Shown here one piece after another: positions 1-49,035 of a stretch of 49,035 nt of DNA. Below the pieces are notes generated by a model. The model was not told the DNA's origin and ran no database searches. It worked only from the letters and a program-made list of their open reading frames with translations. Location: NCBI GenBank assembly GCA_022848865.1, contig JAJISE010000001.1, positions 1-49,035 on the forward strand, given 5' to 3'. The translations under genes were made by a program, and so were the position numbers. Numbering within the stretch: position 1 is the stretch's first letter; every line of letters begins with the position of its first letter. Source of the DNA: Candidatus Thermoplasmatota archaeon. Its GTDB lineage: Archaea > Thermoplasmatota > Thermoplasmata > RBG-16-68-12 > JAGMCJ01.

Positions 1-1136
1 TCGGAGTCATCCATCGCACTGGACGTTACATTCGCATTATACTCGGTTCCCAACTGGAGACTCGCTCCAGGGGTAAACACCATTACGTTCATGGCCCAAC
101 TAATGGCCCCGGCCACGGGTGTCCATGTTGTAGTATCATTGAGGGAGAAGGAAGCCTCGGTGGCTATCCGGTTCATGCCTTCATCGAACCCCACGCGAAT
201 AATTGCAGAAGGAACGACATCCGTTCCGACTGGTTGATTGCTCACGATTATCGGTGGTGCGGAGTCGATCTCGAAATCCGCGGCACTCGTGTCAGAGCCC
301 ATCGCCCCGTTGAGATCCTTGACCTCAACGAAGACCCTTGCCTGCGCCGTATTCTCCATTGGCAAGGTCCAAGTATAGACATTGGGACTAGCGAATGTCC
401 CGGGAATCCCTTGTGCACCTAGAATCGGCAGGATGTTCACTCCTCCGTCCACTGAGTAGTTTATCCATATCAGCAGTTGGTCTTTCGGAAATCCCGCGCT
501 TGCGGGTTCGTATTCAATATCGTGAACCGACCCCCCTGTGAGATCCTCTCCACCATCTGGATAAGTCAGGTCGACAGTAGGAGGCGGCACGGGGCCAGTC
601 TCTGGGATTATGTAGGTGCGAACGACCCAGGCGTCACCGAGGGCACTGCCATCACCATCCACTGCAATCGCAGCCACAGTGAAGTTCACGTCTCCCAATC
701 CTACAGGTGGCGCCGTCCACTCGATATCCCACGACCTCTGGTCATTTCCCTGGGCCGTATGCCACGCTTGACTACCTGCGACCTCCACGCGAGGCGGACC
801 GGGCATCGGAGCGAGAGTTCCCGCTGAAACGTTGAGATTGAACCCTCCTTCGGCATTGTTGCCTCCGATTCCTGGGTCCGGACCTCCGGTAACGGTGACC
901 GTTATCACGTAGACCATATCGGGCACATACTGTATAGGCAGGCCGGTGATCTCGACCTGCGCTTCGGGCGTAGCAGGAAGGGTTGGGTGACATGTACAGC
1001 CATCGCCATACTGATCCCAAATCCCAATTTCGTTCGCGTCTGCGACATAACCCACGATCCCCACAAGCGCGAGGACCAAAACAGTAACTAGCATAGCTCT
1101 GAACCTATCTCTCTTCGAAGTCCCATCTCTTTTCAA
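1..1136 (-). CDS. Secreted surface protein with reelin-like and Big_5 Ig-like domains (3' end beyond window)
   Basis: One frame stays open on the minus strand from about 1136 to the window edge, so the C-terminus lies outside. I place the start at TTG 1136-1134: GAGGTG sits about 5 bases upstream, and this start adds a basic N-terminus (KRDGTSKRDRFRA) before a hydrophobic helix (MLVTVLVLALVGIVGYV), giving a signal peptide or anchor. The alternative ATG at 1094 removes the basic part. Then come a DGCTCHP motif and a segment with FNLNVSAG, which recalls reelin-like/choice-of-anchor V domains. After about residue 275, a PPIIVSNQP...FTPG stretch looks like a Big_5 (SbsA-like) Ig domain. The protein is probably extracellular. 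The CxCH motif recalls haem-binding CxxCH but is one residue short, so haem binding is only a possibility. Its function is unknown. Confidence 0.8.
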   Translation of the reverse strand, partial: MKRDGTSKRDRFRAMLVTVLVLALVGIVGYVADANEIGIWDQYGDGCTCHPTLPATPEAQVEITGLPIQYVPDMVYVITVTVTGGPDPGIGGNNAEGGFNLNVSAGTLAPMPGPPRVEVAGSQAWHTAQGNDQRSWDIEWTAPPVGLGDVNFTVAAIAVDGDGSALGDAWVVRTYIIPETGPVPPPTVDLTYPDGGEDLTGGSVHDIEYEPASAGFPKDQLLIWINYSVDGGVNILPILGAQGIPGTFASPNVYTWTLPMENTAQARVFVEVKDLNGAMGSDTSAADFEIDSAPPIIVSNQPVGTDVVPSAIIRVGFDEGMNRIATEASFSLNDTTTWTPVAGAISWAMNVMVFTPGASLQLGTEYNANVTSSAMDDS

Positions 1137-1205
1137 AGTCCCACCTCGCGAACTAGAATACTTCGGTCGTAATTGAGTCTTTCTGTGCGGACCAAACCCC
1201 TTAGA

Positions 1206-1242
1206 TTTTTAAACGACGCGGCTATATGACCCCCAGGGGAGG
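1206..1242 (+). promoter_or_regulatory. TATA box and ribosome binding site of acsE
   Basis: A TTTTTAAA element at 1206-1213 lies about 40 bases before ATG 1249, and GGGGAGG at 1237-1242 is a good Shine-Dalgarno for that ATG. A second TATA-like string (CTATATGA) at 1222-1229 is probably too close to the start to be the main box. The element sits in the divergent gap with the surface protein gene and might serve both directions. Confidence 0.5.
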
Positions 1243-1248
1243 ACCCAA

Positions 1249-2025
1249 ATGATAGTCATAAGCGAAAGGATAAACGGGCTTTTCAAATCTGTATCGAAGG
1301 CAATTGACAGCAGGGACACTCAGTTCCTTCAGAACCTGGCAAGAGAGCAGGTCGCCGCCGGCGCGGACGTGCTCGACATAAACACCGGACCGGGGGTAGA
1401 CGACCCGTCTGGAATAATGAAATGGATGGTAGAGACCGTTCAGGACGCGGTGGATGCACAGCTCTCGATAGACACGCCCAACGTGCAGGCAATGGAGGCG
1501 GGGATAACAGCCGCTAAGAACAGGGTCATAATGAACTCGACCACGGCAGAGGCAGCCAAGATGGACGCGCTCTTCCCGCTCGCGCAGAAGTACGATTCCG
1601 AGATTATCTGCCTGACCCTTGATGAGAAGGGAATCCCCAATGACGCCAACAGCAGAGCCGAGCTGGCCATGGTGATGGTCGCGAAGGCAGTGGAGCTCGG
1701 GATAAGCACGGACAAGCTTTACCTGGACCCCCTCGTGCTACCAGTGGGCGCGGCGCAGGACCAGGGGATGAAGGTCCTCGATGCCCTTGGGATGTTCAAG
1801 GCGATCGCGGACCCGGCGCCCAAGACGGTCGTCGGGCTCAGCAACGTGTCCAATAACACAAAGGAGAGACCGCTGCTGAACAGAACCTACCTCGTCATGC
1901 TTCTCGCATATGGACTCGACGCTGCCATAATGGACCCGAGCGATCAGGACCTCATGTACGCGGCCAAGGCCGGAGAGATCCTCCTCAACAAGAAGCTCTA
2001 CGCGGACGACTTCCTGAGGGTCTAG
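1249..2025 (+). CDS. acsE: Methyltetrahydrofolate:corrinoid/iron-sulfur protein methyltransferase (AcsE-like)
   Basis: A 258-residue pterin-binding TIM-barrel protein of the MeTr/AcsE family, which moves the methyl group from methyl-tetrahydropterin to the corrinoid protein of the Wood-Ljungdahl pathway. Family signatures visible: SERING at 5-10, DINTGPGVDD at 43-52, SID with Asp75, MNST at about 95-98, ADPAPKTVVGLSNVS around 187-201 with Asn199, and RPLLNRT. Asp75 and Asn199 fall at the numbering of the pterin-contacting residues I recall for the Moorella enzyme. The length matches the family (about 260). It converges on metF, with both genes stopping in the same CTAG. Because metF and metV are adjacent, I infer a folate-type methyl donor, but a methanopterin-type carrier cannot be excluded. 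Confidence 0.9.
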   Translation: MIVISERINGLFKSVSKAIDSRDTQFLQNLAREQVAAGADVLDINTGPGVDDPSGIMKWMVETVQDAVDAQLSIDTPNVQAMEAGITAAKNRVIMNSTTAEAAKMDALFPLAQKYDSEIICLTLDEKGIPNDANSRAELAMVMVAKAVELGISTDKLYLDPLVLPVGAAQDQGMKVLDALGMFKAIADPAPKTVVGLSNVSNNTKERPLLNRTYLVMLLAYGLDAAIMDPSDQDLMYAAKAGEILLNKKLYADDFLRV

Positions 2026-2942
2026 GCAACGCCCGGTCTCGGAAGGAGCCCAGCGCCCTCCGCGATCTCGGGAACCTTCTCCTCCCACTCGATGGCCATT
2101 ATGTGGACACCGTGGACGCCCTTCATCTCCTTGAGCGCCTCCACCGTCTCGATGGCTATCTGCACGCCCTCTTTCTTCGCGTCGGAGGCGTTCTTCATCC
2201 TCTCGGTGATCTCATCGGGCACGCTCATCCCGGGGACCCTGAACTTGATGTACTTCGCGGCTCCGAGCGACTTGAACGGAATGACACCACCCAGGATGTG
2301 CGCCTTCTTGTCCAGACCCCTCTCGCAAACGCCGTCCATCCATTTCTCGAACCGCTCGATGTCGTAGATCCCCTGCGTCTGGATGAAGTCCACTCCGGCG
2401 GCGATCTTCTTCGCCAGCCGTGCGACGCGGAACTCGAACGGGTCGCCGAACGGGTTGGCGGCCGCCCCGATGAAGATGCGCGGCTCGACGTCCATGTCGT
2501 CCCCGCACTGGAACTTCTTCTCGTCCCTCATCACCTTCACCAGCTGGATGAGCTGTATTGAATCGAGGTCGAAGACGTTCTTCGAGCCGGGGTGATTACC
2601 GAACGTCTGGTGGTCGCCCGTGAGGCAGAGCAGGTTCTTTATGCCCAGGCTGGCGGCTCCCAGTATGTCGGACTGGATGGCGAGCCTGTTCCGGTCGCGG
2701 CAGGTCATCTGCATTATGGGCTCGAGCCCCTCGCCGAGCATGATGACGCCCGCCGCCATGCTGCAGAGTCTGGCGATGGCCGTCTGATTGTCCGTGATGT
2801 TGGCAGCGTCGACTGACCCCCTGAGCAGGTCGATCTTCTTCCGTATGACGCCGGGGTCCGCGCTCTGTGGCGGGCCGCACTCTCCCGTGACCGCGAACTC
2901 GCCCTTCTCGAGCAGCTTCTCGAGGTGGCTCTCCGCCTTCAC
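2022..2942 (-). CDS. metF: Methylenetetrahydrofolate reductase, MetF
   Basis: A 306-residue FAD-dependent MTHFR-family protein reducing methylene- to methyl-tetrahydrofolate (or a related pterin). Visible features: an N-terminal VTGECGPP segment, an NITDNQ region near residue 50, NLLCLTGD at about 103-110, an IGAAANPF stretch at about 163-170, and a DFIQTQGIYD segment at about 189-198 typical of the family barrel. The start at ATG 2942 abuts the stop of metV (last base 2943), so the two are one transcription unit. No C-terminal regulatory domain is present, as usual for prokaryotic MetF. In Moorella-type acetogens MetF and MetV form a complex linked to Hdr/MvhD electron carriers. The same neighbours occur here, so an Fe-S electron donor rather than NADH is likely. 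Confidence 0.93.
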   Translation of the reverse strand: MKAESHLEKLLEKGEFAVTGECGPPQSADPGVIRKKIDLLRGSVDAANITDNQTAIARLCSMAAGVIMLGEGLEPIMQMTCRDRNRLAIQSDILGAASLGIKNLLCLTGDHQTFGNHPGSKNVFDLDSIQLIQLVKVMRDEKKFQCGDDMDVEPRIFIGAAANPFGDPFEFRVARLAKKIAAGVDFIQTQGIYDIERFEKWMDGVCERGLDKKAHILGGVIPFKSLGAAKYIKFRVPGMSVPDEITERMKNASDAKKEGVQIAIETVEALKEMKGVHGVHIMAIEWEEKVPEIAEGAGLLPRPGVA

Positions 2943-3629
2943 CTAATCCCTCCTCGGGCGGTCCATGAACATCATCTCCTTCGGCGTCCTTCTCGTACCG
3001 CCGTGCGTGCTCGTCGACCAGTCCTTGGCGGGCATGATCTCCTCCATCTGCTCCAGCCTGCCGAGGGCCTTCAGGCGGTCGTATATGAGCTGCCACGCGC
3101 AGTCGAGCTCCTTGTCCACCTCGCACTTCCCGTCCTGGGACCCGCCGCAGGGTCCGTTGAGCAGGCTCTTGGAGCATCTGGCTATCGGGCATATCCCCGC
3201 GGTGAGGTCGAGAATGCAGTCCCCGCACGCGGCGCACCTCTCGGAGACCGTTCCCATCTCCCGCTCCTCCGAGCCCATGAACATCGTGTTCTGCCCGGGG
3301 AACACGGGAGCGTCCTCGAGCACGTCGCTGAGGACCTGAACGCCGATTCCGCAAGAGAGCGAAACTACGGCGTCCACACTCTCCATGAGCGGGCTCAGCG
3401 TCGAGTGTGCGATCTTGTCGTCGCACTGCTTGATGACCGTCGTGTATGTAGTCTCGACCTTCTCGCCCTTGAGCTCGGAGGCCATCTCGATGAGCAATGC
3501 CAGGCTCTTCGCCTCCCTCAGCCCGCGCGGGGGCTGGTCGCAGCCGTCGCACCCGGCGATGAGTATCTTCTTGTGCCCGCCCAGGAAGCTCATGATCTCC
3601 TCGAGCGGTTTCTCCTCTGTGACTATCAT
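2943..3629 (-). CDS. metV: MetV-like zinc/iron-sulfur partner of methylenetetrahydrofolate reductase
   Basis: A 228-residue protein read from ATG 3629; the frame extends upstream, but that extension overlaps the preceding gene and looks like shadow. The chosen start overlaps the upstream stop in ATGA and has GGAGG before it. The N-terminal half contains GCDGCDQPPRG, and the C-terminal half has a dense cysteine cluster (CAACGDC, CPIARC, GPCGG, GKCEV), the MTHFR C-terminal-like/MetV signature. Family members bind MetF and Fe-S clusters and mediate electron delivery. It is directly followed by metF. The tail (WSTSTHGGTRRTPKEMMFM) is basic. The call is firm for the family; the electron donor is inferred from the next gene. 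Confidence 0.87.
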   Translation of the reverse strand: MIVTEEKPLEEIMSFLGGHKKILIAGCDGCDQPPRGLREAKSLALLIEMASELKGEKVETTYTTVIKQCDDKIAHSTLSPLMESVDAVVSLSCGIGVQVLSDVLEDAPVFPGQNTMFMGSEEREMGTVSERCAACGDCILDLTAGICPIARCSKSLLNGPCGGSQDGKCEVDKELDCAWQLIYDRLKALGRLEQMEEIMPAKDWSTSTHGGTRRTPKEMMFMDRPRRD

Positions 3630-4816
3630 CCTGTTCCCTCCTCCACCTTCTCGGCGGTGCCAAGCTCCTTCATGTTCTGCTTGAAGTGCTCCAGGGCGTT
3701 GGCGAAGCTGCCTATGATGCGCGGCGTGGCCTCCGTCAGCTGAAGCCTCTCCGGGTCTATCCCCGTCTCCTCGAGAAGCGCCTTCAGGCTCTCGGCCCGC
3801 CTGTGCGCGTGCTTGCTCCCCTCCTCGAGCCTGCAGAGGTCCTCCGGGCAGGTGACGATGAGGACGCCCTCGGCTCCGTTCTTGAACGCCTCTAGCACGT
3901 GCAGCGGGTCTATCCTCCCGGAGCAAGGCAGTTCGATGAACCCGATGTCCTCGGGAAGGTGCTCCTCGTAGATGTCGTCGAGAAGCCTGAACTCGCTCCA
4001 CTGGCATCCGAAGACCACCAGCTTGGGCTCTGTCCTCTCGACCTCCGCCTCGACCTTCTTCGACAGGGGCTCGTACTCGGACTTCTTGAGCTCAATCGCC
4101 ATCCCGGTGCAGTAGGGGACGCATATCCCGCAGCCGCGGCACTTCTCAGGGTCTATGTTCGAGATGCCAGGGCTCTCCATCGTGACGGCGTCGAACGGAC
4201 AGAGCGCGAAGCAGTTGCCGCAGCCGACGCAGGCGTCCCTGTCGACGTCGGCCACGAGCGTGTTCCTCAGCAGAGTGACCGTGTCCTCCGGGTAGCCGAT
4301 GTCCTCCAGCATCATCTGGGCGGTGAGCATCTTGGTCGTGTTCGTCTCCGCACCCTCTATGAAGCGGCAGAAATCCTCCTCGCATGCGATGACGAAGATG
4401 CGCTCGATGCCCATGTTGACGGCGTCCATGTACGTGTCCAGAGGCATCCTGCCTATGCACGGTATCGCCATGGGTATGAACTCCTTCACCCCGACCATCT
4501 CGACGAGCTCCTCGTCCGAGGGCGCGCTTCCCCGACAGTATATGACAAGCGTGTCCGCACCGTCGGTCATCTTGCTCTCCAGGTAACCCCTGAGCGCGTC
4601 CTTGTCGTAGTAGTACGTGTCGATCGCGTTTATGGGACAGGCGGGCGCGCAGATACCGCAGATCATGCACTTCTCCTGGTCAAGGACGGCGACGTTCCTC
4701 TCCGTGTCGATCTCGATCGCCTCGTACGGGCAGGCGGCAGGACATATCCGGCACTCCCCGCAGTCATCGGCGTGAATGTCTATTGGAAAATCCATCTCCG
4801 ACTCCTCCTCGGTCAT
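3626..4816 (-). CDS. Duplicated ferredoxin-MvhD electron-transfer protein
   Basis: A 396-residue protein made of two copies of the same pair of domains. Residues 19-62 hold two [4Fe-4S] motifs (CGECRICPAACP, CMICGICAPACP), and 85-185 form an MvhD/FlpD-type domain (Cys94, Cys120, Cys145, Cys150). Residues 196-240 hold two more clusters (CVGCGNCFALCP, CRGCGICVPYCTG), and 265-375 form a second MvhD domain (GCQW, LPCSGRIDP, TCPEDLC). MvhD normally passes electrons to heterodisulfide reductase HdrA. No HdrA is encoded here, so the partner may be MetF/MetV directly or an HdrA elsewhere. It is the first gene of an operon with metV and metF. ATG 4816 lies about 27 bases after a TTTATAAA box. Confidence 0.85.
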   Translation of the reverse strand: MTEEESEMDFPIDIHADDCGECRICPAACPYEAIEIDTERNVAVLDQEKCMICGICAPACPINAIDTYYYDKDALRGYLESKMTDGADTLVIYCRGSAPSDEELVEMVGVKEFIPMAIPCIGRMPLDTYMDAVNMGIERIFVIACEEDFCRFIEGAETNTTKMLTAQMMLEDIGYPEDTVTLLRNTLVADVDRDACVGCGNCFALCPFDAVTMESPGISNIDPEKCRGCGICVPYCTGMAIELKKSEYEPLSKKVEAEVERTEPKLVVFGCQWSEFRLLDDIYEEHLPEDIGFIELPCSGRIDPLHVLEAFKNGAEGVLIVTCPEDLCRLEEGSKHAHRRAESLKALLEETGIDPERLQLTEATPRIIGSFANALEHFKQNMKELGTAEKVEEGTG

Positions 4817-4839
4817 ACGCCAGTATCATGAAGGCTCGA

Positions 4840-4847
4840 TTTATAAA
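4840..4847. promoter_or_regulatory. Symmetric TATA box in a divergent intergenic region
   Basis: TTTATAAA at 4840-4847 is self-complementary and centred about 27 bases before ATG 4816 on the minus strand, the distance expected for a leaderless archaeal mRNA of the Fd-MvhD/metV/metF operon. For the plus-strand flavoprotein gene (4908) it is 64 bases away; a weaker ACTTATCC at about 4865-4872 suits that gene better. Confidence 0.5.
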
Positions 4848-4907
4848 GCTTGTTAGCGTTATCTACTTATCCAACCTGGAAGTATCCATATCGACCCTGG
4901 TGGAGAT

Positions 4908-6278
4908 ATGTGGGATGTAGTCATCGTCGGTTCTGGCCCTGCAGGCCTCTTCGCGGCCAACGAGCTAGCGGACGGCAAGAGAATCCTCGTCATCGACATG
5001 GGCAAGGGCGTGAAGGAGAGGGAGTGCCCGCTCAAGTACGACTGGGGGTGCGAGAAGTGCAAACCCTGCGACATCATGTGCGGTCTTGGCGGGGCGGGAA
5101 CGTTCTCTGGCGGGCGGCTGAACCTGAGACCCGACATCGGCGGGGACCTGACGGAGTTGGTGGAGACCGCCGAGCAGGCCTGGCAGCTCATTGAGGATGT
5201 TGACAGGGTCTTCCTGAAGCACGGAGCACCGCAGGAGCTCCACACGCCGGACCAGGGCGACGTGGAGAGGCTCAGCCACAAAGCCGCGTCCGCAGGGGTC
5301 AAGTTCATCAACATCCCGCAGAGGCACATCGGCTCGGACAACGCCCCGAAGGTGATAGAGGCCTTCGCCGAGGACCTGAGAGGCCGAGGCGTCGAGTTCC
5401 TCTTGGACACGAGAGTCACCGATCTGCTGATAGAGGACGGCGTGTGCCGAGGAGTCCGGACGGGTGACAAGGAGATCCTCGCCAAGGCAGTGATCCTGTG
5501 CCCCGGTCGAGTGGGTGCGCCGTGGGTGGAGGACCTCGTGGCAAGAGAAGTAATGACTGCGCGTTTCGGCCCCATCGACGTCGGCGTGAGGATCGAGGTC
5601 CCCGCGATAGTCATGGACCCCGTCACGAAGGTGAACATGGATCCGAAGTTCCATATCCACACGAAGACGTACGACGACTTCGCCAGGACGTTCTGCACGA
5701 ACGCACGAGGATACGTCGTCAGGGAAAGGTACGACAGCTTCATCGGCGTGAACGGGCACTCCATGGTCTCAGAGCACTCGAAGAACACGAACTTCGCCCT
5801 GCTCGTAAGGGTGGAACTGACCGAGCCCGTGGAGAACACGACCATCTACGGCAGGTCCATCGCCGAGCTCGCGACAACGATCGGCGGCGGGAAGCCCATC
5901 ATACAGAGGATGGGGGACCTGAGAAGGGGAAGGAGGTCGAACCGGGAGCGGTTGAAGTCCAACCTCGTCGTGGGAACGCTCAAGGACGTCGCACCGGGAG
6001 ACATCTCCATGGCCCTCCCCGGTCGCATAGTGACCGATATCATCGAGGCGCTGGAGAAGCTCAACGAGATCATACCCGGTGTCGCGGCGAACTCCACGCT
6101 GATCTACGCGCCCGAAATCAAGTTCTACGCGATGGAGGTCGAGGTCGACGAGAGGATGCAGACGAGCGTGCGGAACTTGTTCGCGGCAGGCGACGGCGTG
6201 GGCCTCTCAGGGGACATCGTTAACGCTTCTGCCACAGGAATCCTGGCGGGAAGGGGAGTCAAGGAGACTCTGAGCTGA
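4908..6278 (+). CDS. FAD-dependent dehydrogenase, COG2509 family, with a possible [4Fe-4S] motif
   Basis: A 456-residue flavoprotein. The N-terminal Rossmann motif VIVGSGPAG (5-13) binds FAD, and a C-terminal NLFAAGDGVGLSGDIV completes the flavin site. Between them, CEKCKPCDIMC (48-58) has exact CX2CX2CX3C spacing, followed by GLGGAGTFSGGRLN, a hallmark of the COG2509 dehydrogenases. Family biochemistry is poorly known. GGTGGAG precedes ATG 4908. The next gene starts in the stop codon (TGATG), so they are co-translated. It is divergent from the metF operon, so a redox role in the same one-carbon metabolism is plausible but inferred from position only. Confidence 0.85.
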   Translation: MWDVVIVGSGPAGLFAANELADGKRILVIDMGKGVKERECPLKYDWGCEKCKPCDIMCGLGGAGTFSGGRLNLRPDIGGDLTELVETAEQAWQLIEDVDRVFLKHGAPQELHTPDQGDVERLSHKAASAGVKFINIPQRHIGSDNAPKVIEAFAEDLRGRGVEFLLDTRVTDLLIEDGVCRGVRTGDKEILAKAVILCPGRVGAPWVEDLVAREVMTARFGPIDVGVRIEVPAIVMDPVTKVNMDPKFHIHTKTYDDFARTFCTNARGYVVRERYDSFIGVNGHSMVSEHSKNTNFALLVRVELTEPVENTTIYGRSIAELATTIGGGKPIIQRMGDLRRGRRSNRERLKSNLVVGTLKDVAPGDISMALPGRIVTDIIEALEKLNEIIPGVAANSTLIYAPEIKFYAMEVEVDERMQTSVRNLFAAGDGVGLSGDIVNASATGILAGRGVKETLS

Positions 6279-6892
6279 TGCCCGACCTTCTGGAAAGGAA
6301 GAAACCGAGCTCGTTGGACGAGGTCATTGAGGAGGCGTGGAAGGAGCTCGAGTCGAGGGACCGAGCGACCGTGGCCAAGCACTCGCTCGGAGAGCTGAAG
6401 GACGGGGTCCTCGAGATACTGTTTCTCGGGGAACGATATCTCCTGGACTTCGATGAGCGTGTGGTTAAGAACGTCGACGGTTCGACCGCCAACCGTTTCT
6501 TCGCGACTCTCGTTCTCCACTACGTCGTCGGCGTTGACGAGTCGATGCCCACGGGTGAACTGGTTTCCTTCAGGGAATTCTGGGGCGGGGAATCATATCA
6601 CGGCGCCTTCGTGAGCAGGGCGATACAGCCCGTCAAGGACGCATTCGCGGAGGCCCCGGAAGAGCTGAAGGCACGCGCGGAGAAGCTGGGAGGGAGGAGA
6701 GTTGACCACGGCGATGTCTCCTACGAGATCCCCGTCTTCCCGAAGGTCGCGCTGACGATCATCATCTGGAGGGGGGATGAGGAGATACCGGGGTCCGCGA
6801 ACATGCTCTTTGACCACCAGGCAGGGCGGATCCTGCACACCGAGGACCTGGCGGCCTTGGGAGAGCTGGTCGCGAGGATGCTTGTCCGGTAG
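6278..6892 (+). CDS. DUF3786 domain protein
   Basis: A 204-residue soluble protein resembling DUF3786, a family often found near corrinoid and acetyl-CoA pathway genes (from memory, not searched). The C-terminal half holds the recognisable part: an EIPVFPKVALTIIIW strand, then GDEEIPGSANMLFD, typical of the family's glycine/proline-rich motif with a conserved Asp. It starts at ATG 6278 inside the stop of the upstream flavoprotein gene (1-base overlap), so the pair is co-expressed. No membrane segments or cysteine clusters are seen. Function is unknown; the context suggests a role linked to methyl transfer or its redox chemistry. Confidence 0.75.
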   Translation: MPDLLERKKPSSLDEVIEEAWKELESRDRATVAKHSLGELKDGVLEILFLGERYLLDFDERVVKNVDGSTANRFFATLVLHYVVGVDESMPTGELVSFREFWGGESYHGAFVSRAIQPVKDAFAEAPEELKARAEKLGGRRVDHGDVSYEIPVFPKVALTIIIWRGDEEIPGSANMLFDHQAGRILHTEDLAALGELVARMLVR

Positions 6893-6957
6893 TGTAGGTG
6901 AGCGTGGAGGGGAACATTTATGAGCGGACGGACGATTCATCTTTCGGAGTGGATATC

Positions 6958-7875
6958 TTGTATGGACAAACACAACCGCCGTCACAGTATATGGGACCGC
7001 CCCCGATGGTGAGGAGACTTCACACGCCAGCGGGTCTGAAGTACGGAAGTTACGGGATGTTGCTCGGGATAATTGTCTCGATCCTGTCCCTCATCACCGT
7101 GGTTCCATTGGCGGCTTCACCGGACATGACGGACATGAGCTTGCCCACTGTCGCCTTCATAGCGGGCATGGGTTGCCTTGTTCTCATACTCGCGCTAGTG
7201 ATGGTCATCTTCTGGATTCTTCTCCTGTACGAGATGCACGTGGGGAGGCGGGAGTTCGGGCCCAGACACACATCAAGGGTATCGGCGGGCATCATCCTCA
7301 TAATCCTGGGCATTGTCCTGATGATTATCGGGCTCATCGCGATCTTCGCCGCTGCACTCACCGGCTTCGATCCCTCTGGAGGCATGACCGACATAGATGC
7401 TGCACAGTTCAGGACGAGCATGGCCATCGGTCTGGTCTTCACGATCGCGAGCGCCGTCGCAATCAATCTGGCGCTTGTCTATTTCGCGCGGGAGATCATC
7501 GAGCCAGAGAAGATGAACCTCCTCTGGGCAGCCTTTGCCCTCGCCGTCGTCGCGCCCATAATCTCGTCACTCATCACGATAACCAGCATCCCTACGTCCG
7601 GAGTCATAGACATGGCGGAGGTCGATACCATTGCTCCGTGGGCGAATGTGGCCGAGATCTTCAGTCTGATTGGGACCGCGCTCTTCTTCGTCGCCTACAG
7701 AGCGGCAAGACAGAGGATACTGGATGGTAGGTTACAGCCTGTTTTTGTGCAGCCAATGCAGCCGCCACCGCAATACCCACAGCAGCCGCCCGCATGGGGT
7801 CAGCCGCCTCCCCCGCAGTCTGAGGAACCACCCAGCTGGGAGGATCTCAAACCGGTCGACAAGCCAGAGGAGTAG
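6958..7875 (+). CDS. Polytopic membrane protein with a proline-rich cytosolic tail
   Basis: About six membrane helices are visible in the 305-residue product (segments beginning YGSYGMLLGIIVS, VAFIAGMGCLVL, SAGIILIILGIVL, SMAIGLVFTIAS, LLWAAFALAVV, WANVAEIFSLIG), followed by a Pro/Gln-rich tail (PMQPPPQYPQQPP) and an acidic end. The overall plan resembles archaeal DUF973-type membrane proteins, but I cannot assign it firmly. The start is uncertain: the frame opens at GTG 6898, but TTG 6958 has GGAGTGG upstream and a TATA-like CATTTATGA at about 6913-6921, so I prefer 6958. The stop codon directly abuts that of the convergent mscS gene (TAGCTA). Confidence 0.7.
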   Translation: MYGQTQPPSQYMGPPPMVRRLHTPAGLKYGSYGMLLGIIVSILSLITVVPLAASPDMTDMSLPTVAFIAGMGCLVLILALVMVIFWILLLYEMHVGRREFGPRHTSRVSAGIILIILGIVLMIIGLIAIFAAALTGFDPSGGMTDIDAAQFRTSMAIGLVFTIASAVAINLALVYFAREIIEPEKMNLLWAAFALAVVAPIISSLITITSIPTSGVIDMAEVDTIAPWANVAEIFSLIGTALFFVAYRAARQRILDGRLQPVFVQPMQPPPQYPQQPPAWGQPPPPQSEEPPSWEDLKPVDKPEE

Positions 7876-9384
7876 CTACTCCCTCTTCATGTACACGTCC
7901 CGAGACGGGAACGGGACCACGATTCCCTCGCGCCTGAAGGCCTTGCTTATCAGCTCCCGGATCTGGCCGGCGTACCTGTTGCGCTTGTCGGCGTCGTCTA
8001 TCCAGAGCTTCATCTTCATGACTACTGCCGAGTCGCCGAACTCCTCGACCCGGGCGTAGGGGGCCTTCCGACCCCCCTGGAGGACGTGAGCATGGCTCAG
8101 GGCGGCACCGACCATGGTCTCCTTCACCTTGTCGATATCCGAGTCGTAGTCGACGCCGATCGTCAGGCTCAGGCGATACTCGAGGTCGGGTTCCACTATG
8201 TTGACTATCGTCTCCCGCGCGAGCTGGTTGTTCGGGACGACGAGCGTCTTGTGAGCGGACCTGTGATAGAGCGTCGTTGACCTCAGCCCGATCTTCTCGA
8301 TCCTGCACCGCTTACCGCCAATCTCGATCAGGTCGCCCTCCACGAAGGGCCTGTCGAGAAGCAGGAACATGCCGCTGAAGAAGTTGGACAGGCTCTCCTG
8401 CGCCGCGAAGGCTATCGCGATGCCGAGCACACCCATACCCGCCAGGAACGCGGTTATGTCTATCCCGAAGAGGGAGACCAGAGTCGCTATGCCTATGACG
8501 AATATCAGTATCCCGCCGATCTTCTTGATCACGGGCACGAGCACGTCATCCAGATTCGTCTGGGTCTTCTGGGCCACCGTTTGACCATAGTACGTCAGGA
8601 CTCCTGAGAAGATTCTGTACGCGAGCCATGTGAGGATGAGCACAACGACGATGCTCTGGACCAGGGAAACGGGGTCCGTGTACTCGTGAGGTAGGCCCAA
8701 GATGACGAGCGAGTTGGTGAAGCCCAAGAGAACGATTATCACGAAGAGGGGCAATCGAATGATGTTCCAGACGATGTCATCCAGCTCGTTCTTGGACTTC
8801 TTCGCGAGGCGCTTCACATATGGGTCGATTATCCCTATCACCAGGCCCGCGATTCCCGCCCAGATGAGTATGGTGATGATGAACGTCATCCATCGCTCGT
8901 TGAAGGGCTCTGGAAGTGGGTTGTCCCAGAATCCGAATATCTTGTTCTCCGGCTCCGGCACTATCGGGGCCACGAGGAAGTTGACCGTGGCGTTCATCGA
9001 ATGTGATTCCACTATCACCGGGTCCGCGGCGAGCGTCTCGTTCAGCCACACGTTGAAGGGAACGGTCATTGCGTCCACGTCCGTCGTGGACTCGACGTCA
9101 AGCGTGACGTTCGCGGACTCGTCCGGCTTTATGATGAAATACGTATGGCTGAGGGATGCGGACCAATCCTCCCCGCTCAAGGGGGTCCCCTCGACCGTCA
9201 CAAGGATGCTCGAATTGGCCTTGCTGTAGATCAGCCATTTGAAGGTCACCTTCTCCCCCGCTTCGAGGTCTTTGTCATAGACATCCACCTCGTGGACCTC
9301 CGCGAGGTCTTGAGCGGTGACCTGCGCGCAAAGGGACACGGCAATCAGCATTACCAAGGACAACAGCAGAAGCTTCCTGGCCAA
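7876..9384 (-). CDS. mscS: MscS-family mechanosensitive channel with an N-terminal secreted domain
   Basis: 502 residues. A signal peptide (RKLLLLSLVMLIAVSLCAQ, up to about 24) is followed by an extracytoplasmic beta-rich domain of about 130 residues resembling Ig-like/CARDB folds, then several membrane helices from about 167. The pore helix and MscS beta-domain are marked by TAFLAGMGVLGIAIAFAAQ and then LLLDRPFVEGDLIEIGG near 340-365. The C-terminal alpha/beta part follows (LSLTIGVDYDSD). The channel releases solutes on hypo-osmotic shock. The start is TTG 9384 with GAGGTGGAG a few bases upstream. A TATA box (GGTTTTATAC, 9418-9427) lies about 38 bases before it. The added secreted domain is unusual for MscS. 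Confidence 0.9.
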   Translation of the reverse strand: MARKLLLLSLVMLIAVSLCAQVTAQDLAEVHEVDVYDKDLEAGEKVTFKWLIYSKANSSILVTVEGTPLSGEDWSASLSHTYFIIKPDESANVTLDVESTTDVDAMTVPFNVWLNETLAADPVIVESHSMNATVNFLVAPIVPEPENKIFGFWDNPLPEPFNERWMTFIITILIWAGIAGLVIGIIDPYVKRLAKKSKNELDDIVWNIIRLPLFVIIVLLGFTNSLVILGLPHEYTDPVSLVQSIVVVLILTWLAYRIFSGVLTYYGQTVAQKTQTNLDDVLVPVIKKIGGILIFVIGIATLVSLFGIDITAFLAGMGVLGIAIAFAAQESLSNFFSGMFLLLDRPFVEGDLIEIGGKRCRIEKIGLRSTTLYHRSAHKTLVVPNNQLARETIVNIVEPDLEYRLSLTIGVDYDSDIDKVKETMVGAALSHAHVLQGGRKAPYARVEEFGDSAVVMKMKLWIDDADKRNRYAGQIRELISKAFRREGIVVPFPSRDVYMKRE

Positions 9385-9417
9385 GATACTCCACCTCAGT
9401 TGAACAAGTGATTTCCG

Positions 9418-9427
9418 TATAAAACCT
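9418..9427 (-). promoter_or_regulatory. TATA box of the mscS gene
   Basis: On the minus strand this reads GGTTTTATAC, centred about 38 bases before TTG 9384, leaving a leader of about 12 bases that carries the GAGGTGGAG ribosome binding site. Confidence 0.5.
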
Positions 9428-9508
9428 ATTTGCCCTGTCCCGGACGCGAATGCCGCAGGGATTCGATAACCCTAAATGCAAGAACGGCTATCCCACAAAG
9501 GTCATCCA

Positions 9509-10588
9509 ATGAGAGGGTTCCTGGTACTCGAAGACGGAACGGTCCTCGAGGGTGTCTCTTTTGGTGCAAACGGGACGGCGTACGGGGAGATCGTCTTCAA
9601 CACGAACATGACGGGCTACTGCGAGGCCCTGACGGACCCGTCCTATCGCGGCCAGATCCTCATGATGACGTACCCGCTGATAGGGAACTACGGCGTGGAC
9701 GCCTCCACGTTCGAGTCGCCCAGGATCCAGCCCAGGGCGTTCGTCGTGAGAGAGAACTGCACGACGCCCTCGCACCGCACGTCGAGGATGAGCTTGCACC
9801 AGTTCCTGCTCAGGCACGGCATCCCGGGCATTTCCGGCGTCGACACCAGGATGTTGACTATCAAGATACGGGAGCACGGGACGCTGAAGGCGGCCGTCTG
9901 CACCGCCAAGAACGCGAGACCGAAGGACGTCCTTGAGCGGGTCAGAGAGATGGAGCACCCCGCGGAGTCCAATCTGGTCGCGGAAGTGAGCTGCAGGCGG
10001 GCGCACCGCTACGGTTCCGGGGGCAAGAGGGTCGTCCTGATGGACTGCGGGACGAAGAGGAGCATAATCAGCAACCTCGCGTCGCAGGCTGAGGTGATCA
10101 GAGTGCCCTACGCCACCACCGCCGAGCGTGTCCTGGAGCTCGAGCCCGATGGCGTTCTGATCTCGAACGGCCCCGGGGACCCCGCCCATCCCGTCATGAT
10201 GGAGAGGACCGCTCAAACCATCAAGCGCCTCGTCGGAGAGCTCCCGATAATGGGGATTTGCCTGGGGCACCAGCTCCTCGCGCTCTCCCTGGGCGCGGAG
10301 ACGTTCAAGCTCAAGTTCGGGCACAGGGGCGGCAACCACCCCGTCATCGATTCGAGGAAGAAGGTGAGGATAACCTCCCAGAACCACGGGTTCGCGGTGA
10401 CCGACGGGGTGCCGAAGCAGCTGAAGGTGACGGAGAGGAACCTCAACGACGGGACCATCGAGGGACTCCGCCACAGGAGCCTACCAGTGTTCTCGGTCCA
10501 GTACCATCCTGAAGCGTCACCGGGCCCGCATGACAGCCTGAGCCTGTTCGACCGGTTCATGGAAATGATGGAGGCGCACCGTGCCTAG
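9509..10588 (+). CDS. carA: Carbamoyl-phosphate synthase small (glutamine amidotransferase) subunit
   Basis: A 359-residue protein that hydrolyses glutamine and channels ammonia to CarB for pyrimidine and arginine synthesis. The N-terminal CarA domain begins MRGFLVLEDGTVLEG and has NTNMTGYCE and DPSYRGQI. The class I amidotransferase domain shows the nucleophile in MGICLGHQ and the His/Glu pair in QYHPEASPGP. The frame opens at 9476, but homologues begin at the MRGFLVLEDG segment, so ATG 9509 is the likely start. Its end overlaps the GTG of carB by 8 bases, giving coupled translation. Confidence 0.96.
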   Translation: MRGFLVLEDGTVLEGVSFGANGTAYGEIVFNTNMTGYCEALTDPSYRGQILMMTYPLIGNYGVDASTFESPRIQPRAFVVRENCTTPSHRTSRMSLHQFLLRHGIPGISGVDTRMLTIKIREHGTLKAAVCTAKNARPKDVLERVREMEHPAESNLVAEVSCRRAHRYGSGGKRVVLMDCGTKRSIISNLASQAEVIRVPYATTAERVLELEPDGVLISNGPGDPAHPVMMERTAQTIKRLVGELPIMGICLGHQLLALSLGAETFKLKFGHRGGNHPVIDSRKKVRITSQNHGFAVTDGVPKQLKVTERNLNDGTIEGLRHRSLPVFSVQYHPEASPGPHDSLSLFDRFMEMMEAHRA

Positions 10589-13500
10589 CAAGCTCAGAAG
10601 GATCCTGGTCATCGGCTCCGGCCCGATAGTCATAGGACAGGCCGCCGAGTTCGACTACTCGGGCTCCCAGGCGGTCCGCTCCCTGCGGGAAGAGGGGTAT
10701 GAGACGATACTTGTCAACTCGAACCCCGCCACGATACAGACGGAGGCGGACATGGCGGACACCGTCTACATCGAGCCGCTGACGCCCGAGTTCCTGACGA
10801 TGATCATCGAGAAGGAGAAGCCGGACGGGCTCTTGGCGGGGATGGGCGGGCAGACCGCCCTGAACATGTGCTCGGAGCTGGCCGAGCTGGGGGTTCTTAA
10901 GAAGCACGGCGTCCGCGTCCTTGGGACGAGCGTCGAGGCGATCCGCATATCCGAGGACAGGGACGCCTTCCGCGGCCTCATGAAGGCCCTGGAGGAGCCC
11001 GTCCCGGACAGTCAGGCATGCGAATCCATCGAGGAGGCTCTGCGGGTCGCGGACAGGTTGGGCTACCCTCTGATCATAAGGCCCGCCTACACGCTCGGCG
11101 GCACGGGGAGCGGGATCGCGAGGGATGGGGACGAGCTCCAACGGACGGTGGCGCTGGGTCTGCACTACTCAAGGATCAAGCAGGTCCTCGTGGAGGAGGG
11201 CGTCTTCGGATGGAAGGAGTTCGAGTACGAGGTCATGAGGGACTCCGCCGACAACTGCATCATCGTCTGCAACATGGAGAACTTCGACCCGATGGGATAC
11301 CACACGGGAGAGAGCATCGTCGTGGCGCCCGCACAAACGCTCACGGACGTGGAGCACCAGATGCTCAGGACATCGGCGCTCAAGATAATCAGGGGACTGG
11401 ACATCGAGGGCGGCTGCAACATCCAGTTCGCGGTTAGCCCGGAAACGAGCGACTACAGGGTCATCGAGGTGAACCCGCGAGTTTCGCGGTCCTCGGCGCT
11501 CGCCTCCAAAGCGACGGGCTATCCTATAGCGAAGGTCGCGGCGAAGATCGCCCTCGGGATGACGCTCGACAGGATCGAGAACCCCGTCACGGGGAGGACG
11601 TACGCCGCCTTCGAGCCGACACTGGACTACGTGGTCACGAAGATCCCCCGCTGGCCCTTTGACAAGTTCAGCTCGGCGGACCCGCACATAGGAACGCAGA
11701 TGAAGTCCACGGGCGAAGTGATGGCCATCGGAAGGTGCATGGAGGAGTCGATCCTCAAGGCCGTGCGCTCCCTGGACATAGGGCTGGACGGGTTCGAAAG
11801 GCTCGACATGAGCAGGGAGGAGCTGGAGGAGGAGCTCGGCAACCCGACGGACAAACGCCTGTTCGCCATCGCGGAGGCTCTGAGGAGGCGCATCCCCGTC
11901 AAGAGGATCCTGGAGCTCACGAAGTGGGACGACTTCTTTGTCCAGAAGATCAGGAACATCGTGAGGATGGAATCGCGTCTCCGCAAGGGAACGACCGAGG
12001 CCATCTCCAAGGCGAAGAGGCTCGGGTTCAGCGACGCGGCGATAGCGCGGTTCTCAGGTATTTCGGAGAGGAACGTGCGCAAGAGAAGGGGCGCTGCCAC
12101 GTACAAGATGGTCGACACGTGCGGGGGAGAGTTCCAGGCGGCAACGCCCTACTTCTACTCGACATACGACAGCGAGTGCGAGCTGAGCTCGCTCAAGAAG
12201 GACAAGGTCCTCGTGATCGGGAGCGGACCAATAAGGATAGGGCAGGGGATCGAGTTCGACACCTGCTGCGTGCAGGCGATAATGGCGCTGAGGGAAGAGG
12301 GGATCACGGCGGTGATAATGAACAACAACCCGGAGACCGTCTCGACGGACTATGACATCTCGGACAGGCTCTTCTTCGAGCCGCTCACGCTCGAGGACGT
12401 CGTCAATGTCGTGGAGAAGGAGGAGCCCGACGGGATCATCCTCCAGTTCGGCGGCCAGACCTCCGTGAACCTTGCCATTCCATTGGAGGGCTACTTGAAG
12501 AAGAGCGGGCTGAAGACGAAGATCCTGGGCACCTCACCGAAGGACGTGAACATAAGCGAGGACAGAGAGCTCTTTCGTGCCCTCATGAGAAAGGTGGGGA
12601 TAACGCAGCCGGACGCCGCCACGGGGTTCTCCTTCGACGAGGTAAAAGACATCGCGCGGAAGATGGGCTATCCCGTCCTCGTGAGACCGAGCTACGTCCT
12701 TGGCGGGAGAGGCATGGAGATAGTCCACGACGAGGACGAGTTGCGGGGCTTCATGCGGGAGGCGGTGAAGATAACGAAGAACCACCCGGTGATAGTGGAT
12801 AGGTTCCTGGACAACGCGATCGAGGTCGACGTGGATGCCGTCTCGGACGGGAAGGACGTCTTCATCTCCGGCATTCAGGAGCACATAGAGGAGGCGGGAG
12901 TCCATTCGGGCGATGCCATGTGCGTCATTCCCCCGCACACGCTGCCGAAGCGCGTGCAGGAGGACATAATCAAGATGACGAGGAAGATATGCAAGGCGCT
13001 CAAGGTCATCGGCCTCATCAACCTCCAGCTCGCGGTGAGGAGCGGTATCGTCTACGTCCTGGAGGCCAACCTGCGGGCGAGCAGGTCCGTCCCGTACGTC
13101 TCCAAGGCGATCGGTGTCCCGCTCTCGAAGATAGCCACGAGGGTCATGGTGGGCAGGAGCCTGAGGGAGCTCGGTCACGTGGGCGTTGCCCAGACAACGG
13201 GGGTGGCGGTGAAGGCCCCCGTCTTCCCGTTCCAGAAGCTGATAGGCATCGATTCGATACTCGGTCCGGAGATGAGGTCCACGGGGGAAGTGATGGGCAT
13301 GGACAGGTCTCCCGGACTGGCGTTCTACAAGGCGATAGTCGCGGCGGGGAACGACCTGCCCGCCAATGGGAGCGTGTACATCACGGTCAGGGACGAGGAC
13401 AAGCCCAAGATCGTCCCCATCGCCAGGAAGCTGAGCGGGCTGGGATGGAAGATATTCGCGACCCGCGGGACCTCGTCCGTCCTGAGAGCGTCCGGCGTGG

Positions 13501-13766
13501 AGGCGGAGACTGTGTATCGGATCAGAGAGAGCAAGAGCCCGACGGCGATAGGCCTGATGAGGGACGGCAAGGTCGACCTCGTGATCAACACGCCCTCGAA
13601 GGAGTCCGGTGCGAGGCGGGACGGGTACATGATGAGAAGGCTCGCGGTGGATCTCAACATCCCTTTCACGACGCGGATCGAGGGGGCCGGGATAATTGTC
13701 GATGCCGTGGAGTCGGTATCGCGCGAGCGGGTTGGTGTGATCTCACTGCAGGAATTTCACCATTAA
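10581..13766 (+). CDS. carB: Carbamoyl-phosphate synthase large subunit
   Basis: At 1061 residues this is the normal full length. It has two homologous ATP-grasp synthetase halves: the first opens with ILVIGSGPIVIGQAAEFDYSG, and the second, near residue 545, with VLVIGSGPIRIGQGIEFD. An allosteric MGS-like domain follows from about 930 (SVYITVRDEDKPKIVPIARKL). Both halves keep the ATP-grasp glycine loops (TLGGTGSGI, VLGGRGMEIV). The region between the halves (about 400-545) includes a basic helical segment with SISERN-like and RKRRG-type sequence. It makes carbamoyl phosphate from bicarbonate, ammonia and two ATP. It starts at GTG 10581, overlapping carA. Confidence 0.97.
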   Translation: MPSKLRRILVIGSGPIVIGQAAEFDYSGSQAVRSLREEGYETILVNSNPATIQTEADMADTVYIEPLTPEFLTMIIEKEKPDGLLAGMGGQTALNMCSELAELGVLKKHGVRVLGTSVEAIRISEDRDAFRGLMKALEEPVPDSQACESIEEALRVADRLGYPLIIRPAYTLGGTGSGIARDGDELQRTVALGLHYSRIKQVLVEEGVFGWKEFEYEVMRDSADNCIIVCNMENFDPMGYHTGESIVVAPAQTLTDVEHQMLRTSALKIIRGLDIEGGCNIQFAVSPETSDYRVIEVNPRVSRSSALASKATGYPIAKVAAKIALGMTLDRIENPVTGRTYAAFEPTLDYVVTKIPRWPFDKFSSADPHIGTQMKSTGEVMAIGRCMEESILKAVRSLDIGLDGFERLDMSREELEEELGNPTDKRLFAIAEALRRRIPVKRILELTKWDDFFVQKIRNIVRMESRLRKGTTEAISKAKRLGFSDAAIARFSGISERNVRKRRGAATYKMVDTCGGEFQAATPYFYSTYDSECELSSLKKDKVLVIGSGPIRIGQGIEFDTCCVQAIMALREEGITAVIMNNNPETVSTDYDISDRLFFEPLTLEDVVNVVEKEEPDGIILQFGGQTSVNLAIPLEGYLKKSGLKTKILGTSPKDVNISEDRELFRALMRKVGITQPDAATGFSFDEVKDIARKMGYPVLVRPSYVLGGRGMEIVHDEDELRGFMREAVKITKNHPVIVDRFLDNAIEVDVDAVSDGKDVFISGIQEHIEEAGVHSGDAMCVIPPHTLPKRVQEDIIKMTRKICKALKVIGLINLQLAVRSGIVYVLEANLRASRSVPYVSKAIGVPLSKIATRVMVGRSLRELGHVGVAQTTGVAVKAPVFPFQKLIGIDSILGPEMRSTGEVMGMDRSPGLAFYKAIVAAGNDLPANGSVYITVRDEDKPKIVPIARKLSGLGWKIFATRGTSSVLRASGVEAETVYRIRESKSPTAIGLMRDGKVDLVINTPSKESGARRDGYMMRRLAVDLNIPFTTRIEGAGIIVDAVESVSRERVGVISLQEFHH

Positions 13767-13782
13767 CAAATAGGATTCTGAC

Positions 13783-13850
13783 AGAAAAAAAGTGGCCGTC
13801 CAGAGAGAGACTGAACGGCCCTGTTGTGGAGGGATGCTTAGCTAAGCAAC
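13783..13850 (-). ncRNA. Candidate small RNA ending in a hairpin and U7 tract
   Basis: No conserved family is recognised. On the minus strand a TATA-like GGTTTATGT (13871-13879) preceded by GGGAAA is followed 25 bases later by a predicted start near 13850. The transcript would contain the palindrome GCTTAGCTAAGC (13836-13847) and then a 10-bp stem (arms 13811-13820 and 13794-13803; loop UCUCUCU), ending in seven Us (13785-13791). The stem has no mismatch only when read as minus-strand RNA: its single odd pair is G-U on that strand but A-C on the plus strand. That asymmetry supports minus-strand transcription. It could instead be a terminator for the TRAM gene transcript. Confidence 0.45.
13785..13820 (-). 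terminator. Hairpin plus poly-U, likely terminator
   Basis: The 10-bp GC-rich stem at 13794-13820 is followed on the minus strand by CAC and seven Us (13785-13791). It resembles a Rho-independent terminator; archaeal termination relies mainly on the U tract. It would end the candidate RNA or read-through from the TRAM gene. Confidence 0.5.
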
Positions 13851-13870
13851 GAGTAATACTCCAACACTCT

Positions 13871-13879
13871 ACATAAACC
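13871..13879 (-). promoter_or_regulatory. TATA box of the candidate small RNA
   Basis: Minus strand GGTTTATGT with an upstream purine-rich GGGAAA that could act as a BRE. It lies about 25 bases before the predicted RNA start and has no protein start within 90 bases downstream, so it does not belong to an obvious coding gene. Confidence 0.4.
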
Positions 13880-14041
13880 TTTCCCGCGAGAAATCGTACA
13901 CCAGAAATGCTGCATTTCACTACGTCTCAAAGGGCATTGAGAAAAATCGAGAACTCTTTCGTGTCGGATTCGCCAATGCAATCGTTTGCTTGCCATTTCG
14001 TTAGAACAATGTTCAGAGCTTCTCACGGACGATGCAAACGG

Positions 14042-14072
14042 GAGCGTACGCTCGGACTATGCGATCGCATAG
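14042..14072. repeat. Two adjacent perfect palindromes
   Basis: GAGCGTACGCTC (14042-14053) and CTATGCGATCGCATAG (14057-14072) are perfect palindromes of 12 and 16 bases, three bases apart, about 30 bases past the TRAM gene stop. They could be a protein-binding site or form hairpins in the 3' untranslated region. No other gene-like feature is visible between 13880 and 14100. Confidence 0.6.
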
Positions 14073-14100
14073 AAAAGGAGGAGTGTGGAACCCCGGGATT

Positions 14101-14535
14101 CTACTTCTTGGGTGGGGTCTCCTCGGCGGGCTCCTCGGCGGGTTTTTCCTCAGCAGGCTCTTCCGTAGGTTCCTCTGCGGGTTCCTCTGCTGGAGCTTCC
14201 TCGGCGGGTTCTTCCTCTGCGGGTTCCTCAGCAGGCTCTTCCGTAGGTTCCTCTGCCGGTTCCTCTGCTGGAGCTTCTTCCGCGGGTTCTTCCTCGGCGG
14301 GCGGCTCTGCCTCTCCACCTTCGGAGACGACCTCACCAAATGCAACGCGCCGCATCACCCTCACTATCTTGATCTTGACCTTCTGACCCACAGTAGTATT
14401 CGGAACGAAGACCACGAAGTTGTTTATTCTGGTCATGCCGTCGCCTTCACGTCCTAGATCCTCTATCTCACATTCGTATTCCTTGCCTTCCTCCACAGGG
14501 GATTGCGGAGGCCTGAAACCAAATTCTCCAATCAA
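14101..14535 (-). CDS. TRAM-domain protein with a repeated acidic Glu/Pro/Ala tail
   Basis: The N-terminal half is a TRAM domain (EEGKEYECEIEDLGREGDGM, then a VVFVPNTTVGQKVKIKIVRV core), a small RNA-binding beta barrel common as a stand-alone RNA chaperone-like protein in Euryarchaeota. The C-terminal half is low complexity: a 26-residue unit built from PAEE/PTEE/APAEE steps occurs twice in tandem, mirrored in the DNA as a 78-base duplication (copies begin at 14151 and 14229). The frame opens at GTG 14586, but a TATA box (TTATATA, about 14577-14585) overlaps that codon. I therefore place the start at TTG 14535, after GGGGTTGA, giving 144 residues. The acidic tail is unusual for a TRAM protein. 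Confidence 0.75.
   Translation of the reverse strand: MIGEFGFRPPQSPVEEGKEYECEIEDLGREGDGMTRINNFVVFVPNTTVGQKVKIKIVRVMRRVAFGEVVSEGGEAEPPAEEEPAEEAPAEEPAEEPTEEPAEEPAEEEPAEEAPAEEPAEEPTEEPAEEKPAEEPAEETPPKK
14151..14306 (-). repeat. 78-base tandem duplication inside the TRAM gene
   Basis: Two near-identical 78-base copies start at 14151 and 14229 and encode the 26-residue Glu/Pro/Ala unit twice. The few differences are mostly silent or conservative, which suggests a fairly recent in-frame duplication. Confidence 0.75.
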
Positions 14536-14576
14536 CGTATTCAACCCCAATTCTTGGATTCGAATCTTGTGCGTTC

Positions 14577-14585
14577 TATATAACA
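14577..14585 (-). promoter_or_regulatory. TATA box of the TRAM gene
   Basis: Minus strand GTTATATAG. It overlaps the most upstream possible start codon of the TRAM frame, so that codon can hardly be in the mRNA; transcription would begin near 14555-14560, upstream of TTG 14535. Confidence 0.5.
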
Positions 14586-14692
14586 CTTCTTCTTATGCCA
14601 GAAAACGAAGAATGGGTCACCACGCCCGTCTTTTTGGCTTGTTTCCAGGGACCAGAGGGACGAAAAAGCCTCCCCAGATGCCCCAGCATGGG

Positions 14693-15085
14693 CTATGGAG
14701 CACCCACTTCGTAGTCCTCCTCACTGACGACCTTGGTGAGCCTCAGGGAGAGAATGAGGAAGACTATTCCGATTATGAGGACGATCAGGCCCACTGTCGA
14801 AAAGATCCTGTTGACCCATCCGAACTCGTCAAAGGCCTGGCCTATGATAGGGATGCTGAACCAATCGTGAGCGAACGAGCCGAGCGAGAAGAACCCGCCA
14901 GCGCCTATGAGCACCAGGCCGAGCCAGAAAAGGATGCGCTCCCTTCTCCCCTCTTCGTACGCGACCTCTTCCTCTTCCAGCACCTTCACTTCTCCGGTGA
15001 ATGTCTCACCGCACTCCGGACACTCTTCGGAGTCGAGAGGGAGGGACGCGCTGCACGTGGGGCATTTGCCGGTCTCTGAAGCCAT
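14693..15085 (-). CDS. Zinc-ribbon membrane protein
   Basis: A 130-residue protein from ATG 15085. The longer open frame upstream overlaps the peptidase gene and has shadow-like composition. Residues 6-24 form a zinc ribbon (CPTCSASL, then CPECGETF). A short acidic linker (LEEEEVAYEEGRRER) leads to two membrane helices (ILFWLGLVLIGAGGFFSLG and, after a loop, IVLIIGIVFLILSL). The short C-terminal tail is acidic. Function is unknown; such small zinc-ribbon membrane proteins are common in Thermoplasmata. It lies 68 bases downstream of the peptidase gene on the same strand. Confidence 0.75.
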   Translation of the reverse strand: MASETGKCPTCSASLPLDSEECPECGETFTGEVKVLEEEEVAYEEGRRERILFWLGLVLIGAGGFFSLGSFAHDWFSIPIIGQAFDEFGWVNRIFSTVGLIVLIIGIVFLILSLRLTKVVSEEDYEVGAP

Positions 15086-15153
15086 GATATACCTGTTTAG
15101 AGTTATTTTGTGCTCTCTAATAATCTTTTCTACACGACTATCGAATGCGCCAT

Positions 15154-16629
15154 TCAGCCAAGGTTCTCTTCGATCTCGTCCATGAGCGGGTTGATGTCCA
15201 GGCCAGAGAAGCCGATCATCTGGGCCAGCTCGACAACGTCGTACTTCTGGCCATAGGCCCAGAGGTCCTTGATGTAATCCCCGGAGCGAGAGTCGAGGAA
15301 CCATTCGTCGCCGTACTTCTCCCGCAGGACAGAGCGCAGCTGAGCCTCGAAGATCCATGCCCTGAGATACTGAGCGGTGTAGAAGCCGTCGTCCATGTCT
15401 GCCAGGTAGTGATTCGGCGGGTGCCTGTAGATGAGGGTCTCCTCGAGGGTCTTGGCGTAGACATCGTCCATGCCGGGCAGCCCCTTGCTGTGGATCTGCA
15501 TCTCGTACTTCAGCTTCGCTCCGTACCGCCTCAAGAAGAACAGCTTCGTGAGGTATCCGAACTGGAGATAGGACGAGTAATCGTCCATCTGGATGTTCTT
15601 CTTCAGCCAGTTCCTGTCGATGTTGAGGTACTCCAACAGGAACGCGTAGGTCTCGGAGACGGACTTGTCGCCCAGCCACTTGTACTCCACGAAGCAGTCC
15701 TCTTCGACGAAGCCATGATGCTCCGCGTGTCCCGCCTCGTGGAAGAGCGAGTGGAAGTCCTGAACGCCTCCCTGGGGCATGATCACGAGCATGATCTTCT
15801 GCGGGATCTTTATCGGAGCGCAGAACGCCCTGGGGGACTTCTTCTCCCTCTCCTCCGTATCCAAATGGATGTTGGGCTGCTGGTCCAGGTCTATTCCGAT
15901 GCCGAGGAGCGTCCGCTTGAGCGCCGGGACGGCCTCCTCCTTCTTGAAGTACGGGTCGAACTCCTTCGCTCTGAATAGGTAAGCGATGTCGTGCTTCTCG
16001 GCCTCGGCAAGAGGCACTCCTATCGGCGAGAGAAGCTCCTCCATCTTCTCCTTGTAGAGGTTCGAGGTCTGTGATATGAGGACATCCAGGCTGTCCATCA
16101 AGGACTCGAGGTCCAGGTTCCTGATGTCCCTTATGAAGTCCATGTATGTGGGATGACCCATGCTGACCGCGAGATTATGGAACTCCTCCACCCTCCCCTT
16201 GAGGACCGGGTTCAGCTCATCGAGGACCTGGTTTCTGGAATCGAAGATCGCCTGGCGGTAGTTCCGGTCGTCGGAGTTGAGCATCTTGACCACGGAGAAG
16301 CGGTAGGGCATCTCCTCGTCTCCGACCTTGATCACCTTGGAGGCCTCGATCTGCTCCTTCTTGTCCGTGAGTTCCTTCACGGCGTTCTGCAGGAGGCCGC
16401 CGGAAGACGCCGCGTACAGTTGCTTCAACCTTCTCTCGTCCTCCCCGCTCGCTTCCTGGGCCTCGGACTTCAGGAACTTGACAGTGTCCATCGTGAAGAG
16501 GTGCTCGTACTCCTTGAATATCGATGAGATATCCATGTCGTCCTTCTGCCCTGACCAGTTCATGTAGTACTCTTCATCTTCCTTCTCGTTGAAGGCTTCC
16601 AAGTCGGCCCTTATCTTCTCAATGTCCAT
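15154..16629 (-). CDS. M3-like oligoendopeptidase (zinc metallopeptidase)
   Basis: A 491-residue, mostly helical, cytosolic protein without a signal peptide. The zinc site is FHEAGHAEHHG near residue 297, with an HExxH core, and a second metal-ligand candidate Glu in SVSETYAFLLEYL about 30 residues later. Downstream HPPNHYLADMDDGFYTAQYLRAW resembles the substrate-binding tyrosine/histidine region of thimet/PepF peptidases. It is shorter than bacterial PepF (about 600 residues), lacking part of the N-terminal lobe. It probably trims short peptides released by the proteasome. It is divergent from metG. Confidence 0.85.
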   Translation of the reverse strand: MDIEKIRADLEAFNEKEDEEYYMNWSGQKDDMDISSIFKEYEHLFTMDTVKFLKSEAQEASGEDERRLKQLYAASSGGLLQNAVKELTDKKEQIEASKVIKVGDEEMPYRFSVVKMLNSDDRNYRQAIFDSRNQVLDELNPVLKGRVEEFHNLAVSMGHPTYMDFIRDIRNLDLESLMDSLDVLISQTSNLYKEKMEELLSPIGVPLAEAEKHDIAYLFRAKEFDPYFKKEEAVPALKRTLLGIGIDLDQQPNIHLDTEEREKKSPRAFCAPIKIPQKIMLVIMPQGGVQDFHSLFHEAGHAEHHGFVEEDCFVEYKWLGDKSVSETYAFLLEYLNIDRNWLKKNIQMDDYSSYLQFGYLTKLFFLRRYGAKLKYEMQIHSKGLPGMDDVYAKTLEETLIYRHPPNHYLADMDDGFYTAQYLRAWIFEAQLRSVLREKYGDEWFLDSRSGDYIKDLWAYGQKYDVVELAQMIGFSGLDINPLMDEIEENLG

Positions 16630-16693
16630 GTCATCGACCCCTTCGCCCGATAGCCTTTCCAGATATTATCCTTTCCTATGGGCCTGACCTCAG

Positions 16694-16701
16694 TTTTAAA
16701 T
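16694..16701 (+). promoter_or_regulatory. TATA box of metG
   Basis: TTTTAAAT centred about 28 bases before the GTG start of metG, implying a leaderless or nearly leaderless mRNA. The reverse orientation could also contribute to the divergent peptidase gene. Confidence 0.5.
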
Positions 16702-16724
16702 CCTATGACCATTATCGGCGAGAT

Positions 16725-18854
16725 GTGGCAAGGATATTCATCGGCGTCGCTTGGCCATATGCCAACGGCGTCATTCACGTCGGAGGAATGGCGGGGTGCT
16801 ATCTCCCGCCCGACATATTCGCTAGATATCACAGGATGAAGGGAAACGACGTCCTGATGGTCTCCGGTTCTGACATGCACGGAACGCCCACCACCGTCCG
16901 CGCGGAAGAGGAGGGAGTGGAGCCCAAGGTGATAGCGGATCGCTTTCATGAGATCAACATGAGGAGCCTAGAGAGGTTCGGGCTAAGCTTCGATCTCTTC
17001 CTGAACACGGAGCATCCGACGCACTTGGAGGTGGTCAAGGACTTCATGCTGGACCTCTGGGAGAAGGGGCACATCTACGAGAGCGATATGACGCTGCCCT
17101 TCTGCGAGAACTGCAGCCGGTACCTCCCGGACAGGTACGTGGAGGGGACCTGCCCGCACTGCGGGCATGTGGGCGCCAGGGGGGACCAGTGCGATGAGTG
17201 CGGAAAGATACTCGACCCCGAGGACCTCGTTGATCGGTACTGCGTGTTCTGCAAAGGCGCTCCGGAGATGAGGACGCGCGGCCATCTCTTCTTCAGGCTC
17301 ACGGCCTTCGAGGACCAGCTCAAGGAGTACATCAAGGACAAGAACCATTGGAGGCCCAACGTTCTGAATTTCACGAGGAACTGGCTGGAGAACGGGCTCG
17401 TGGACAGACCGGTCTCGCGGGACATCAAGTGGGGGATACCTATCCCGATCAAGGGCCACGAGGACAAGATGGTGTACGTCTGGTTCGAGGCCTTCATGGG
17501 ATACTTCTCCATGGCCGTGGAGTGGGCGAGGAGGCAGGGGGACCCCGACGCGTGGAAGGAATACTGGCAGAATCCCGAAGCCAGGCATTACTACTTCCTG
17601 GGGAAGGACAACATACCTTTCCACGCCATCTTCTGGCCGGCCGTCCTGATGGCCCGCGGGGGCCTGAACCTGCCCTATGATATCCCCGCGAACGAGTTCA
17701 TGAGGTTCGAGGGCGCACAGTTCTCGAAGTCCAGGGGCGTGACGCTTGAGATCGACAAGGTTCTGGAGAGCTTCCCCGCGGACGCGGTGAGGTACTATCT
17801 TACGGTCAACATGCCGGAGAACAGGGATTCGGACTTCACGTGGAAAGAATTCGTCACGAGGAACAACACCGAGCTGCTGGCGACCTACGGGAACTTCGCG
17901 CACAGGGTGCTGACGTTCGTCAACAAGCACTTCGGAGAGGTCCCCCCGGTCGTCAAGACGACAACGAAGGACGACGAGGCATTGGAGAGAATCGAGGGGA
18001 CGTGGAAGGAGGTGGACGACAACCTCGAGCGGGTCAAGTTGAAGGACTCGATGAAGAAGATCATGTCCCTTGCGCGATTCGGGAACCAGTACTTCGACGC
18101 GGTCGGCCCGTGGACCCTCGTGAAGGTGGACAAGGAAGCTTGCGGGACGTCACTGCACGTCGCCTTGCGGATAGTGAAGGCCCTGTGCGTGCTCTCGGCT
18201 CCGTTCCTTCCGTTCTCGTCAGCCCGACTGTGGAAGATGCTCGGGTACGAATCGGACCTGAACAGCCAGAGCTGGGAGGAGGCGGTGAGCGACGTAGAGG
18301 CGGGCCAGAAGATAGGGAAACCCTCGCCGCTCTTCAAGAAGATCGAGCTTCCGGAAGGGGAGGCCTCTGTGGAGAACCTGCTCGACATCAGGGTCGGAAA
18401 GGTCATCTCGATCGAGGACCATCCTGACGCGGAGAAGCTGTACGTGATGTCCATTGACCTGGGTGACGAGAAGAGACAGATCGTTGCGGGCCTGAAGGGC
18501 TACTACACGAGCGAAGAGCTCATGGGAAAGGACCTGGTCATGCTCTGCAACCTTCAACCCGCCAAGCTCAGGGGCGTGGAATCCAACGCGATGCTCATGG
18601 CCGCGGAGGACAAGGAGATCGTGTCCGTTCTTCTCGCGGAGGGGTCTGCCCCGGGAACCCAAGTTCTGGGGAGCAAGGGTCTTCCGGTGATCTCGTTCGA
18701 GGACTTCAAGAAGCTCAAGATCGTCGTGGCCGAGGGAGAAGGCGGGAAGAAGACCGCAGTTGTCCTCGACGAGGGGAGAACCGTCCCGCTCAAGGCAGAA
18801 GGGAGCCCCGTCACGCTGCACAGGGACGTTCCGGCAGGATCTCAGGTCAAGTGA
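16725..18854 (+). CDS. metG: Methionyl-tRNA synthetase with C-terminal tRNA-binding domain
   Basis: A 709-residue class I synthetase charging tRNA-Met, including the initiator tRNA encoded at 33349-33457. The HIGH-like motif is HVGG within PYANGVIHVGG, and the KMSKS-like motif is FSKSRG near residue 331. Zinc knuckles are CENCSRY and CPHCGHVG...CDECGK, as in archaeal enzymes. The C-terminal 110 residues form an EMAPII/Trbp111-type tRNA-binding OB fold (DIRVGKVISIEDHPDAEKL, NLQPAKLRGVESNAM). It starts at GTG 16725 and overlaps the downstream PHP gene by 4 bases (GTGA). Confidence 0.97.
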   Translation: MARIFIGVAWPYANGVIHVGGMAGCYLPPDIFARYHRMKGNDVLMVSGSDMHGTPTTVRAEEEGVEPKVIADRFHEINMRSLERFGLSFDLFLNTEHPTHLEVVKDFMLDLWEKGHIYESDMTLPFCENCSRYLPDRYVEGTCPHCGHVGARGDQCDECGKILDPEDLVDRYCVFCKGAPEMRTRGHLFFRLTAFEDQLKEYIKDKNHWRPNVLNFTRNWLENGLVDRPVSRDIKWGIPIPIKGHEDKMVYVWFEAFMGYFSMAVEWARRQGDPDAWKEYWQNPEARHYYFLGKDNIPFHAIFWPAVLMARGGLNLPYDIPANEFMRFEGAQFSKSRGVTLEIDKVLESFPADAVRYYLTVNMPENRDSDFTWKEFVTRNNTELLATYGNFAHRVLTFVNKHFGEVPPVVKTTTKDDEALERIEGTWKEVDDNLERVKLKDSMKKIMSLARFGNQYFDAVGPWTLVKVDKEACGTSLHVALRIVKALCVLSAPFLPFSSARLWKMLGYESDLNSQSWEEAVSDVEAGQKIGKPSPLFKKIELPEGEASVENLLDIRVGKVISIEDHPDAEKLYVMSIDLGDEKRQIVAGLKGYYTSEELMGKDLVMLCNLQPAKLRGVESNAMLMAAEDKEIVSVLLAEGSAPGTQVLGSKGLPVISFEDFKKLKIVVAEGEGGKKTAVVLDEGRTVPLKAEGSPVTLHRDVPAGSQVK

Positions 18855-19528
18855 TCCAGATGAAGATGGACCTACACATACACTCTGCGTTCTCATCGGA
18901 CGGCAGGGAGAAGCCCAAGGACATCGTGACCTACGCAAGGAAGATGAGGCTGGATGGGATCGCCATCCTGGACCACAACGAGATCCGCGGGTCCCTGAGG
19001 GCCTATGAGATGTGCAAGGGGTTCGACGACTTCCTGGTTGTCAGGGGCATTGAGGTGTCGACCGAGGCGGGTCACATCGTCGCCTACGGCGTGGATGAGC
19101 TGATACCCACACATCTGACCATCGAGGAGACGGCGGAGAAGATCAGAGACCTTGGCGGGATCTCGGTCGCACCGCACCCGCATAGATTCTGGTCCGGGAT
19201 TGGCGGGAAATCCGTCACCGCGGAGAGCTTCGCGGCGGTCGAGGTCCAGAACGCCCGCTGCACTGAGAGGAACAACAAGAGGTCCAGGAGGCTCGCGGAC
19301 AGGCTCCACCTGGGCCAAACGGGCGGTACGGACTCCCACGCCCTCAGTGAGATCGGAAAGGCGTACACGCTGTTGAAGGGCAACCCTGCAAGCGAGGACG
19401 ACGTGATCGAGGAGATTGTGAAGCGCAGGACGACCGCTGAGGGGGAGAACAGGCAAATGCGGGAGACACTGGACTACGTCTACTCATCCGTCACAAAGTG
19501 GATGAAAAGGGGCATGAAGAAAATCTAG
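18851..19528 (+). CDS. PHP-domain metal-dependent phosphoesterase
   Basis: A PHP hydrolase of about 225 residues. Metal ligands are visible in DLHIHSAFSSDG (HxH), ILDHNE, IEVSTEAGHIVAYG, APHPHRF and TGGTDSHA, which closes the trinuclear metal site. Such stand-alone PHP proteins are phosphoesterases of nucleotides or small phosphates; the substrate is not evident. The start may be GTG 18851 (overlapping metG, AGGTC nearby) or ATG 18860. The C-terminal 40 residues are basic (KWMKRGMKK). Its stop shares the CTAG at 19525-19528 with the convergent roadblock gene. Confidence 0.85.
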   Translation: MIQMKMDLHIHSAFSSDGREKPKDIVTYARKMRLDGIAILDHNEIRGSLRAYEMCKGFDDFLVVRGIEVSTEAGHIVAYGVDELIPTHLTIEETAEKIRDLGGISVAPHPHRFWSGIGGKSVTAESFAAVEVQNARCTERNNKRSRRLADRLHLGQTGGTDSHALSEIGKAYTLLKGNPASEDDVIEEIVKRRTTAEGENRQMRETLDYVYSSVTKWMKRGMKKI

Positions 19529-19884
19529 AGGTGCTGCTGAAGCTCCTCGGTCCTCTTGTTCAGCTCGTCGATTATCTTGCTCTCGTCGATGTCCCTGGAG
19601 GCGATCACGACATACAGCGCCTTCGGCCCGTCGCTGACGACCAGGACCTGCGTGCTCTCCAAGCAGATCCCGATGTTCCTGAGACCCTCGTTCAGCTCGG
19701 AAGTCGCCGTCTCAGCGGCACCGAGAAGGATGGCGAACATGGCGACGAACGTCTCCACGTGCGCACCCTCGGGAAGATCCCCCGCGATGTGCACCCCCGT
19801 GCGTGAGACCAGAATCAGGCTCGAGATCCCCTCGAGACTTTTCACTTCGTCCAAAATCTTCTCGATCGCCTCGACGTCTACCAT
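19525..19884 (-). CDS. Roadblock/LC7-domain protein
   Basis: A 119-residue single-domain protein (EGISSLILVSRTGVHIAG, then FVAMFAILLGAAETATSEL) of the roadblock/longin-like fold. In archaea and bacteria these proteins pair with small Ras-like GTPases or other signalling ATPases; no GTPase is adjacent here. GAGG lies five bases before ATG 19884. The nearest TATA-like element (GCTTTATCTAC, about 19966-19975) suggests a leader of about 60 bases. Confidence 0.85.
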   Translation of the reverse strand: MVDVEAIEKILDEVKSLEGISSLILVSRTGVHIAGDLPEGAHVETFVAMFAILLGAAETATSELNEGLRNIGICLESTQVLVVSDGPKALYVVIASRDIDESKIIDELNKRTEELQQHL

Positions 19885-19986
19885 CGAATCCTCAACCCTT
19901 GAATCTTCACGAGTCTCGCCGCTGGCTTCCTCCTGAAGGCTCAGAAATGAGAAGGGCAGAATGTAGATAAAGCTTTTCGTCCCCGC

Positions 19987-20394
19987 CTAGATTTCCTTAA
20001 GGCGGCTGTGCAGCTTGACGGCGCTCTCCACGGCCGTCTTCGCCCTCTCTATCCTGGCCTCGGCCTGCAGTCTTCCCATTCCCGGACCTGTGATCCCAAG
20101 GCCCACTGGCTTGTCGAACTCAACGGAGAGGTCGGTTATCTTCCTGCTCGCCTGACCCATCACGATCTCGTCGTGCTCCGTCTCCCCCTCGATTACCGCG
20201 CCCAACACGACAGCGCCATCGATGTCCTTCCTGGAGAGGAGCTTCTTCAGGGCTATGGGTGTGTCATAGACACCGGGCACCTTCACAACCTTCTTGACCG
20301 TGGCCCCAAGAAAGGCCGCGTGGTCCTTGGCTCTCTCCAACATGTCCATGGTGATGTCGAAGTTGAACTCGCTCACGATTATTCCTAGGTTCAT
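19987..20394 (-). CDS. ribH: 6,7-dimethyl-8-ribityllumazine synthase
   Basis: A 135-residue protein, normal size for archaeal RibH. It condenses 3,4-dihydroxy-2-butanone 4-phosphate with the ribitylaminopyrimidine. Signatures: [13 protein letters not shown] with the aromatic Phe, [15 protein letters not shown] (PG-E/Y loop), and [14 protein letters not shown] with the catalytic His. The open frame extends upstream, but ATG 20394 has GGAGGT upstream and matches family N-termini. It is the last gene of ribB-ribL-ribC-ribH; the ribC stop lies one base before it. Confidence 0.95.
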
Positions 20395-20395
20395 T

Positions 20396-21302
<907 letters not shown>

Positions 21303-21315
<13 letters not shown>

Positions 21316-22007
21316 TCCTTCCACGCCTCCACTACCTGATGTCCTTCGAGGAAGACCAAATCCCTTTCGTTCGCGTATCGTCTTGCATCTTCCTTGCTGC
21401 GCGCCCTTCCCCCGTCGTCCATCATCTCGCATATCGTGGCGCTCGGGGTCAATCCCGCCATCGCTACCAGAGCGGTGCACAGCTCCGTGTGGCCCCTTCG
21501 GGACCGGAGTACTGGGTTGGCGACGTTCAGGAGGCTCACGTGGCCCGGCGAGCGGAATTCCCGCCCGAATTCGTTGATTGCCGTCTCCCCGTCGAGCGAC
21601 TCGACACGCTTGGCGAAATTCGCGAACTTCGATATGGTCAGCGCCCTGTCCGAATCCGTGATCCCAGTGTACGTCTTCCGGTGATTTATCGTGATCCCGA
21701 ACGCTGACTTCTCATCGTATGGGATGTCGTTCGGTACAAGACTCCTCAGAACTGGAACATCGCTCCCCTCGTTCCACAGCAGGTCCGCGAGAAAGGGCAG
21801 ACCCAGTCTCTTCTTCGTTTCCGGGGGGACCGTGACGCATATCAGCCCGCCGCCGTCCTTCCTCATCGTCCTTATGATGTCGGGTGTGACGAACTGTGAC
21901 GCGATCGTGAGGTCGGTCTCTTCTTCCCGCCCCTCGGCATCGAACACGAGAACCACCTTCCCGCACTGCAGGTCCTCGATCGCCTTCTCGACTTCTGGAT
22001 GCGTCAT
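21303..22007 (-). CDS. ribB: 3,4-dihydroxy-2-butanone-4-phosphate synthase
   Basis: A 234-residue monofunctional DHBP synthase converting ribulose 5-phosphate to the four-carbon riboflavin precursor. Signatures: VFDAEGREEETDL (acidic metal loop), RKDGGGLICV, a TGITDSDRALT segment, FRSPGHVSLL, and RRGHTELCTALVAMAGL. No GTP cyclohydrolase domain is fused. It is the first gene of the riboflavin/FAD operon. The intergenic region upstream carries a CTACCA/TGGTAG inverted repeat that could be an operator. Confidence 0.95.
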
Positions 22008-22049
22008 ACTAGGCTCTAATTCCCTCCGTCCATATTAGCTTTGTTGTAG

Positions 22050-22067
22050 CTACCAATCTCATGGTAG
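22050..22067. promoter_or_regulatory. Inverted repeat between ribB and the isomerase gene
   Basis: CTACCA, six bases, TGGTAG forms a perfect 6-bp dyad in the divergent gap of 85 bases. It could be an operator for a riboflavin regulator such as archaeal RbkR, but the consensus was not compared. No FMN-riboswitch-like structure is visible. Confidence 0.3.
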
Positions 22068-22092
22068 GAAATCGTCAAGCATTATCTATTGG

Positions 22093-23097
22093 GTGGCGAT
22101 ACAGAACGGGATGAGCGTCGACGCAGACATCGAGAAGATTGACCGATCTGACATGCTCCAGGTCATCTACTCGCTCCCTGACCAGATCGAGAAGGGGCTG
22201 GACATCGAAGTGGAGTTCAGCGCACCCGGGAACGTCATCGTGGCTGGCGTGGGCGGCTCCGCGATCGCCGCCGACATCCTCCGCACTTGGCTGGAGCCTT
22301 CGGGAAGGTTCCTCCACGTCGTAAGGGGCGCCACCCTGCCGAAATGGGTTGGCGAGGAAGATGTGCTCATCTGCATCAGTTTTTCCGGCAACACGAGGGA
22401 GACACTTGCCTGCCTGGACGAAGGCATCAGCAGAGGATGCAGGATTCTCTGCATAACATCGGGCGGGAAGATGGAGGATGTCTGCAGGTCGAAAGGTCTG
22501 CCCGTGGCTCACGTCCCTGGTAGCCTGCCGCCAAGAGGTGCGATAGGGTACCTATTCACAGCGCTGGCGAAGGCGGTTGCGGATGAGCAGACCCTCAGAT
22601 CCGAAATGGAGGTCGTCATTCGTTCCCTCAGGACCCTCAGGGAGAAGCTCGTTCCCGAGTCGGAGGAGAATGTGGCTCATAGCGTTGCGGAGCAGATCGT
22701 CTCCCTCTACCCTCTGGTCTACGCGGATGAGAGGTTCCTTCCTATCGCACGCAGGTGGAAGACCCAGCTCAATGAGAACTCGAAAAAGCACGCGTGGTCC
22801 GGCTGCTTCCCGGAGATAAATCACAACGAGGTCGTCGGGTGGGATCTGGAGGATGGCGTTGACCGCTTCTGCGCGATCATGCTGAGGGACGAGGAAACGA
22901 GCGGGCGAATGGACGTGACCATTGAAGAGCTCAAGGGCAAGACTATGGTCATTGTGGTCGAGGCCGAGGGGGAGAATCTGCTCTCGCGGATGTTCCAGGA
23001 GCTCATGATCGGGGACTTCGTCAGCTACTACTGCGCGCTCCTGCGCGGGATCGATCCCACGCCGGTCGAGGCGATACAGCGGATCAAGATGCGCTGA
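22093..23097 (+). CDS. Bifunctional phosphoglucose/phosphomannose isomerase
   Basis: A 334-residue protein of the archaeal/crenarchaeal PGI/PMI family with two SIS subdomains. The first contains VAGVGGSAIAADIL and ISFSGNTRETLACL, which bind the sugar phosphate. Downstream NENSKKHAWSGCFPEINHNEVVGW has the Glu and His expected for the isomerase site. It interconverts glucose-6-P or mannose-6-P with fructose-6-P. The start may be GTG 22093 or ATG 22111 (MSVDADIEK). Confidence 0.92.
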   Translation: MAIQNGMSVDADIEKIDRSDMLQVIYSLPDQIEKGLDIEVEFSAPGNVIVAGVGGSAIAADILRTWLEPSGRFLHVVRGATLPKWVGEEDVLICISFSGNTRETLACLDEGISRGCRILCITSGGKMEDVCRSKGLPVAHVPGSLPPRGAIGYLFTALAKAVADEQTLRSEMEVVIRSLRTLREKLVPESEENVAHSVAEQIVSLYPLVYADERFLPIARRWKTQLNENSKKHAWSGCFPEINHNEVVGWDLEDGVDRFCAIMLRDEETSGRMDVTIEELKGKTMVIVVEAEGENLLSRMFQELMIGDFVSYYCALLRGIDPTPVEAIQRIKMR

Positions 23098-23191
23098 GGG
23101 CCCTCTACGATACGGATGTGTTGCAGTGTGCATGGGCCGGGTCGTGACATATCATAGGCAAATCCTAAGCTCCGCCCTAGGTTTCCTGTGA

Positions 23192-23336
23192 CATCCTAGG
23201 GACCTACTAGGGACTTACTAGGGTTCTGCTTGTGAGATCCTTGTCAGATCCTTGTGGAATCCTTGCCGAACGCTTGTCAGATCCTTGTGGGAACCTTGCT
23301 CCTCCCTTGCTGCTCCTTGTCGGATCCTTGCTCTTC
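23192..23336. repeat. Degenerate 11-bp tandem repeat array
   Basis: Between the isomerase gene and tRNA-Ser an 11-base unit recurs in register. Three CTAGGG-type units run from 23192 to 23224. After a short break, nine CCTTGxxxxxx units run from 23239 to 23336 (for example CCTTGTCAGAT, CCTTGTGGAAT, GCTTGTCAGAT), one of them 10 bases long. A related pyrimidine-rich stretch with CTCCGCTTCTC units continues to about 23480. The 11-base period does not fit codons, and no convincing ORF crosses it. The rest of 23098-23589 holds no gene that I can support. Confidence 0.75.
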
Positions 23337-23589
23337 TCCGTGTCTCCGGGTATCGCGCAGAATTGCCCTACTTAAAGGTATGCCTCCGCTCGTCCTCCGT
23401 TCTCTCTCCTATGTCTCACTAGGGACCCTCCGCTTCTCCTCCGCTTCTCCTCCACACCCACTCCGTTTCAACTCCGCATAGGAGCCTTCGGCAGATCGCC
23501 TTCGAGCGCGTAGGCCTTGAGCTCCCGTCATACTCTCGCCCCGAACCCCACGAGGATCATGGGCGGGCCCGCCAATCCGAGGAAAAGAG

Positions 23590-23674
23590 CGCCGAGGGGG
23601 AGATTCGAACTCCCGAGGCGCAAAGCACCACGAGCTCTCCAGGCTCGCGCCTTACCAGACTGGGCCACCTCGGC
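23590..23674 (-). tRNA. tRNA-Ser (anticodon GGA)
   Basis: A class II tRNA of 85 bases on the minus strand. Acceptor GCCGAGG pairs with CCTCGGC, with discriminator G as required for serine. The anticodon arm is CGAGC-CTGGAGA-GCTCG with GGA at 34-36. The long variable arm is GGTGC-TTT-GCGCC, and the T-arm is GGGAG-TTCGAAT-CTCCC. CCA is not encoded and there is no intron. TTTT follows shortly after the 3' end, then a GGCGGGCCCGCC palindrome at 23562-23573. The gene reads UCC/UCU codons. Confidence 0.95.
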
Positions 23675-23708
23675 ATCGGGCTCCGCCAGTCCACCTATTC
23701 GAAGCGGG

Positions 23709-23717
23709 AATAAAAAG
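23709..23717 (-). promoter_or_regulatory. TATA box of tRNA-Ser
   Basis: Minus strand CTTTTTATT centred about 39 bases before the mature 5' end, the usual distance for an archaeal tRNA gene with a short 5' leader. Confidence 0.5.
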
Positions 23718-23734
23718 ATAACTGATTCGCCCGC

Positions 23735-24652
23735 TCAGCTCTTCCACATCTTCGGATACGTCCCCGGCGACATGAAGACCCGCTGCACGTTGATGGCGAC
23801 TCCGCGGTCCTTCTCGACTATCTTGCTCGATTTCAACCTTGCCTCCCCGATCGCGATGCCTTCTCCTTTCCGCGTGAACATCGCAACGATATCCCCGGAC
23901 ACGAATGTTGTGTCCAGTCTCGAGACCCCCGGGACAGCAAGGTCCGCCCCGTGGCACAGTGCGTCCACCGCCGAGTCCTTGACAGTAACGCGTGCGAGAT
24001 GCGAGAGAAGGCTCTCCATGGGAAGTATCACTTCTCTCAGATGCGAGGAATCTCGATCCTCCTTCCAGAATACGTAAGCATCGAGAACGTCCTGCAGCGT
24101 GACGCTCTCATCCTCGGAGAATCCCGCGGACCTCGTCCTTCTCAGGTCGGCCATGTGGGCCCCCACGCCGAGGGCTTCGCCGATGTCCACGCAGAGCGTG
24201 CGGATGTAGGTCCCCGACTCGCTCCGGACCCTGAAGAGAGCATTCCTTCCCTGGAACTCGAGCGGCTCGAGCTCGTATATCCGCCTTGTCCGCCTCCTCC
24301 TCTTCACGGCCGCCCGAACCGGCGGAACCTGGTATATCTCACCCACGAAATCCTTCATGACGTCTCTGACCCTCTCCTCCTTGACATCCTGATGGAGGTG
24401 AAGGACGCCAACGTACTCCTTGTCGCCGTACAGCAACGCGCCTAGGGCCTTTGTCGCGCGGTTGAGTGCGATCGGCAGGACCCCGGTCACGCGGGGGTCG
24501 AGCGTCCCGCCGTGTCCCGCCCGCTCAGCGTCCAGCATCTTCCTGGTCCATGCGGACACCTGATGCGACGTCGGTCCCTGCGGCTTGTCCACATTGATAA
24601 CCCCGGAACCCAAGAGCCGCTCCACTTCCTCGGCGGGGTCCTCTTCGCTCAT
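23735..24652 (-). CDS. cbf5: tRNA/rRNA pseudouridine synthase Cbf5 (TruB family)
   Basis: A 305-residue catalytic subunit of H/ACA ribonucleoproteins, also able to make Psi55 in tRNA. The catalytic Asp is in GHGGTLDPRVTGVLP. Family segments include NVDKPQGPTSHQ, YGDKEYVGVLHLH, VPPVRAAVKRR and SGTYIRTLCVDIG. The C-terminal 75 residues are a PUA domain (AVDALCHGADLAVPGV, DIVAMFTRKGEGIAIGEA). The start is ATG 24652, overlapping the cmk stop in ATGA; ATG 24664 is the alternative. Confidence 0.95.
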   Translation of the reverse strand: MSEEDPAEEVERLLGSGVINVDKPQGPTSHQVSAWTRKMLDAERAGHGGTLDPRVTGVLPIALNRATKALGALLYGDKEYVGVLHLHQDVKEERVRDVMKDFVGEIYQVPPVRAAVKRRRRTRRIYELEPLEFQGRNALFRVRSESGTYIRTLCVDIGEALGVGAHMADLRRTRSAGFSEDESVTLQDVLDAYVFWKEDRDSSHLREVILPMESLLSHLARVTVKDSAVDALCHGADLAVPGVSRLDTTFVSGDIVAMFTRKGEGIAIGEARLKSSKIVEKDRGVAINVQRVFMSPGTYPKMWKS

Positions 24653-25200
24653 ATTCCCGCACATTCCTTCAGACCGTCCACGATTTGCTCCAAGACCTCC
24701 CCCGGCGTCAGGTCGGAAGAGTCTATCACGAGATCGTACGCCGAAAGGTCGTCGAGGTCGATACCGTAGATCGAGGAGTACCGCTTCCTCTCAACCTCTT
24801 CCCGCTTCTCAATGCGGCGCAGGGCCACGTCCGCGCCGACGCGGTCCCGCCCCGCAATCCGTTGGGACCTGACACCGATGTCGGCATCGATCCAGACCTT
24901 GAACGCCTGGACGCCTTCTCGTGAGAGCATCTGACCTGTAAGTCGACCGTCCGCGACGACGTTCATCCCCTGAGAGGATGTCGCCCGGATCCTGTCAAGG
25001 ACCAGCGAGTCGAGCGTCTTGTCGATGCTGTCGTCCTCGAGCGCCCGCCTGCCGTACTCCTCGAGGTCCACGCCCACCTTCCTTGCCTGGCTTCGGAAGA
25101 TTTCACCGGCGCAAACCAGCTCAAAACCCAGCTTCTCGGCGACCTTCCGTGCAACTGTCGTCTTGCCGCTCCCCGGTCTGCCGCCGATAGTTACGATCAT
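24649..25200 (-). CDS. cmk: Cytidylate kinase (archaeal type)
   Basis: A 183-residue P-loop kinase phosphorylating CMP/dCMP. It starts MIVTIGGRPGSGKTTVA with the Walker A motif and has CAGEIFRSQA, VVADGRLTGQML and RIAGRDRV (lid arginines). The ATG at 25200 overlaps the TGA of the upstream gene (TGATG); the open frame runs further back, but that part lies within the upstream gene. In archaea cmk commonly sits next to cbf5 and the EMC3-like gene, as here. Confidence 0.93.
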   Translation of the reverse strand: MIVTIGGRPGSGKTTVARKVAEKLGFELVCAGEIFRSQARKVGVDLEEYGRRALEDDSIDKTLDSLVLDRIRATSSQGMNVVADGRLTGQMLSREGVQAFKVWIDADIGVRSQRIAGRDRVGADVALRRIEKREEVERKRYSSIYGIDLDDLSAYDLVIDSSDLTPGEVLEQIVDGLKECAGI

Positions 25201-25883
25201 CAATCCACCGCTGATTCGTCCTCCCACCCCTCGTCCTCATACTCCTCGGCCTCGAGCTTCTTCTTGTAGGAGTAGTACTTCAAAATCCTCGGCAGGAGGA
25301 GCGTGAGAGGAGAGGACAACACGGCGTAGAGGAGGACCCATTGCGGTATGAATATCACCACGGCCCTCATGTCCGCATCGTGGCTCCACGGGACCGAGAA
25401 CTTCGAGCTGACGACTCCTGAGCTGATGAAACTCATGAGCCACGCGAAGATGATTATGACAGCGAACATCGTGACGGCGAGCGTCTTGAGCTGAGCCATC
25501 TGTATGCCGCTGAACTCCGCCATGGTCTCCTGGCGGACCTTTTGGAGCTTCTCGACCTTATCGCGGTTGCCGGACATCACCGTCGCCCGATACACCTTGT
25601 TGAACTCGCTCATGGCCTTCTGGGACTTCGCCACCGCGATCCAGTCCGTCGTGAAATGCCTGATCAGTATGGATATCGTTCCTGTTATGAATCCGGCGAA
25701 CATCATCGACACGACGGCCAACTGCCCGTTGAATCCGATGAGCGGCTCGAGAACCAGCCCCACCATGTCCCCGAAGGCCATCCTCAGACTGGGCTGGAGC
25801 ATGATCATGATGAGGAGTATCACGACCATGATCAGCAATGACCTCTTTATGCTGCTTCCACCGGAACATTGATCGTCAGCCAT
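25200..25883 (-). CDS. EMC3/TMCO1-like membrane insertase (DUF106)
   Basis: A 227-residue archaeal DUF106 protein of the Oxa1/YidC/Get1 superfamily, thought to insert membrane proteins. It has three main hydrophobic regions: IMVVILLIMIML near residue 20, VVSMMFAGFITGTISIL near 60, and TLAVTMFAVIIIFAWLM near 140, with a further C-terminal helix. The characteristic cytosolic coiled coil with positively charged residues lies between them (KSQKAMSEFNKVYRATVMSG). The tail is acidic. Confidence 0.88.
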   Translation of the reverse strand: MADDQCSGGSSIKRSLLIMVVILLIMIMLQPSLRMAFGDMVGLVLEPLIGFNGQLAVVSMMFAGFITGTISILIRHFTTDWIAVAKSQKAMSEFNKVYRATVMSGNRDKVEKLQKVRQETMAEFSGIQMAQLKTLAVTMFAVIIIFAWLMSFISSGVVSSKFSVPWSHDADMRAVVIFIPQWVLLYAVLSSPLTLLLPRILKYYSYKKKLEAEEYEDEGWEDESAVD

Positions 25884-25928
25884 GCAACCATCAGAAAGAA
25901 GCCAGGGATTTAAGGGTTTTCGTGCGGC

Positions 25929-26282
25929 CTACCCGGAACGCGTGATGGCCTCGCTTATCGTCTTCTGGAGCTCCTGGAACCTGTCCTGCAGGGACTTCTC
26001 CTGCTTCTTCAGCCCCTCCAGCCGGATGCCGAGGGTCTCCTTGTGCTCCTCCAGCTCCTTCGCGATGGCCCCTCTGTCGTCGGCCTCCACCAGGAGCGTG
26101 CCGATGCTCTTGAAGATCGTCGCGCCCTCCTTGGCGTTCTTCAGCTCCTCGAGGGTGACGTCGATCTCGCGAAGCTTCGCCTCGTACTGGACCCTCTGAG
26201 CGGCATGGATCTGCAGTTGCTGCTGAATCTGCTGGAACTGGACCATCTGGTTCTGCAGCTCGGGTGATATCTCTTGTGCCAT
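25929..26282 (-). CDS. pfdB: Prefoldin subunit beta
   Basis: A 117-residue beta-type prefoldin, forming with alpha subunits a hexamer that hands unfolded proteins to the thermosome. Two long coiled-coil helices flank a short hairpin: Gln-rich NQMVQFQQIQQQLQIHA at the start, GATIFKSIGTLLVEAD at the hairpin, then KKQEKSLQDRFQELQ. The start ATG 26282 lies one base past the pcc1 stop codon with GAGG upstream; a TTG at 26291 also fits. Confidence 0.93.
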   Translation of the reverse strand: MAQEISPELQNQMVQFQQIQQQLQIHAAQRVQYEAKLREIDVTLEELKNAKEGATIFKSIGTLLVEADDRGAIAKELEEHKETLGIRLEGLKKQEKSLQDRFQELQKTISEAITRSG

Positions 26283-26283
26283 C

Positions 26284-26514
26284 CTAACCAACCTCTTCTC
26301 CTATACTCTCCGAAATCGCCGCCCATCTCAGATAGGCGTTCATGGCTGCTCTGAGAGCCCCGGTGTCGTCGGCCTCGATGATTATCTCGAGTGCATCGTC
26401 GTCACCTTCGAGCCTGACCCTGGCCCTCGGGATCTCCTTCGAGGCTTCGGGGAGCAGCGACTCCCTGATCATGGATGCGTTCGGCCCGTGCAGCGTGATC
26501 CTGGTGGACCTCAT
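26284..26514 (-). CDS. pcc1: KEOPS complex subunit Pcc1
   Basis: A 76-residue protein with the Pcc1 pattern: an N-terminal beta strand, a helical ASMIRESLLPEA segment, an acidic middle DDDALEIIIEADDTGAL, and the C-terminal NAYLRWAAISESIGE helix. KEOPS makes t6A37 in ANN-decoding tRNAs; Pcc1 mediates its dimerisation and tRNA binding. It is placed between rpoP and pfdB, a common archaeal order. Confidence 0.88.
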   Translation of the reverse strand: MRSTRITLHGPNASMIRESLLPEASKEIPRARVRLEGDDDALEIIIEADDTGALRAAMNAYLRWAAISESIGEEVG

Positions 26515-26515
26515 G

Positions 26516-26650
26516 CTATCTCGCCTTTATGACCTTCTTGACGTTCGGTCTCTCCTTGTAGAAGATCCTGGACCCGCACTTCTCACACTGGATCCCGATC
26601 GTGCTCACGTTCGAGCGGATGGGTTCCTTGCATCGAGCGCACTTGTACAT
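26516..26650 (-). CDS. rpoP: DNA-directed RNA polymerase subunit P (Rpb12 homologue)
   Basis: A 44-residue protein from ATG 26650. The zinc ribbon is formed by MYKCARCKEP and IQCEKCGSRIF, followed by a basic tail (RPNVKKVIKAR). Size and sequence match archaeal RpoP, which stabilises the Rpo3/Rpo10 platform. It ends with TAG two bases before pcc1 begins and starts two bases after the rpl37ae stop. Confidence 0.95.
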   Translation of the reverse strand: MYKCARCKEPIRSNVSTIGIQCEKCGSRIFYKERPNVKKVIKAR

Positions 26651-26652
26651 CG

Positions 26653-26943
26653 TCACTCCTCTTCTGCTTCCTCATCAGGCTCCCCGAATACTGGCTTCTG
26701 CGTGGTCCTTCGGAAGTTGCGGGACCCCATGGGCCTGTAAGCACCGCCAGCGAACGTCGTACCGCACCTCCGGCACCGCCAGATGCCAGTATCGACCCGC
26801 TTGACGGCCTTGTGGTTGCAGCTCGGGCACAGGTGCTTCTTCACCTTCTCCCGCTCGACGTCCCGTATCCTCTTCCTTATCGTGACTCCGTAGCGGGCTC
26901 CGAACCTTCCCGAGATGCCGGTCTTCTTCGTCTTTCGCGCCAT
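26653..26943 (-). CDS. rpl37ae: Large ribosomal subunit protein eL43 (L37Ae)
   Basis: A 96-residue protein with the L37Ae signature: basic N-terminus ARKTKKTGISGRFGARYG, zinc ribbon HLCPSCNHKAVKR and IWRCRRCGTTFAGGAY, then an unusually acidic C-terminal tail (PDEEAEEE). The start is ATG 26943, or the ATG directly before it at 26946; both overlap the rrp42 stop. Confidence 0.95.
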   Translation of the reverse strand: MARKTKKTGISGRFGARYGVTIRKRIRDVEREKVKKHLCPSCNHKAVKRVDTGIWRCRRCGTTFAGGAYRPMGSRNFRRTTQKPVFGEPDEEAEEE

Positions 26944-27713
26944 CATCCCACAACTTTGGGCCTGATCTCATCTGCCAGTCTTCTCGCTGTCTTGACCACG
27001 TGGTCGACTTCATCCAAAGTGAAACTGCCCTTTAAACCTTTTTGCATGGCTCTGATATGGCCATTCTCATCCGTGGCGATCGTCAAGCGCGCATCCGCGA
27101 CCCTGTCCTCGTCCAGGGACGCGTCAAAGACGATCACGTCCCGGATCTTGGTGGCGGTGATCGATATCGGATAGTGCTCGACCTCGAGCGGGTAGTCCTC
27201 CCCGTTGATCTTGGACGCTGGAACGACAGCGTTCGTGAGCGCCGCCAGAGCTCCGAATGAGCTGGCATCGAATAGGTTGCCGCCGTAGTCCAGTACGTGG
27301 ACGTCGATGAATACGATCCAGACCTTCTCACCCTCGATTATGCAAAGCTTGCCCAGATCGATCGCCTTGGACTCCCGTATCCCTCGGTCGACGACCCGAG
27401 CGAGTTCGATCGCCTTCTCTCTCGGGGGGCCCGCCTCGAACGTGGGGCTTGCCATCGGTATGAGCTCCATGGTTGTCACGATGGAGCCATCCTTGGGCCT
27501 GTCAGGGTAGGGCTCACCAAGGATCATCTTCACGCCCACGAGCACTTCTGTCTTGCCCAGATTGACGCGGGCAGAGCCTTCCGCGTTCCCAGCGTAGCCC
27601 TTCCGAACCTTGATCTCTCTGTACTCCTCGGGTGCCCTTCCGTCGACTCTCTTGCCGCTGGCGGCCATCTTGTAGATGTGATCCCTGAGGAGCTCTGAGA
27701 CTGCGTCTTTCAT
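26943..27713 (-). CDS. rrp42: Exosome complex subunit Rrp42
   Basis: A 256-residue RNase PH-fold subunit. Rrp42 is catalytically inactive and alternates with Rrp41 in the hexameric ring that degrades RNA phosphorolytically. Signature segments: SGKRVDGRAPEEYREI, TEVLVGVKMILGEPYPD, ELARVVDRGIRESKAIDL, VHVLDYGGNLFDASSFGALAAL. I chose ATG 27713 with a strong GGAGGGGGTG upstream; GTG 27722, overlapping the rrp41 stop, is the alternative. Confidence 0.95.
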   Translation of the reverse strand: MKDAVSELLRDHIYKMAASGKRVDGRAPEEYREIKVRKGYAGNAEGSARVNLGKTEVLVGVKMILGEPYPDRPKDGSIVTTMELIPMASPTFEAGPPREKAIELARVVDRGIRESKAIDLGKLCIIEGEKVWIVFIDVHVLDYGGNLFDASSFGALAALTNAVVPASKINGEDYPLEVEHYPISITATKIRDVIVFDASLDEDRVADARLTIATDENGHIRAMQKGLKGSFTLDEVDHVVKTARRLADEIRPKVVG

Positions 27714-27718
27714 CAAGG

Positions 27719-28474
27719 TCACACCCCCTCCGAGATCGCCTTGACGGCCTCGCGCGTGTCGGTCGTGACGGAGTACCTTCTCCTTAGGGCGTCCCTCTGC
27801 ATTTCATTGATCCTGTGGCATGCGTCGACGGCCATCTTCAGACCACTGTCGAACTCCTCCTTCGTGATGTGCCCGTCCATCTGCAGCAGGACGACCTCGT
27901 TCGTTCGCGGGACGATCGCAATCGGCACGTCCGCCTCGCCATCATTGTCCTCTTCCTTGTTCAGGTCCAGGATCACCTGTCCATCCGCCTTGCCGAATGC
28001 GCAAGACGAGATGATGTCCCTCATGGGTATCCCAGCGTCGGCCAGGGCCACCGCGGCAACGGTGAGCGCCGTGCATCGAGTGCCGGCGTTCGCCTGCAGG
28101 ACCTCCATGAAGACATCGACGGTCGCTCTGGGGAACTGCTCTCTGAGAACCACATGAGAAAAGGCCTCGGAGATCACCTTCGATATCTCGACCGATCTTC
28201 GGTCCGGTCCGGGCCTCTTCCTGTCGGAGACAGAGAACGGGGCCATGTTGTACCTGCACTGGACAAGCGCCCTTGCGGGGTCCTGTCGGTGCCTGGGATG
28301 GGCCTCTCTCGGCCCGTAAACAGCAGCAAGAACCTTGTTCTCCCCCCACTCGATATATGCACTCCCATCAGCGCGGTTGAGGACTCCAGCCTCCAGCTTG
28401 ATGGGCCTAAGCTCGTCGACTCTTCTTCCGTCGACCCTGATACCCTTTTCATTCACCATTTTACCTTCTTCCAT
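27719..28474 (-). CDS. rrp41: Exosome complex catalytic subunit Rrp41
   Basis: A 251-residue catalytic RNase PH-fold subunit. It has the N-terminal [21 protein letters not shown]-contacting [31 protein letters not shown] for phosphate binding, and the acidic active-site stretch [17 protein letters not shown]. The start is ATG 28474, seven bases after GGAGG; an earlier ATG at 28498 gives an extra MQYVRRII that homologues lack. It lies directly after rrp4, as in most Euryarchaeota. Confidence 0.96.
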
Positions 28475-28498
28475 TATAATCCTCCTTACATACTGCAC

Positions 28499-29182
28499 CT
28501 AGGCCTTCTTGGCGGTTCCTTCACGGAGCATAATTTCAATCGACTCCGTGAGACCAAGTACCTGTGCGTCTTCTTCTATTCTCCTAATCGCCTTCACGGC
28601 GAGATACATTCCATCCATAGATCCATCCAACCATATTCTTCCATTCTGACCGACAAACATTCTACACTCCGTATACTTCTTGATCAAGCCGATCATGCTT
28701 CCTTTTCTTCCAATGATCCTCGGGACCTTGGCGTGTGAGACGTCGATTATCCGCCCGCCCCTGAGCCTTCTTAGATCCCGTTCCTTCATCGTCACCTGGA
28801 CCCGCTTCGCCTCGTCGACGGAGAGGACTTTGAGCAGAACGACGTCCTCGACATTGAGGAAGCGGGAAGTGTCCCCGAAATCGACCTTCCACGGCACTTC
28901 CGAGGCGTGAAGCGGGGCTGGGTAAGGGGCGTTTATGTCCACCAGCCAGTATGAAGCCGCAATGTCGGTGATCTCACCGATGACGGTATCGCCTGGTCGC
29001 GGCATGTACCTCCCGCTCAGTGGGATTATGTTGACGTGGTCCCCTCTCACCTTCTTTATTCCGAGCTGGAAAGCGTATGTCTTCTCTCCCACGCTGAACG
29101 TGCCCGGGCCGGGCTTGAGCCCAGTCCCCAAGAAATCTCCTGGTACAACTACCTCCCGTTTCGGAGGCCCATGTCCTCTCAA
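28499..29182 (-). CDS. rrp4: Exosome RNA-binding cap subunit Rrp4
   Basis: A 227-residue cap protein. An N-terminal domain (VVPGDFLGTGLKPGPGTF) is followed by an S1 domain around 60-130 (RPGDTVIGEITDIAASYWLVDI) and a KH domain from about 140 (VPRIIGRKGSMIGLIKKY, GxxG loop GRKG). The cap recruits RNA into the exosome ring. The start is TTG 29182 (MRGHGPPKRE); no ATG lies near the family N-terminus. Its 5' leader of about 110 bases has its own TATA box. Confidence 0.93.
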   Translation of the reverse strand: MRGHGPPKREVVVPGDFLGTGLKPGPGTFSVGEKTYAFQLGIKKVRGDHVNIIPLSGRYMPRPGDTVIGEITDIAASYWLVDINAPYPAPLHASEVPWKVDFGDTSRFLNVEDVVLLKVLSVDEAKRVQVTMKERDLRRLRGGRIIDVSHAKVPRIIGRKGSMIGLIKKYTECRMFVGQNGRIWLDGSMDGMYLAVKAIRRIEEDAQVLGLTESIEIMLREGTAKKA

Positions 29183-29213
29183 ATTATCAGGTCCTTCTCC
29201 TCACTTAGCCTGA

Positions 29214-29325
29214 GGGATTTGAAATATTCAATCCCAGGAATCTTTCAACAAGTTTCCTCAGGGCTTCCTGAATCAAATCCTTTGTCGCTAGTTCGCCCTC
29301 TCAATCAACAACTCGGTTATAAAGC
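29214..29325 (-). promoter_or_regulatory. Internal promoter and leader hairpin upstream of rrp4
   Basis: A TATA box (CTTTATAA on the minus strand, 29318-29325) lies just after the SBDS stop and implies an rrp4 leader of about 110 bases. Within it, 29214-29235 can fold as GGGATT-GAA-loop-TTC-A-AATCCC, a 9-bp stem with one bulged A. The longest non-coding gap in the super-operon thus carries a promoter and a possible regulatory hairpin. Confidence 0.45.
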
Positions 29326-29338
29326 TTTTGCGTTCCAG

Positions 29339-30073
29339 CTACCCATCCTTGAGTATCTTCATTTCGACGTTCCCGCGAGTGCGCTGGTTCACCCGCTCAA
29401 GGAATTCCGTCTGCATGCCCGCGGGCATCTCGACAACGCCAATCCAAGACCCGTCCTTCTGATACTCCTCCTGAATGATGTCACCGAAGGCTTTGATGTC
29501 GCCGTAGCACCGGGGGCAGTCCTCGGCAAGAAGCTTCACCGCGACCTTGACCTTTTCGATGCTGATCGGGATGATGGGCCGGAGAGCGTCGAGGATGCTC
29601 TTCAGCTGACCATCGACGCTCTTGAACGGGTCGATGTGCACTCCTGCCTCTGACATGGCGTTCTCGATCCTCTGGGGCGGATGGGGCGTTCTCGTCTGGG
29701 GGTTGACAGCGTTGCGCGAGATGTGGTTGACAATCGCTTTTCTCTTCTCCTCGGTCATGGCCCTCCGCTGGTCCGTCGTGACCTGGATATCGCCCTTTCG
29801 CACAATCGTGCCTGCGACCTCCTCGGGGTCCTCGGTCCCGAAGATCTCCAACATCTTCTCCTCGGAGGCCCTCGCTCCTTTTTTCACATCCCGAAAGATC
29901 TTGTCTATGGCGATGTATTCGGAAACGCTCGCCTCAGGGTTGCCCCTGATCTCGTCCACGCAGTCCGGGTCGATGAGGATCTCGAACGTCTCCCCGCCCT
30001 TCTCCAATCGGGCGATAACCATTTCTTTGAGGATATCGGTGGTATGCTCCTTCTGGAAATCCCTCTTTCCCAT
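29339..30073 (-). CDS. sdo1: Ribosome maturation protein SBDS (Sdo1)
   Basis: A 244-residue protein starting at ATG 30073. Domain I holds MVIARLEKGGETFEILIDP and the conserved KGARASEEKMLEIFGTEDP; domain II is helical (TTDQRRAMTEEKRKAIVNHI, NPQTRTPHPPQRIENAM); the ferredoxin-like domain III ends with GSWIGVVEMPAGMQTEF. SBDS with EF-2-like GTPases releases aIF6 from new 60S-like subunits. The gene lies between psmA and rrp4, the usual archaeal position. Confidence 0.96.
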   Translation of the reverse strand: MGKRDFQKEHTTDILKEMVIARLEKGGETFEILIDPDCVDEIRGNPEASVSEYIAIDKIFRDVKKGARASEEKMLEIFGTEDPEEVAGTIVRKGDIQVTTDQRRAMTEEKRKAIVNHISRNAVNPQTRTPHPPQRIENAMSEAGVHIDPFKSVDGQLKSILDALRPIIPISIEKVKVAVKLLAEDCPRCYGDIKAFGDIIQEEYQKDGSWIGVVEMPAGMQTEFLERVNQRTRGNVEMKILKDG

Positions 30074-30083
30074 CACTCCACTC

Positions 30084-30806
30084 CTAGGATGCGTTTGGAA
30101 TCTTCTCGAGGTAGACGCCGACCTCGTCATCTGTGAGTCTCTTGAACTTCTCGCCTTTCTTGACGATGCCTATCTCAACGGCCTGATTGTTGAGCTTCTC
30201 TTCGGTTGACTTCGAGAGCCCTTCCAATCCGAGAATGATGGCCGCGTCCATGAGCATGTCCTCTTCGAACTTCTCCTCGAAGAGCTCCATGACGGTGTTA
30301 CGGCCAGAGCCTATGCTACCGGCCTTATAGGAGACAAGTGCGCCGCTGGGGTCCGTCTCGAAGAGATGATTCCCCTGAGTGTCCACTCCCGCCACGAGAA
30401 GCGCCGTACCGAACGGCCTGACGCCTCCGTACTGAGTGTAGTTCTGCTTGTAGTCGCATATCTTCTTGACAAGAAGGTCGATCGAGATCCTCTCGTCATA
30501 GGTCACCTTGTTTATCTGGGCCACAATCCTCGCGAAGTCGACTAGAGCCCTCGCATCGGCGACGAGGCCCGAGGTGGCACAGCCCACGTGCTCGTCTATC
30601 TGGAAGATCTTCTCAACGGATGAGGGCTCCATCAGCTTGCTCGCGATCTTCTTGTCTGCCATCAGCACGATTCCGTCCTTGAACTTGAGCCCTGCGGTCG
30701 TCGTTCCACGAGTGACTGCCACCCTTGCATACTCTACCTGAAACAATCTCCCATCGGGAGAGAAGACCGTGATTGCCCGATCATAAGCCATCTGTCCTGG
30801 TTGCAT
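30084..30806 (-). CDS. psmA: Proteasome subunit alpha
   Basis: A 240-residue alpha subunit of the 20S proteasome. The alpha signature YDRAITVFSPDGRLFQVEYARVA is at the N-terminus, followed by RGTTTAGLKFKDGIVLMADKK and YGGVRPFGTALLVAGVD. Alpha subunits are non-catalytic and form the gate and ATPase docking rings. The upstream TATA box (GTTTATAA, 30841-30848) and GGTGAA before ATG 30806 indicate its own promoter inside the super-operon. Confidence 0.97.
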   Translation of the reverse strand: MQPGQMAYDRAITVFSPDGRLFQVEYARVAVTRGTTTAGLKFKDGIVLMADKKIASKLMEPSSVEKIFQIDEHVGCATSGLVADARALVDFARIVAQINKVTYDERISIDLLVKKICDYKQNYTQYGGVRPFGTALLVAGVDTQGNHLFETDPSGALVSYKAGSIGSGRNTVMELFEEKFEEDMLMDAAIILGLEGLSKSTEEKLNNQAVEIGIVKKGEKFKRLTDDEVGVYLEKIPNAS

Positions 30807-30840
30807 AAATTCACCTTTTTACGGTTAACGCTAGTTGGTG

Positions 30841-30848
30841 TTATAAAC
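30841..30848 (-). promoter_or_regulatory. TATA box of psmA
   Basis: Minus strand GTTTATAA centred about 38 bases before ATG 30806, in the 57-base gap after rnp2. It probably gives independent transcription of proteasome alpha and downstream genes. Confidence 0.55.
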
Positions 30849-30863
30849 TTTGTGAGATTGTCC

Positions 30864-31190
30864 TCACCCGCTGGCCAGGCCTTTCGCGATTGTCCTTGCC
30901 TTGCGCAGAGTCCCTGAGGTTTTGACTGTCTCCACGGTCACCTTTGCGCCCGCTACGACTGTCAGGGCATTGAGAGTGCCTATCGCCTCGTCCTTTCCCG
31001 TGTGAGCACATCTCAGTATGCCCGCTCGACCGTCGAAGTCGATGAGCTTTGGTCGGACTGAGCGGAGCGCTCCCTTCTCTCTCAATAGCAGGACGGCTGC
31101 CCGTTCGAAATCGCCGTGAGATAGCTCACTCTCTGTGTGAACACTGAAAACGATATACCTCTTCCTTCCGACCTTATCCCGGACGACCAT
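30864..31190 (-). CDS. rnp2: Ribonuclease P protein component 2 (Pop5)
   Basis: A 108-residue Pop5-family protein (VGRKRYIVFSVHTESELSH, ILRCAHTGKDEAIGTLNALT) with an RRM-like fold. With Rpp30 it activates the catalytic RNA of RNase P for tRNA 5'-end processing. It starts 23 bases after the ftsZ stop and precedes psmA, its common place in Euryarchaeota. Confidence 0.92.
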   Translation of the reverse strand: MVVRDKVGRKRYIVFSVHTESELSHGDFERAAVLLLREKGALRSVRPKLIDFDGRAGILRCAHTGKDEAIGTLNALTVVAGAKVTVETVKTSGTLRKARTIAKGLASG

Positions 31191-31213
31191 GTGCGATCGC
31201 TGTCAAAGACCCT

Positions 31214-32338
31214 CTACTGGACCACGTCTATGTCGTGCTCCTCGACGGCCTGGGGACCTTCCCTGCTCAGGATCTGTTCGGACTTCACGCCCGTGATGAC
31301 TATCAGCACTCTGACCGTCTTCTGCAGCGACGGATCGACGGAGCATCCCCAGATTATCTGGGCATTCGGGTTGACCTTTTCACCGATTATCCTCGCGGCA
31401 CTCTCTGCCTCGGACACGGTCATGTCTGGGCTACCGATGATCCGCACAAGGGCGCCCCTCGCATGCGAAAGATCGACCTCGCCAAGAAGTGGAGACTCAA
31501 GAGCTTCGCCCACCGCGAGCGCCACCCTGTCCCGATCCTCATCGTTCTCGCCGATTCCGATCATCGCCACGCCGCCGTTCTTCATGATGGTCATCAGGTC
31601 GCTGTAATCCAGATTGACGAGCCCGGGTTTCGTGATTATCTCCGTCATCCCCTTGATGGACTCCATGAGGACCTCATCGGCGACCTTGAATGCCGCATCG
31701 ATGGGCAACCTCGGAACCAGGTCAAGTAGCCTGTCGTTGTATATCACGATGGTCGTATCGCAGTGCGTTCTGAGCCTGTCGAGACCTCTCCTGGCCACTT
31801 CCAATCTCTGCTTCCCCTCGGCCTGGAAGGGCATCGTCACTATGCCCAGCGTCAAGCAGCCCTGAGCCCTCGCGAGTCTTGCCACATAGTGCGCTGATCC
31901 GGTTCCTGTGCCTCCGCCCATTCCTGCAGTGATGAAGCATATGTGTGCTCCTTTCAGGAACTGACGTAGCTCTTCCTCGTTCTCTGCCGCGGCTTGCTCA
32001 CCGACCTCTGGGATGGCGCCAGCGCCAAGGCCTTTGGTCAGTCTCTTTCCTATGAGCAGCTTCTTCGGCGCGTGAATCGAGAGAAGATGTTTCGCGTCCG
32101 TGTTCAGAGCCATCAGCTGAGCTCCGACAATACCGGCCTCGTTGAGCCTGTTGATGGTATTGGACCCTCCACCACCGCAACCAAGGATCTTGATGCTTAC
32201 ATGAAGGGACTTCACTATCTCTTCAAGCTCTTTGTCATCTCCCGCAGGGACCGGTGCTACGATCTCCTCCGGCAATTCTTCCTCGCGCTTCTTTTCGTCT
32301 TCGTGTCTAGACAAAGCAGTATCTACAATCGACTTCAT
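31214..32338 (-). CDS. ftsZ: Cell division protein FtsZ
   Basis: A 374-residue tubulin-like GTPase. After a 45-residue acidic N-terminal extension the GTPase core starts ILGCGGGGSNTINRL; the tubulin signature GMGGGTGTGSA follows, as do LNTDAKHLLS and LVNLDYSDLMTIMKNGG (T7 loop, with the aspartates for hydrolysis). It polymerises into the division ring. A short charged C-terminal tail is present. It is the promoter-proximal gene of the super-operon leading through rnp2 to cbf5, which is not a standard position. Confidence 0.96.
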   Translation of the reverse strand: MKSIVDTALSRHEDEKKREEELPEEIVAPVPAGDDKELEEIVKSLHVSIKILGCGGGGSNTINRLNEAGIVGAQLMALNTDAKHLLSIHAPKKLLIGKRLTKGLGAGAIPEVGEQAAAENEEELRQFLKGAHICFITAGMGGGTGTGSAHYVARLARAQGCLTLGIVTMPFQAEGKQRLEVARRGLDRLRTHCDTTIVIYNDRLLDLVPRLPIDAAFKVADEVLMESIKGMTEIITKPGLVNLDYSDLMTIMKNGGVAMIGIGENDEDRDRVALAVGEALESPLLGEVDLSHARGALVRIIGSPDMTVSEAESAARIIGEKVNPNAQIIWGCSVDPSLQKTVRVLIVITGVKSEQILSREGPQAVEEHDIDVVQ

Positions 32339-32379
32339 TTTTCCATCCCATCCTGCTCTGGGTGAATATGATTATGGCT

Positions 32380-32388
32380 ATTTAAAAG
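32380..32388 (-). promoter_or_regulatory. TATA box of ftsZ and the super-operon
   Basis: Minus strand CTTTTAAAT centred about 46 bases before ATG 32338; GGATGG follows before the start. It is the only clear promoter between the zinc-ribbon gene and ftsZ. Confidence 0.5.
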
Positions 32389-32436
32389 TGTGGATGGCTC
32401 GGAATATGGCGTCCGTCGAGAGGGCAGTCCGAGTCC

Positions 32437-39537: not shown

Positions 39538-40710
39538 ATGGCAGACCTTACTCCTGAGAGCACGATGAAGGACGTCGACATCAACGAACTCAAGGCAAAG
39601 GACATCATGTCAAGCGAGCCGGTCGTGGCCTCCCCAGAGGACAGCCTCTCCGAGGTCCTGGGTAGGATGAAGAAGCACAATGTTCACGAGGTCCCTGTCG
39701 TCCAGAAAAAGAAGCTGGTCGGGATCGTCAGCTACAACACGCTAACGAAGAGAAGGAGCCTCCCGATGAGCACGAAGGTCGAGAGGATAATGGTCGCCCC
39801 GCCCAGAATCAGGGAGACGGACTCCGTTCCAGAAGTCGCGGAGATGATGATGTCCACAGGATCGAGGGCCATTCCAGTCACGTCGAAGAGGAAGCTTCTC
39901 GGGATCATCTCGAGAATCGACCTGATAGAATCCATCCGCGGAATGAAGATGTTGTTGGATGTGGATGTGAGCGGCATCATGTCCCACTCACCGCAGTGCG
40001 TGTTGGAGACACATACGCTACACGATGCCCGTGACTTGATGAAGGACTTGGATGAGAGGTCAGTCCCCGTTTGTGAGAGCAGCGGGCATCTCGTCGGTGT
40101 TGTTGGAATCAAGGACCTCGCCTACTACTTCGCCCGAGAAAGGGAGAGCGAGACTAGAGGAGAGGTCGTTGGCGAGAAGGAGGCTCTCGAGATCGAGGTG
40201 GGCAGCCTGATGAGGACCCCTCCTATCACTGTCCCGCCAGATGCCAGGTTGTCCGAGGCTGTCGACCTGATGGTTGAGAAGGACGTATCCAGCATCCTTG
40301 TCGTGGACAATAGGGAGCCTGTGGGTATTGTCACCCAAGTGGACATCATAGAGTTCATCGCCTCATTTGGGAAGGCCGAGGAGGTCTTCGTCCAGATCAC
40401 GGGGCTTGAGGAAGAACCCGAGATATACGACGCCATGTACGAGCGCATCCAGAAGACGATGGACAAGACAGGCGAGATTCTCACGCCCAAGATTCTGAAC
40501 ATACACGTCGCGCAACACCACTCGAAAGGGGACACGAGAAAGTACACGATGAGGGCAAGACTGGCGACCGACAGGGGGTTGTTCTACGCACGGCACTTCG
40601 ACTGGAACATACACAAGACACTGGACGGTCTGATGGACCAGATCGAGGATTTCGTCAGAGAGGACAAGGAAAGACGGTTGGATGCGAGGAAGCACTCCCG
40701 CAGACTCTGA
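39538..40710 (+). CDS. Four-CBS-domain protein with a ribosome-hibernation-factor-like C-terminus
   Basis: 390 residues. Four CBS domains span about 18-285 (first AKDIMSSEPVVASPEDSL, last VGSLMRTPPITVPPDARL), arranged as two Bateman modules that usually bind adenine nucleotides. The last 110 residues (EVFVQITGLEEEPEIYDAM, KILNIHVAQHHSK, RKYTMRARLATDRGLFYA, NIHKTLDGLMDQIEDFV) follow the beta-alpha-beta3-alpha pattern of HPF/S30AE ribosome hibernation factors. I infer nucleotide-dependent ribosome dormancy. ATG 39565 is an alternative start, favoured if the palindromic TATA at 39523-39534 is used. Confidence 0.8.
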   Translation: MADLTPESTMKDVDINELKAKDIMSSEPVVASPEDSLSEVLGRMKKHNVHEVPVVQKKKLVGIVSYNTLTKRRSLPMSTKVERIMVAPPRIRETDSVPEVAEMMMSTGSRAIPVTSKRKLLGIISRIDLIESIRGMKMLLDVDVSGIMSHSPQCVLETHTLHDARDLMKDLDERSVPVCESSGHLVGVVGIKDLAYYFARERESETRGEVVGEKEALEIEVGSLMRTPPITVPPDARLSEAVDLMVEKDVSSILVVDNREPVGIVTQVDIIEFIASFGKAEEVFVQITGLEEEPEIYDAMYERIQKTMDKTGEILTPKILNIHVAQHHSKGDTRKYTMRARLATDRGLFYARHFDWNIHKTLDGLMDQIEDFVREDKERRLDARKHSRRL

Positions 40711-40749
40711 GGAAAACGCGTTAATAGTCGCGGACGGATTACGTATCGC

Positions 40750-41151
40750 ATGGCAGATATCAAGATATCACTGGATATTGTGAGCGTGATCCTCTTCGTT
40801 GTCACAGTGCTCATCGTGATGCTGTTTCTGTACATAGCGACAAGATTGGTGACAAGGGAGGAGGTCCTGACCGCGAGCTATGCGCTCAGGCTTTTCATCA
40901 CGGCCGTCATGGCTGTCGTCATCGTGCCACTTCTTGCCGGCCTCCTCACGGATGCGGTCATAGGGATCCTCGTCGCCTTTCTGGCGCTGATGATCGTGGT
41001 CAGATTCCTAATAATCTCGGAAGCAAGCCTAGGTGACGAGTGGCTGGAATCGTTCATAGTCACATTTCTGATCATCCTGTTTGTGTACATCTTCAACCTG
41101 GTGCTTGTGAAGGTCATAGGGATATCGCCCTTCATCGACATCGGTGTTTGA
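40750..41151 (+). CDS. Small membrane protein with four predicted helices
   Basis: A 133-residue protein with hydrophobic helices at about 10-31 (SVILFVVTVLIVMLFLYIA), 43-68 (YALRLFITAVMAVVIVPLLAG), 70-88 (AVIGILVAFLALMIVV) and 102-122 (IVTFLIILFVYIFNLVLV). No conserved catalytic residues are seen and I do not recognise the family. ATG 40750 lies shortly after GCGTTAATAG, a weak TATA. Its stop codon overlaps the ATG of the next gene (TGATG), so the two are translationally coupled. Confidence 0.75.
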   Translation: MADIKISLDIVSVILFVVTVLIVMLFLYIATRLVTREEVLTASYALRLFITAVMAVVIVPLLAGLLTDAVIGILVAFLALMIVVRFLIISEASLGDEWLESFIVTFLIILFVYIFNLVLVKVIGISPFIDIGV

Positions 41152-41528
41152 TGATGAGCCGCTTCGAGCTGGTGTCGGGGGACATCACGCTGGAGGGAAG
41201 AATCACGGACGAGAATCCGCAGACGTCGGAGGTCGTCCTCGACAGCCTGCCAATCGAGGGCGAGGCGATCAGGTGGGGGGACGAGTTCTATTTCGCCACG
41301 GCCCTGGAGATTCCGGAGGAGAACGGTCGTCAGGACATCGAGGTCGGAGAGGTCGCCTTCTGGCCCGCTGGAAAGGCGATAGCCGTATTCTTCGGAAGGA
41401 CCCCGGTCAGCGTCTCGGACAAGCCCAGAGCGTACGAGAACGTGAATGTCTTCGGCAAACTCGAAGGGGACACTGGGTCCCTGGGCAAGGTCCTGAGCGG
41501 GAATCGCATCCTCATGCGAGCGGTCTGA
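41151..41528 (+). CDS. Cyclophilin-like fold protein (TM1367-type)
   Basis: A 125-residue beta-rich protein: TEVVLDSLPIEG-like strand (SEVVLDSLPIEGEAIRWGDE), YFATALEIPEENG, VGEVAFWPAGKAIAVFFGRTP and ENVNVFGKLEGD. This pattern matches the archaeal/bacterial cyclophilin-like group with a GxxxFWPxGxAIxIFFG core. Whether it is a peptidyl-prolyl isomerase is unknown. It begins at ATG 41151 inside the stop of the membrane protein gene, or at ATG 41154; the longer open frame overlaps that gene. Confidence 0.8.
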   Translation: MMSRFELVSGDITLEGRITDENPQTSEVVLDSLPIEGEAIRWGDEFYFATALEIPEENGRQDIEVGEVAFWPAGKAIAVFFGRTPVSVSDKPRAYENVNVFGKLEGDTGSLGKVLSGNRILMRAV

Positions 41529-41598
41529 CCAACGGTCATATGTAGAAAAGCTTATCACTCACGAATCCGATAGGTTAAAGGGGTACTGGGGGAACCGC

Positions 41599-43911
41599 AT
41601 GAAGAAAATCGCCACGATGTCGGTGTTCGCGATACTGCTGCTTTCGTCCGCGATTGCAGTGTCGGAACCCGCAACCGAACCGAGTGCGAGACTGGAGGAT
41701 CCATTGATACCACAGCCTATGCCTGACATGATCAAGATCTGGGAAGCTTACGCCAAAGGATGGGCCCAAATCACATCGGAGCCCGATCCGACGATATTTA
41801 GGGTGACCAATTCCGGAAGCTTCAAGGTCAACATAAACGAGATGATAATGCTCTTGAGCCCTCATCCTCTGGAGTCTGGAAACCCTCAGTCGACTCAGGA
41901 TGGAACTCTGACAAATGGACTTGTGAGTCCTTATTCATACGAGGACTACTACTATGGCCTGAACACCATTCCACCCGGCCCAAATCAGGGCGAGAAGCCG
42001 TGGTGGTGCACGGAGGCTAATCAAGTCACACAGTCCGGAGCTACAGTAGTCCTTGGAGGAGAGATAGCGCCTTATGCGATCGAGGACCTCACCAATAATC
42101 CAAACCAGCAAACGAATTACGACGTCTGGGACTACCTTGAGGAGAATCCCACGCTCGTTGTGGGCAAAACCCCTCTGTGGAAGAGCGTCGAGGATGCAAC
42201 AAACCACGACATCGCCATCACGCTTGCCGTCACCAACTTGGCAATCTACGACGGCCCCGGCGCCACGAATCCCCCGCACGCCATAAACTCAGTGATTGAG
42301 GACACTATCCCAAGGTACTACTCCTACGTTCCGGGGTCCATCGTTCCGGCACCTGACGCAGTTCTGGACAACCTAGATGGATCGCAGACAATCAGATGGA
42401 AGGTCAACGTGCCCGCAGCAGACGTCAGCGGTCACTACAATATCCAAGATCCCACGCCATACAACACTGTCGTGCTGAGCTACACGCTTGTCACTCCCAA
42501 GCTGTTCGCTGGAAGGTACTTCCTCCCGCGAGCATATGCGGATGTGGACCACGATGGGTCGGATGACTCTCATTCGGCGAAACCGCTGATCGAGGTGTAT
42601 AGAGTGAACAAGCCGCCCGCCGCCACCGCGGGAGGTCCGTATGAGGTGGATGAAGGGACGGACATACTCCTGGATGCGAGCGGCAGCTCAGACCCGAACG
42701 GCGACGCACTCAAGTACCGGTGGGATCTAAACGATGATGGTGCTTGGGACACGAGTTGGTCCTCTTCTCCCATGATTACGATGATGTGCGGGGACGGCGA
42801 CTACGAGACGGATGTCACGGTGGAGGCTTCCGACGGCGAGATGAGCGATGTGGACACGACGCACTACCGGTGCCTCAATGTCGCACCGATCATAGACACA
42901 ATCACTCTGCAACCGTCGATGGTCGATGAAGGGCAATCATTCTCCGTCCACGTGACCTTCTACGACCCTGGATGGCTTGACACGCATACGGCCCTTATTG
43001 ACTGGAATGACGTTCAGACCAGTGCACCGGCAGTCAGTGAAGAGAACCAGAAACCTGATGCAACGGGCGACTTCGTGGATTCGCATGTCTACGGAGACGA
43101 CTTCGCCCTCGGAATCCAGATCACGGTCGTGGACGATGACGGGGGCTTGGACATAGTGGATGTGCCTCTGGTGGTGCGGAACGTAGATCCGACGGTTGGT
43201 AACTTCGCCTATTCTGTCACGGTGCTCGAGCCCAGGACGCAGGGATACTGGAACCATCAGTGCACCGTGATCGATCCTTACGGCGACCACCCGGGCATTA
43301 CGGACGACCAGATACTCTTCATAAGCTCGAACTCCGCCCTCTTCGCGTACGTCAGTACGGGGGACGATGTCTGCACGGTGCTCGAATGGGCGTCCGAGGA
43401 GGAGATCTACTACCGGGCCCAGGGTCAGCTGATGGCCCTGTGGTTGAACACAGCGTCCGGAAAGCTGAACTTCACGACCCGAGTGAAGCTCCCGGGTCAG
43501 AACGAGACGACCCTCGGGGACATCCTTGCGTGGGCGGAAGACGTCCTCCTGAGCTCGACGAACGAGAGCGAGTTGGAGGGTGTGAAGACGGTGGCTGACG
43601 AGATCAACAACGGGAATTACATTGCGATTGGCGAGATCCTCCTTTCAGCTGACGTTCACGATCCCGGAAGCGACGACATAGTCGTCTCTGTTGACTGGGG
43701 CGATGGATCGAGCTACGCTGACACATACTTCAATGATGGTTTGGCGCCAGACCCGCCGAACAGCCCGTACGGCAGCTACCCGTTCGAAGTTCACATGAGC
43801 GCCCGTCACTCCTACTGGTCAGAGGGATCGTACAGCTTGATCATCACGGTCACGGACGATGACGGCGGTGAGACGCTCATAAACGTCACGGTGGACGTTT
43901 ACGCACCCTAG
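41599..43911 (+). CDS. Large secreted protein with PKD domains
   Basis: A 770-residue extracellular protein. A signal peptide (KKIATMSVFAILLLSSAIAV) is followed by a DUF11-like/isopeptide-type beta region (about 200-335: ITLAVTNLAIYDG, YYSYVPGSIVPAPD). A PKD domain runs from about 337 (AAGGPYEVDEGTDILLDAS with DPNGDALKYRWDLNDDG), a second Ig-like repeat from about 430, and a third PKD-like end near 680-770 (VSVDWGDGSSY, HSYWSEGSYSLIITVTDDDGG). No C-terminal anchor is seen, so it may be released or attached otherwise. It is not recognisable as an enzyme. GGGGGAACC precedes ATG 41599. Confidence 0.85.
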   Translation: MKKIATMSVFAILLLSSAIAVSEPATEPSARLEDPLIPQPMPDMIKIWEAYAKGWAQITSEPDPTIFRVTNSGSFKVNINEMIMLLSPHPLESGNPQSTQDGTLTNGLVSPYSYEDYYYGLNTIPPGPNQGEKPWWCTEANQVTQSGATVVLGGEIAPYAIEDLTNNPNQQTNYDVWDYLEENPTLVVGKTPLWKSVEDATNHDIAITLAVTNLAIYDGPGATNPPHAINSVIEDTIPRYYSYVPGSIVPAPDAVLDNLDGSQTIRWKVNVPAADVSGHYNIQDPTPYNTVVLSYTLVTPKLFAGRYFLPRAYADVDHDGSDDSHSAKPLIEVYRVNKPPAATAGGPYEVDEGTDILLDASGSSDPNGDALKYRWDLNDDGAWDTSWSSSPMITMMCGDGDYETDVTVEASDGEMSDVDTTHYRCLNVAPIIDTITLQPSMVDEGQSFSVHVTFYDPGWLDTHTALIDWNDVQTSAPAVSEENQKPDATGDFVDSHVYGDDFALGIQITVVDDDGGLDIVDVPLVVRNVDPTVGNFAYSVTVLEPRTQGYWNHQCTVIDPYGDHPGITDDQILFISSNSALFAYVSTGDDVCTVLEWASEEEIYYRAQGQLMALWLNTASGKLNFTTRVKLPGQNETTLGDILAWAEDVLLSSTNESELEGVKTVADEINNGNYIAIGEILLSADVHDPGSDDIVVSVDWGDGSSYADTYFNDGLAPDPPNSPYGSYPFEVHMSARHSYWSEGSYSLIITVTDDDGGETLINVTVDVYAP

Positions 43912-43969
43912 CCTCGCGGAATGGCCGTTAGGTTTTTAATGCGTGTTGCCAATCCGATTTCGGAAGTTT

Positions 43970-45202
43970 ATGGTCAAGAGGGGAGAGTGGCTCACTCGGA
44001 ATGGCCTGACCGCCAAGGAGAAGATAATGCTTCATCTGAGGGAGACCCCTCAGCCGAGAGATCTCCTGGATGTGCATGCAGGACTCACGCAGGAGGGCAT
44101 CGGGAGCTCCACGGGCATCCGTGTCAATCACGTTTCGAGGGCGGTCTCCCAGCTGAAGAATGAGAACCTGGTCACCGAGGCCATGGGAAGAGTGAGAGGA
44201 CAGCTGAGGAAGCGAAAGGTCTACGGCTACACGGAGGACGGATACAGTCTGGCCGAGCGAGTTAGGGATGAGGTCCTGAAGAAGAAGGTGAAGATACGGA
44301 AGGGCGATGACTCCATCACGGAAGTGTCTCTCCGCAACATCGGCAAGCACGTCGGGGTTCGTCACACGCTCACGGAAGTCATCTGCAAGATGGATGACAG
44401 CGGCATAGTGGACCTGAAGGACCTAGAGATGAGACCTTCAGAGAGGAGGGAGAGGTTCTTGTCCTTTGCGGAGGGTCTTGTTCTCACAGAACCGTTCTAT
44501 GGAAGAAAGAAGGAGATGGAGGAGATTGATGGCTGGGCGAAGGCGTCCGAGAACAAGATACTAGCTATCCGCGGAGCTGAGGGGATGGGCAAGTCATCGC
44601 TTGCGGCTCGTTTCTATGCCGCGTCCAAGAACCGAACGAACCTGTTCTGGTACTCCTTCAGGCAGTGGGACACGCCCGAGACGCTTCTGGGCGCTCTCTC
44701 TTCGTTCCTCGGACAACTGGGAAAACCCGGCTTGGGCGACTATCTTACTGGCGAGGCAAAAGACTTGAGGAGTGCTTTGGGCGCACTCGCAACGAGGCTC
44801 AAGGACACACCTGCCATGCTGTTCTTCGATGATATTGCCGAGATGTCCCCTGAACTGGCAACGGTGTTCTACCATGTCCTCGAGGTTGTCGAGAGGAGCT
44901 CGGATGCAAGAACGGTAGTGGTCTCCGACAACGGGGACATACCGAAGGAAAGGGAGCTCCTTGCGAGGGGGGCGCTCTACGAGATCGTCCTTGACGGACT
45001 TGACAAGGGGAGCTGCAGGAAGCTCCTCACAAGGAAGGTCGAGAAGAAGCAGTTCGAGAGGATTTTCCGATTGACGGAGGGGCATCCGCTGTCGTTCAAA
45101 CTGATTTCGACAAAGGGCCTGGAAGGGCTCGAGAAGAAGAAGGACTACACGCCTGAGGAGCTCGCCGTGATAAGGTACATGAAGCTCTTCGAGGAGCCCT
45201 AG
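43970..45202 (+). CDS. Winged-helix protein with a STAND/AAA-type ATPase domain
   Basis: 410 residues. The N-terminal 75 residues form a wHTH (KEKIMLHLRETPQPRDLLDV, NHVSRAVSQLKNENLV, RKVYGYTEDGYSLAERV). A linker of about 90 residues follows. The ATPase core has an FYGRKKEMEEID preceding motif, Walker A GAEGMGKSS near 204 and Walker B AMLFFDDI near 280, then a GxP-type RLTEGHPLSFKLI at the C-terminal end, as in NB-ARC/STAND proteins. It is likely an ATP-dependent transcriptional regulator or signal receiver. ATG 43970 follows GGAAG, and TATA GTTTTTAAT is at 43932-43940. Confidence 0.83.
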   Translation: MVKRGEWLTRNGLTAKEKIMLHLRETPQPRDLLDVHAGLTQEGIGSSTGIRVNHVSRAVSQLKNENLVTEAMGRVRGQLRKRKVYGYTEDGYSLAERVRDEVLKKKVKIRKGDDSITEVSLRNIGKHVGVRHTLTEVICKMDDSGIVDLKDLEMRPSERRERFLSFAEGLVLTEPFYGRKKEMEEIDGWAKASENKILAIRGAEGMGKSSLAARFYAASKNRTNLFWYSFRQWDTPETLLGALSSFLGQLGKPGLGDYLTGEAKDLRSALGALATRLKDTPAMLFFDDIAEMSPELATVFYHVLEVVERSSDARTVVVSDNGDIPKERELLARGALYEIVLDGLDKGSCRKLLTRKVEKKQFERIFRLTEGHPLSFKLISTKGLEGLEKKKDYTPEELAVIRYMKLFEEP

Positions 45203-45924
45203 ATCACCTGAGAGACCTGGAACCTGTCCTGCTTGTACTCGAGCGTGAAGAACCCTGTGTTGTGGTTCACTCCCCTGAGCTTCACGACCCTAATCCGCCG
45301 GTAGACGTCGATATCTCCGACTTTCTCCATGATTACATGAATGACCCCGTCAGCGAGATAGTCCTCGTCGTGGACCTCGCCCATCTGAGGCGATGTCTCT
45401 GTGATGACTAGCGTGGTCAGCCCTAGGTCCCTGAGCCACTCGAAGAAGTGGAAGAGCTGAATCCTCCTGTCCTTGAGCTTTGAGATGATCTCGAGGATGG
45501 GCAGAGAGTCTATTGCGAGGAGTTCGTACTTCTCAGTCTCTCTCATGTCTTCGAGGATCTTCTTCAGAACCTCCAACCAGGGGCGCTCGGTCTCTCTGCC
45601 GAACCTGGGCCTTCCCCTGACCTCGTCGATCCCTTTTCTTATCCTAGACAGGTCCTGTACCCTGAGAGTGTCCGTGACCGTCTTTGGATCCATGTTCAGA
45701 CGCGACATCTGGAACTCCAAACTCTTCCTGCTCTGTTCGAGCGTGAAGTACATGCCACGAATCTTCTTCTTGGCGGCGTTGTGGAAGAGCATGCTGTACG
45801 CCAAGCTCGACTTCATGGTCCCTGGAGGACCCGAGATTAGAATCACATGGCCTTGGGGGATGCCTCCTTCGATCTCCTCATCGAGACCTTTGATGAAGGT
45901 TCTGTAGGATTTCATGCCGTCCAT
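45199..45924 (-). CDS. KaiC-like / RadA-superfamily ATPase
   Basis: A 241-residue single-domain RecA-like ATPase. GLDEEIEGGIPQGHVILISG leads to Walker A GPPGTMKSS, with Walker B LLAIDSLPILEI near 135 and downstream TTLVITETSPQMGE and YLADGVIHVIME. The second KaiC domain and circadian phosphorylation sites are absent. Archaeal KaiC-like proteins act in signalling, including archaella and DUF835-type systems, but no specific partner is known. It converges on the STAND gene (shared CTAG), and the DUF835 gene lies 30 bases upstream on the same strand. Confidence 0.87.
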   Translation of the reverse strand: MDGMKSYRTFIKGLDEEIEGGIPQGHVILISGPPGTMKSSLAYSMLFHNAAKKKIRGMYFTLEQSRKSLEFQMSRLNMDPKTVTDTLRVQDLSRIRKGIDEVRGRPRFGRETERPWLEVLKKILEDMRETEKYELLAIDSLPILEIISKLKDRRIQLFHFFEWLRDLGLTTLVITETSPQMGEVHDEDYLADGVIHVIMEKVGDIDVYRRIRVVKLRGVNHNTGFFTLEYKQDRFQVSQVI

Positions 45925-45953
45925 CAGCTAATCGTGTGCGGATATTAAACCCT

Positions 45954-48479
45954 TCACTCTATTAGCTCCAGGTCGCGGGTCAGCAACGCCTGCCTGGATT
46001 CCTCCAGCGCGACCAAGTTGAAGGGGATGAGGAGTTTGGACCCGGCCACGGAAATCGTATCCTTCAAGGTCTGAACGAACTTGATGACCTTGGAGAAGTC
46101 GTTCTGGACGATGAGGTACTCGAGGCCATCGAGCATCATGATCGTATCCTTGCCCTCTTCCTTCTTGAGAAACCTCTGCGCCTCAAGGACTATCGCGCCC
46201 AGGTTCGTGGGGCTTATGTTGGCCCGCCTGGAGTCTCGTGAGAGCCACAGGATCGGGGCATCTGCGACGTCGTATTTTTCGGAGACTTCGTCAGGATACG
46301 TTCTCGTGACGCACAGTCCGCTGGCTCCGTCTTTGATAGCATTCGAGAATATGCCGAAGGCCAGGTCGGGTTTCTCCCCCGCGACGAGATAGCTCGTGCC
46401 CTTCTTGAGAGTATAGTCAGAGGGCTTTCGGACCTTCTCTTCGAGGGCGGGTTCCTCTTCCTCCTTTCCCCTCCTTCGGACTAGGATGGCGGCAGCGACC
46501 ACGGTCGCGATGACGATCAAGAGGATCATTAGGAGAAATGGATCGAGAACCTGCTCCCATATGTCTTGAATGGTTTCCGTAGCGAGGAAAACCTCCAGAC
46601 GGGACATGGACATATTGACGGTCCTCTCGGGCTCCACGACGTCGTATCCATCCTTTCTGATCTTGATCGTTATGTTGTGCTTTGTTGGCGTGTCGGTTCC
46701 GTCGAATATCCTGTCAGTGACGGGAATCCATCTGACCCTGCCGCTCGAAGGTGTCCTCGAAGAGAAGACACTGGAGCCATCATCCAGGATCTCCACAAAG
46801 GCGTTCCCGATTGGATCCCCGGTGCCCTCGTCTGCAACCTGCACATCCAGGAAGTACTTCACGGTGAGCCGCGAAGCTGGAAGCACCTGGACCTTGCTGT
46901 CATTGAGCGTGCAGTTGAGCGCGATCACTGAGCTTCCACCTTCCAACGTGAAGTCGAAGTCCACGGAGTTGAGGATGCTCGTGTTGACTAGGTCTCCCTG
47001 CCCGTCGTTCGCCCTGACAGCGTTGTCGTTCATGAGTAGGCTGCTCTCGTTCAAGTAGAAGGTTGATGAGAAGGCATCGACGCCGTACCAGCTATTCTCA
47101 ATGACAGATGATTCGATGATCGCATGCGACTGGGACTGCAGTCTGATCGCGCTACCGCCGGAGAGCGAGATGTTGATCTGGGAAGCGGAAATAGAGCTGT
47201 TGAATGCGTGGATTCCGAATGATGTCGAATTGAAGATGGTGTCTCCGTGTAGCGTGGCGCTGGAGTCGATCAGGGCCAAACCCATCATGACGTTGGAGAA
47301 TGTATTGAACCTCATCTCGATGTCCGAAGCCGATGCGGATATCCCTCTGCCAACGTTGTCGAACGAGTTGAACTCAGCATTCGCAGTGGCGTTATCGAAC
47401 TGGATGGCCGCTATGCTCGTATTCTCGAACGAGCTTCTCTCGATGGTTGGGCTTGCAGAGGTTATCAGCATGCCGATTGATGCGAAGCTCACGCGGGAGT
47501 GGGTGAGGCTACTGGAGGTTCCGCTGGAGGGGTTCACGATGATGCCATCCCAGTAACCCCTTGGCGGGAAGAAGCCGAATGCGGTGAAGTTCACGAAAGA
47601 ATCCAGAGATCCATCGGAGACCAGCGCGCCGTCCACGGTCATGTGAGTGTCTTCGCAGAACCTCACGGTGACGCCCGCTTCAATCGTGAGCGTCAATCCC
47701 GCCTCGATTGTGATGTTCTCACAGACACCGTACGGCTCTCCAGCCAAGTCCCAGACCTCATCCACGACGACACTGAAATTGTGCCAGGTCCTCACCCTCG
47801 TGGGAAAGACCTGGAAACTGACGAACTTCGAGACAGGGTCGTCTCCCGTGTAGTTGGCGTACACGATAAAGGAATCGCCTTCGATGTCGGATTGCCAAGT
47901 GTCAAATGCAACGCCTGTGGAATTAGGGATGACAGCCGTCTCCAACACAATCGCACCCAACGGATCGATCCATGTGAAGTTAACCGGCTTGAGGATGCTC
48001 ACATTGCCCGCGTAATCAAGCAAGGCGGTTGCGACAACAACCTCCGTGAGTTCGAAATAAGGGGCATTCAGCCCTAGAATCATGTCCGTCACAATGACGA
48101 CGTCCCCCGCGCTCTGAACCTCAAAGTATGTAATATTGGACTGATCTGGCTGATCCACATACGTAGCATTGACAGTCCAATTGCCAACCATGTCTACAAC
48201 CAACGAGTTAGTGGCATTTCCATCGACGACTGCCGAATCTAACCCTACAGCCGCTATGCTCAAGTCTGGTCTATACCAAGTGAAGCTTACATTATCAAGG
48301 TCGAACTTGTTCCCATTGTATTCCAGCACTGCTGTTGCGGTGGCGACAGACTCGTTGACGAATGTGGAACGATCCATGGACACTGTGACGTTTGTCACAT
48401 CCACCGCCGCTGACACATTCACGGCATGATTGGAAAGGATGAAGAGGACCGTCAGGACTAGAAGTGCTCTGTATCTCAT
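45954..48479 (-). CDS. Membrane sensor-like protein: secreted Ig/beta-helix ectodomain, TM helix, cytosolic DUF835
   Basis: 841 residues. The signal peptide (RYRALLVLTVLFILSNHAVNV) is followed by Ig-like repeats (about 25-255) with YNGNKFDLDNV and YAGNVSILKPV segments, then a right-handed beta-helix (about 260-550; TVRFCEDTHMTVDGALV and many Asn/Ser strand turns). A TM helix near 655-680 (FLLMILLIVIATVVAAAILV) is followed by basic RRRGK, and the C-terminal 155 residues are DUF835 (TSYLVAGEKPDLAFGIFSNA, MMLDGLEYLIVQNDFSKVIKF). It looks like a one-pass receptor signalling to the neighbouring ATPase genes. ATG 48479; TATA at about 48511-48518. Confidence 0.85.
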   Translation of the reverse strand: MRYRALLVLTVLFILSNHAVNVSAAVDVTNVTVSMDRSTFVNESVATATAVLEYNGNKFDLDNVSFTWYRPDLSIAAVGLDSAVVDGNATNSLVVDMVGNWTVNATYVDQPDQSNITYFEVQSAGDVVIVTDMILGLNAPYFELTEVVVATALLDYAGNVSILKPVNFTWIDPLGAIVLETAVIPNSTGVAFDTWQSDIEGDSFIVYANYTGDDPVSKFVSFQVFPTRVRTWHNFSVVVDEVWDLAGEPYGVCENITIEAGLTLTIEAGVTVRFCEDTHMTVDGALVSDGSLDSFVNFTAFGFFPPRGYWDGIIVNPSSGTSSSLTHSRVSFASIGMLITSASPTIERSSFENTSIAAIQFDNATANAEFNSFDNVGRGISASASDIEMRFNTFSNVMMGLALIDSSATLHGDTIFNSTSFGIHAFNSSISASQINISLSGGSAIRLQSQSHAIIESSVIENSWYGVDAFSSTFYLNESSLLMNDNAVRANDGQGDLVNTSILNSVDFDFTLEGGSSVIALNCTLNDSKVQVLPASRLTVKYFLDVQVADEGTGDPIGNAFVEILDDGSSVFSSRTPSSGRVRWIPVTDRIFDGTDTPTKHNITIKIRKDGYDVVEPERTVNMSMSRLEVFLATETIQDIWEQVLDPFLLMILLIVIATVVAAAILVRRRGKEEEEPALEEKVRKPSDYTLKKGTSYLVAGEKPDLAFGIFSNAIKDGASGLCVTRTYPDEVSEKYDVADAPILWLSRDSRRANISPTNLGAIVLEAQRFLKKEEGKDTIMMLDGLEYLIVQNDFSKVIKFVQTLKDTISVAGSKLLIPFNLVALEESRQALLTRDLELIE

Positions 48480-48510
48480 GCCCACACTTGGCTAATGATT
48501 GGCTAGGCTG

Positions 48511-48518
48511 AATATATT
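48511..48518 (-). promoter_or_regulatory. TATA box of the DUF835 gene
   Basis: Minus strand ATATATTC-type sequence about 35 bases before ATG 48479 gives a short leader. It lies at one edge of the 48480-48786 non-coding gap. Confidence 0.45.
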
Positions 48519-48629
48519 ACTTTCGCATTGCCGGAAGGGCGAGGCTGGGCTTCTATGCCGCAATCCAGATTTCAACCGCGTGGTACGTGGCCTGGTATGT
48601 GGTATCATTCAGGATGGTTTCCAGTCCGC

Positions 48630-48639
48630 ATTTATATAC
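48630..48639 (+). promoter_or_regulatory. Strong TATA box in the last intergenic region
   Basis: ATTTATATAC is the clearest TATA in 48480-48786. It is about 150 bases before ATG 48787, so either the mRNA has a leader of about 125 bases or a separate short RNA is made; GTCTTTTTG (48716-48724) lies about 60 bases after the predicted start. Nothing else is recognisable in this gap. Confidence 0.4.
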
Positions 48640-48786
48640 CTCCCAGGTCAATTCGTGAACTACATAAACTTCCAAAAAAGGGGGAGGCCGCCCAACGAGG
48701 CGTCGAGGAGGGGCGTCTTTTTGCCCACACGCGCGCTCCAACTCGGCGCGGACACGGCCTCTTGGGGTTTGGAGGAAGGTGGAAAA

Positions 48787-49035
48787 ATGCGAGAGTACGC
48801 GAAGAGAACTCTAGCTCTAGCCTGCGCTTCTATGATGATTGTATCCCTGCTCCCGGCAGCTCTTGCGGGCGGTGGTGCCCACATCTGGCTGAACGCTGAT
48901 CCTGGAGAGAGAGCGAAAGGTGGAGGATGGAAAGCTGGTGGATGGGTCACCCATTGTGATTTTGGCCCAGACGTTGTGTGCACATTTGAGATGATTGTCG
49001 AGAACAGAGGAAATGATGATCTCACCGACCTGAGA
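48787..49035 (+). CDS. Secreted protein, N-terminal fragment (continues beyond window)
   Basis: ATG 48787 is preceded by GGAGGAAGGTGG and begins MREYAKRTLALACASMMIVS, then LLPAALAGGGAHIWLNAD, a clear signal peptide with a cleavage site near residue 27. The following 55 residues (GGWVTHCDFGPDVVCTFEMI, VENRGNDDLTDLR) contain two cysteines and look beta-rich, similar to CARDB/conserved-repeat domains. The end is outside the window. It is divergent from the DUF835 gene, and both neighbours encode secreted proteins, so it is probably another surface component. Confidence 0.75.
   Translation, partial: MREYAKRTLALACASMMIVSLLPAALAGGGAHIWLNADPGERAKGGGWKAGGWVTHCDFGPDVVCTFEMIVENRGNDDLTDLR

Follow-up and report, generated by a model that had tools for sequence, protein, structure and literature searches.

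A tandem ferredoxin-MvhD protein as the probable electron-input subunit of an HdrA-free MetVF reductase in Thermoplasmata

We analysed a window of 49,035 nucleotides, the whole of the stretch studied, from a Candidatus Thermoplasmatota archaeon (assembly GCA_022848865.1, contig JAJISE010000001.1). At positions 1249-4816 it carries a four-gene cluster of the folate Wood-Ljungdahl pathway, encoding AcsE, MetF, MetV and a protein with two ferredoxin-MvhD units in tandem, which we named FdMvhD2 (Table 1). Gene content and comparative genomics suggest that FdMvhD2 is probably a dedicated electron-input subunit of MetVF, replacing the HdrCBA-MvhD module of the Hdr-type enzyme of Moorella and Sporomusa. 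In our best reading, the window enzyme would represent a fifth type of MetVF reductase, one that has no HdrA and draws its electrons from hydrogenase or ferredoxin. We found no published description of an FdMvhD2-MetV-MetF unit in the literature searched.

Table 1. Features of the cluster and its neighbours, in window coordinates
Feature	Position	Strand	Size, basis or remark
AcsE, methyl-H4F:corrinoid/iron-sulfur protein methyltransferase	1249..2025	+	258 aa; PRK07535, 2yci
MetF, methylene-tetrahydrofolate reductase	2022..2942	-	306 aa; PF02219 132 bits; MetF tree
MetV, iron-sulfur subunit of MetVF, FdMvhD2-linked type	2943..3629	-	228 aa; PF12225; MetV tree
MetV signature GCDGCDQPPRG, residues 26-36	3522..3554	-	Hdr-linked MetV counterpart GCxxCxxxCxxGGE
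FdMvhD2, (2x[4Fe-4S] ferredoxin + MvhD) x 2, single chain	3626..4816	-	396 aa; Pfam, duplication test, invariant Cys
FdMvhD2 ferredoxin domain 1	4607..4780	-	Cys 19,22,25,29 / 50,53,56,60
FdMvhD2 MvhD-like unit 1	4265..4561	-	Cys 94,120,145,150; FlpD 39 bits over cut-off
FdMvhD2 ferredoxin domain 2	4082..4258	-	Cys 196,199,202,206 / 226,229,232,236
FdMvhD2 MvhD-like unit 2	3659..4030	-	Cys 271,298,323,328; FlpD 104 bits; 5odc MvhD E 2e-16
FAD-dependent oxidoreductase, divergent neighbour	4908..6278	+	also adjoins Hdr module in relatives
DUF3786 protein, conserved neighbour	6278..6892	+	-

AcsE matches the NCBIfam family PRK07535 with 292 bits (cut-off 259), and its top hit in the PDB is the AcsE of 2yci (E 2e-80), with the SIDT, NST, DPL and LSNVS motifs retained in the alignment. 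MetV scores 129 bits against PF12225 (cut-off 23), and its gene lies next to that of MetF (PF02219), the arrangement by which MetVF is recognised. The FdMvhD2 gene shares 4 bp with that of MetV, and MetF begins directly after MetV, so that the three appear to form a single operon; AcsE is convergent. The locus is not of the RnfC2 type, since no gene lies between FdMvhD2, MetV and MetF and RnfC is absent from the annotated neighbours. Scans of the locus for sigma-70-like and terminator-like sequences yielded nothing useful.

By Pfam, FdMvhD2 contains two stretches of FlpD/MvhD type along with four [4Fe-4S] motifs. When its halves were aligned to each other the score was 201, compared with 33 +/- 6 for shuffled sequences, a difference that bears out the internal duplication. 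The 24 cysteines of the window protein, 16 of ferredoxin type and two sets of four of MvhD type, are all invariant across 25 homologues. An AlphaFold2 model (mean pLDDT 77.7) matched MvhD of 5odh in Foldseek with a TM-score of 0.81 by target length. With FlpD domain, conserved cysteines and MvhD fold, FdMvhD2 belongs to the MvhD (FlpD) family. It also matches the HdrA2 family NF040770 with 198 bits over two stretches: each half is similar to the ferredoxin-MvhD tail at the C terminus of HdrA2, in which HdrA is fused to MvhD, but the flavin-binding HdrA core is missing. FdMvhD2 may thus be likened to a doubled HdrA2 tail released from its flavin core.

In the FdMvhD2 tree, the MetVF-linked and Nfn-linked proteins form two branches, with a support of 100/100 for the split. 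The sister branch accompanies NfnAB in Methanomassiliicoccales, in Bathyarchaeota and in one Chloroflexi MAG. Family matches and the duplication test confirm the cluster as the earlier note had described it, whereas the two-copy protein is not a one-off. We considered the Nfn-linked clusters as Stn complexes and rejected this; StnABC consists of HydC-, HydB- and NfnB/NuoG-like subunits with other domains (PMC7483475), and this type was set aside for the locus and for the Nfn-linked clusters alike.

Elsewhere the window genome encodes Fhs and FolD as well as an AcsABCD operon of bacterial type, and Fhs, FolD, MetF, AcsE and CODH/ACS of the folate-type pathway were all found. A search of ten genomes of the order did not turn up the methanopterin enzyme Mch; judged by this one enzyme of the set Mch, Ftr, Mtd, Mer and Fwd, a methanopterin-type pathway appears to be missing. 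The reading of the locus as a folate-type methyl branch in an archaeon is thereby borne out, and such branches have already been published for Thermoplasmata (PMC11264602). The accompanying statement that hdrA is absent holds for the FdMvhD2-MetV-MetF locus, where the set typical of Hdr-type MTHFR (hdrA, hdrB and hdrC with a single mvhD in the metVF cluster) was not found, but fails for the genome, in which hdrA is abundant with its own MvhD. A profile search gave 11 FlpD matches on six contigs, and HdrA genes adjoin MvhD on contigs C51, C15, C4, C69 and C71. No HdrA/MvhD orthologue specific to MetVF turned up in this genome: its best match to the MetVF-linked pair reaches 45%/46%, versus 54-81%/67-89% in relatives.

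The cluster recurs in at least four MAGs from two families of one Thermoplasmata order, a distribution to be read as a lower bound. By the literature, this order may be RBG-16-68-12 (Yaplasmales) or Gimiplasmatales. FdMvhD2 accompanies MetV in G000 (the window genome), G025, G144 and G090. At the same locus close relatives carry HdrCBA-MvhD-MetV-MetF: Hdr-type genes with MvhD-MetV-MetF lie beside AcsE in G014, G068 and G159 of the same order and in G123 of the window's own genus. The metVF cluster contains hdrA/B/C and mvhD in G014, G068 and G104, and part of this set in G159 and G123. G090, with the FdMvhD2 module, and G014, with the Hdr module, belong to one genus. AcsE tracks the species (95% to its own for G123, 88% to G014 for G090), and its grouping by module is rejected (p-AU 4e-7). 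MetV and MetF track the module; grouping by genus is rejected with p-AU 2e-53 for MetV and 1e-5 for MetF. Within the order, MetV identity is 69-97% among Fd-type and 60-92% among Hdr-type proteins, and 35-47% between the two types. G123 holds pieces of both modules, so coexistence instead of replacement is possible. The FdMvhD2-MetV-MetF unit is also found in G218, from another class, inside a FolD-AcsV-Acs block.

Across phyla, FdMvhD2-linked MetV forms one group with a single change on the tree, at a modest support of 82/80. FdMvhD2-linked MetF requires at least five changes, and a single clade is rejected (p-AU 4e-46). We therefore read FdMvhD2-MetV as a transferable electron-input unit. 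The window MetF falls in a clade common to Thermoplasmatota and Thermodesulfobacteriota, and the nearest kin of the window MetV are in Bathyarchaeia, at odds with its earlier description as a bacterial acetogen-like protein. Scanning 256 genomes of the Bathyarchaeia class for the MetV signature gave nine matches, all with FdMvhD2 before MetV and MetF after it. Six adjoin a VhuA/VhuG-like (group-3c-like [NiFe]) hydrogenase region, either head-to-head with the FdMvhD2 unit (G673, G677 and G679; in the sequence read for G677, a protease gene only) or in the same operon, with MetV and MetF fused (G707, G708 and G709). In G501 and G570 the unit lies beside Fwd and Mch. The signature is not exclusive to FdMvhD2, because Asgard MetVs (GCDGCCQPPRS), sister to the FdMvhD2-linked group, adjoin HdrA-MvhD-HdrC-HdrB. 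We abandoned the idea that MetV loses a cluster together with the third cysteine of CxxCxxxC, since its N domain still has four cysteines and two Asgard MetVs altered in the same way adjoin Hdr genes. Overall, the module swap, the co-inheritance with MetV and the recurrence in other phyla support the suggestion of the earlier note that FdMvhD2 is a direct partner of MetVF.

The window unit shares with the Hdr-type HdrCBA-MvhD-MetVF of Moorella thermoacetica and Sporomusa ovata, the system carried by its relatives, a MetV-MetF core and an MvhD-containing input subunit just upstream of MetV. Unlike that enzyme it is without HdrA, HdrB and HdrC, its MvhD is duplicated and joined to ferredoxin domains, and its MetV is of the other type. 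The MetVF-type methylene-THF reductase, ferredoxin-dependent in vitro, likewise has MetV and MetF without Hdr or RnfC2, but the window operon adds the tandem subunit. With the MvhAGD/group 3c [NiFe] hydrogenase, which works with HdrABC, FdMvhD2 has in common the MvhD fold and four conserved cysteines per unit, as well as the adjoining hydrogenase genes in Bathyarchaeia; it differs in having two MvhD units per chain, and its output would be MetV-MetF instead of HdrABC. For ANME-1 and uncultured archaea, MetF adjoining MetV has been described as a possible Mer replacement on H4MPT, and the MetFV of Syntrophoarchaeum comes with HdrA and MvhD; FdMvhD2 is not named in the portion of that source available to us (PMC9012536).

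In the mechanism that we propose, FdMvhD2 would form a complex with MetV and MetF. Either a group-3c-like MvhAG [NiFe] hydrogenase or reduced ferredoxin would deliver electrons to one end, from where a chain of up to four [4Fe-4S] and two [2Fe-2S] clusters would lead them to MetV and on to the flavin of MetF. MetF would convert methylene-H4F to methyl-H4F; AcsE would pass the methyl group on to the corrinoid protein, and AcsABCD would use it to make acetyl-CoA. Because the unit has no HdrA flavin, electron bifurcation would not be expected at the MetF step. MetV, matched to FdMvhD2, would serve for docking, and MetF would be an exchangeable, pterin-specific subunit, working on H4F in the window and probably on H4MPT in Bathyarchaeia. 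In Sporomusa MvhD pulls down MetF (PMC9430772), and formate dehydrogenase docks on MvhD at the MvhAG site (PMC6085437). A hydrogenase as donor is suggested by the gene linkage in Bathyarchaeia, since in the window genome the hydrogenase lies on a different contig, next to an HdrA and an MvhD of its own. MetVF with ferredoxin alone reduces methylene-H4F in vitro (PMC9430772), so FdMvhD2 may be dispensable.

FdMvhD2 could instead be a mere adaptor from MetVF to an HdrA complex encoded elsewhere, with bifurcation through HdrA in trans. Several HdrA-like genes with MvhD on the five other contigs, the likeness of each half to the HdrA2 tail and the HdrA that stays near the Asgard sister MetVs are in line with such a role. 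However, HdrA occurs in none of the 14 FdMvhD2-MetV-MetF stretches examined, the MetVF-specific orthologue was not found in G000, and three Bathyarchaeia have a hydrogenase within the operon itself; we regard an adaptor as quite unlikely. A route in which an Nfn-like dehydrogenase supplies FdMvhD2, and through it MetVF, with electrons from NAD(P)H, as NfnA/NfnB probably do for the sister branch, appears very unlikely. The Nfn-linked homologues point that way, but their branch is cleanly apart from the MetVF-linked one, and G000 has no close NfnB (best match 36%, inside a larger ORF). The FAD-dependent oxidoreductase adjoining the cluster would also fit; we rejected it as an FdMvhD2-specific donor because relatives have it next to the Hdr module as well.

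MetVF might also be mainly oxidative or biosynthetic, with methyl groups from methylated compounds entering at methyl-H4F via AcsE and being oxidised, while FdMvhD2 drains the electrons, for instance to protons through hydrogenase. AcsE together with Hdr-type MetVF in L224, a genome from another family of the class, and the methylotrophic acetogenesis proposed for related Thermoplasmata (PMC11264602) speak for it, yet the full acs operon is equally compatible with carbon fixation. Sequence cannot tell the direction, and this somewhat unlikely alternative touches the direction, not the parts. An assembly or binning artefact, a bacterial contig in an archaeal bin, could be suspected from the bacterial look of AcsE and MetF and from the closeness of the cluster to the contig end. 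We rejected the contamination that the earlier note had allowed for as extremely improbable, because independent MAGs of two families in the order carry the cluster, with genes 72-99% identical.

The route of electrons into MetVF and the conservation of energy there are an old question of acetogenesis, with a long-disputed donor, and the same question arises for archaea whose MetF may stand in for Mer. At the window locus, close relatives, even within one genus, differ in the input module alone, next to an unchanged AcsE. Such Fd-type and Hdr-type relatives are matched pairs for studying donor, bifurcation and direction, and MetV carries a sequence mark that goes with the partner module. The Bathyarchaeia operon with fused MetV-MetF, FdMvhD2 and hydrogenase is a compact candidate for reconstitution. 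More broadly, FdMvhD2 and its matched MetV may be a portable HdrA-free archaeal input module that was joined several times to different, H4F- or H4MPT-linked MetFs, a proposal for which we see the chances as evenly balanced. If true, the module together with a group-3c-like hydrogenase would constitute a soluble H2:methylene-tetrahydropterin oxidoreductase and so add another type to the methylene-tetrahydropterin reductases; a lineage exchanging HdrABC-MvhD and FdMvhD2 would move from a bifurcating methyl branch to a non-bifurcating one or back.

FdMvhD2, a single protein with two ferredoxin-MvhD units, forms one tight block with MetV and MetF in the window: it overlaps MetV by 4 bp, and MetF starts immediately after the MetV stop. 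The earlier note had placed AcsE, MetF and MetV beside a duplicated ferredoxin-MvhD protein, and both domain matches and an alignment of the two FdMvhD2 halves confirmed this. The alignment scored 201 against 33 ± 6 for shuffles, indicating a true internal duplication. Both halves resemble the ferredoxin-MvhD tail of HdrA2 (NF040770, 198 bits, two stretches), but the HdrA flavin core is not present. All 24 cysteines are invariant across the 25 homologues compared and, by sequence, could ligate four [4Fe-4S] and two MvhD-type clusters. The AlphaFold2 model (mean pLDDT 77.7) matched MvhD of the HdrABC-MvhAGD complex in Foldseek (5odh, TM-score 0.81 by target length); no solved tandem-type protein was among the matches listed.

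Positions of the window genes and of MetV-MetF fusions (about 544 aa; 543 aa in G708) on DNA stretches of three Bathyarchaeia
Feature	Position	Strand or orientation	Remark
FdMvhD2	3626-4816	minus	domain matches unambiguous
MetV	2943-3629	minus	domain matches unambiguous
MetF	2022-2942	minus	domain matches unambiguous
AcsE	1249-2025	convergent with MetF	domain matches unambiguous
MetV-MetF fusion	L269:2693-4327		Bathyarchaeia
MetV-MetF fusion	L270:1144-2775		Bathyarchaeia
MetV-MetF fusion	L271:3607-5247		Bathyarchaeia

A MetF match was obtained in 31 of the order's 37 genomes. At this locus, G014 and G068 encode, in order, DUF3786, FAD oxidoreductase, HdrC, HdrB, HdrA, MvhD, MetV, MetF, with AcsE convergent, an arrangement shared with the Moorella/Sporomusa reductase (Hdr-type; PMC9430772). 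The Hdr-MvhD-MetV-MetF order recurs in G104, and the incomplete loci of G159 and G123 are consistent with it. Between the FAD gene and AcsE, the window's genome (G000) and G025 hold FdMvhD2-MetV-MetF (Fd-type) and nothing else; G144 and G090 also carry this module. G123 shares its genus with the window, and G090 with G014. AcsE sorts by species, with identities of 95% (G123-G000) and 88% (G090-G014), and 73-76% across. MetV is 69-97% identical within the Fd-type, 60-92% within the Hdr-type and 35-47% between them, and MetF likewise sorts by module. Topology tests rejected module grouping for AcsE (p-AU 4e-7) and grouping by genus for MetV (p-AU 2e-53) and MetF (p-AU 1e-5). The best G000 matches to the MetVF-specific HdrA and MvhD reach 45 and 46% identity, and those of relatives 54-81 and 67-89%. 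Taken together, these results suggest that the electron module was exchanged as a whole, together with the MetV and MetF that belong to it, next to an AcsE that was inherited vertically.

In G123 (L030 and L069), Hdr-type MetVF adjoins AcsE, and a separate contig holds an FdMvhD2 start identical to the window's; either one species has both modules or strains are mixed. The single-contig genome G159 has a split metF, its first 57 codons ~35 kb from the remainder (L066:9736-9906; L081/L111), through either rearrangement or assembly error. L224, from another family of the class (G164), combines Hdr-type MetVF, an AcsE homologue, Fhs, FolD and a DUF3786 gene in one cluster.

The FdMvhD2 tree separates MetVF-linked from Nfn-linked proteins (support 100/100). 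One change explains FdMvhD2 linkage in the MetV tree (support 82/80), where the linked MetVs are nested in a 100/98 group whose only extra members are two HdrB-linked Asgard MetVs. The MetF tree, in contrast, requires at least five changes, and topologies uniting the linked MetFs in a single clade are rejected (p-AU 4e-46). This indicates that FdMvhD2 and MetV probably travel together while MetF gets exchanged. The window's unit itself is chimeric: its MetF belongs to a clade shared with Thermodesulfobacteriota, and its MetV and FdMvhD2 have their kin in Bathyarchaeia. In Lokiarchaeota and Helarchaeota MAGs (L262, L263), HdrA-MvhD-HdrC-HdrB-MetV-MetF clusters encode a MetV (GCDGCCQPPRS) that is sister to the FdMvhD2-linked ones.

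MetV carries GCDGCxxPPRG when linked to FdMvhD2 and GCxxCxxxCxxGGE when Hdr-linked. The former matched nine of 256 genomes in the class of one Bathyarchaeota genome, and all nine had the order FdMvhD2, MetV, MetF; being selected by signature, they test whether the signature predicts FdMvhD2, not whether FdMvhD2 predicts the signature. Fwd genes and Mch adjoin the module in G501 and G570, and a hydrogenase region lies head-to-head with it in G673, G677 and G679 (in G677 the stretch read includes only the protease gene of that region). In G707, G708 and G709, FdMvhD2 is followed in one operon by a MetV-MetF fusion, the hydrogenase small subunit and, where the contig reaches (two of the three), the large subunit; Cdh/Acs-like genes come next in G708. 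In the large subunits checked, the CxxC...CxxC metal ligands are retained, and VhuA gives the highest score. In another class of the phylum, G218 unites FdMvhD2-MetV-MetF, FolD, AcsV-like, AcsA-AcsB, AcsD, AcsC and AcsE in one block. Its AcsA (CODH) and AcsB (ACS) share a single 1369-aa open reading frame (L223:13170-17279), whose product both models match full length (NCBIfam).

Folate Wood-Ljungdahl genes in Thermoplasmata (PMC11264602), Hdr-type MetVF (PMC9430772), HdrA-MvhD fusions and MetF in Mer's place (PMC9012536) were published earlier. The open-access papers searched describe neither FdMvhD2 together with MetVF nor a swap of this protein for HdrABC-MvhD. The tandem had been considered non-standard; the duplication is real, but it is not a one-off, since it also adjoins NfnAB. 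This sister branch occurs at L113, L114, L117, L115, L116, L133 and L118, with NfnA-/NfnB-like genes read in L113, L117 and L118 and also present in Methanomassiliicoccales-type G078, G188 and G038. Hydrogenase genes are often close by, and an undescribed hydrogenase-Nfn complex is possible.

The window covers the first 49 kb of a 119-kb contig, which belongs to a 2.03-Mb MAG of the class Thermoplasmata (completeness 95.8%, contamination 0.7%). Fhs, FolD and CdhC/AcsB are present, with an operon on contig C12 for AcsV/RACo-like, CooC-like, AcsC, AcsD, AcsB (718 aa) and CooS-type AcsA proteins, and Mch had no match in ten genomes of the order. The methyl branch is thus predicted to be folate-type, as known before in Thermoplasmata (PMC11264602). 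The claim that hdrA is absent did not hold for the genome, which carries HdrA with its own MvhD on five other contigs (C51, C15, C4, C69, C71); C51 also encodes a VhuA/VhuG-like hydrogenase.

MvhD is the port feeding HdrA from MvhAG or formate dehydrogenase (PMC6085437), and Sporomusa MvhD pulled down MetF (PMC9430772). From this we infer a route, including its direction, in which a group-3c-like hydrogenase or ferredoxin, the putative donor, would reduce FdMvhD2, and electrons would pass through MetV to the MetF flavin, bypassing HdrA and hence without flavin-based bifurcation. As the methylene-H4F/methyl-H4F couple lies at about -200 mV (PMC9430772), the reduction would be downhill from H2 or ferredoxin. 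If this HdrA-free route is true, it would come at a cost, since the energy possibly conserved by Hdr-type enzymes would be lost.
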